From a virus, in the IMG/VR virus record IMGVR_UViG_3300048836_000092, positions 1-32,747 of that record: DNA of 32,747 nucleotides; one strand, written 5' to 3'. Shown piece after piece: positions 1 through 32,747 of this stretch. Below the pieces are notes generated by a model that was not told where the DNA came from, made no database searches, and saw only the letters and a list, made by a program, of their open reading frames with translations. Each line of letters begins with the position of its first letter. Within the stretch, counting starts at the first letter, position 1. The position numbers and the translations under genes are program-made.

Positions 1-20
1 GATTTAGCGGTAACTTGCAT
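1..20 (-). CDS. 5' end of a gene cut by the left window edge
   Basis: Only the first six codons (MQVTAK) are inside the window, so no function can be given. The ATG lies 8 nt after the -10 box of an operator-type promoter. By position, downstream of the head genes, it could be a head-completion or connector gene; that is inference from phage gene order. Confidence 0.5.
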
Positions 21-65
21 ATGGTTATATATTAGTTCCTGATTACCCACCGTGTCAAGTACCTA
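21..65 (-). promoter_or_regulatory. Operator-type leaderless promoter 1 (head-completion side)
   Basis: On the minus strand, -35 TTGACA (53-58) is followed after 18 nt by -10 TAATAT (29-34), and the ATG at 18-20 comes 8 nt later. The shared block TTGACACGGTGGGT is intact. The upstream arm of the inverted repeat is degenerate (GTACCTA instead of GTGGGTA on the plus strand), so only one half-site is kept. Confidence 0.75.
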
Positions 66-77
66 GTTTACACTAGA

Positions 78-713
78 TTACGCGGTAGTGTTTCGCTTGC
101 CTGTTTTCTCGGTAGCAATATAAACGACTGCTAGGTCTAGTGCGGCATTAAGCGCGGTAGAAGAATCGACGGTATTTTTACTAACATCGGTAGCGTTAAA
201 AGTAACAGTAGGTAAAGTACCTTCGATTACACCGTCCATAGTTGCTCGAAGCACTTCGTTAGCACTCATACACCTATCAAGTCCCAAGGCGTCATTAACT
301 CCCACGTCGTAGGTTGCGCCCGCGCCGTCTTGAATTGGGAATACGATAGAAGTAATCGTCTTAAATGCTTTGGTGGTAACTTGCTCGGTTGTGGCGTTAG
401 CGGCGAATGTAACGGCCTCGCTAATGACTTCGTTACGAATGTTTGTACCAGTAATAGTAACATCGCCAGCGGGTACGCTTGCAGTTGTGCCTAAAGGTAA
501 AACGGTTATTTTTCGGGCGAAGTCTGGCTGTGCCAAGAACGAAGTAACGGTCGTAATCGCTGAATCGCTAGTAGCTTGACCGTCTAAAATTCGGTCTACA
601 TCTAGCGCAACTGGGTTAGTCCACTTTTGGCGTCGTAAGTATCCGAATGCGCTTTGAACTTCCCCTACTACTGTAGGTGAAATACTGCCTGGTTGTCTTG
701 GTTGGAATCCCAT
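78..713 (-). CDS. Probable virion structural protein after the major capsid gene
   Basis: 211 aa, no recognised domain. It directly follows the major capsid gene in transcription order and is the last complete gene before the left edge. The composition (many Thr, Val, Ala; few Cys; a beta-rich look such as VTITGTNI) is typical of head decoration or head-tail connector proteins. The start is supported by a GGAG Shine-Dalgarno-like element 8 nt upstream, one of the few clear ones here. Function is inferred only from position. Confidence 0.75.
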   Translation of the reverse strand: MGFQPRQPGSISPTVVGEVQSAFGYLRRQKWTNPVALDVDRILDGQATSDSAITTVTSFLAQPDFARKITVLPLGTTASVPAGDVTITGTNIRNEVISEAVTFAANATTEQVTTKAFKTITSIVFPIQDGAGATYDVGVNDALGLDRCMSANEVLRATMDGVIEGTLPTVTFNATDVSKNTVDSSTALNAALDLAVVYIATEKTGKRNTTA

Positions 714-746
714 ATTTTTAGCTCCGTATATTCGCTAAGTTAATGA

Positions 747-1670
747 TTAAGCGACTGCGTTTTTGATTAGGTAGCCAGCTTCTACAGCTACGACCTTAGG
801 TTCGTAGTAGTCGTTAGCGCGAACGTACTCGGATTTTACCCAAGGTTCGTCCCATCTATCGACGTATCTAGCACCTTCTACTTGAAGTGTGTAACCTAAA
901 CTGATTTTCTTGATAGCTGGGCGGGCTTGTACATAAGCTAGTAAAGCGTGTTTGCCCCAGACATAACCTAATGTACTGGTCTGTCCTTCGTCGGCGGTGT
1001 TGTACACTGCGTCACCGATTAAGACTTTTTCGACTCCGATAAGGGCGGCTAGCATTTCGGTTGTTAAGACGCGAACACTTGCTACACTCATGCGACCTAG
1101 TAAATCTGGGTGGTGTCGAAGTTTCGACCATACCTGATAACCGAGAGTGAAGGTATTAGGCGTAACACCAGAAGCGGCTTTGATTGTGTCAATACCGACC
1201 TGAATATCGTCGAATGGGTCACTATTTGCGTAGTCGTTCCATTGATCTGTACCAGACAAGGTAGTATTTTGTGTGATGATTGCAGTATCGGTAAGCATAG
1301 CGGCAATTTCTTGCTCTAAGCCTAAGTCCAATGCTTCGGTAACATCTTCGGTAGCGTCTACCCGTGCGTCGTGTGGACTTGGGTAAGTGTCGCGTACTTC
1401 GTATTCGATAGCTTCTTCTAAGGAATGTTCATCTAATGGCCCGAATGCTGTTTTACTCATTCCGCTAGCAATTCTGTTAGCGCGACTTGTACCAGTTCGG
1501 CGACTGTCGTTTACATTAAAACGGGATTTATCGAAAGTGTAGTAAAACCCGACACGTCCATTAACCTCGACGCGTGGCATTAATTGAGTACCAATAAGTA
1601 AGCCGTTTTGATAGGCTACACTCATTTGTGTAAGGGTTGTGTCTACTTGGTAATCAATTACTTGTGGCAT
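747..1670 (-). CDS. Major capsid protein (probable HK97 fold)
   Basis: 307 aa. Its place after the protease/scaffold and decoration genes is the canonical capsid slot. The N-terminus resembles short capsid proteins without a long delta domain (an LMPRVEV strand, then FYYTFDKSRF). A long acidic helix with LDLGLEQEIAAML, a LGYQVWSKLRHHPDLLGRM segment and a basic/aromatic C-terminus match the helical and P-domain pattern of DUF1073/gpE-type capsids as I know them. No Shine-Dalgarno is visible; the gene begins 39 nt after the decoration gene. Confidence 0.85.
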   Translation of the reverse strand: MPQVIDYQVDTTLTQMSVAYQNGLLIGTQLMPRVEVNGRVGFYYTFDKSRFNVNDSRRTGTSRANRIASGMSKTAFGPLDEHSLEEAIEYEVRDTYPSPHDARVDATEDVTEALDLGLEQEIAAMLTDTAIITQNTTLSGTDQWNDYANSDPFDDIQVGIDTIKAASGVTPNTFTLGYQVWSKLRHHPDLLGRMSVASVRVLTTEMLAALIGVEKVLIGDAVYNTADEGQTSTLGYVWGKHALLAYVQARPAIKKISLGYTLQVEGARYVDRWDEPWVKSEYVRANDYYEPKVVAVEAGYLIKNAVA

Positions 1671-1709
1671 ATGTGTTTTACTTTATGTTTTTTGTTAATT
1701 TACCTTTTA

Positions 1710-2099
1710 TTAATCTACTATATCGAAGCAAGGTACATACTCGATAACGTCGTTTGCGTCACCATCTTGCAGGGCAAGACCGAAGACGTAATCGTCGCTA
1801 GTTGTAGTAACGATTGCTTTACCTGCTGAATCGGTGGTTAGTTGGTCGCCTGCTGAAACACTTCCACCCAGTTTAACTTTAGCTGTACCGCCACCGTGAG
1901 GCATAGCGACCTCTACGTTAGCGCCTGCGCCTGCTTGTGGCTTATTCATAATAGCGCCCATGATGTTTTCACCTGGGACGTCTGCGTCGTCTGCTAAAGT
2001 GGCAAGACCGTTAGCTACCCAGACAATGAAATACTGCTTTTCGCTGTAGTCTGCCGCGGTTTCAAAAGTTCTTGTTAGTCCGAGTGTTTGTGTTGCCAT
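1710..2099 (-). CDS. Capsid decoration/cement protein (DUF2190-like)
   Basis: 129 aa, small and rich in Gly, Ala, Val and Asp. The central part GGTAKVKLGGSVSAGDQLTTD followed by a repeated beta pattern and VFGLALQDGDANDVIEYV closely follows the DUF2190 family, small proteins usually encoded just before the major capsid gene. It probably coats or stabilises the capsid lattice. A promoter-like sequence with a palindromic -35 region ends 6 nt before its ATG, suggesting that decoration and capsid genes can be transcribed separately from the scaffold. Confidence 0.75.
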   Translation of the reverse strand: MATQTLGLTRTFETAADYSEKQYFIVWVANGLATLADDADVPGENIMGAIMNKPQAGAGANVEVAMPHGGGTAKVKLGGSVSAGDQLTTDSAGKAIVTTTSDDYVFGLALQDGDANDVIEYVPCFDIVD

Positions 2100-2137
2100 A
2101 ATTTTATTATTGTGTATTTATTTACTATTTGCAATAG
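2100..2137 (-). promoter_or_regulatory. Candidate leaderless promoter for decoration and capsid genes
   Basis: Minus strand: TTGCAA (2129-2134), 17-nt spacer, AATAAT (2106-2111), then 6 nt to the ATG. The -35 region lies in an inverted repeat, CTATT-TGC-AATAG (2125-2137). The match to consensus is only moderate, but the 17-nt and 6-nt spacings are the same as at the strong promoters here. Confidence 0.5.
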
Positions 2138-2148
2138 GTCATTTAACC

Positions 2149-2841
2149 TTAGTTATTTTCTGCTAGAAAAGCCTTGTAAATTGCTTCGTGTGCTTTGCGA
2201 ACTTCCTTATTCGCTTCGGCTGGGCTTTTTCCTGCTTTAATTGCTTCATTAATAAGATTATTGTATTGCTCGGTTGCTGTCAAGCCTTCTTTAGTATCTT
2301 CGCCGATTGAACCTTCGACCTTAGTATCAGAAGCGGCGTTTAAGACGCTTGCTAATAAGGTGCGCTGTTCATTGGTTAATGATTGGGCTAATTGAACTAA
2401 TGCGGTTTTGCCTGCTGGCTTAACTTTGCAAGTTCCGTTAGAAGCTCTAAGGAATGGTTTACTAAAGTCTTCTGCGGCTCTCAATAATTCAGACGCTTTA
2501 TGGTCTGCTTCGAGTTTTTGAAGTCTTTCAAATTCACTAGCTTTAATAGTGACATCTTTATTAGCGGCCTCTTTAGCGGCTTCTTCTTCTGCGATTTCTT
2601 CTGGGGTTTTGCCTGAGGCTTCGGCCTCTGCCTTAGCTTTTGCGTCTGCTTCTTCTTGTTCTTTAACCTTTGCGGCTTCGAGGTCGGCTTGTGCCTTGGC
2701 TTCGTCGGCGGCTTCCTGCTCTGTTTCAAGCTGGGTTTTTTGATCTTCGGTTAAGTCTGCTTCGTTCTCCGTTAAAAACTTTACGTCTTCTTCGGTTCGG
2801 TCTGCGACTGGTTTAGCAAGGATTTCTGTAAGTGTAGGCAT
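2149..2841 (-). CDS. Possible nested scaffold protein (in-frame internal start)
   Basis: Starting at Met192 of the protease gene gives a 230-aa protein made almost wholly of the charged coiled-coil scaffold half. A TTGACA (2899-2904) with GATACT 17 nt downstream (2876-2881) lies inside the protease gene about 35 nt before this ATG. Nested protease/scaffold genes are known in lambda (C/Nu3) and Mu (I/Z). The internal start has no clear Shine-Dalgarno, so this is a hypothesis. Confidence 0.35.
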   Translation of the reverse strand: MPTLTEILAKPVADRTEEDVKFLTENEADLTEDQKTQLETEQEAADEAKAQADLEAAKVKEQEEADAKAKAEAEASGKTPEEIAEEEAAKEAANKDVTIKASEFERLQKLEADHKASELLRAAEDFSKPFLRASNGTCKVKPAGKTALVQLAQSLTNEQRTLLASVLNAASDTKVEGSIGEDTKEGLTATEQYNNLINEAIKAGKSPAEANKEVRKAHEAIYKAFLAENN

Positions 2842-3414
2842 AGTTTTTTGATTTGTTTTACTGTCTTCATTTAATAGTATCATAATTCCGCTATCATTTG
2901 TCAAGCCTTTTTCGCTGGCTGTAATAGTAGGCATACTTTGCATTAATGGGCGGTTCGTTAAAGTGGCCGCGACCAATACCGCGCCGTGATGGGTAGACTT
3001 CTGGGGGTCTACATAATCAAACGACCATTCGGCGCTAATCATTTTATATACTTCGTCGGCGATTGATTCAGAACCTAGCTTATTCCATTTAACACGCGCC
3101 CATAAACCGTCGGCTTTATTGATTAACTCTTTAATCCAACCTGCGGCCTTGGTGTTTTCCCAGGCATGGTCGAAGTCTACGGGTACACCGCGTCGAATAC
3201 CTGCCTTAAAATTGCCGATCATCTGTTCGAATACCGCGTCGTTAAGTACCATGTTTCCATAAGGTAGCGTCATGTACTCGCCTTTAGGTAAGACTGGGAT
3301 TTCGTCGGGTAGCTCGCCGTCTTTTTCTGCGGCTCGCAAGGTATCAATATCAATAACAGTAGAGAATTGACCGCGCATTATTCTTTTATTGTCGGCGTTA
3401 GTTGGTTTAGGCAT
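2149..3414 (-). CDS. Head maturation protease fused to scaffold (Mu gpI-like)
   Basis: 421 aa. Residues about 15-165 resemble the Mu gpI prohead protease: LPYGNMVLNDAVFEQMIGNF, then VPVDFDHAW with its His, and VAATLTNRPLMQSM near the end of the domain. From about residue 190 the protein becomes a long charged Ala/Glu/Lys coiled coil (about 205-310), as in scaffolding proteins. The protease would trim scaffold and capsid protein during prohead maturation. In Mu, the scaffold is also made from a nested start. Here Met192 (ATG 2839-2841) is a candidate, with a possible internal promoter upstream. Its own start follows the small membrane gene by 4 nt. Confidence 0.82.
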   Translation of the reverse strand: MPKPTNADNKRIMRGQFSTVIDIDTLRAAEKDGELPDEIPVLPKGEYMTLPYGNMVLNDAVFEQMIGNFKAGIRRGVPVDFDHAWENTKAAGWIKELINKADGLWARVKWNKLGSESIADEVYKMISAEWSFDYVDPQKSTHHGAVLVAATLTNRPLMQSMPTITASEKGLTNDSGIMILLNEDSKTNQKTMPTLTEILAKPVADRTEEDVKFLTENEADLTEDQKTQLETEQEAADEAKAQADLEAAKVKEQEEADAKAKAEAEASGKTPEEIAEEEAAKEAANKDVTIKASEFERLQKLEADHKASELLRAAEDFSKPFLRASNGTCKVKPAGKTALVQLAQSLTNEQRTLLASVLNAASDTKVEGSIGEDTKEGLTATEQYNNLINEAIKAGKSPAEANKEVRKAHEAIYKAFLAENN

Positions 3415-3418
3415 ATAT

Positions 3419-3583
3419 TTAGAATATCCAGAATAAAATTAGTATAGCCATAAATAGGTAGATGGCTGTTTTTATTACTTCGGGAATAGTGGAATTTTGA
3501 ATTAGGTACACTATCGCCCAGACACCCACGGCGACGGCCAGAATGTATAGTAGTTGGTTCGCGGTAATGCTTCCTAGTTCCAT
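3419..3583 (-). CDS. Small two-helix membrane protein within the head operon
   Basis: 54 aa, beginning MELGSITANQ. There are two hydrophobic segments, about residues 11-28 and 39-54, joined by a short polar loop (QNSTIPEVIK), a holin-like hairpin. It sits between the MuF gene and the protease/scaffold gene, where such a protein is not a standard part. Its ATG is 6 nt after a good -10 box, giving it its own candidate leaderless promoter. Role unknown: holin, membrane-anchored assembly factor or superinfection protein are all possible. Confidence 0.7.
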   Translation of the reverse strand: MELGSITANQLLYILAVAVGVWAIVYLIQNSTIPEVIKTAIYLFMAILILFWIF

Positions 3584-3618
3584 AGATTAATAATAAGTTC
3601 TTTTGTACTAATTGTCTA
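3584..3618 (-). promoter_or_regulatory. Candidate leaderless promoter for the 54-aa membrane protein
   Basis: Minus strand: TAGACA (3613-3618, one mismatch to TTGACA), 17-nt spacer, TATTAT (3590-3595), 6 nt, ATG. The -35 box overlaps the stop codon of the MuF gene. No GTGGGT operator is present. Confidence 0.6.
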
Positions 3619-4473
3619 TACTTCTTCGTCGGGCATGAATATTTGCATACCGCACCTACAATTAGGGTGCGCGGGTGCTTGTGTTACTTTTACGCCACGT
3701 GGCGTTAAATAAATATGCTCCCAGGGTACGACGCCTTGATCTTGAAAGTTTAAGCAGTAGTCTTTAGCGCCAGCCGTTCGCCACTTCTTGCGATTAGCCC
3801 CGATCTCTGCGCCTACCCTCATACGACCAGAGGTAAACGCCCGAACGCTTTCAGTCTGGGCGATAGTAGTAGCGCGTTTGGGGTCGTTAATGACTTGGTT
3901 AATTCGATTGGTTGCGCCGTCGCGGTTTTCACCGTTAGCTATAGATTCTTTCAATGCTGAATATATGCGGTCTTGGGTGTGCCTGGTTAATCCCTTTGAA
4001 AGTTGTAGGGTGTAACTATTCATAAAGTCGATTACTGGCGGTTCGTTTCTTGACCAGGGTACGTCTACGTTTAAGTCTTCTACTGTATACAATCCGCCCG
4101 CCTCGATAGCGTCCATTAATGTACCAGTTAGATATAGTTTTAAGACTAAGATTTCTTCTTCCCAGAATGCCTTAACCAAGTAGTCTAAAACGTCGGCTTT
4201 GAAAACTGCGCCAGGTGGCGTACTTGCTATCTTGCGTTCGTACTCGTTCCAGTCCAGCGATTCGTTAGCCCGTTCTGATAACTCCCTAAAATATTTACGC
4301 ATTCCCTTGTCTGTCATAATTTCAGACTTTACTAGCTGTTTGAATAGCTTCGGGAACTTGCGGTACAGTGGGGCGTAATCTTCCGCACCACGTCGAATAG
4401 TATCGGCTACATAAGTGGCGATAATTTCGTCTTGAAGATTTTCTAATCGGCGTAGCTTGGCGTCTGTATTCAT
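3616..4473 (-). CDS. Phage head morphogenesis protein (MuF / SPP1 gp7 family)
   Basis: 285 aa. The C-terminal third carries the family pattern: QTESVRAFTSGRM, then KKWRTAGAKDYC and the terminal PAHPNCRCGM (residues 267-276), whose His and two Cys are the hallmark of the MuF domain. The N-terminal 150 residues are helical and charged. These minor head proteins sit near the portal and help assembly or are ejected with DNA. The gene follows the portal with a TAATATG stop-start arrangement. One CACGTG palindrome lies in its 3' part (3692-3705). Confidence 0.88.
   Translation of the reverse strand: MNTDAKLRRLENLQDEIIATYVADTIRRGAEDYAPLYRKFPKLFKQLVKSEIMTDKGMRKYFRELSERANESLDWNEYERKIASTPPGAVFKADVLDYLVKAFWEEEILVLKLYLTGTLMDAIEAGGLYTVEDLNVDVPWSRNEPPVIDFMNSYTLQLSKGLTRHTQDRIYSALKESIANGENRDGATNRINQVINDPKRATTIAQTESVRAFTSGRMRVGAEIGANRKKWRTAGAKDYCLNFQDQGVVPWEHIYLTPRGVKVTQAPAHPNCRCGMQIFMPDEEV
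3692..3705. repeat. CACGTG palindrome, copy 1 of 5
   Basis: ACGCCACGTGGCGT, a perfect 14-bp palindrome inside the MuF gene. Four close relatives occur elsewhere in the window. Confidence 0.8.
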
Positions 4474-4474
4474 A

Positions 4475-6433
4475 TTAAGACTTGCGAATAGTCGCTAACT
4501 CGGCTTCGACCGCCTCGAACATATCTAGTAATGAATCTGGGGTAGCTTCTGGTTCGTGGTGGTGACTAGCTTCTTTTTTAGCTGGCGTCGCCTTGGCAGG
4601 TGGTTTAGCTTTTTCTTTAATTTCTTCTATTTCGTCCTGAACCTTGCGAATCTTGGCGCTGATTTCTTCTTTACGGTTAAAAATGTCTAGTTCTTTTTTC
4701 GCTTGGGCTTGTGGGTCTAACTTAATGCCTTTTGCTTTTGCTTCCAGTAGTTCGCGTCTAACCTGTGCATTAAACGCCCGCGCTTCTTCTCGAAGTGCTT
4801 TAACCTCTGCGCGTTTCTTAGTTAGTGCTGGGTTTGCGGCTTTCCCCTTGGCTTTTTTCTTAGGTGCATTGAGTTTTTTACCGCCCTTGGCTTGCAACTT
4901 TTTAAGTGCCTCGCTGATTTTCTTCTTGTGTTCGTCTGAAAGTGGTACACCCTTCGCCATTTTTAAGGTTTTCATAAATTTATACATACCTTCCCCATAG
5001 GTGAACTTAAACGTATTGGGGGTTTTGCCGTTTCTGAATGCGGCTACTGCTTCTTCGATTTCTTCGTCGGTAGGTTCTTCTTCGTCTAAACTTTCGTCTA
5101 AAACTTCGTCTTCGTCGTCTAAACTGGCTACCATGCTTTCGACGTCGCTATCAAGTTCGGCTAACATACCGTCGGCCATAGCTGGGTCTGATGTAACCTC
5201 GCCTGTAAATTCTGGCAAGTCCATAGCGTCGCGTAGGTAATCTTCAAGGTGTGAATCGACGGTTAATACTCCCGTTTGAATACCGCGCTGTAGTGCTGTG
5301 GTTAGCGCGTTTACATCTACCGTACCGATTTTGTCATAAATAAGAGTGGGGTACTTGTCGGTAACGAAGTTAAAATTAACTAAGTCTTCGATTAAATACT
5401 TATTGATTGTCTGGGCTACGTGCTTGGCGACATATTCCAGCGCCATTAAAAAGAAGGTGTTACTACCCTTGAACAGTGCGAAGCTACCAACTGAACCGCT
5501 ACCCATTTGCATAAAGGTAGCCAGCACGTTTAACATGATCGCCCATTCTTGGCGTTTAATGAAGTCGTTAGGATTCTTGATACTGTTAGATTTCATATCT
5601 AACATACCTACTTCGAAGTCGTTCGGGAATCTTAAAAAGCCTTCTGCATTTGCTCTAAAGTTGCGTAGGATTTCGTCTAGTTTGGCTTCTTCTTCTGGGG
5701 TGGCGTTCGTTCCAGTCTTACCATAAGGCACACCCAGGCCGTGACGCTCCATAGCCATAATTTCGATTAGTTCGGCTTTATCCTTAAATAACCAATGCTT
5801 CCAGGCAGACCGCAAGATACTTTTACCTTCCCAGTTATCGCCTTCCTTCTCATTGACGAAGATAATCAGTTTTTCCATTGGAATTTGAAACACACCGTTA
5901 GTAGTGGTTTGCTCGACGCCGTTAGCCCCGCCCTTCATTTCCCATCGACTAATAGTTCGAGGGTGACGCTGTGCCAGTTTCTTTAATCCGATCTTACCGT
6001 CGTCTAAGAATTTCCATATTTTCTCGAATGGCATAACGCCGTAGTCGAGGTGTAGCAGAATGTTTGTTAGCGTTTCTTGCCATGTGCGGGTAGGTTCATT
6101 AAATAATTGTTGCTCTACAAACTCCGCTATCTGTCGGTCTTCTCGCTTTTCACTAGCTGGCTGAATAGTCCAGTTTGCGCTTAATAGTGGCAATTTCACC
6201 ACCTTTAACGAAGCCTGTACGTGTGCGTCACCTAATCGCATTTCGTCGTACTGTTGTATGCGTCGTGTGCCTTGTAGCTTTGGGTTATATTCGTGTCCTG
6301 CAATAATGCCATTAAACATTAACGAAGCGTCGCCGATCTCTTTAGTATTTTTAGGTGGGTGTGGCTTGGGTGGTTGTGCTGAAAGTGCGCCCATTTTGTT
6401 TTCAGGTCGTTTATTGTTTGTAGGTTTTGCCAT
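4475..6433 (-). CDS. Portal protein (DUF935 / Mu gp29-like) with long C-terminal extension
   Basis: 652 aa. Residues about 30-420 follow the Mu gp29-like portal pattern: RLGDAHVQASLKVVKLPLLS, LLHLDYGVMPFEKIW, WEGKSILRSAWKHW, and FMQMGSGSVGSFALFKGSNTFF. Portals form the dodecameric DNA channel at one capsid vertex. Beyond residue 425 there is an unusual 225-residue tail: an acidic segment (about 425-465), a NUMOD3-like helix motif GVPLSDEHKKKISEALKKL (495-513), a Lys/Ala-rich region (515-545), a coiled coil (545-610) and a short SHHHEPEA region. Gp29-type portals I know end near 450-530 residues, so the extension is notable. The MuF gene follows as TAATATG. Confidence 0.88.
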   Translation of the reverse strand: MAKPTNNKRPENKMGALSAQPPKPHPPKNTKEIGDASLMFNGIIAGHEYNPKLQGTRRIQQYDEMRLGDAHVQASLKVVKLPLLSANWTIQPASEKREDRQIAEFVEQQLFNEPTRTWQETLTNILLHLDYGVMPFEKIWKFLDDGKIGLKKLAQRHPRTISRWEMKGGANGVEQTTTNGVFQIPMEKLIIFVNEKEGDNWEGKSILRSAWKHWLFKDKAELIEIMAMERHGLGVPYGKTGTNATPEEEAKLDEILRNFRANAEGFLRFPNDFEVGMLDMKSNSIKNPNDFIKRQEWAIMLNVLATFMQMGSGSVGSFALFKGSNTFFLMALEYVAKHVAQTINKYLIEDLVNFNFVTDKYPTLIYDKIGTVDVNALTTALQRGIQTGVLTVDSHLEDYLRDAMDLPEFTGEVTSDPAMADGMLAELDSDVESMVASLDDEDEVLDESLDEEEPTDEEIEEAVAAFRNGKTPNTFKFTYGEGMYKFMKTLKMAKGVPLSDEHKKKISEALKKLQAKGGKKLNAPKKKAKGKAANPALTKKRAEVKALREEARAFNAQVRRELLEAKAKGIKLDPQAQAKKELDIFNRKEEISAKIRKVQDEIEEIKEKAKPPAKATPAKKEASHHHEPEATPDSLLDMFEAVEAELATIRKS

Positions 6434-6456
6434 AGGTTGTATTCAGTATAACTAAA

Positions 6457-8175
6457 TTAAAATTTCATGTCCATTAGACCCGCGGTAATTGGTGCTTCTT
6501 TTTCGTTTTTTACTGCATTTCTGCGATATTCTTCGAATTTGTCGGCTTTTAAGTTCTTTTCTATCGTTTTTTCTGGTAAATGTTTACCTGCCCGTCGTAA
6601 CCAGTTACGCTCTAAGTCTGCGCCGATTGCTAGCAATAAGTACCGTAAAGCGTCTGGGCCGTGGTCGTCTTCCTTTTTAGTGACTGTGTTCGACCATGTG
6701 CCGTTAGCATTCTTGCGCCACTGGTAACTAAGTATCTCCATTCGAAGATTAACACACTTCGACGTAATCATTATACGACCAGCCCGCATAAACTTTTTAA
6801 CAATCGGTATAGAGTTTTGCAGTAGGTACAGTTTCGCTTCTTTATTATCTGGCAAGACTGGCGCACCTCTTACCTTGCGTTCGTGGATTAATGCCAGGTT
6901 GTGAGGGTCGCAAGCCCACCCGCGAATATTACCCTGTATTCCCTTGGGTTTGTTTGGTAACTCTAAATTGTATGGCGCTAGTATTTCGTTTGCGGCTTCC
7001 CATATTTCATCTGTACCGCGGTCGTCTACGTACAATTCGTCGAACACTACTAGGCGGTCGAACGTCGTCGGTATCCAGACTGGTAGTATTACGTTTGGGT
7101 GGCCTTCACTGTGTCCGAAGTCTTCGGCAAGATAAATATAACCGCGTTCTGGTGGCTTCCATAAGTCCATACCTTCATCTGGTGTAATCAAGTTATTTTC
7201 GTCGCTGTAGGCAGTACCGTAAATAATGCCTTGCAGTCCAGGGCGACTACATACCCACTCTGTAGCCCATACTTCATCTTCAAGGTTTAATTTTTTGTCG
7301 ATTAAATCTTCCCAGTCGTAGTAGCCGTTAGCTTGGTCGATGTCCTCTGGCAATTCATCGCCGAACACTCTTTTAATTCGCTCCATTAATTCGGGGTTAT
7401 TAACTGGCAGTGGCGCGACTACTTCCCAGATATTCCAGAAGTACACCGCATAACCTTTAGTGGCCGCTTCGTCTAACATTCTCTGCATTACGCCACCTGC
7501 AAATTTACGGGTACTAGTTAAAACTGTTCTAGCCCGAACGCCTTTTTTTGACTGCGGCATACTTAACCCTTGCTGTAGGATTTGCCACGGCATTAGGTCG
7601 ATTTCGTCGAAAAATGCTAATTGAGGGTGGGGCGAATTAACACCAGACATAGTACCCGCTAGTACTTGGTACTTTGAACCGTTTTTAAGTTCGGTCTGGC
7701 GCATGGTGAAGCTAGTTACATTAAATGCGAATGGGAATAGGGAACTAAACGACTGAAAGTATTCGTAGCTTTTTAATGCCTGTTGCTGAATTGCGCCAAC
7801 TGTCGCGATTTCTGTATCGTCGTTTACGAATGAAAGAATAGTAGCCAAGATACCGAAAATAAAAGTTTTGCCGCCTGAACGGTTAGCCATGACGACGGCG
7901 AATGTGATTAGTCCGAATAGATAATCTGCTACGAAGTCGAACGGTGCTTTATGGCCTTCGGTAATTACCACCCGCGGTATATTTACCTTCATGTAAAAAA
8001 GTATCCAGTCGTGAAGGGCGTCGCGGTCTTGGCGTTCGATAATACCGACTAATATTTCTTTTGCGTTTAGTCGTGCTTCTTCTGTTTCGGTTTGTACGCC
8101 ATATGTCGCATTCCCATAATCTGCGCCACGTGTCGCACTAACGCTATTTACTGGTATTTTTTTTACTTTCGACAT
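6457..8175 (-). CDS. terL: Terminase large subunit
   Basis: 572 aa, the packaging motor. Walker A is ANRSGGKT (residues 97-104), Walker B LAFFDEID (186-193), and coupling motif III is LTSTRKF (219-225). The C-terminal RNase H-like nuclease carries AEDFGH (Asp352), ACDPHN (Asp423) and DDHGPDALR (504-511), providing the acidic metal ligands. The length is normal for the family. The start overlaps the small-subunit gene by 32 nt, and a CACGTG-type site (8123-8136) lies in the first codons. Confidence 0.93.
   Translation of the reverse strand: MSKVKKIPVNSVSATRGADYGNATYGVQTETEEARLNAKEILVGIIERQDRDALHDWILFYMKVNIPRVVITEGHKAPFDFVADYLFGLITFAVVMANRSGGKTFIFGILATILSFVNDDTEIATVGAIQQQALKSYEYFQSFSSLFPFAFNVTSFTMRQTELKNGSKYQVLAGTMSGVNSPHPQLAFFDEIDLMPWQILQQGLSMPQSKKGVRARTVLTSTRKFAGGVMQRMLDEAATKGYAVYFWNIWEVVAPLPVNNPELMERIKRVFGDELPEDIDQANGYYDWEDLIDKKLNLEDEVWATEWVCSRPGLQGIIYGTAYSDENNLITPDEGMDLWKPPERGYIYLAEDFGHSEGHPNVILPVWIPTTFDRLVVFDELYVDDRGTDEIWEAANEILAPYNLELPNKPKGIQGNIRGWACDPHNLALIHERKVRGAPVLPDNKEAKLYLLQNSIPIVKKFMRAGRIMITSKCVNLRMEILSYQWRKNANGTWSNTVTKKEDDHGPDALRYLLLAIGADLERNWLRRAGKHLPEKTIEKNLKADKFEEYRRNAVKNEKEAPITAGLMDMKF
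8123..8136. repeat. CACGTG palindrome-like site, copy 2 of 5
   Basis: GCGCCACGTGTCGC, one arm position off the perfect palindrome, at the 5' end of the large terminase gene. Confidence 0.75.
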
Positions 8176-8740
8176 AATCGTAGTGCTTGTTTAGAAGCCG
8201 TTCTAGTAGTTCCGCTTCTACTTCGTTTCGAGGTGCGCCCAGTTGTGGGGCGTCGGTTTCCTCTGCACCGCCGATTTTATCGACTGTAGTTAGCCACCAC
8301 TGGGCTACCGCCGTATTAGGTGGTATCTCTTTTAACTCGATGTACTTAGGCTGATTCGTTTCTGGGTTAATGATTTTGTAGTACTGTGGCATTTGCCCCA
8401 TGATCGCTTTAGCTATCGTAATTTGGGCGCGTAATGATACGTTCCGCTTTGCTAGATCAGTTACCCCCGAGAAGGTGGCAGACCGTCGGTTATAGTCCTG
8501 CCTCGTTTTCTCTGGTAGGTTTACTGCTTCTGCCGAGTCTTGCAGATTAACACCCATAGATACGTAGTACAAAAAGTCCCGTAGCATTTCGGGGGTTAGT
8601 GTTAATTTTTGCCCGCCTTTATTCTTACCCTTGGCACTAGTGCGGGTAGTTAGTTCGCTGGCGATTTGCTTATATAGCGCGTCGTTTGCATGATCTTTTA
8701 CGAAGTCGTTTTCGTTTGGGCTAAGTACGAAGTCTGTCAT
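8144..8740 (-). CDS. terS: Probable terminase small subunit
   Basis: 198 aa, directly upstream of and overlapping terL, the usual small-subunit position. A helix-turn-helix-like stretch is seen at about residues 50-90 (LTPEMLRDFLYYVSMGVN, then LQDSAEAVNLPEKTRQDY), consistent with recognition of the packaging site. The rest is helical, as in oligomerising small subunits, with an acidic C-terminus. Its ATG lies 6 nt after a perfect TATAAT, so it may head its own leaderless transcript of packaging and head genes. Assigned by context and HTH, not by a diagnostic motif. Confidence 0.7.
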   Translation of the reverse strand: MTDFVLSPNENDFVKDHANDALYKQIASELTTRTSAKGKNKGGQKLTLTPEMLRDFLYYVSMGVNLQDSAEAVNLPEKTRQDYNRRSATFSGVTDLAKRNVSLRAQITIAKAIMGQMPQYYKIINPETNQPKYIELKEIPPNTAVAQWWLTTVDKIGGAEETDAPQLGAPRNEVEAELLERLLNKHYDYVESKKNTSK

Positions 8741-8772
8741 AGTTTCATTATACCGATTTGTCGGGGGTAAGG
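8741..8772 (-). promoter_or_regulatory. Candidate leaderless promoter of the packaging/head operon
   Basis: Minus strand: TATAAT (8747-8752) followed by 6 nt and the small-terminase ATG. No good -35 is found at 17 nt. A small repeat, CCGA-CAAA-TCGG, lies just upstream of the -10 box. It overlaps the stop of the preceding gene. Confidence 0.45.
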
Positions 8773-9011
8773 TCTAACACCTTTTGCCATTCGTCTATAT
8801 CGCATTGGTCGCCTAGCTTTCCGTACATTTCGGGATACCTTCTAATTTCGTCCTGCATTTGTAATTGCGTTTCTGGTCGTAGTTTGTGCCAATCGTTTAA
8901 GATTCTCGTTACTAATATGCTAACTGCCGCTGTTCGGCGTCCCAGTGCATACCTAAAAGCGAAGAATAGTATATTTTCGTCGTCTGTATTTAAGTATTGG
9001 TTTTCGTTCAT
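8748..9011 (-). CDS. Small conserved-type phage protein before terminase
   Basis: 87 aa. The segment FAFRYALGRRTAAV resembles a family of short phage proteins often placed near terminase or replication genes, of unknown function. The remainder is helical and acidic, ending in a predicted helix DIDEWQKVLDL. An AAGGA lies 4 nt before the ATG. A TATAAT sequence about 28 nt upstream may be a weak promoter. Confidence 0.75.
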   Translation of the reverse strand: MNENQYLNTDDENILFFAFRYALGRRTAAVSILVTRILNDWHKLRPETQLQMQDEIRRYPEMYGKLGDQCDIDEWQKVLDLTPDKSV

Positions 9012-9015
9012 AAAT

Positions 9016-9036
9016 CCTTAGACCTTAGACTAAGCG
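9016..9036. promoter_or_regulatory. Small inverted/direct repeat before the 87-aa gene
   Basis: CCTTAGACCTTAGACTAAG contains two direct copies of CCTTAGA and an inverted repeat CTTAG-A-CTAAG. It lies in the leader of the 87-aa gene, where a regulator could bind. No protein can be assigned. Confidence 0.35.
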
Positions 9037-9077
9037 TTCATTATATTAAGCCTATTTTGAGGATTCTACGGGGTCGC

Positions 9078-9692
9078 TTATTTGAACCAGGCGTAATATT
9101 GCTCTTTTTTACCTTCGTCGTGAATAATTAGAAGGGGTAGCCCCGCTTTTAAGCGTTGCCAGTTTAATATCATTCTACCAGTGCGGCCGTTGCCGTCTGC
9201 GAATGGGTGAATCTGTTCGTATTGAATGTGTAGCTGTTTGGTGTCTTCGTCGATTCTTGAACCAGGATAATTTACTTGCAGGTTGGCACGTTCTACCCAG
9301 GCTTTCATTAAATCGGGTACGTGACGCCATTCGACACCTTCACCAGTAGCGACGAATTGCTTAATTAATCCTTTACCATCTGGCGTAATGCCGACTATTT
9401 TGTCGTAGCCGATTCGTACGTCGGTAGTGCGCCAGTAGCCGCGTTCGTTTGGTCGAAGCCGTTTAGCATGAAGCATTAATATTTTATGTAGCTTCAAGAT
9501 CGAACCGCCCGTTAATTTCTTTTCCGCCCATAGGTTATGCCAGGCTATTAGTGACTGCTTTAGGTTTTCTGGTGTGTCTTCGCCTTCGATTGCGTTACTC
9601 TCTTTAATAAAATACTCGATTGCCATATCTGGGTTTAGATCAGGGCAGTAGTGACAATCGGGTAGGGTACAGACTGGCGGTAAGTATTGCAT
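9078..9692 (-). CDS. Fic/DOC family protein (probable AMP-transferase)
   Basis: 204 aa with the complete Fic motif HPFADGNGRTGR (residues 162-173), including catalytic His162 and the anion-binding glycine-rich loop. Family members transfer AMP or other phosphate-containing groups onto protein side chains. The N-terminus has SNAIEG (32-37), matching the autoinhibitory (S/T)xxxE(G/N) helix, so this looks like a class II, self-inhibited enzyme rather than a two-gene toxin-antitoxin. Cysteines 8, 13 and 16 could bind metal. It follows an 86-aa unknown gene. The target is unknown; host translation, replication or defence proteins are possible. Confidence 0.9.
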   Translation of the reverse strand: MQYLPPVCTLPDCHYCPDLNPDMAIEYFIKESNAIEGEDTPENLKQSLIAWHNLWAEKKLTGGSILKLHKILMLHAKRLRPNERGYWRTTDVRIGYDKIVGITPDGKGLIKQFVATGEGVEWRHVPDLMKAWVERANLQVNYPGSRIDEDTKQLHIQYEQIHPFADGNGRTGRMILNWQRLKAGLPLLIIHDEGKKEQYYAWFK

Positions 9693-9694
9693 AG

Positions 9695-9955
9695 TTATAA
9701 TTGTTTGGTTTCTTTTTCTACGTTTAACGGTTGCTGGCTGTAGGTCGTTTCTTGGGTCGGTGTAATAGTTACATTAGGGTACGACGTCTTAAATGCCTGA
9801 ATTAACGCTATTACTGTTTTACTCAACACCTCGACTATTTCTTTATTGCCGTTACTATCTACTGGGCTTTCACCTGTGAAGGTTAGCCGAACATCACTAC
9901 TAAAAAATATAGTGCTTTTTGCGCCACGTGGCGTACTTTTAGTTTTTGTAGTCAT
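9695..9955 (-). CDS. Hypothetical protein upstream of Fic
   Basis: 86 aa, Thr/Ser-rich, with an N-terminal basic stretch (TTKTKSTPRGAKST), a beta-like segment (VRLTFTG) and one amphipathic helix. No recognised domain. It overlaps the preceding small membrane gene by 17 nt and is followed by Fic after 2 nt, so the two are translated from one message. It does not look like a known Fic antitoxin. Confidence 0.65.
   Translation of the reverse strand: MTTKTKSTPRGAKSTIFFSSDVRLTFTGESPVDSNGNKEIVEVLSKTVIALIQAFKTSYPNVTITPTQETTYSQQPLNVEKETKQL
9921..9934. repeat. CACGTG palindrome, copy 3 of 5
   Basis: GCGCCACGTGGCGT, one end base off a perfect 14-bp palindrome, within the 5' end of the 86-aa gene. Confidence 0.8.
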
Positions 9956-10094
9956 TCCTTAGCTTCCGTTCGTATTTGTACCAGGCGTTTAATAAGATCA
10001 TCATTATAGGCAGTAGCAATATGAAGGCTACTATTTTTAATGCCGATACAATGAACTCGCCCGCTTCTAGTATCATGTCTTCAATTTCTTTCAT
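9939..10094 (-). CDS. Small single-pass membrane protein
   Basis: 51 aa, beginning MKEIEDMILEAG and ending in a basic tail (YKYERKLRNDYKN). Residues about 14-36 are strongly hydrophobic (IVAFILLLPIMMILL). The start overlaps the end of the 70-aa gene and the end overlaps the start of the 86-aa gene, a tight chain that supports real coding. Orientation by the positive-inside rule would put the C-terminus in the cytoplasm. Function unknown. Confidence 0.6.
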   Translation of the reverse strand: MKEIEDMILEAGEFIVSALKIVAFILLLPIMMILLNAWYKYERKLRNDYKN

Positions 10095-10293
10095 TTTCCC
10101 TAGCTTCTACCCGTTCCCAGGTGTCGTATAAATCAAGTTTAGCTAGTTGCTTGTTACCCCAGTAAATCTCTAGTCTAATAAATTCGTATTTTCTGAACTG
10201 GGCGTTATCCCGCATAATTGCCGTACCTATATTTAGTTTCCAGATATTTAAGTGAAAGTCTAGGATAGGCCAGCGCGTAGGTTTTATTTGCAT
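10081..10293 (-). CDS. Hypothetical protein
   Basis: 70 aa, rich in aromatic and basic residues (WPILDFHLNIWKLNIG, FIRLEIYWGNKQLAKLDLYDTW). The alternating pattern suggests a small beta-sheet protein. It starts 1 nt after the methionine aminopeptidase stop (TAATATG) and ends with TGA overlapping the next gene. No family recognised. Confidence 0.6.
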   Translation of the reverse strand: MQIKPTRWPILDFHLNIWKLNIGTAIMRDNAQFRKYEFIRLEIYWGNKQLAKLDLYDTWERVEARENERN

Positions 10294-10294
10294 A

Positions 10295-11080
10295 TTACGC
10301 CTTTATAAAATGGTCTGTTAATATTTCGTGTCCGTCTTCGGTGACTAATACCATGTGTTCAAACATGGCGCTAAAACCATTGTCACGGGTTAAGATCGTC
10401 CAGCCGTCGCCAGATTGTTTACCGCCCCTATCCTTAAAACTTATAATAGGTTCGATACAAATTACCTCGCCCGCTTTTAGTGTTCGCATTCCGAAGCGCT
10501 GTAGGTACTGTTTATCGTGGCTGTAGAAGTTTGGTATAGTTGGTTCTTGGTGCATTTCTTCGCCGATACCGTGACCACTGAACACCTGGCACGTTACAAA
10601 TTTATTAGCCTGGGTGTACTTGTCGATTGCCTTACCGATATTAGTAACTAGCGCACCTGCTCTAACCTCATTTATTCCAATATAGACGGCGCGGTTAGCG
10701 TAGCGTAATAGTCGTTCGTGTTTTTCTTCGACTGAGCCGACGGGTACAGTTATCGCACAATCACCGCAAGCACCGTTAAATATTATGCCAATATCCAGGG
10801 TAATAATATCGCCTTCTTTTAGTGCGTAGTCGTCTGGTATGCCGTGGGCGATTTCGTTATTAACGCTTGTACACAATACGGCGGGGTAGGGGGTACTAGC
10901 CCAGTCTGGCTTATATCCAAGGTTGTAGGGCTTTGCCTGTAGCTTGTCTACCAGCCTGGCCGCGAAAAAGTCTAGTTCGTTTGTCGTTACGCCGACTTTA
11001 ACTTCTGCCGCTGTTTGTGCAATTATTGAACTGGCTACTAATGCCGCGTCCCTCATTTTTTGAATGTGTTCGTTATTCAT
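10295..11080 (-). CDS. map: Methionine aminopeptidase, type I
   Basis: 261 aa, full length for a type I enzyme (pita-bread fold). All expected metal ligands are present: Asp96 (TLDIGI), Asp107 (CGDCAI), His170 (SGHGIG), Glu210 (CIEPII) and Glu241 (FEHMVLV), with catalytic His79 (NNEIAHGIP) and His177. It should remove the initiator methionine from new proteins with small second residues, after deformylation. No peptide deformylase is seen in the window. Phage-borne copies are uncommon. The start overlaps the preceding gene's TGA (ATGA), placing it in the operon with the J-domain protein. Confidence 0.95.
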   Translation of the reverse strand: MNNEHIQKMRDAALVASSIIAQTAAEVKVGVTTNELDFFAARLVDKLQAKPYNLGYKPDWASTPYPAVLCTSVNNEIAHGIPDDYALKEGDIITLDIGIIFNGACGDCAITVPVGSVEEKHERLLRYANRAVYIGINEVRAGALVTNIGKAIDKYTQANKFVTCQVFSGHGIGEEMHQEPTIPNFYSHDKQYLQRFGMRTLKAGEVICIEPIISFKDRGGKQSGDGWTILTRDNGFSAMFEHMVLVTEDGHEILTDHFIKA

Positions 11081-11268
11081 ATATTTTTTAATTCTTCGTC
11101 TAGCATTTTACCAAGATAATCAAATATCATCTTACCCACGAATAATCTGCCGTAGTCTGTTAGTTCAATGTCTGGCGACTCTATGGATTCTACGCCAACT
11201 AAAAAAGTAATAGTTTCACCCGCTTTAATATCTCGCTTTGCTACGCCGATAGGCTTATCGTTCGACAT
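11077..11268 (-). CDS. Hypothetical protein, SAF-like N-terminus
   Basis: 63 aa. The N-terminal IGVAKRDIKAGETITF resembles the beta-clip motif of SAF-type domains, but it is too short for a firm call. The C-terminus is helical (VGKMIFDYLGKMLDEELK). It overlaps the J-domain gene by 14 nt upstream and the methionine aminopeptidase by 4 nt downstream. A GGAAA lies before the ATG. Confidence 0.6.
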   Translation of the reverse strand: MSNDKPIGVAKRDIKAGETITFLVGVESIESPDIELTDYGRLFVGKMIFDYLGKMLDEELKNI

Positions 11269-11770
11269 TTTTTTCCTTTCGAATAATCTCTATTGCTTTG
11301 TTTAGCTCTAACATTTTTTCTTCTGAACCTGTCGCGGTATCAGGGTGGGCGGTTCGGGCTTTGGCCTTAAATGCCGCTTCGATTACTTCCATTGGCTGAT
11401 TGTCGTACACTCCTAAAACTTCGTACGGGTTAAAAACCTCTGGGGCTTGAAGCTGTGCATATGCCGACTGCAATACTTCACCAATTCCGCGCCGTTCATT
11501 CATTCGCATAGACTCAATGGCAAGAAATAGTACCCGCAAGTTATCGACTGCCCTACTTTGTTTATTCATCATTAAAGAAACGGTTTTACCGTCTTTTTGG
11601 TACGTAAGGGTTACTGTTCGGTCTGCCTCTGCTTGGTTCATGCCTTCCAACCTAGCACCGCGGGGATAATTAGTATCCCAGTTACTTACTCCCCAGTTTT
11701 CAAATTCTGCGGCTAAGTCGTTTTGTGTAGCCGACCATGATTTAGGTGTCTTGATTTTGTACTCTCTCAT
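11255..11770 (-). CDS. J-domain (DnaJ-like) protein
   Basis: 171 aa. Residues about 114-166 form a J domain: NPYEVLGV, a helix, then the diagnostic HPD tripeptide (142-144) and a third helix. J domains stimulate the ATPase of Hsp70/DnaK and direct it to a substrate. No Gly/Phe linker or zinc region follows, so this is a type III co-chaperone. The N-terminal domain (RTVTLTYQKDGKTVSLMM, residues 51-68) is a separate beta-type fold. It could recruit host DnaK for replication, capsid assembly or relief of repression. It overlaps both neighbours by a few bases. Confidence 0.85.
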   Translation of the reverse strand: MREYKIKTPKSWSATQNDLAAEFENWGVSNWDTNYPRGARLEGMNQAEADRTVTLTYQKDGKTVSLMMNKQSRAVDNLRVLFLAIESMRMNERRGIGEVLQSAYAQLQAPEVFNPYEVLGVYDNQPMEVIEAAFKAKARTAHPDTATGSEEKMLELNKAIEIIRKEKNVER

Positions 11771-11991
11771 TTTGTTTTATCCTTCTTCTTCAAGGCATTA
11801 CTGCGTAACCTAATATATAACTGCAAGTCTGCCGATAGAATACATTTTGTACCCGCGCTACTTAGGTAATGTGGCTTATTCCCGAACCATTTTATAAACG
11901 CGCTGTATTCTTCGGGTTTTATTACCTTTTTTATTTCTGCTAGTGCGTACCCTAGCCCATCTATTAAAGTTAATTTAGCTCTATCAATCAT
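11767..11991 (-). CDS. Hypothetical protein
   Basis: 74 aa, basic C-terminus (RLRSNALKKKDKTK), mixed helical content with an EYSAFIKWFGNKPHYLS segment. No domain recognised. It is the first gene after a 126-nt non-coding gap and overlaps the J-domain gene by 4 nt. A TAGTAC sequence 7 nt before the ATG could be a poor -10 box. Confidence 0.6.
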   Translation of the reverse strand: MIDRAKLTLIDGLGYALAEIKKVIKPEEYSAFIKWFGNKPHYLSSAGTKCILSADLQLYIRLRSNALKKKDKTK

Positions 11992-12069
11992 ACTTTTTGT
12001 ACTAAGCGCCTAGCACTCGGTCTACCTTATTGCTATGTTCGCTTCCGTCCTGTTTAGCTTGATTCCATC

Positions 12070-12114
12070 GGTCTATTAGGCTATGTGTTTACTGCCATTA
12101 GTGCCTAAATGACC
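12070..12114. other. Inverted repeat in the 126-nt gap after the ParB-like gene
   Basis: GGTCTATTAGGC (12070-12081) pairs with GCCTAAATGACC (12103-12114) apart from two internal bases, leaving a 21-nt loop; outer bases extend the pairing imperfectly. The 11992-12117 gap has no usable ORF. No T-tract follows on either strand, so this is not a classic intrinsic terminator. It could be an RNase site, a processed leader or a protein-binding site. Confidence 0.5.
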
Positions 12115-12117
12115 GAA

Positions 12118-12639
12118 TCAGTTATTAACTAAGTGCGCTTTTACGTGCCTGCCGTCTTCTTTAGCGTTGCTGATGTACCATAATCGTAGGTTCGTATCGA
12201 ATGAAAGTTCAGGTTTTGGCGGTACGTGCTTGTCGTCGTCGATTAAATCTTCCTTATTTGGCTTTGCCATTACTCCCAACTTCTCTACGCTCCATGATTC
12301 GTCGTGGGCGCGTTGTAGTAGTAAGTGCCTGTCTTCATTGGCGGCTACTTCTCTAAAATGTGACCACGATAAGAACTTATACGCTTCCCTGATTTCTAAT
12401 GGGAACGCCAGCGAAACATCTTTATACCGTCGTAGTGTGGCTATCTTGATACCAATACCGCGGGCTAGGTCTGGTAGGAACTTCTTACCCATTAGGCGGG
12501 TAAACTCTACTGCCAGGTCGCCGAACTCCCATTGTAAATTATCGGCTTTTTCTCTTAAATCCATTCCCCGCTGTATAAAGTCTTCAAACGATTCTTGATC
12601 TATTATTACTTCTGATTGGATTTGTGGTAAGTCGTTCAT
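12118..12639 (-). CDS. ParB/KorB-like HTH DNA-binding protein
   Basis: 173 aa. Residues about 56-125 fit the ParB/KorB helix-turn-helix layout: LARGIGIKIATLRRYKDV, a linker with FPLEIREAYKFL, then SWSHFREVA and a closing helix SWSVEKLG. The N-terminal ParB CTPase signature (GERRxR) is absent, so it may be a shortened binder used in transcription or replication control. It begins 4 nt after the 224-aa gene stop, third gene from an operator-type promoter. Five CACGTG palindromes in the window are candidate binding sites, because bacterial parS also has a CACGTG core. Confidence 0.6.
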   Translation of the reverse strand: MNDLPQIQSEVIIDQESFEDFIQRGMDLREKADNLQWEFGDLAVEFTRLMGKKFLPDLARGIGIKIATLRRYKDVSLAFPLEIREAYKFLSWSHFREVAANEDRHLLLQRAHDESWSVEKLGVMAKPNKEDLIDDDKHVPPKPELSFDTNLRLWYISNAKEDGRHVKAHLVNN

Positions 12640-12643
12640 ATAT

Positions 12644-13318
12644 TTATTTTTCCCCGAATACCTTACCTGCTATTTCGACTAGATCGTCTTCGTTTTCTTC
12701 ACGGTCTAGCTTCGGCGCGAAGTCTAGGTATGATTCGAATGCGGTTTGTTTGTCTTCGTCACTTAGCGGCGTAGGCTCTAGGTGTGCTTCGACCACCCAG
12801 TACGTTACGTTCCTTAATCCCTGCGCTGTTTCTTTTGGCTTCTCGACTTCTGCACTTGAAATATATACGGGGTAATCCCATGCGTTTTTAGCGCCCTTCG
12901 TTTCCAGTTCTTCGAATATTTTCCCGAATGCTGAAAATGAAGTGATAGGCACACTTAAAATAAATGGCTTTTGTCGTTCCAGATTAATAGCTAGAATCTG
13001 TAGGCTTACCACCTTTTCGATTCTGCCGTCTTCTTGGCGCTGAACTCTAACGCTACGTTTTGCCCGTAGTATTACGATACGAAGTTCGTTTACTGCTTGG
13101 CGAATATCTGGCATTAAAAAGCTACCATTTGCGGCTCGTTTGCCGTCTGGTAATGTCGCCTTCTCTGTTTGTGGGTGAACGAATTTATAAAATGGTACGG
13201 GGATTATTGAACGTGGGACGTCTTCAAGCCCAGTTAGTAAAAATGTTCTAACTTGCTGTTTTTGGTTCAGTACTTCGGTAGACCCTTCGACGTGAGGGGC
13301 GTTAGCTTTTTTTGTCAT
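12644..13318 (-). CDS. Hypothetical early protein, possibly ssDNA-binding
   Basis: 224 aa. The centre (residues about 50-175) is beta-rich with conserved-looking turns (FILSVPITSFSAFGKIFEEL), and the C-terminus is strongly acidic (DREENEDDLVEIAGKVFGEK), a layout shared with many single-stranded DNA-binding proteins. I cannot place it in a family. It lies between a small HTH protein and the ParB-like protein, downstream of the recombination genes, so a DNA-metabolism role is plausible. An AAAAGGG element precedes its ATG. Confidence 0.65.
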   Translation of the reverse strand: MTKKANAPHVEGSTEVLNQKQQVRTFLLTGLEDVPRSIIPVPFYKFVHPQTEKATLPDGKRAANGSFLMPDIRQAVNELRIVILRAKRSVRVQRQEDGRIEKVVSLQILAINLERQKPFILSVPITSFSAFGKIFEELETKGAKNAWDYPVYISSAEVEKPKETAQGLRNVTYWVVEAHLEPTPLSDEDKQTAFESYLDFAPKLDREENEDDLVEIAGKVFGEK

Positions 13319-13333
13319 ATACCCTTTTAACTA

Positions 13334-13630
13334 TTAACTTTTCTTCTCGGATTCGACGCCGTGAAAAAATGGTTTAGAAGCCCTGAACTTTTTAGGTTTC
13401 GTGCTTGGCTTCTTGTGTCTAGGTACACCCATACGCTCTAATCTGTCGTATAGGTTTTTTGGTGAAGAACCATACTTACCGACAAGATCAGACATGGTTA
13501 GACCATTTTCGGGCATTCCCGCGTAGTCAATCGCAAGCTGTTTGTTTTCTTCGGGGTTTGGCTGTGGGCCACGACCGCCGTTTACTTCGGTTAATATGTT
13601 TAATTCGCTGATGTTTAATTTAATTGCCAT
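13334..13630 (-). CDS. Small HTH protein, first gene of an operator-type operon
   Basis: 98 aa. A helix-turn-helix is suggested by LTMSDLVGKYGSSPKNLYDRLERMG (about residues 44-68), followed by a Lys/Arg/Pro-rich tail (RHKKPSTKPKKFRASKP) that would bind nucleic acid. The ATG is 6 nt from the -10 box of operator promoter 2. First-gene position and the HTH make it a candidate regulator, possibly of the shared operator. This is inference; there is no family match. Confidence 0.7.
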   Translation of the reverse strand: MAIKLNISELNILTEVNGGRGPQPNPEENKQLAIDYAGMPENGLTMSDLVGKYGSSPKNLYDRLERMGVPRHKKPSTKPKKFRASKPFFHGVESEKKS

Positions 13631-13672
13631 AATTTTATATTACTTATTTATACCCACCGTGTCAAGTGGGGT
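13631..13672 (-). promoter_or_regulatory. Operator-type leaderless promoter 2
   Basis: Minus strand: TTGACA (13660-13665), 17-nt spacer beginning CGGTGGGT, TAATAT (13637-13642), 6 nt, ATG of the HTH gene. The inverted repeat CCCAC (13653-13657) / GTGGG (13666-13670) encloses the -35 box. Confidence 0.85.
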
Positions 13673-13887
13673 TATATTAGATTCCTTTTTACTATTTCTG
13701 CTCTCAATGCCTCTACTTTTTCGGCTAACTCTACGTCGTATTCAGACATAAAAGAATCTTGCTTCGCCGCTTCCATTCTCTTTTTATAGTATGCGTAGCT
13801 ATTGAGTAGGTACGCGTCTACCATTTTAGAGATTACTACTACTTCGCCTTTATTGTTTAGGTAGCTTGTTAGCCTGGGTTTTGCCAT
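13672..13887 (-). CDS. Hypothetical protein
   Basis: 71 aa, largely helical and charged (DVELAEKVEALRAEIVKR at the C-terminus). No domain recognised. Its start overlaps the end of the small membrane gene by 38 nt. An AGGAAG/GTGAG purine stretch upstream may serve as ribosome-binding site. It ends just before operator promoter 2. Confidence 0.65.
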   Translation of the reverse strand: MAKPRLTSYLNNKGEVVVISKMVDAYLLNSYAYYKKRMEAAKQDSFMSEYDVELAEKVEALRAEIVKRNLI

Positions 13888-13996
13888 TATTTCTCACTTC
13901 CTGAAAATTTACTAACCACTGTACGCCCTTAAAAACGGCGAATAAAAGCAGTCCGTTAATACAGACCACCAATAAAAGCGCGTAAAGTAAAGTCAT
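13850..13996 (-). CDS. Small single-pass membrane protein
   Basis: 48 aa, starting MTLLYALLLVVCINGLLL. The first 27 residues form one hydrophobic helix and the remainder is polar (EVRNNGKTQANK). I chose this ATG rather than an upstream in-frame one because it overlaps the HNH stop as ATGA and has AAGGGA 4 nt upstream. Function unknown. Confidence 0.65.
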   Translation of the reverse strand: MTLLYALLLVVCINGLLLFAVFKGVQWLVNFQEVRNNGKTQANKLPKQ

Positions 13997-14403
13997 AAAT
14001 TCCCTTCTTGATAGTAATAGGTTTGCGGTTGGTTTCTTCTTGATTCGATAGCACCCAGTACAATTTCTCGCATTTCTAACCGTGGCATACGTTCTATGTA
14101 GTTGTGGCATTCGACACAACATAAAGCCACCAGGGTAATTATTTCTGCACCTTCCAAGTTGTCGCGCTTATCACCATGCGCCCACGTTAAAAAGAATTTA
14201 TGGTTATGCTTTTCTACCTTAGTAGCGTGTTCGGGGAAGTCTTGAAGGTATAGCCCGATTTCACAATAGGTAATACCCACCGCCTCGAATGCTGGCTTTA
14301 ATAACTTCTTGGCCGCTTCCCAGTCGTTCGTTTTTACACCAGGCTTAATAGTGCGCTTTACCTTCTTCTTTTTACTTACTGGTTTTGGTTGTGGATTAAA
14401 CAT
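13993..14403 (-). CDS. HNH endonuclease-like protein
   Basis: 136 aa. After a basic N-terminus (KKKKVKRTIK), residues about 48-110 carry an HNH-type zinc/beta-beta-alpha pattern: YCEIGLY, HNHKFFLTWAHGDKRDNL and LCCVECHNYIE, with His and Cys ligands in the expected places. Such proteins nick or cut DNA and in phages assist packaging, recombination or homing. It lies between the RlpA-like gene and small membrane genes, not next to terminase. The first Cys pair is incomplete, so activity is uncertain. Confidence 0.75.
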   Translation of the reverse strand: MFNPQPKPVSKKKKVKRTIKPGVKTNDWEAAKKLLKPAFEAVGITYCEIGLYLQDFPEHATKVEKHNHKFFLTWAHGDKRDNLEGAEIITLVALCCVECHNYIERMPRLEMREIVLGAIESRRNQPQTYYYQEGNL

Positions 14404-14528
14404 AATTCTTTTATTTGCGGGCTATACTAGACGACAACACCGTAAGTACAAGACTTCGAATATCGTCGTACTAGTATTAATGCCCTACCAGAACCAACTA
14501 CCCATTAAGTTTATTAATTCTGGTTTCA
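14404..14528. other. 125-nt gap between RlpA-like and HNH genes
   Basis: No ORF. It holds an inverted repeat CCAGAA/TTCTGG (14481-14524, long loop, no T-tract) just after the RlpA-like gene, and an imperfect repeat ACTAGACGAC / GTCGTACTAGT (14427-14475). Minus-strand TTGTAC-16 nt-TAGTAT could be a weak promoter for the HNH gene, with a ~20-nt leader lacking a Shine-Dalgarno. Confidence 0.35.
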
Positions 14529-15143
14529 CTAGTAAGTCATCTTTACTTGACATAAGTTTTTACAATTAATTGCGTCACGGGTTGCGACTGATAGGTCGGC
14601 TACTCTGCCGTGCCTAGCGAATCCGCCCGTATCGGTTACTTTTGCGTATACTTCCTGTCCGTTGCTTAAATTCGTCACCTTCACAATATCATTTAATAAC
14701 TTGTGCTGTCGTACCATTTCTGGGGTTAGTGCTAGAGTAAGTTCGCTGTCGTTTAGGCTGTCCCCGTTTGCCATTATCATTTTTTCATTACAACCAAGAC
14801 AACCAGCCCGACTATAGTAACTTGCTTCGCCTTCTATTTCTCTAACCTCTGGTTCGCTAGCTTTAACTTCGCTTACTACCATTTTACCGACGTCGGGAAT
14901 ATGGTTAATTTGTGCGCCACGTGTCGCAACTTCTGGGCTGGCGACTGGTGTATCTGTCGGTACTGGGCTAAGTAGTTCTACTTCTCGTTCTTGAATTACT
15001 AACGGCGACTGTACTTTTATTTCGTGATTTACAGACACCCACTTAGAAGATAGCCATAATAATAAAAGCATTACGATTAGTCTAACTGTGGTACGTAATC
15101 GTTTTTCTCTTTTAATTCTTCTTAGTCGGGCAGACTTGTACAT
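14529..15143 (-). CDS. Membrane-anchored RlpA-like (double-psi beta-barrel) protein
   Basis: 204 aa. A basic N-terminus precedes one membrane helix (about 19-33), then a Ser/Pro/Glu-rich linker, then an RlpA-like domain (105-200): GEASYYSRAGCLGCNEKM, LTLALTPE, and VTDTGGFARHGRVADLS, the last carrying the family's Asp and Arg. RlpA proteins bind or cleave peptidoglycan glycan strands. Here it could alter the host envelope outside the lysis cassette. The sequence style strongly reminds me of Patescibacteria/CPR proteins, so transfer from such a host is possible. It sits in the recombination operon and contains CACGTG site 4. Confidence 0.85.
   Translation of the reverse strand: MYKSARLRRIKREKRLRTTVRLIVMLLLLWLSSKWVSVNHEIKVQSPLVIQEREVELLSPVPTDTPVASPEVATRGAQINHIPDVGKMVVSEVKASEPEVREIEGEASYYSRAGCLGCNEKMIMANGDSLNDSELTLALTPEMVRQHKLLNDIVKVTNLSNGQEVYAKVTDTGGFARHGRVADLSVATRDAINCKNLCQVKMTY
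14914..14927. repeat. CACGTG palindrome-like site, copy 4 of 5
   Basis: GCGCCACGTGTCGC, identical to copies 2 and 5, within the linker-coding part of the RlpA-like gene. Confidence 0.75.
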
Positions 15144-15148
15144 ATTGA

Positions 15149-15745
15149 TTACGCCTTTTCGACGACCTTTAATATTTCGGCTAACTTATCCTTACCCATC
15201 ACTAGCCCGCCTTCTATTTTGGTGATCTTGGCGTCGTTTCTAAGAACCCTAGTAATAATGGTGCTTTTCTTGAAGTTTGGATTAAATAGCACGTAGTCTA
15301 CCCACTGGCGACCAGTAACCAGCATTTGCATTTGCATTTGCCAATCATGGGCGGGGTCGATATTGCTGTCGAATATGAATTTAACGAAGTTAGAATCGTC
15401 TTTACATTTGATCTCTAGTAAGCCGTCTTCGCCGACTAAACCGTCTGGGCTACACCCGACCTTTTCGTCTAACTCCACGAATCCTACTTGTGTAACGATT
15501 ACACCTTTTTCTAGTTCGTATGAGTTGCGGGCCAGGGCTTCTAGCAAGTTGCCGCGTTCCATATCGGCATTACTGTACTGGTCTTTCATTTGACCAGTCA
15601 TTACCTCGGCCGCTTTTTTATAGACCAGGGTTTCTAATCCCTTGCCATTACTAGCGATTGCCTGGGCGTCGCTGGCTGTGAACTTGCCTAATCGAACCTG
15701 TAACCATTCGGGCGTACCCTGTTTTAATTCGTTATAGATTTTCAT
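15149..15745 (-). CDS. YqaJ-like recombination exonuclease
   Basis: 198 aa, the usual size for lambda-exonuclease/YqaJ-type enzymes. The N-terminal QGTPEWLQVRLGKFTAS is diagnostic. The PD-(D/E)xK nuclease core is visible as GCSPDGL (Asp101) and LLEIKCK (Glu111, Lys113), preceded by the helix with ERGNLLE. It resects one strand of duplex DNA so that the annealing protein can load. Its ATG overlaps the stop of the ERF-type gene (ATGA), fitting a two-component recombinase. Confidence 0.92.
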   Translation of the reverse strand: MKIYNELKQGTPEWLQVRLGKFTASDAQAIASNGKGLETLVYKKAAEVMTGQMKDQYSNADMERGNLLEALARNSYELEKGVIVTQVGFVELDEKVGCSPDGLVGEDGLLEIKCKDDSNFVKFIFDSNIDPAHDWQMQMQMLVTGRQWVDYVLFNPNFKKSTIITRVLRNDAKITKIEGGLVMGKDKLAEILKVVEKA

Positions 15746-16500
15746 TGTGTTTTTTCCTTAGTCAATTCGTCTTTTTTAGTAGTGTAGTGCTTTAACAATG
15801 CCTGATTTTTGTTAAAACCTTTTCGCTGTCTGATTGATTGGCAGATGGTATTAAGCTGTTCTAACTCGGTAGCTTCTTTAATTGCGTCGAGGTCGCGGGG
15901 GTCTAATTCTTCTTCTGGTTTTATTTCTGGGGTGGTCTTTTTACCCTGGCTATCGACGGTATCTTTAACACTTATTTCGTATGCAATTTCGAATAATGCA
16001 CGTCGCATATAGGTAGTAGTACCCTTTAGAATCTGTATTTTTTGGGCGTCTTCCATTTCGTAGCCCTGTACTGGTAGCGTCCACTCTAGTACTTCTTCTG
16101 GTTTGTCGGCGTTGGTAATTTTTAACACGGCTTCGCTATCGTCCATATTAAAATGTGTGAATAATCCGTATTCTGAATTAAGTTTATTTATTTGGGGCAA
16201 GTAGTCGGGAAGCTCTAAGTAACTGAATCCCTTGTCTTCGTTTCGACTGCTTCGCTGTATATCTAGCTCGGCTACTTCTTTACGAATGGTTTGTAGTTTT
16301 TGGTAGATGTTCATGTTCCTAACTTCTGCCTCTGGCTTTATTTGTTGAATTTCTTTAACCATTTTTTTAGCCTTTGGCACTATTTTTAGGTGGGGTTTTG
16401 GCAGTTTGTCGAATGTCCCGACTTGTTGGTATACTTCGGCGTCTTCTTCGTGGCTTTCCACTTCTTTACTTTGTTTGGTTGGTCTGTTGTATTTTCCCAT
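15742..16500 (-). CDS. ERF-family single-strand annealing protein
   Basis: 252 aa. The ERF core starts at about residue 63: MNIYQKLQTIRKEVAELDI, then FSYLELPDYLPQINKLNSEYGLF and the closing YMRRALFEIAYEI (about 164-177). ERF proteins anneal complementary single strands and work with a 5'-3' exonuclease, which follows here with a 4-nt overlap. The N-terminal 60 residues are charged and variable; the C-terminal 70 are helical. It is the first gene of operator promoter 3, with the ATG 8 nt after the -10 box. Confidence 0.85.
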   Translation of the reverse strand: MGKYNRPTKQSKEVESHEEDAEVYQQVGTFDKLPKPHLKIVPKAKKMVKEIQQIKPEAEVRNMNIYQKLQTIRKEVAELDIQRSSRNEDKGFSYLELPDYLPQINKLNSEYGLFTHFNMDDSEAVLKITNADKPEEVLEWTLPVQGYEMEDAQKIQILKGTTTYMRRALFEIAYEISVKDTVDSQGKKTTPEIKPEEELDPRDLDAIKEATELEQLNTICQSIRQRKGFNKNQALLKHYTTKKDELTKEKTQ

Positions 16501-16543
16501 ATGTTTTTATATTAGTTTATATAACCCACCGTGTCAAGGGGGT
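16501..16543 (-). promoter_or_regulatory. Operator-type leaderless promoter 3 (recombination operon)
   Basis: Minus strand: TTGACA (16532-16537), 17-nt spacer beginning CGGTGGGT, TAATAT (16509-16514), 8 nt, ATG of the ERF-type gene. The repeat ACCCAC (16524-16529) / GGGGGT (16538-16543) has one mismatch. Confidence 0.85.
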
Positions 16544-16545
16544 AA

Positions 16546-16647
16546 TTACCAGAGGTGGGCTAAATTTAGTATATCTGCTTGAAAGAGAAATAATATTACA
16601 AAAAATGATAAACCGATTAACCATAGTAGTAATTGAGTTATCCCCAT
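16546..16647 (-). CDS. Possible 33-aa membrane peptide
   Basis: An ORF starting MGITQLLLWLIGLSFFVILF encodes one hydrophobic helix and a short polar end. It fills the gap between the 117-aa membrane protein and promoter 3. No Shine-Dalgarno is visible. The amphipathic/hydrophobic quality and fit in the gap favour real coding, but chance is possible at this length. Confidence 0.4.
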   Translation of the reverse strand: MGITQLLLWLIGLSFFVILFLFQADILNLAHLW

Positions 16648-16676
16648 ATGTGTAGAACTTGTGTATAAACTTGCTT

Positions 16677-16700
16677 CTACCGCCAAGTAATTAGCGGTAG
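16677..16700. other. Hairpin after the 117-aa membrane gene
   Basis: CTACCGC (16677-16683) and GCGGTAG (16694-16700) form a perfect 7-bp stem with a 10-nt loop. No T-tract follows, so termination by this alone is doubtful. Confidence 0.4.
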
Positions 16701-16707
16701 TGGTAAA

Positions 16708-17061
16708 TTAATAACCTAGTTCTTTTAAGACCTGCTGGCGTTGGCTCGCTAGCGCCTCTATTTCGGTGTTTTTCTTAGGTATCTGCTCTGCTACTGCTTC
16801 CAGTGTACCTAGATCGTTATTAGATATTGCATAGTAACCAGCGCTACACAATTCCATAGATTCACCAGCTACGATAAAACCTTTATCGTCGATCTCTTTC
16901 AATCTGCGCCACGTGTCGCCGTTTTTCTCAACTTCGACAATCGTTTCGACTGGCACTTCTTTAATAACTTCCTTTTCGACTACTTGGGTTTTACCCGAAG
17001 CGCCGAAGCCAATACCGACCAATAGGATTACTGCGCCTATTCCGATTTGTTTAAGTGTCAT
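16708..17061 (-). CDS. Membrane-anchored coiled-coil protein
   Basis: 117 aa. Residues about 5-22 form a membrane helix or uncleaved signal (IGIGAVILLVGIGFGASG). A Val/Glu-rich segment (VVEKEVIKEVPVETIVEVEK) and a C-terminal helix follow. No catalytic motif, so the external part may be a spacer or binding module. It overlaps the preceding gene by 4 nt and contains CACGTG site 5. Confidence 0.65.
   Translation of the reverse strand: MTLKQIGIGAVILLVGIGFGASGKTQVVEKEVIKEVPVETIVEVEKNGDTWRRLKEIDDKGFIVAGESMELCSAGYYAISNNDLGTLEAVAEQIPKKNTEIEALASQRQQVLKELGY
16906..16919. repeat. CACGTG palindrome-like site, copy 5 of 5
   Basis: GCGCCACGTGTCGC in the 117-aa membrane gene. It is read in a different frame (GDTWRR) from the other four, so the sequence is conserved as DNA rather than as peptide. 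Confidence 0.75.
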
Positions 17062-17399
17062 AAATCCCCTTTCGTGGGTTTTTTAATTGTTAGATACTTA
17101 CTAAACGTCATTATCATATCTACCACCTGGGCGCTTGCCATGCCCCGAAACATCATAATAGCTTGACTCTGGTTTCGGTGTGACTCTGCCATACAGTCGG
17201 CCATTGTCTGCCAGGGAATCAATTTACTAAGTTTTCTGTTTTCCCTCGATACCTGTACGATGGTTTTATTAAAAAAGTACGCTTCTTTTTCCCATTGTGT
17301 CGCGGCGTAACTTCGCTTCCAGCCCGTAGTAAGCCCTAACCATGTCGTAGGTTCAAATAAAGGAATTGTTTTATAGATAATTTCTGGTGTATTTTTCAT
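17058..17399 (-). CDS. Hypothetical protein
   Basis: 113 aa, mostly helical with several Met and aromatic residues (WLGLTTGWKRSYAAT, QAIMMFRGMASAQVVDMIM). No domain recognised. The hydrophobic stretches are too short and broken for membrane helices. It follows the zinc-ribbon gene as TAATATATG and overlaps the next gene by 4 nt. Confidence 0.6.
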   Translation of the reverse strand: MKNTPEIIYKTIPLFEPTTWLGLTTGWKRSYAATQWEKEAYFFNKTIVQVSRENRKLSKLIPWQTMADCMAESHRNQSQAIMMFRGMASAQVVDMIMTFSKYLTIKKPTKGDL

Positions 17400-17402
17400 A
17401 TA

Positions 17403-17837
17403 TTAGGTACTCGCTAACTGCGTCGCTAAAAAGCTAAACATATCTTGATAGCTACCGCGCTTATTACTTTTAAGATCATGGTATCGACGGTTCACTACGT
17501 ACAAGTCAATCGTCCCATTAATCCGCCATTGATACTCTGTTAGGTACTTTACTGTATATTTTTCTTCTATTCTTTTTTTCATGTCCTGCCAGAACCTAGC
17601 TTCTTTTTCTGCTTTTCTGGCGTCGTTAGTGGCTTGTGCCTTTTGTCGCTTTGACTCTTTAGCCATTTCGATAGCGGCGCATTCGTCGCATAAATTAATA
17701 ACTTCGTCGTCACCTCTGAACCAGCTAACTTCCCAGGTAAAAGTAAACCCAGGCTTAAACTTTTTACACTCCGAACATAATTTATCGGTCTTGTACTTTT
17801 TCTTTTCTGCTAGATATGGGTATTTTTTATTACTCAT
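17403..17837 (-). CDS. Zinc-ribbon protein
   Basis: 144 aa from MSNKKYPYLA. Two Cys pairs, C21-x2-C24 and C50-x2-C53, make a treble-clef or ribbon zinc site. A long charged helix (about 55-95) and a mixed C-terminal domain follow. I prefer this start over an upstream in-frame ATG because it overlaps the previous stop as ATGA. Role unknown; nucleic-acid or protein binding is likely. Confidence 0.65.
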   Translation of the reverse strand: MSNKKYPYLAEKKKYKTDKLCSECKKFKPGFTFTWEVSWFRGDDEVINLCDECAAIEMAKESKRQKAQATNDARKAEKEARFWQDMKKRIEEKYTVKYLTEYQWRINGTIDLYVVNRRYHDLKSNKRGSYQDMFSFLATQLAST

Positions 17838-18100
17838 GTTTTGATAGTTTCGTAATCTACTAAGCAACTTAAAATATATAAAACTTTGTCTAGCCGTTCT
17901 TCTTCGAACCTAAGGTAATTAACCTTGCCAGGTGCGGGCATAATCCTAAGCGGCGAATTGTTATTTAATAGCACGTTGTTAATGTCTGTAATGATTTGGG
18001 CTATTTCAATGTTTCGGTAAATGGTTGGGTTAATTACTAACCCCGCCACCTGTGCCATATGTGCGCCCGACGTTACAAATTCTTCTAGTGTTAATTTCAT
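17834..18100 (-). CDS. Hypothetical protein
   Basis: 88 aa, helical with a short hydrophobic N-terminal half (GAHMAQVAGLVINPTIY) and a C-terminal helix (LDKVLYILSCLVDYETI). No domain recognised. It is placed 1 nt after the preceding stop and 4 nt into the next gene. Confidence 0.6.
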   Translation of the reverse strand: MKLTLEEFVTSGAHMAQVAGLVINPTIYRNIEIAQIITDINNVLLNNNSPLRIMPAPGKVNYLRFEEERLDKVLYILSCLVDYETIKT

Positions 18101-18101
18101 A

Positions 18102-18362
18102 TTACTTTTTCTCTTTTAATTTTCTGTACTCCATCTCGGCTAAATATTTACTTGTTTCGATACCAACTATTAAAATTTCCATGTCATTTGACACCTTACT
18201 AAACGCTTTTAGTTCTTGTATTAAATCGTCTACGCTTAGAAAAAGTACGCCGTCTTCGCTCATATAACACCTAGACCGCGGCGCTGTTTTAATCATGTCG
18301 TCAATTTCTCTAACTATTTGTGGGTTTAATATATAACCCTGTGGCTGTTTTTTGCTTTTCAT
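18102..18362 (-). CDS. Hypothetical protein
   Basis: 86 aa, one of a run of short genes. The mixed alpha/beta pattern includes VLFLSVDDLIQELKAF and MEILIVGIETS. No signature found. Tightly spaced with both neighbours. Confidence 0.6.
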   Translation of the reverse strand: MKSKKQPQGYILNPQIVREIDDMIKTAPRSRCYMSEDGVLFLSVDDLIQELKAFSKVSNDMEILIVGIETSKYLAEMEYRKLKEKK

Positions 18363-18363
18363 A

Positions 18364-18657
18364 TTATTTAACCATCTGATCTAGTACGTAATCTATGTCG
18401 AGTACTACGGCCTTGGGTTTTCTTGTAATAAATGTGCCTTCGGTATTTTTATAGCTTTGCCCTATCCAGTCTATGATTTCTTGACTGTTTTTAGGTAGCT
18501 TATTCACCTTCGCAAATTTAGCGAATAGCGTTAAAAGCGTTTTACAGTCTTGGTCGAACTTGGCTTTTTGCTCAGTTATTTGTGGTTTGCCGAAGAAGCC
18601 TTTAGGTTCGTATACCGTTATTGTTTTTTCCCGTAGTTTAATTACTTTGCTTGTCAT
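18364..18657 (-). CDS. Hypothetical protein
   Basis: 97 aa, basic N-terminal half (KVIKLREKTITVYEPKGFFG), then helical, ending VVLDIDYVLDQMVK. No domain recognised. One base separates its stop from the next start. Confidence 0.6.
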   Translation of the reverse strand: MTSKVIKLREKTITVYEPKGFFGKPQITEQKAKFDQDCKTLLTLFAKFAKVNKLPKNSQEIIDWIGQSYKNTEGTFITRKPKAVVLDIDYVLDQMVK

Positions 18658-18659
18658 AG

Positions 18660-18893
18660 TTACGCCTCGTTTTTAACCTTAATTTCTTTTACTAGGTCAA
18701 TTAACATCTGTGCAAACGAATAGTAGCCCGATAAATGAACCTTGCCGTATGAACACCACCAGTAATCGTCCTGCCCGCTTTTCGGGTCGTTCTTGCCTAT
18801 TGTTAATTCACCATCGCCGCTTTTAGGGCTTTGGTTTACTCCGTCTAAAAAGTCGATTGCTTTAGATAGTTCTTGTGCTTGCTCTATTGTCAT
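18660..18893 (-). CDS. Hypothetical protein
   Basis: 77 aa. The N-terminus is helical (IEQAQELSKAIDFLDGV), the middle Gly/Asp/Ser-rich, and WWCSYGKVHLSGYYSFAQML suggests a small compact fold. No family recognised. Confidence 0.6.
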   Translation of the reverse strand: MTIEQAQELSKAIDFLDGVNQSPKSGDGELTIGKNDPKSGQDDYWWCSYGKVHLSGYYSFAQMLIDLVKEIKVKNEA

Positions 18894-18894
18894 A

Positions 18895-19119
18895 TTATTT
18901 ATTTTCTTCTGGTTCGGTTTTTATTGTGTACGGCATACCTATAAAAATAGTGCGCTTGCCGTTTGTGTACTCAATCACTACTTTTTCTATACCTTCGGTT
19001 ACTCCCGCGTGAATGCGGGCTACGTCTGGCAGTCCCAAGACGTTAAATATTGCTGGCTGGTTGCCTGGCTGAAATACGACTACTTGTATAATTTTTTGTA
19101 GGTCTTTTTCGTTTGCCAT
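18895..19119 (-). CDS. Hypothetical protein
   Basis: 74 aa with a beta-rich pattern (LQKIIQVVVFQPGNQPAIF, then KVVIEYTNGKRTIFIG). No domain recognised. It lies 1 nt from each neighbour. Confidence 0.6.
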   Translation of the reverse strand: MANEKDLQKIIQVVVFQPGNQPAIFNVLGLPDVARIHAGVTEGIEKVVIEYTNGKRTIFIGMPYTIKTEPEENK

Positions 19120-19120
19120 A

Positions 19121-19615
19121 TTAGCCCTTCATCAATTCATCATAATTAAATTTATTGCCTAATGCTTCGTGGATTGTGACGTCTACCCCTGTTAGTCCGT
19201 AGGATTTAGAGTTAAATACTTTGGCGTGTGATCGTACCGTAATTTCACCTTCTACAAACTCCCGACCTAATTCGGTTAGCTTCCAGTATCCAGCGCGATT
19301 ACTTCCGTCGTCGCGTTGCTCTGGCTTTTCTTCTAGTAAGTCCCAGTATCTAAGTTTCGCGTTATCGCCGCTTTTAACTGGGAAGGGAATATCTAAGGTG
19401 TTTAGGTAGTCGTTCATGTGTACCCATTCTTGATCTGGGTTAGCTTCAAAATATCGGTATAGCAGAATTAGCGCGTACGCCATGCTTGAAGTAATCTTAC
19501 GCTTGTAGAGTTTGACGAACTGGGTGCAACATGGACACTCTATACCCTCGTTCCATTCGGCGCGTAAAACGTCTTTAGCTTCTTTTAGGGTTGCGGTGCT
19601 GGGTAGTGTTGTCAT
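19121..19615 (-). CDS. Zinc/winged-helix-like phage protein
   Basis: 164 aa. ECPCCTQFVKLYKRKI (residues 26-41) supplies a CxCC cluster. A winged-helix-like part follows: YALILLYRYFEANP, AKLRYWDLLEE and GYWKLTELGREFVEG, with the closing LGNKFNYDELMKG. I recognise this layout from small phage and prophage proteins of unknown role. DNA binding and a regulatory function are plausible. It overlaps the preceding gene by 4 nt. Confidence 0.7.
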   Translation of the reverse strand: MTTLPSTATLKEAKDVLRAEWNEGIECPCCTQFVKLYKRKITSSMAYALILLYRYFEANPDQEWVHMNDYLNTLDIPFPVKSGDNAKLRYWDLLEEKPEQRDDGSNRAGYWKLTELGREFVEGEITVRSHAKVFNSKSYGLTGVDVTIHEALGNKFNYDELMKG

Positions 19616-19827
19616 AAATCTATTTCCTCTGTAATGTACATTTCCCCGCTAATCATTATTAATTTTTTTGATTTTTTATCTTCTAGCGCAATATCTACAT
19701 AAACCCTATTACCTATAACAAATTTTCTTAAAAGTTTAGTTATTTCGTGCGTTGCCTCGCCCAGTTCTTTTTTTGATCTGTCGCAAGTAACTATTATGTG
19801 GTTTTTTTCTATCGTCTTAGTTATCAT
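19612..19827 (-). CDS. Hypothetical protein
   Basis: 71 aa, beta-rich and basic (KNHIIVTCDRSKKELGEATH, VYVDIALEDKKSKKLIMIS). The strand-helix-strand order suggests a small single-domain fold. No match. Stop and next start overlap as ATGA. Confidence 0.6.
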   Translation of the reverse strand: MITKTIEKNHIIVTCDRSKKELGEATHEITKLLRKFVIGNRVYVDIALEDKKSKKLIMISGEMYITEEIDL

Positions 19828-19829
19828 TT

Positions 19830-20063
19830 TTATTTTTCCCAGTCTGGGTTATTTTCCATTTCGGTAGTGACTTCGCTTTTTACATTTGGCGACAATGCCA
19901 TCATCAAGGCTAGGCAGGTTGCTAATACCGATTGTGTTCTACTAATATCTGTTTTTATGTCTATCTCTATTTTAATTTTTGTTTCTTTCGAAACGCCAGC
20001 ACCCCGCTTGTTCTTAATCATTTCTAAGGCTTCTGGTATTGTGTAGGTTTTTAGTTTCTTCAT
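19830..20063 (-). CDS. Hypothetical first gene of operator promoter 4
   Basis: 77 aa. The first 30 residues are basic (KKLKTYTIPEALEMIKNKRG). Then comes a beta strand with alternating Lys/Ile (TKIKIEIDIKTD) and a short hydrophobic helix (ATCLALMMALSP). The ATG lies 6 nt from the -10 box of an operator promoter, implying a leaderless mRNA. No family recognised. Confidence 0.65.
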   Translation of the reverse strand: MKKLKTYTIPEALEMIKNKRGAGVSKETKIKIEIDIKTDISRTQSVLATCLALMMALSPNVKSEVTTEMENNPDWEK

Positions 20064-20105
20064 AATTTAATAATACTAGGTGTTACCCACCGTGTCAAGT
20101 GGGTA
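20064..20105 (-). promoter_or_regulatory. Operator-type leaderless promoter 4
   Basis: Minus strand: TTGACA (20093-20098), 17-nt spacer beginning CGGTGGGT, TATTAT (20070-20075), 6 nt, ATG. Perfect 7-bp arms TACCCAC (20084-20090) and GTGGGTA (20099-20105) enclose the -35 box. TAAACTA lies directly upstream, as at promoter 5. Confidence 0.9.
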
Positions 20106-20107
20106 GT

Positions 20108-20323
20108 TTAGTCAAGTACGCCCCACGCTCTTAGTATTCCTTCGTGGTATGCCACTATGTCGGCAGGTAGTTTATTGCGTTGTTTATAGACGTGCATAGA
20201 TACTATTAACTGTTCGCCGACTGATTCGTCGCTTAGTGCCTGTTCTAATCGTTTGTCATTTGAGTACTTACCGTCGTGATTACATTCGTCACGTTTGCCG
20301 CGTATAAACTTTTCTTTTGCCAT
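20108..20323 (-). CDS. Hypothetical protein downstream of a terminator
   Basis: 71 aa, charged and helical (RLEQALSDESVGEQLIVSMH). No domain recognised. It is unusual in having a good Shine-Dalgarno (AAGGTGG, 6 nt before ATG) and no visible promoter of its own. It lies just after a strong hairpin with seven T's, so expression would depend on read-through from the ATPase operon. Confidence 0.65.
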   Translation of the reverse strand: MAKEKFIRGKRDECNHDGKYSNDKRLEQALSDESVGEQLIVSMHVYKQRNKLPADIVAYHEGILRAWGVLD

Positions 20324-20333
20324 TGTGCCACCT

Positions 20334-20407
20334 TAAAAAAATAGGGTGGCTGTGGATATAGCCCAGTGTTCGCACGTAGCTAAACCAGACTATCTACACA
20401 ACCACCC
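20334..20407 (-). terminator. Structured intrinsic terminator after the ATPase gene
   Basis: Minus strand: outer arms GGGTGG (20402-20407) and CCACCC (20344-20349), extended by TGTG/CACA, then TATTTTTTT. The inner part can form TAGC/GCTA and a GTG-CGAA-CAC mini-hairpin, making a branched structure. It ends the ATPase operon but precedes the 71-aa gene, so it may act as an attenuator. Confidence 0.8.
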
Positions 20408-20414
20408 CGTATTA

Positions 20415-21620
20415 TTACTTTTTGATTTGACCGTCTTCGATCAAAATACCGACCTGCCCGTTATCCTCGACCCTCTCAATCCAGACTTGATAGTCTTCGG
20501 TCTTAGCCATTTCTTTAATAACGGCCATGTTATCGCTGTCGAGTAATGAACCGTCCATAATTCGCATTACCCTTAGTTTTGGATTCATCGACATAGCGAT
20601 AGCCAGACTTATTTTTAACTGCTCGGCGCTAGACAACTGGGTAAACGGCATGGCGTTAAACGTCACACCCTCGGCGTCGATGTTCAAGCCGTCGATAGGT
20701 AGCTTTGCCGACGTGATTAATTCGTCTTTTTGCTTTAGTAGCGCATTCATTTCGTCGGTTAGCTGTTGTTGCTCTACTGCTTTGGCGTTAGCTTTTTCTT
20801 GCGCTTCTACGCATTCTTTAGCCTGTTCGTACCTGCGGTTCATTTCGCCCGCACTAGCTAACCGTTCTTCTAGCTTGGTCGTGTCTACCTTCTTATACTT
20901 TTTAAGTTTCGCCTCGGCTTCTTTTAATTCCGCCTTGTGCCTTTTAATTTCGGCTTCCATTCTGGCTAGTTCTTTTTTGCCAGTTTCTAAAAACGCTTCG
21001 CCGTCTTCGATTAGGCGGTTATTCTGCTCTGCTTCTCGCAACTCATTCGCCACCGCCACCGTGTCTACTGGGGCTTTTGGGGCGTTTTCAGGTATCGAGG
21101 TACTAGCGGCGTGACCCTGTGCCGTTTTTAACTCCCTACCTACGAAAGTGCGTAATTCGTACTTACTTCTATAAGCGTTTTGTAATGCCTCGACGTCTTT
21201 AGCTAAACCGAGTACGTCTAGTAATATGCTTCGCTGTTCGGCGGGCTTCATGTTGGCGAATGCCAGCGGGTCGAATGCAATACGGCCGACAATTTCGTCT
21301 AGTAAAGTTTGAGGGCTGGCGAATTTAGCACCTTCTTTACTTAGTACCTCTAGTCTAGTAGTTCCCTTTTCGGTGAAAGTTCGAATTACTTTATAGTCGC
21401 CTAAGTCTATTTCGATACGCGCGTCTTCTTGACCGTCACGTACTGGCTTTGGCGTGTTTTTCAAGGCGTCTTTACCGCCTAGTGCAAACAGTATTGAATC
21501 TAACACACTACTTTTACCCTGTCCATTTTTGCCACTAATTACGATAGTGTTATCGGTTGGCGTAATGTCTATGGCTTTAATTTTCTTGACGTTCTCCGCC
21601 TTTAGGTTAATTATTTTCAT
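20415..21620 (-). CDS. AAA/SMC-like ATPase (Rad50/RecF-like)
   Basis: 401 aa. The N-terminus has the RecF/Rad50-like IINLKAENVKKIKAIDI and a Walker A, GKNGQGKSS (residues 30-38), with SVLDSILFALGG after it. The middle (about 195-300) is a coiled coil rich in Glu/Lys/Ala. The C-terminus carries QLSSAEQLKISLAIAMS (signature-like) and MRIMDGSLLDSD in the Walker B region, a form I recall from phage ATPases near recombination genes. It probably bridges or processes DNA ends together with the ERF/YqaJ pair. Overlaps the preceding gene by 4 nt. Confidence 0.85.
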   Translation of the reverse strand: MKIINLKAENVKKIKAIDITPTDNTIVISGKNGQGKSSVLDSILFALGGKDALKNTPKPVRDGQEDARIEIDLGDYKVIRTFTEKGTTRLEVLSKEGAKFASPQTLLDEIVGRIAFDPLAFANMKPAEQRSILLDVLGLAKDVEALQNAYRSKYELRTFVGRELKTAQGHAASTSIPENAPKAPVDTVAVANELREAEQNNRLIEDGEAFLETGKKELARMEAEIKRHKAELKEAEAKLKKYKKVDTTKLEERLASAGEMNRRYEQAKECVEAQEKANAKAVEQQQLTDEMNALLKQKDELITSAKLPIDGLNIDAEGVTFNAMPFTQLSSAEQLKISLAIAMSMNPKLRVMRIMDGSLLDSDNMAVIKEMAKTEDYQVWIERVEDNGQVGILIEDGQIKK

Positions 21621-21913
21621 TGTGTACCCCCTTTATTAAAAAATTTACTAGCTTCGTGGATTTTTTCAGTTTCGCATTTATTCGTAGGATTGGCGCACAT
21701 AACATTAAGTACGCATGATTCGTAAAAGTTCCAGTCTTCGAACTCCGTACCGATAAAGCCTTCTTTTGCTCGGTTCGCGCCGTATAAACAACTTTCGTGC
21801 GTACCTTTGTCGATCTTAAATTCTCGTTCTCGATCACCCGTAACCATAAGTAAGCCCATTACAGCCAGTACCATAAATGTATATGTGGCTAAAAATATTA
21901 GTGCTTTATTCAT
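21617..21913 (-). CDS. Membrane-anchored or secreted Cys-containing protein
   Basis: 98 aa. Residues about 4-24 form a membrane helix or signal (LIFLATYTFMVLAVMGLLMV), followed by a polar domain with cysteines 42, 67, 73 and 80. These could form disulfides if outside the membrane. No signal-peptidase or lipobox motif is clear. Overlaps both neighbours by 4 nt. A superinfection or envelope role is possible but untested. Confidence 0.65.
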   Translation of the reverse strand: MNKALIFLATYTFMVLAVMGLLMVTGDREREFKIDKGTHESCLYGANRAKEGFIGTEFEDWNFYESCVLNVMCANPTNKCETEKIHEASKFFNKGGTQ

Positions 21914-22263
21914 AGTGCGACCTCGATTTCGGTTATCTTAAATGCTTCCCTGGCTTTTTTCTCTGCTTGCTCTGTAGCCTTTTCGTCGATCAAATAGTCT
22001 AGGTGGGCTAACTGTTTTTCTTGGTCGCCCTGCTCTAGTAATTCTTCTTCGTCGGCAATCTCATAAAGGGCGTTATACATTACCTGCCAAGGCTGGGTAT
22101 CTAGCCCTAGTGCGCGGTTACTTGGCTTTTTGGCGTCGTCCTCGGCTTCTTGCTTGTACTCGGCGATATACTCAACTTTTAACGTATCGGTGATTTCTTC
22201 TTGCTTTTCGAAAGTTAAATCATCGAATTGTATATTAAAGTGTTTGGCAGTTTGGCTAGTCAT
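21910..22263 (-). CDS. Hypothetical acidic protein
   Basis: 117 aa, strongly acidic and helical (EEQEITDTLK-type and YEIADEEELLEQGDQEKQLAHL segments). No domain recognised. Small acidic phage proteins are sometimes DNA mimics or host inhibitors; nothing here proves that. Confidence 0.6.
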   Translation of the reverse strand: MTSQTAKHFNIQFDDLTFEKQEEITDTLKVEYIAEYKQEAEDDAKKPSNRALGLDTQPWQVMYNALYEIADEEELLEQGDQEKQLAHLDYLIDEKATEQAEKKAREAFKITEIEVAL

Positions 22264-22264
22264 A

Positions 22265-22552
22265 TTAGTTAGGTTTCTTTTCGTTTTTAGGGTGTAATAA
22301 TTCTTCGTCTAGTAATGCGTTTTCCATGAGGCTAGCTATGCTGTGCTGGCTTACGTGTTCAAGTATTCCCCTGAACTTTTTAGAAACATTTATACAAGCC
22401 TCTAGGAACTGGGCGTAATGGCACTCGCTATCACTTCCTAGCGCGATTACCCGTACTTTGCCGTGTTCTGGTTGGTTATTGACCAAGACTATAGCGGTTT
22501 CTACACCGTGTTTTACTAATAGTCGTTCTAGGTCGGTTCTAAAGGTGTCCAT
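22265..22552 (-). CDS. Hypothetical protein
   Basis: 95 aa, alternating beta and helix (VETAIVLVNNQPEHGKVRVI, then FLEACINVSKKFRGILEHV). This resembles a compact alpha/beta fold, but no family is recognised. Confidence 0.6.
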   Translation of the reverse strand: MDTFRTDLERLLVKHGVETAIVLVNNQPEHGKVRVIALGSDSECHYAQFLEACINVSKKFRGILEHVSQHSIASLMENALLDEELLHPKNEKKPN

Positions 22553-22554
22553 AA

Positions 22555-22791
22555 TTATTTTTCCTTTTTTACCTCTATATAATCTTGATACCAGGGTAGT
22601 AGCCCTTCTGGTTTCTTCGGGAATAGATTAACCGCGACACATGGCGCACCAGTCTTAATCGTTTCGGCTTGCGAATCGCACGTCATTTCAAATAACGCCG
22701 ACCCCTTCACCCCTTCGCAATATTCGCCGTAGTGCTGGGCGTTTAATCTCATTCTTTCATAGCACACGATACATAATATTAGTCTTGCCAT
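22555..22791 (-). CDS. Small Cys-rich protein
   Basis: 78 aa from MARLILCIVC. Cys7, Cys10, Cys25, Cys38 and Cys51 could bind one zinc. I chose this start over an upstream in-frame ATG because it lies 5 nt after the preceding stop with the local AT-rich start context. Function unknown. Confidence 0.6.
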   Translation of the reverse strand: MARLILCIVCYERMRLNAQHYGEYCEGVKGSALFEMTCDSQAETIKTGAPCVAVNLFPKKPEGLLPWYQDYIEVKKEK

Positions 22792-22796
22792 ATGTT

Positions 22797-23048
22797 TTAT
22801 TCCTCGGTAAACGCGCATTCTAGGCACGATTTATAACCTACTATTTCTAAATAGCCTATGCCGTCTGGGTGGCGATCTTCGTAAATCGGCTCTAACTCAC
22901 TGCCGCATTTTGAACATAGCCCGTTATCTTCGTTTACTTCTTTAGCGCAATCGGGGCAGTAATGATTAATGCCTATTTCTGTCATTATCGCGCTACTGTA
23001 TTCAGTCCCGCAGTTGTAACATTCGATAGCTCTAAGTTCTTCTGTCAT
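22797..23048 (-). CDS. Multi-zinc-ribbon protein, first gene of operator promoter 5
   Basis: 83 aa with four CxxC pairs (C10/C13, C31/C34, C45/C48, C75/C78), enough for two zinc ribbons. Such proteins bind nucleic acid or transcription machinery. As the first gene of an early operon, expressed from a likely leaderless mRNA (ATG 6 nt from the -10 box), it is a candidate regulator. No specific family recognised. Confidence 0.7.
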   Translation of the reverse strand: MTEELRAIECYNCGTEYSSAIMTEIGINHYCPDCAKEVNEDNGLCSKCGSELEPIYEDRHPDGIGYLEIVGYKSCLECAFTEE

Positions 23049-23090
23049 GGTTATATATTATCTGTTGTTACCCACCGTGTCAAGTGGGTA
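23049..23090 (-). promoter_or_regulatory. Operator-type leaderless promoter 5
   Basis: Minus strand: TTGACA (23078-23083), 17-nt spacer beginning CGGTGGGT, TAATAT (23055-23060), 6 nt, ATG. Perfect 7-bp arms TACCCAC (23069-23075) and GTGGGTA (23084-23090). A plus-strand promoter faces the other way about 26 bp to the right. Confidence 0.9.
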
Positions 23091-23112
23091 GTTTAGCCTG
23101 GTAGTTGAATAC

Positions 23113-23121
23113 TGCTATAAT
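23113..23121 (+). promoter_or_regulatory. Plus-strand extended -10 promoter
   Basis: TGCTATAAT: a perfect TATAAT (23116-23121) with the extended-10 TG one base upstream. No good -35 at 17 nt. It points toward the small terminator at 23142-23187. Confidence 0.55.
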
Positions 23122-23127
23122 GTCTTG

Positions 23128-23187
23128 TACCCTAATTCGACACCCGCTGGCTTTTCCCACCATAGAACTGCTAGCGGGTTTTCTTTT
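23128..23187 (+). ncRNA. Probable ~60-nt plus-strand small RNA
   Basis: The interval begins about 7 nt after a plus-strand TATAAT and ends in a hairpin (ACCCGCTGGC / GCTAGCGGGT, one mismatch) with TTTTCTTTT. There is no ORF. It is the only plus-strand transcription unit I can support. The 18-nt loop contains CCCACC, similar to the operator arm. It could be a regulatory RNA or a remnant; expression is unproven. Confidence 0.5.
23142..23187 (+). terminator. Plus-strand intrinsic terminator
   Basis: ACCCGCTGGC (23142-23151) pairs with GCTAGCGGGT (23170-23179), followed by TTTTCTTTT. On the minus strand no T-tract follows, so it works only rightward. Confidence 0.7.
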
Positions 23188-23192
23188 ATCCC

Positions 23193-23273
23193 ACGAAAAA
23201 ACCGCCCTTTAGTCCCCTGGCGAAAAAACTCGGTAACTCTACCAAGTATTCGGTAAGGGGCTAAAAAGCGGTC
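23193..23273 (-). terminator. Nested double terminator closing the lysis operon
   Basis: Minus strand: an inner hairpin ACTTGGTA-GAGT-TACCGAGT (23228-23247) followed by TTTTT lies inside an outer imperfect stem. The outer arms are 23257-23273 and 23200-23217, and the second arm is followed by TTTTTTCG. Two stop signals in succession make strong insulation from the early operon downstream. Confidence 0.8.
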
Positions 23274-23281
23274 TTATAAAA

Positions 23282-23317
23282 AGTTTAGTGTAGTTTATCC
23301 TAGTTTACTATAACTTA
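23282..23317. repeat. 10-bp-phased AGTTTA repeats
   Basis: AGTTTA begins at 23282, 23292 and 23302, with a variant AACTTA at 23312: exactly one helical turn apart. They lie between the last lysis gene and its terminator. Single copies of AGTTTA also sit beside operator promoters 4 and 5 and near promoter 1. The phasing suggests protein binding on one DNA face. Confidence 0.55.
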
Positions 23318-23325
23318 GCGTAAAC

Positions 23326-23682
23326 TTACTTTTTGACGTCTGTACGTAGGGTGATTGGCGCGGTTGTCTTGGCGCGTAAGTAAAGGTTAGCCAATGTGTA
23401 GAACTGAGTAACCACCGTAATAATTCTGGTTACACTCTCTGGGTCTTCGGTGAATACTCTAACGATTGGTTCAAGCAGATTAGCGCCGAATACCAAGTCT
23501 AGCAACTGCAATACTGTAGCGGCCACCAATAAAGCACCGTTTACGATCACTGTAACGCTTTGTTTCCAGTTCTTCGCTTCCACTACGACGCGCTGTTCAG
23601 GTTGTAGCGTTTGAAGCTGTTCTACGACTGGCTGATCTGGTAGCGGTCTTGCTCTGTAGTCTGTTGGTTTTTCTTCTGCCAT
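23326..23682 (-). CDS. Two-helix membrane protein, candidate holin
   Basis: 118 aa. After a polar Pro/Gln-rich N-terminus there are two hydrophobic segments, about residues 45-67 (VTVIVNGALLVAATVLQLLD) and 85-103 (RIITVVTQFYTLANLYL), and a basic tail. It follows the amidase gene directly, with the stop and start 1 nt apart, and ends at a strong terminator. Holins often pair with the endolysin in this way. The helices are only moderately hydrophobic, so the call rests on context. Confidence 0.6.
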   Translation of the reverse strand: MAEEKPTDYRARPLPDQPVVEQLQTLQPEQRVVVEAKNWKQSVTVIVNGALLVAATVLQLLDLVFGANLLEPIVRVFTEDPESVTRIITVVTQFYTLANLYLRAKTTAPITLRTDVKK

Positions 23683-23683
23683 A

Positions 23684-24469
23684 TTATTTAATTCCTAACA
23701 TTTTTTTAATGATGTCTGTAATTTCGTTAAAGTTATTTTTAGTTTCGTCTAATCCGTCTATCATGGTTCGAATTTCTGATAGCTTCATATTCCCGTATTC
23801 TCTATCGCCGATTTTACCCAGGGCTATAACCGCGTTCGGGTCGTTAATTACGACGGGCTGTTCTGGCACTGGTTGGGGTAATGGCGTTGGCTCTGGGGCT
23901 GGCTGTGGCTCTGGCTCTGGTAGAGGCTGTGGGCTGTAGACGCGCCTATCACGAATGCGGTCGTACATATCATTAGGCCAAGAAGTACCAGGGCAAGCGG
24001 TAGCCTGTTCGTCTTTATGTCCTCGAACCTGTGACCAATCTTTAAGAGTTGGTAGGCTTGGGGTTTCAGTTAAAAAGAACTTGCATAAATCATGGGCGCT
24101 TCTGATCTGTTCGTCACTCGGTAGGTGCTTGGTAAAGTCGCCGACCATTGTAATACCGATAAACTTTTCGTTCTTATTGAGTACGTGGGCGCGGGCTGTC
24201 GAAATATCACCGCAATAATGTACTATGCCGTCCTTCGTAATAACAAAATGATAGCCAATACCAGCCCACCCACGGGCTTTATGCAGTAAAGCTATGTCGT
24301 CGGGGGTTGCGTCGTGCTTGGTTACGGTGTGGTGAATTAAGATACCTGTTAGCTGTGACCAGGGACGTACCCATGACCAGTTAAAAGAATCGCCCCAGAT
24401 ACCTTGACGATAATCGTGCCACTTACCACGTTCAATTAGTGTTTTTGGGTAAAGCGGGGTATTAGCCAT
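23684..24469 (-). CDS. N-acetylmuramoyl-L-alanine amidase endolysin (Amidase_2/PGRP)
   Basis: 261 aa. Residues about 35-175 form an Amidase_2 domain with zinc ligands His46 or His47 (LIHHTVT), His151 (VRGHKD) and Cys159 (ATACPGTSWP), plus Tyr73 (GIGYHF). It would cut the amide bond between muramic acid and the stem peptide. A Pro/Glu/Gln linker (about 182-207) leads to a 50-residue helical C-terminus of unknown role, perhaps wall binding or oligomerisation. No signal peptide, so a holin or similar is needed for release. Its ATG overlaps the stop of the 52-aa gene as TAATG. Confidence 0.95.
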   Translation of the reverse strand: MANTPLYPKTLIERGKWHDYRQGIWGDSFNWSWVRPWSQLTGILIHHTVTKHDATPDDIALLHKARGWAGIGYHFVITKDGIVHYCGDISTARAHVLNKNEKFIGITMVGDFTKHLPSDEQIRSAHDLCKFFLTETPSLPTLKDWSQVRGHKDEQATACPGTSWPNDMYDRIRDRRVYSPQPLPEPEPQPAPEPTPLPQPVPEQPVVINDPNAVIALGKIGDREYGNMKLSEIRTMIDGLDETKNNFNEITDIIKKMLGIK

Positions 24470-24627
24470 TATTCGCCCCCTTCGTCGCCATTTGGCGCGG
24501 GCTGTGCCATCGTCTTAGTGATATTGGCGGGTAAATTGTCGTCTTCATCTACTTGGTAGACGTCACGAATACGGTCTTGTTCTTGGGGGGTAAGGTTAGC
24601 CCAGTTCTTTAACTCGGTAACTTTCAT
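24469..24627 (-). CDS. Small acidic protein, first gene of the lysis operon
   Basis: 52 aa: MKVTELKNWANLTPQEQDRI, then an acidic stretch (VDEDDNLPANITK) and a Gly/Glu end. It overlaps the amidase start (TAATG) and its own ATG lies 6 nt from a good -10 box. No hydrophobic segment, so not a holin. It could regulate the lysis genes or act in translational coupling. Confidence 0.7.
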   Translation of the reverse strand: MKVTELKNWANLTPQEQDRIRDVYQVDEDDNLPANITKTMAQPAPNGDEGGE

Positions 24628-24669
24628 ACTTTAATAGTAATCTCATTTAGTGCGTTTGTCAAACACTAT
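24628..24669 (-). promoter_or_regulatory. Lysis-operon leaderless promoter with a different palindrome
   Basis: Minus strand: TTGACA (24657-24662), 17-nt spacer, TACTAT (24634-24639), 6 nt, ATG. The -35 box is embedded in GTTTG-A-CAAAC, flanked by AGT and GCACT, in place of the GTGGGT operator. The promoter overlaps the end of the upstream membrane gene. Confidence 0.8.
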
Positions 24670-25085
24670 GAATTAATATTGTGTTCGGCGTCGCGTCGTT
24701 CTTTTGCCTTCTCTAGTATATGTATCTTTTCGTGCATATTTTTACTATGCTCGCTGTACTGTTGGTGATAGATTTTGTAGTCGATTACTGATTTACCCAG
24801 TAAGCCTAGCGCATGAGTAGAAATAAATAACAATATCGCGTATTGCAGTAAAACACCGTCAAACGGTAGCCACCTACCAAGTAACGCGAATACTGAAACG
24901 ATAGCTACGATTACACTTAAAACCCCTTTTAATAACATTTGCTTGCGAAGCATGATTAGGCCGTTTTTTACTTTGGTCTGTTGGAACTGTAGGGGAATGA
25001 CAAACGCCAGCGTAATAATTCCAGCTATTACATGGATACCCACGGCTAAGAAGTAGATTAAATATAAAACGTCTATATTATTCAT
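24666..25085 (-). CDS. Multi-pass membrane protein
   Basis: 139 aa. Three or four hydrophobic segments: about 5-33 (YLIYFLAVGIHVIAGIITLA), 50-70 (LKGVLSVIVAIVSVFALLG) and 74-96 (FDGVLLQYAILLFIST), then a charged helical C-terminus. It could be a holin or a membrane modifier. It overlaps the preceding gene by 4 nt and lies between the tail fibres and the amidase operon, so a lysis-related role is likely. Confidence 0.65.
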   Translation of the reverse strand: MNNIDVLYLIYFLAVGIHVIAGIITLAFVIPLQFQQTKVKNGLIMLRKQMLLKGVLSVIVAIVSVFALLGRWLPFDGVLLQYAILLFISTHALGLLGKSVIDYKIYHQQYSEHSKNMHEKIHILEKAKERRDAEHNINS

Positions 25086-25324
25086 TTTAGGCCACCTGTT
25101 ACTAAGGCTATTCGTTCGGTTACATCGTCCACGATGTCTTTTAATTTTAGCGATTCTTGCTGGGCTTGCATAGTCTTTATATGTACCCTTTTAGCCTGAT
25201 TTTGAATATTAAGCATATCTTTCGTAAATTCGTTTTTTCGGGCATGAACATACTCGGCGACTTCTTCGGTGCGTTGCGCCTGTTTTTTATCGTATAGTCC
25301 TAAGAATCTTTTTAACCATTTCAT
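25082..25324 (-). CDS. Coiled-coil protein in the lysis region
   Basis: 80 aa from MKWLKRFLGLYDKK. Almost all helical, with heptad-like repeats (about residues 15-70) and an amphipathic basic N-terminus (WLKRFLGLY) that could sit on the membrane. I prefer this start over an in-frame ATG 18 nt upstream because it directly follows the previous stop (TAATATG). Function unknown; a spanin-like or scaffolding role is possible. Confidence 0.6.
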   Translation of the reverse strand: MKWLKRFLGLYDKKQAQRTEEVAEYVHARKNEFTKDMLNIQNQAKRVHIKTMQAQQESLKLKDIVDDVTERIALVTGGLK

Positions 25325-25325
25325 A

Positions 25326-25628
25326 TTATTTATTACCGCCATTTTGTATTAGGCTTTGCAAGGCAGTAGCAAGCGCGTCTATTGACCTTTGTAACAAATT
25401 TAAGGCGTTCAGGCTATCGCGTGTAGTGCCTATCATTTCTCTGGTAGTACTAGTATAGCTACTTGTGTACGAGTTGGTATCTGCTATTCGTTTGTCTTGA
25501 AGGTCGGTTATCTGTTTGTCTTTTGCGTCAATTCTTTTTTGTTGCCAGACTACAACACCGATTAACATTAATATTACTATTCCTAGTAAACCTTGATTTT
25601 CAAAATAGGCAGTTATAGTTTCGAACAT
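25326..25628 (-). CDS. Single-pass membrane coiled-coil protein
   Basis: 100 aa. Residues about 13-29 (GLLGIVILMLIGVVVW) form a membrane helix. A long Ser/Thr-rich coiled coil follows (about 30-95). The layout resembles i-spanins or membrane-anchored phage accessory proteins, but no motif proves it. It follows the adhesin gene as TAAATATG. Confidence 0.65.
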   Translation of the reverse strand: MFETITAYFENQGLLGIVILMLIGVVVWQQKRIDAKDKQITDLQDKRIADTNSYTSSYTSTTREMIGTTRDSLNALNLLQRSIDALATALQSLIQNGGNK

Positions 25629-25630
25629 AT

Positions 25631-26827
25631 TTAGGCTGTAAGCATACCCATCATTAGCCCTAGCCCTGGTCTGGAACTTAACAGACTTCTATCTAATTGG
25701 CTGTCGATAGTCGGGGTAGTTGTACCTGTAAAAGAAATTGCGTAATCAATATGTATTCTTCCAACACCACCAGAATTAGAATCCCTACCTGGCGTTCCAC
25801 CAGCCGCGCTTATTCTAGTTGTATTAAGAACTCCTGATACACATTTTAATAATATCGAAGCGCCTGCACCGCCAGCCGAACTACCACCACCCTGAGGATT
25901 AGTAGCGCCATTACCACCGCGTCCGTCAATAAATCCAGTCGAAGCGTCAATAACTATTCTTTTTCCGAAAATAGCGCAAATACCCCCGCCCTGACCACCA
26001 CCAGCACCAGAACCACTAGCACGACCACCACCGCCACCGCCACCGAAAAACATCGAAGTAAGTGCGGCGTTACCAACTGCTGAACCGCCGCCACCCGCTG
26101 AACCAGAACCATTACCGCCCGAAGTTCCATTACCGCCACCAGAACCAGAATTACCGCCCTGCTGTGCGCCACCAGCACCAGTACCACCGTTTCCCGAATC
26201 AGACCCCGACCATGAGCCAGGCGAACCCTCGGTAGACTCATTCCCATATGTACCCGTGTAACCCTCACCGTGACCAGCGCCAGAGTTGTCGTTAGAGTTT
26301 TTTCCGCCACGAAAACCAGCCCCCGTAGTTCCTTGTCCTGTTTGGTCGCCTAACTGGTTAGTACCACTCTCGCCCGCCACGTTAATAGTTCCATTTATAT
26401 TAACAATACCTTTAGCGAAAAAGCCTAAGATACCGCCGACTGTTCCAGTCCATGTTTTAGCTTTATAGGTAACACCGCTATTAATCGTGACATTTCGATA
26501 CTGTTTAAGTACTCGTACTTGTGCGCCACTAGCGTACGTATTCATTAATGGGCGTTCAAGCGTGATAGTACCAGCTACATAAGAAGCGATTTTATTTAAC
26601 TCCCAGTTTCCCGCACCCGTTCCCCTGGTTTGGTGAATTAAAATTATCTGACCAGCGGCGAAAGACGCGTTAGTAGCTGAAAGTGAAGTAGCCGAAGCAG
26701 TACCAGTACAAGCAGAATCTATAGGTACTTCGGTTGTATTAGAACCGATGGTTAAATCACCATCTGAACCGTTACCGAATCCATATAGCCACTTATCCGT
26801 ATCGTCGCTTCTGAATTGTCTAGGCAT
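25631..26827 (-). CDS. Glycine-rich tail adhesin / receptor-binding candidate
   Basis: 398 aa. N-terminal part (1-150) is beta-rich with conserved-looking GFGNGSDGDLTIGS and IILIHQTRGTGAGNWELNKI. Residues about 150-325 are extremely Gly/Ser/Asn-rich with runs such as FGGGGGGGRASGSGAGGG, and the C-terminus is beta again. Gly-rich stacks like this form polyglycine-II bundles in some phage adhesins (T-even S16 gp38 type). The N-terminal half also reminds me of surface proteins in CPR/Patescibacteria genomes, so shared ancestry with host surface proteins is possible. As the last and most unusual tail gene, it is the best receptor-binding candidate. Confidence 0.7.
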   Translation of the reverse strand: MPRQFRSDDTDKWLYGFGNGSDGDLTIGSNTTEVPIDSACTGTASATSLSATNASFAAGQIILIHQTRGTGAGNWELNKIASYVAGTITLERPLMNTYASGAQVRVLKQYRNVTINSGVTYKAKTWTGTVGGILGFFAKGIVNINGTINVAGESGTNQLGDQTGQGTTGAGFRGGKNSNDNSGAGHGEGYTGTYGNESTEGSPGSWSGSDSGNGGTGAGGAQQGGNSGSGGGNGTSGGNGSGSAGGGGSAVGNAALTSMFFGGGGGGGRASGSGAGGGQGGGICAIFGKRIVIDASTGFIDGRGGNGATNPQGGGSSAGGAGASILLKCVSGVLNTTRISAAGGTPGRDSNSGGVGRIHIDYAISFTGTTTPTIDSQLDRSLLSSRPGLGLMMGMLTA

Positions 26828-26832
26828 ATTTT

Positions 26833-27678
26833 TTAAGTAATATTTGCGCTTTGACCAAGCGTAAACCCTTCGAATCGACCGTTACTTCTTGGAATTAGTA
26901 GGATTGCGTCTTTATAAGCCACTGTGGGGGTAAGTGCTGGCTCGCCGTCGTACCAGTCTACATCTAAATTAGACCAGTCTACATCGTACGAACCACTACC
27001 ACCCTGCACGAACCTAAGAATAATAGGTACGTCTACAGTAAAGTTAATAATATCGTCTATTTCTAAATTACCCGTAAGGGTGATAATCTGGTCGTTAAAC
27101 TCTCCCGCGTCGATAGTGACGTTTGCGCCATATGTCGTAGTTGTGGCGTTAATCATGTGGCGGGTTTTGAATTGTGCGCGGGCGTCTTCGATATGTGCGT
27201 CTTCTATGGCTGTTTCACCATTGGCGACGTTTACGTTAGCCAATCTTAAAAATGGGTTTGAACCACCTACGGCGGCTTGTATCGTCGAATCGCTAGGCGC
27301 TACTGGTGAGGCGGCGGCAGTTCCAGCTACTACCGCACTTTTAACTACGTCGTCGGCTGTCGCTGTTGGTGATTCTGCTAGATCAATATAAAGGACGATT
27401 GCGTCTTTTCTTGGATTACCAGCGGCATTACTTCCGATTGCGGCGTTAATTGCCGTTGTATTACGCACTGGGTACGCATTACCCGAACCCTTGATTACTC
27501 CGCGACCCGCACTAATATCGACCGACATATTAGCACCTGCACCGCGTTCGACTACTTTTAGATGGTCTTCGTCTGATAAATCGACTACACCACCAGCTTT
27601 AATTAAGTCGGTAAATGGTTGTAATACGCTGTCTTCTGGTAGTGCTGTCGCACCTGATCGTAGGGTATAAATTGCCAT
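26833..27678 (-). CDS. Tail fibre / baseplate protein
   Basis: 281 aa. The N-terminal half has the pattern of phage baseplate-upper or fibre proteins: MSVDISAGRGVIKGSGNAYP, NPRKDAIVLYIDL, and ANVNVANGETAIEDAHIEDAR. The C-terminal half is beta-rich (about 195-280: IITLTGNLEIDDI, VPIILRFVQGG). It lies between the Tal-like gene and the adhesin and likely connects the tail tip to the adhesin. Confidence 0.75.
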   Translation of the reverse strand: MAIYTLRSGATALPEDSVLQPFTDLIKAGGVVDLSDEDHLKVVERGAGANMSVDISAGRGVIKGSGNAYPVRNTTAINAAIGSNAAGNPRKDAIVLYIDLAESPTATADDVVKSAVVAGTAAASPVAPSDSTIQAAVGGSNPFLRLANVNVANGETAIEDAHIEDARAQFKTRHMINATTTTYGANVTIDAGEFNDQIITLTGNLEIDDIINFTVDVPIILRFVQGGSGSYDVDWSNLDVDWYDGEPALTPTVAYKDAILLIPRSNGRFEGFTLGQSANIT

Positions 27679-27680
27679 AA

Positions 27681-27908
27681 TTATTTTTCCGTACTACTTT
27701 TAAGTTTAATCTGTTTCTTAGCTTGTGCGACTTCCTTTTCTATTCTCGCTTCTACTTCCTTAGCGTCTTTTTCTCTAAAAGCCTCTGCATATTTACGCAT
27801 TAATGGCGCGGTGATTTCGTTTTGCAGGTAGGTAATTGGTTCGATCTTAAATTCTTCTTTAATAAGTGTGACTACTTCGTCTGGTATTTCTAGTGTGTAG
27901 GTTGCCAT
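27681..27908 (-). CDS. Small tail-region protein with coiled coil
   Basis: 75 aa. First half mixed (TYTLEIPDEVVTLIKEEFK), second half a charged helix (AFREKDAKEVEARIEKEVAQ). It could be a chaperone or spacer for the fibre proteins. Its ATG lies 6 nt after a perfect TATAAT. No family recognised. Confidence 0.65.
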   Translation of the reverse strand: MATYTLEIPDEVVTLIKEEFKIEPITYLQNEITAPLMRKYAEAFREKDAKEVEARIEKEVAQAKKQIKLKSSTEK

Positions 27909-27944
27909 AGATTCATTATATACATTTTATCGACTTGTAGTAAA
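27909..27944 (-). promoter_or_regulatory. Candidate leaderless promoter before the fibre genes
   Basis: Minus strand: TTTACT (27939-27944), 18-nt spacer, TATAAT (27915-27920), 6 nt, ATG. No GTGGGT operator. The -35 match is weak. Confidence 0.5.
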
Positions 27945-27949
27945 CGTCA

Positions 27950-28192
27950 TTAATGCAAGTCTATACTACTACCGTTAGCCCGTCCCCTAAATTTATGTGT
28001 CGTCATGTTGTACCAGATGTCCCCGTTTTGTGGGCTGGCTGGGTCGGTTGTGTATTTGGGTGGCGACAATCTACCCGCATTTGTAGGGAATACTAGAGTA
28101 CGTAACCTTAAAAAAGCCGTTTCTAGGGCTTTTATGCGGTCGATTAATTTCTTAAATTCCTCGATAAATCTTAAAAAGTCGTTTGTCTGCAT
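27950..28192 (-). CDS. Small tail protein with fibre-like end motif
   Basis: 80 aa. N-terminal amphipathic helix (about 5-33, FLRFIEEFKKLIDRIKALE), then a Pro-rich segment and NGDIWYNMTTHKFRGRANGS (56-75). This NGDxWYN-type motif is common at the ends of trimeric phage fibre or tip proteins. A short trimeric coiled coil capped by a small beta knob fits. It begins 1 nt after the Tal-like gene stop. Confidence 0.7.
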   Translation of the reverse strand: MQTNDFLRFIEEFKKLIDRIKALETAFLRLRTLVFPTNAGRLSPPKYTTDPASPQNGDIWYNMTTHKFRGRANGSSIDLH

Positions 28193-28193
28193 A

Positions 28194-29252
28194 TTATTTA
28201 ACTTTGTTTGATACTAACCCGATACTTTGGGGGGTAGCCATAGTAAAGGTTCGTTCTACCACCCGATACGTTTCGTCGTTAATTGCTAAGTCTGGGTAGT
28301 TTGCCCGAATAGTGTCACCTAAATTATAGTCGCTGTAAGCTATCGCGTCGTCGTAGTGGCTTAAACTGTCTAACTCCACTGGCGGGCTACTTCCTTCTGC
28401 TAATCTGGCGTCGCCTTTATCTTGAAGCGTGGCCGCCTCTGAAACGTCGCGGGCTTCTAGCTTTTCTTCGAGTGTGCCGAATGGGGTACGTAGTGCGGTA
28501 CTGGCTGTTCTAGTTTCGAATTGTACGTCTTCGTTAAATCCTTCACCTACCGCATAGACTATATTCGCCATGTTAAGAATTAATTGTTTTTTGTACTTCC
28601 AGCTTGCGGCGGTTCGTTCATCGAAAGTAATCGTAGGTCGGTCTTGCCCTCTGGTTGGATAGTACACATTAAAAGCCTTGGTGTTGTCTATTTCGAAGTC
28701 GAAGCCGTCGGCTAAGTTGTTATTTGATAGCCGTACGATTGATTCGTACACGTTGTCGAATAAGTAGCGTCGGTCGCGGTTCTTACTTGCGGTAATACTA
28801 CCCTCGGTGATTCCCCAGTCTGAATATGGGGCGTCGTCCAGTTGTGAATTATCTATTAAAGTCCAGGCAATCTCGCCCGCGTCGGTTGCGCTAAACACTT
28901 CTTCGACGCCAATACCTACTAATCGTTTCTTGAATAGACCGAAGAACCCCATAGCCTTAACTGATAGATTCTTTTCACCTACGCCACCTGGCGCGACTTC
29001 AAAGTCGGTAATTATTCCATAAAATATCTTCGCTCCGTTGCGGTTAATGTAGATTTCTCTAAGTGCCGATGTGAATATAGCCAGTACCGTAGTGCCGTTT
29101 CGTTCCGCCATTTTCTTTAGTTCTTCGAACGAAAAAGTAAAACTAGCCGTAGGCTCTAGGTTCAATTTCTCAGTAAAATTATACGATTTAGGTATTACTT
29201 CCCATATCGTGCCTGTCGCTGGGTCTTTAATGATTACTTCGTACGTTGCCAT
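28194..29252 (-). CDS. Tail-tip hub protein (Tal / Gp37-like)
   Basis: 352 aa. Features of siphovirus Tal-like hub proteins: YEVIIKDPATGTIWEVIP, FTEKLNLEPTASFTFSFEEL, YINRNGAKIFYGIITDFEV, and a late LGDTIRANYPDLAINDETYRV beta domain. It follows Dit and forms the tail-tip cap through which DNA exits. It lacks a long lysozyme-type C-terminal extension. Confidence 0.75.
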   Translation of the reverse strand: MATYEVIIKDPATGTIWEVIPKSYNFTEKLNLEPTASFTFSFEELKKMAERNGTTVLAIFTSALREIYINRNGAKIFYGIITDFEVAPGGVGEKNLSVKAMGFFGLFKKRLVGIGVEEVFSATDAGEIAWTLIDNSQLDDAPYSDWGITEGSITASKNRDRRYLFDNVYESIVRLSNNNLADGFDFEIDNTKAFNVYYPTRGQDRPTITFDERTAASWKYKKQLILNMANIVYAVGEGFNEDVQFETRTASTALRTPFGTLEEKLEARDVSEAATLQDKGDARLAEGSSPPVELDSLSHYDDAIAYSDYNLGDTIRANYPDLAINDETYRVVERTFTMATPQSIGLVSNKVK

Positions 29253-29256
29253 AATA

Positions 29257-30126
29257 TTAAACGCCTAAAAATGCGTCGCGCCATCTGATAGTAGCGTTAC
29301 CGCTGTCTGATGTGTCGGCGACTACTAACTTAATAGAATTATTACCTTGTGCGATTTCGAACCAGTCCCCGCTAAACTTGTCACGAATATTTACACCGCT
29401 TGCGGTATCGTCGGCGTAGTAGAGAACTGATCTATTTTCTACATCTACTTCGATACGTTCGTCTGTAGTAGTAAGGGTATAGTCTATGCTGAATGAATCG
29501 CCCGTAGTCTGATTACTTATAGTCGGGTCTTCGATAGCTCCATTAATAACAATAAATGGGAATGCGCCAGTATCGCCAGCGTTATTAATGGTGGTTTCAA
29601 GTGTGCCACCCGCTGACATATCGACGGGGATTTCTAGCGGTATTTCCATACCACCACCAGAGAAAATACTTAACTGCTCGCTGTGTAGTGTTTGTGAAAG
29701 TAGCCGAATGTCTGGGGCGTATAAATCTAGCTTGAACGTGCCGCCAGTTAAATTAACGTCTGGGAACTCCATTTTACGTACGTATACTTCCGCCTGTAGT
29801 TCTAAGTCGTCCATTGTTAAAAACTTTAGGGTAATTGGTGCAAGTACGCCACCTGGCCTATAAATTCTAGCCGCGTTTTCGAATGATCTGCGCCTAAGTC
29901 TGTAGGTGCTAACTAACCCACCACCGAATACCTTACCTTCTAGGGTGATTGCTCGACCGCCGTATAATTGATTTGGTACGAACGCGCCGTCAATATTTGG
30001 GCGTTCGAAGCTGGGTAGTCGAATACTTGGCATTTCTAGCCCTTGAATTTTGGGGCTTAAATATACCCCATTTGGGTTATTCTGGTAGTCGTGTATCTGG
30101 TAGCTATTTAAGTAGGCATTTTTCAT
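29257..30126 (-). CDS. Distal tail protein (Dit-like)
   Basis: 289 aa. The N-terminal belt shows the family pattern: PSIRLPSFERPNIDGAFVPN, ITLEGKVFGGGL, and a YRLRRRSFENAARI helix. The C-terminal domain is a beta-sandwich (GAFPFIVINGAIEDPTISN). Dit forms the ring joining the tail tube to the tip. It lies between tape measure and Tal, the standard order. Confidence 0.8.
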   Translation of the reverse strand: MKNAYLNSYQIHDYQNNPNGVYLSPKIQGLEMPSIRLPSFERPNIDGAFVPNQLYGGRAITLEGKVFGGGLVSTYRLRRRSFENAARIYRPGGVLAPITLKFLTMDDLELQAEVYVRKMEFPDVNLTGGTFKLDLYAPDIRLLSQTLHSEQLSIFSGGGMEIPLEIPVDMSAGGTLETTINNAGDTGAFPFIVINGAIEDPTISNQTTGDSFSIDYTLTTTDERIEVDVENRSVLYYADDTASGVNIRDKFSGDWFEIAQGNNSIKLVVADTSDSGNATIRWRDAFLGV

Positions 30127-30127
30127 A

Positions 30128-31789
30128 TTAGTTAGTTCTTAAAACATACGCCAATTCTCTAAATGCGAAGTCCATATCGACCCCACTATTAATAATTTGC
30201 GTTACCTCGATTGGTCGCTCACCCCCGCCGTTTGGCGAATACGGCGTTACCCTTGAACCAGGGGGCAGGTATACATTTTCTGGGCCTTGCTCTCCGACCC
30301 GTGCCATACCACCGCTAAAACTATCCGTACCGTTGGCAAGGTTGGGGATTGTGTTAATTTTAGTGTATCCTGGCACATTACTACCGATTGAGTTAGCACC
30401 GCTAATCATGCCATTAATAACATTAATGATGTCGTTTACCCTTCTTTTTACTTCGTTCACGATTGCGCTAAGAATACCGAATACCACCGTTTTAACTCCG
30501 TTCCAGACGTCACCCCATGTTAGCCCCATTTTCTCTAGCGCTACAGTCATTAAATCGAAGACGTTTTTAATCGGTAGCCAGAAGGTATTACGCAAGTAAG
30601 TAACGAATGCACCTAGTAGCGGTTTAATTAAGAAGTTCCAGACGTTTTGAAATATTTGCCATAGTGTCATTAGTACCGAACCTATCCAGTTAAATACATT
30701 GGTTAAGGTCGGCAGTACGTAGGTATTAAACCAATCGACTACGCCTAGCACGATGTCGCGAATGCCTAAAAAGTTATTCGTCCAGATCAGGTAGAGGGCG
30801 GCGACGGCCGCACCAATTAATACGAACGGTGCTAAAAATGCAATCATGCCAGTAACCGCCGCCCAGATAGCGGGTACTACTACTGTAGCCAAGGCAATAC
30901 CCATAGGAATAAGCGCACCAATGGTAAAGGCGATAAACGGTTCTTTATTTTCTACAATGAATGTACCTATTTTTTGAAGTCCTTCGGTAAACTTTTCAAT
31001 CGCCCCGCTGTCGAGTAGGAAGCCGTACAGTTGCGCCATGACAACATTTAAGCCGTTACCTATGGTTTCTTTTAACTTTGTCATTTCAATATCTAACTGC
31101 GCCTGTTTGTCGATCAATGTGCCAGTAAATCGCTCGGCGCTTCCCATAGTTAAGTTAGTTAAGTCCATCATTCCTTTTAATTTTGCCATGTCCTCGGTGA
31201 TGTCGCCCGCCGCTACGCCTTCTTTTAACAATGCTTCCTCACCTTTTTTAATGATGTCGCTAAAGTTTTCAGACACACCAGATAGATTACCCAGTGCCGA
31301 ATTATTAGTAGCATAGGCGAACGATAGGTTTTGTACGGCTTGACCGAGTGAGATAGAAGAAGACTTACCCGTTATGGCTTCGTTTGTAAAACGTCGCATT
31401 AGTTCGCCCGCGGTATCTAGGTCTAACCCTGATTTAAGCAGGTTTTGCAGGCCTTCGGCGGCCGCACCAGTACCGATACGAAGTTCTTCGCCCAATGCCT
31501 TAGCTGATTCCTGGGCTTTTGCCCCAGATTCACCGAACCGAGGCGCGATAATATCTAGCGTCGTCATGGCTTTAGCTAAGTCATTAGCGGCCTGGGAAGA
31601 TTCACCTAAAAACTGTTTGAGGTTGCCGACCATTTGCGAACCAAGATTAGCTAGTCCCATGCCTGCGGCAATCGTACCTATTTTTTGCATTGTACCGCCG
31701 AAGCCTGTTAGTTGCTTTTCGGTGTCCTGCAATCCCTTGCCGCTTGATTTGGTAATGATGTCTAGCTGAACTGGTTCTAATTTTGCCAT
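30128..31789 (-). CDS. Tail tape-measure protein
   Basis: 553 aa from MAKLEPVQLDI. I prefer this ATG to a GTG 18 nt upstream because it directly follows the chaperone stop (TAATATG). N-terminal helices and Gly/Ala-rich repeats are followed by 3-4 hydrophobic segments (about 285-345: AFTIGALIPMGIALATVVV, GMIAFLAPFVLIGAAVAAL) and a C-terminal NGTDSFSGGMARVGEQGPE, the diagnostic end of tape measures. At about 0.15 nm per residue it predicts a short tail of roughly 80 nm. Confidence 0.9.
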   Translation of the reverse strand: MAKLEPVQLDIITKSSGKGLQDTEKQLTGFGGTMQKIGTIAAGMGLANLGSQMVGNLKQFLGESSQAANDLAKAMTTLDIIAPRFGESGAKAQESAKALGEELRIGTGAAAEGLQNLLKSGLDLDTAGELMRRFTNEAITGKSSSISLGQAVQNLSFAYATNNSALGNLSGVSENFSDIIKKGEEALLKEGVAAGDITEDMAKLKGMMDLTNLTMGSAERFTGTLIDKQAQLDIEMTKLKETIGNGLNVVMAQLYGFLLDSGAIEKFTEGLQKIGTFIVENKEPFIAFTIGALIPMGIALATVVVPAIWAAVTGMIAFLAPFVLIGAAVAALYLIWTNNFLGIRDIVLGVVDWFNTYVLPTLTNVFNWIGSVLMTLWQIFQNVWNFLIKPLLGAFVTYLRNTFWLPIKNVFDLMTVALEKMGLTWGDVWNGVKTVVFGILSAIVNEVKRRVNDIINVINGMISGANSIGSNVPGYTKINTIPNLANGTDSFSGGMARVGEQGPENVYLPPGSRVTPYSPNGGGERPIEVTQIINSGVDMDFAFRELAYVLRTN

Positions 31790-31790
31790 A

Positions 31791-32386
31791 TTATTTTTTT
31801 CGCCCACTTGCCGACTGCTTCTGTTTCTGTTTGGCGCGTCGGTAGGATTCTTTAATATCTGTTTCTATACCAAGTATTTGCATATCTCTAACCATAACAT
31901 TATACGGCGTAAAGAATGCTTGCCAGTAGTCCAAGTTAAAAACTTGTCTATACCTTAATATTAACAGTTCGTGGGGTGGTTGGGGAAGCGTTACGCTGTC
32001 GGGATTGTCTGCGTGTTCTTTTATTGCTTCGGCAAGGAAGTAGTCGCTAAACTTTTTTTTTGAGCGTTGCCGATTCCAGCAAGTTCGTTATAGGCGTCTA
32101 CGTTACTTAAAATGAAGGTGAGGTCTTTTTGTGAAAGTCGGCGAACATTGTCTAGCGTTATGTCTTCTTTAGTACCGTCTTCTTTTTGGAAGTTCCAGTC
32201 TTTAATAATGTTCACAATTCCAGTAATCATAGCTAACCCGCGCTGTTCACCAGCGTTAGCCATCTGCTCTACGTCGCCAGATAAAGCCTCTACGTACACT
32301 TCTACCCATGCTGGGTCTTCTTTTGTCGATGAGGGTAAATCTAATTTCTTAGTAGTTCTTCGGGTTGTGTCTATGAGTTTCGGCAT
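31791..32386 (-). CDS. Tail assembly chaperone, -1 frameshift fusion (gpGT-like)
   Basis: At nine A's (32053-32061 on the minus strand) a -1 slip from CAA AAA AAA leads into a frame open for 87 codons with no start of its own, ending just before the tape measure. The fusion is 198 aa: 111 from the upstream frame plus KFSDYFLAEAIKEHA... This matches the lambda G/GT arrangement, where the two products chaperone the tape measure. The downstream part has LRYRQVFNLDYWQAFFTPYN and a basic tail (RRAKQKQKQ). Confidence 0.8.
32021..32386 (-). CDS. Tail assembly chaperone, in-frame product (gpG-like)
   Basis: 121 aa. Small, mixed charge, helical in the middle (VEALSGDVEQMANAGEQRG), immediately before the tape measure. 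It stops 10 codons after the slip site, giving the short partner of the G/GT pair. The ATG is 6 nt from the -10 box of operator promoter 6. Confidence 0.8.
   Translation of the reverse strand: MPKLIDTTRRTTKKLDLPSSTKEDPAWVEVYVEALSGDVEQMANAGEQRGLAMITGIVNIIKDWNFQKEDGTKEDITLDNVRRLSQKDLTFILSNVDAYNELAGIGNAQKKSLATTSLPKQ
32053..32061 (-). other. -1 ribosomal frameshift site
   Basis: Nine consecutive A's in the minus-strand message, read CAA AAA AAA AGT in the zero frame. A slip of one base gives AAA AAA AAG TTT. Homopolymeric A is a known slippery sequence. Transcriptional slippage or a sequencing error in the run are alternatives. Confidence 0.75.
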
Positions 32387-32428
32387 ATCCTTATACTAAT
32401 AAACATTACCCACCGTGTCAATATGGTA
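32387..32428 (-). promoter_or_regulatory. Operator-type leaderless promoter 6 (tail operon)
   Basis: Minus strand: TTGACA (32416-32421), 17-nt spacer beginning CGGTGGGT, TAGTAT (32393-32398), 6 nt, ATG. The upstream arm of the repeat is degenerate (TATGGTA), so as at promoter 1 only one half-site is kept. Confidence 0.85.
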
Positions 32429-32430
32429 AG

Positions 32431-32552
32431 CACCTATTTACTAATCAGTAGTGTACAACCACTCCCCTACCCCACCACTATACCCCCTCTTTTTGCGTTT
32501 TTAGCCTGGACACTAAAAAATTTTCTTGGTGGGGGAGAGTAGGGGATAGGTG
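32431..32552. other. Large imperfect inverted repeat between tail genes
   Basis: Plus strand: CACCTAT (32431-32437) and CCCCTACCCCACC (32464-32476) correspond to segments of the arm at 32528-32552 (GGTGGGGG...GGATAGGTG) as an interrupted inverted repeat. The region is very C-rich on one side and G-rich on the other. It may form a terminator between the tail-tube and chaperone genes, although no long T-tract follows the stem. Confidence 0.45.
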
Positions 32553-32594
32553 CGGGAATAATGCGTTAATTACCGAATATATACCGAATGTTCG

Positions 32595-32747
32595 TTAGAT
32601 TGAAGATACGCTGTTTAATACCTTAACGTCGAAGCTCTGGGCGTCTGATGTGTCGTATTGTGGCTTCATTGGGCCTTCTGCATAGACAACCTCGCCAGTG
32701 TTAAGCTCTACTGGGTTTTCGGTAAATTTCAGGTTATTAAGGGTAAC
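32595..32747 (-). CDS. C-terminal end of a probable major tail (tube) protein
   Basis: 50 codons of an open frame entering from the right edge and ending TAA. The segment reads FTENPVELNTGEVVYAEGPM, then YDTSDAQSFDVKVLNSVSSI. It lies before the tail chaperone and tape-measure genes, the usual place of the tail-tube gene, and is beta-rich. Assigned by position only. Confidence 0.55.
   Translation of the reverse strand, partial: VTLNNLKFTENPVELNTGEVVYAEGPMKPQYDTSDAQSFDVKVLNSVSSI

Follow-up and report, generated by a model that had tools for sequence, protein, structure and literature searches.

The virus record analysed here (32,747 bases from an uncultivated phage, referred to in full as the window) is likely to carry a plus-strand transcription unit that is complete in itself. 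It lies in the 277-base gap (23049-23325) between the end of the lysis genes and the zinc ribbon gene that opens the early region (Table 1). We suggest that transcription would begin near 23128, directed by an extended -10 element, and end at about 23186-23188, and that the product would be a ~60-nt untranslated RNA with a free tail of 14 nt and, behind it, a terminator hairpin whose loop has 18 nt. The unit is arranged back to back with the early promoter at 23083, and its 3' end meets the lysis operon terminator tail to tail. Our tentative preference, held at somewhat less than an even chance, is that this RNA would act in trans as a small RNA comparable in size to lambda OOP and P22 sar, whose tail or loop would pair with some phage or host transcript. 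The -10 element, the hairpin, the strand preference of the hairpin and the absence of a credible gene are evident in the sequence itself, and from these we infer the transcription of the unit and the trans-acting role. A regulatory role for the ~60-nt RNA is at present unsupported, and the unit may either yield a small RNA of about the length of OOP or sar or be no more than a terminator for divergent transcription, ordinary in kind either way.

Table 1 Features of the window and of the junctions in related contigs
Feature	Position	Strand	Basis or remark
Extended -10 element TGCTATAAT	23113..23121	plus	direct sequence; unique in window
Terminator hairpin, 10-bp stem ACCCGCTGGC / GCTAGCGGGT, 18-nt loop, then TTTTCTTTT	23142..23179	plus	TTTCTTTTA directly after the stem
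Predicted ~60-nt untranslated RNA	23128..23188	plus	fold; no credible ORF
Early promoter, TTGACACGGTGGGT element (-35 and spacer start) and -10 TAATAT	23055..23090	minus	
Long structured element ending TTTTTT	23194..23306	minus	fold -41.5 kcal/mol, z -7.1; covariance model match
Early region's first gene, 83-aa double zinc ribbon protein	22797..23048	minus	Pfam DZR 4.3e-07
118-aa protein after endolysin	23326..23682	minus	ORF and synteny; holin-like by position only
Endolysin (amidase)	23684-24469	minus	PHROG 1493, 7.9e-25
SbcC-like protein	20415-21620	minus	
Erf and YqaJ recombination proteins		minus	
Capsid protein	747-1670	minus	
Portal	4475-6433	minus	
Terminase	6457-8175	minus	
Tape measure	30128-31807	minus	
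352-aa tail-region protein	28194-29252		query in the search for relatives
Junction RNA, ~122-128 nt, lysis cassette to next gene	L007:7448-7574, L008:7407-7534, L135 ~6350-6465	plus	

The putative promoter has the form of a sigma-70 extended -10 (that is, TGN directly before TATAAT), and the start given above is predicted from a distance of 6-8 nt past the -10 of TGCTATAAT; upstream of this element, no good match to a -35 was found (TTTAGC/TTAGCC). Among the compact plus-strand terminators of the window the hairpin ranks first. It has the marks of an intrinsic terminator, a G+C-rich stem (10 bp, -20.5 kcal/mol) with a U-rich tract right behind it on the same strand, and it is weaker as minus-strand RNA (-17.6 kcal/mol) because a G.U pair turns into A.C. 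Folded as a whole, the RNA (23126-23188) reaches -21.1 kcal/mol, whereas its shuffles average -9.6 (z -4.6) and none of 200 was as good; its predicted layout is a single-stranded 5' tail of ~14 nt, the terminator hairpin and a U-rich 3' end. The unit escaped a consensus scan on account of its poor -35 and of a loop longer than 8 nt.

Could the -10 and the hairpin have been paired by accident, at a site without a role? TGNTATAAT occurs once in the window, both strands counted, and by itself is not significant because ~1.7 occurrences are expected per shuffled window; this expectation, together with the missing -35 and the lack of a homologue among the records searched, is what speaks for coincidence. 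However, the stability of the hairpin (z -4.6), its strand-specific G.U pair and the joint pattern make coincidence improbable: the window has a single case of TGNTATAAT with a terminator at least as strong as -18 kcal/mol within ~110 nt behind it, and none of 400 shuffled windows has one (2 of 400 do when the limit is relaxed to -15 kcal/mol), although this joint test was devised after the site had been seen and therefore means 'unlikely by chance' and not an exact probability. The extended -10 and the hairpin behind it that the first-pass annotation had placed at 23113-23187 are both confirmed (0/200 shuffles for the fold, 0/400 for the joint pattern). As regards coding potential, the only start codon in 23122-23188 is a TTG at 23125, which would open a 43-codon frame running through the terminator and was rejected as it begins ahead of the likely transcription start; a frame from ATG 23120 was also rejected, as it overlaps the -10 box and would be unreadable from the TGCTATAAT promoter. 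With no credible ORF, the untranslated plus-strand unit of ~60 nt that the annotation proposed near the minus-strand promoter (23083-23055) is well supported by sequence, and its product, if transcribed, would by its sequence fit the short, ORF-less, independent transcript of an OOP/sar-type small RNA.

All genes with recognisable products lie on the minus strand and the plus strand has none anywhere in the window, which bears out the earlier claim that the supported protein genes are all on the opposite strand. As no recognisable plus-strand gene exists in the window, a terminator on this strand would have nothing to stop unless a transcript arose locally, which favours the candidate unit. 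It is quite possible, if still well short of an even chance, that the hairpin is instead punctuation: a plus-directed terminator that halts divergent or spurious transcription begun around the early promoter before it enters the endolysin/holin operon in antisense, with the short RNA, if made, a functionless by-product. The hairpin's position is precisely that between the early promoter and the lysis operon's end, where it forms a convergent pair of terminators (23142-23179, plus; 23276-23203, minus), a terminator on the opposite strand, though weaker, is present at the junction of the related contig L008 too, and at least one report describes divergent transcription from prokaryotic promoters as common (PMC10268837). 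Yet a perfect TGCTATAAT set for a 60-nt product exceeds the needs of insulation, and a well-defined tail and a loop of 18 nt are part of the predicted RNA. We place a trans-acting RNA slightly ahead of such punctuation, given the perfect extended -10 just upstream and the recurrence of RNA units at this junction in relatives.

This recurrence comes from six contigs with related endolysins (L006, L007, L008, L134, L135 and L136), each of which contains its own version of the junction. These more distant relatives lack the opposite-strand pairing of an extended -10 with a terminator. In L007 and L008 the junction holds a gene-strand promoter and a ~127-nt structured RNA with 44 consensus pairs, seven of them changed on both sides and none broken; no Rfam match was obtained with the L008 region. 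L135 has a similar promoter-hairpin unit, and the covariance model of the junction RNA (R1) scores weakly at the syntenic site there (11.7 bits). Taken together, the covarying RNA and the L135 unit indicate that RNA units recur at the junction. In all three contigs the 5' tail is complementary to the hairpin interior over 11-12 bases (equalled by 1-3 of 500 shuffles), and as the letters differ in L135, this suggests a pseudoknot or a switch; tail-loop complementarity of the kind seen in L007 was not found in the window RNA.

The same model matches the window once, at 23306-23194 on the minus strand, weakly (21.7 bits, E 0.031 in 217 kb; E = 1e-4 when the search is limited to 801 bases around the junction) and in the same place as in the relatives. 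The fold at this position (23300-23195) is far stronger than the plus-strand hairpin (Table 1), which it faces tail to tail with ~15 bases between the 3' ends. The minus-strand element may be the lysis operon terminator, a distant counterpart of the L007/L008 junction RNA, or both. Like the candidate unit, the L007/L008 RNA has its own promoter and terminator and lies between the lysis cassette and the early genes, but it is on the other strand, ~127 nt long and different in structure, and its counterpart in the window is the element at 23306-23194. The evidence of conservation at the junction (that is, the covarying RNA and this match) thus belongs to the minus strand, beside the plus-strand hairpin, and the gene-strand structured RNA of the relatives is a stronger lead than the plus-strand ~60-nt RNA. 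A broader reading, which we regard as unlikely, is that the lysis/early junction is kept as a hot-spot for small RNAs and here holds a convergent regulatory pair, the ~60-nt RNA on the plus strand and an L007/L008-related RNA on the minus strand.

Alternatively, the junction might act at the level of DNA, as a replication origin or protein-binding region for which any RNA is at most a primer or side effect. It is the largest structured intergenic region inspected, and just after the lysis operon it contains three AGTTTA hexamers at exactly 10-bp spacing (23282, 23292 and 23302), an arrangement that came up once when the intergenic region was shuffled 2000 times. Equally spaced triples, however, also occur in 10 of 650 window tiles, no initiator protein was recognised nearby, and in its U-tract and its preference for one strand the hairpin is like a terminator, so that we consider a DNA-level element very improbable.

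The early promoter (TTGACA-17-TAATAT) ends 6 bases ahead of the ATG at 23048, making the transcript leaderless. Its TTGACACGGTGGGT element recurs, exactly or with 1 mismatch, at six minus-strand promoters of the window (near 46, 13653, 16525, 20086, 23071 and 32409), each with an ATG close behind and a leaderless or near-leaderless gene, and it also precedes genes in the related contigs L092 (9217) and L096 (2048). The element had been taken for an operator in a switch region, a view that the evidence does not support. The opposite palindrome arm is absent in L092 and L096 and the left arm CCCAC is intact at 3 of the 6 window sites, and because the second arm is missing or partial, TTGACACGGTGGGT is better named an asymmetric promoter motif, which may be the binding site of some regulator protein. 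The window ends (1 and 32747) lie ~7.4 kb apart in L096, with tail-region genes in between, and the record therefore lacks a segment of about 7 kb; the scanned proteins include no recognisable repressor or integrase, but with this portion missing that does not prove their absence. A lysis/lysogeny switch (that is, a repressor or integrase together with a symmetrical operator) was accordingly not recognised. The suggested kinship between the loop's CCCACC and the operator arm is at background level: the best 18-mer likeness between RNA and operator is 10/18, and 136 window positions score equally. What the sequence supports in the proposal of a regulatory RNA at the switch region is the short untranslated unit beside the early promoter; regulation and switch are unsupported.

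A trans-acting RNA would be expected to pair with a target, and the first-pass annotation had proposed a search for base-pairing to leaderless mRNA 5' ends. Among 58 phage gene starts we found no significant pairing, with 19 of 300 shuffles as good for the tail and 142 of 300 for the loop. At the Rfam gathering threshold the window has 0 matches. NsiR1 (RF02399) gave a hit at 23099-23185 (plus) with 23 bits against a gathering threshold of 39 (E 0.034), a weak similarity that begins upstream of the predicted RNA start, and the RNA is not a member; OxyS and microRNA families, which appeared at relaxed thresholds, were judged chance matches. Lambda OOP is 77 nt and P22 sar 68/69 nt long (PMC12197685). 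Like OOP, the predicted RNA would be a short untranslated phage RNA with its own promoter, on the strand opposite its neighbours and near the early region. Whereas OOP is antisense to cII mRNA, the window RNA overlaps no gene and so cannot be cis-antisense to coding sequence in that manner; nor was a cII/cI-type switch recognised in the window or Rfam homology found. It resembles sar in size and as a short hairpin RNA, but sar pairs with ant mRNA and the window RNA has no complementary target among the 58 gene starts. If made, it would add another small RNA of OOP/sar size to those of phages, which by itself changes little, and as a simple, testable unit it could help to find out whether RNA is used by such phages at the late/early boundary.

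Searches with the endolysin, SbcC-like, zinc-ribbon, holin-like and 352-aa proteins and with the operator motif returned no close relative reaching 23.1 kb, and L108, a near-identical contig, ends short of the site, at window position 22417. DNA comparison with GenBank phages gave no match, queries with the 352-aa and capsid proteins gave no prophage copy in bacterial genomes, and no cultured relative was present among the records searched. A scan for the pattern of a -10 followed by an ACCCGC...GCGGGTTTT hairpin returned six matches, which we take for ordinary terminators at gene ends; the context was examined for two of them (L130 and L132) and is unrelated.

The minus strand also encodes an M24 metallopeptidase of the methionine aminopeptidase type (10295-11080), a Fic-domain protein (9078-9692) and a DnaJ-domain protein (11255-11770), all phage-encoded. 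The palindrome-like motif TGCGCCACGTGTCGC is repeated, apparently mostly inside coding sequence, with 17 strand matches (at most 3 mismatches) against 0.6 expected, at positions that include 3691, 4207, 8122, 9920, 14913, 16905, 22634, 27124 and 28980.
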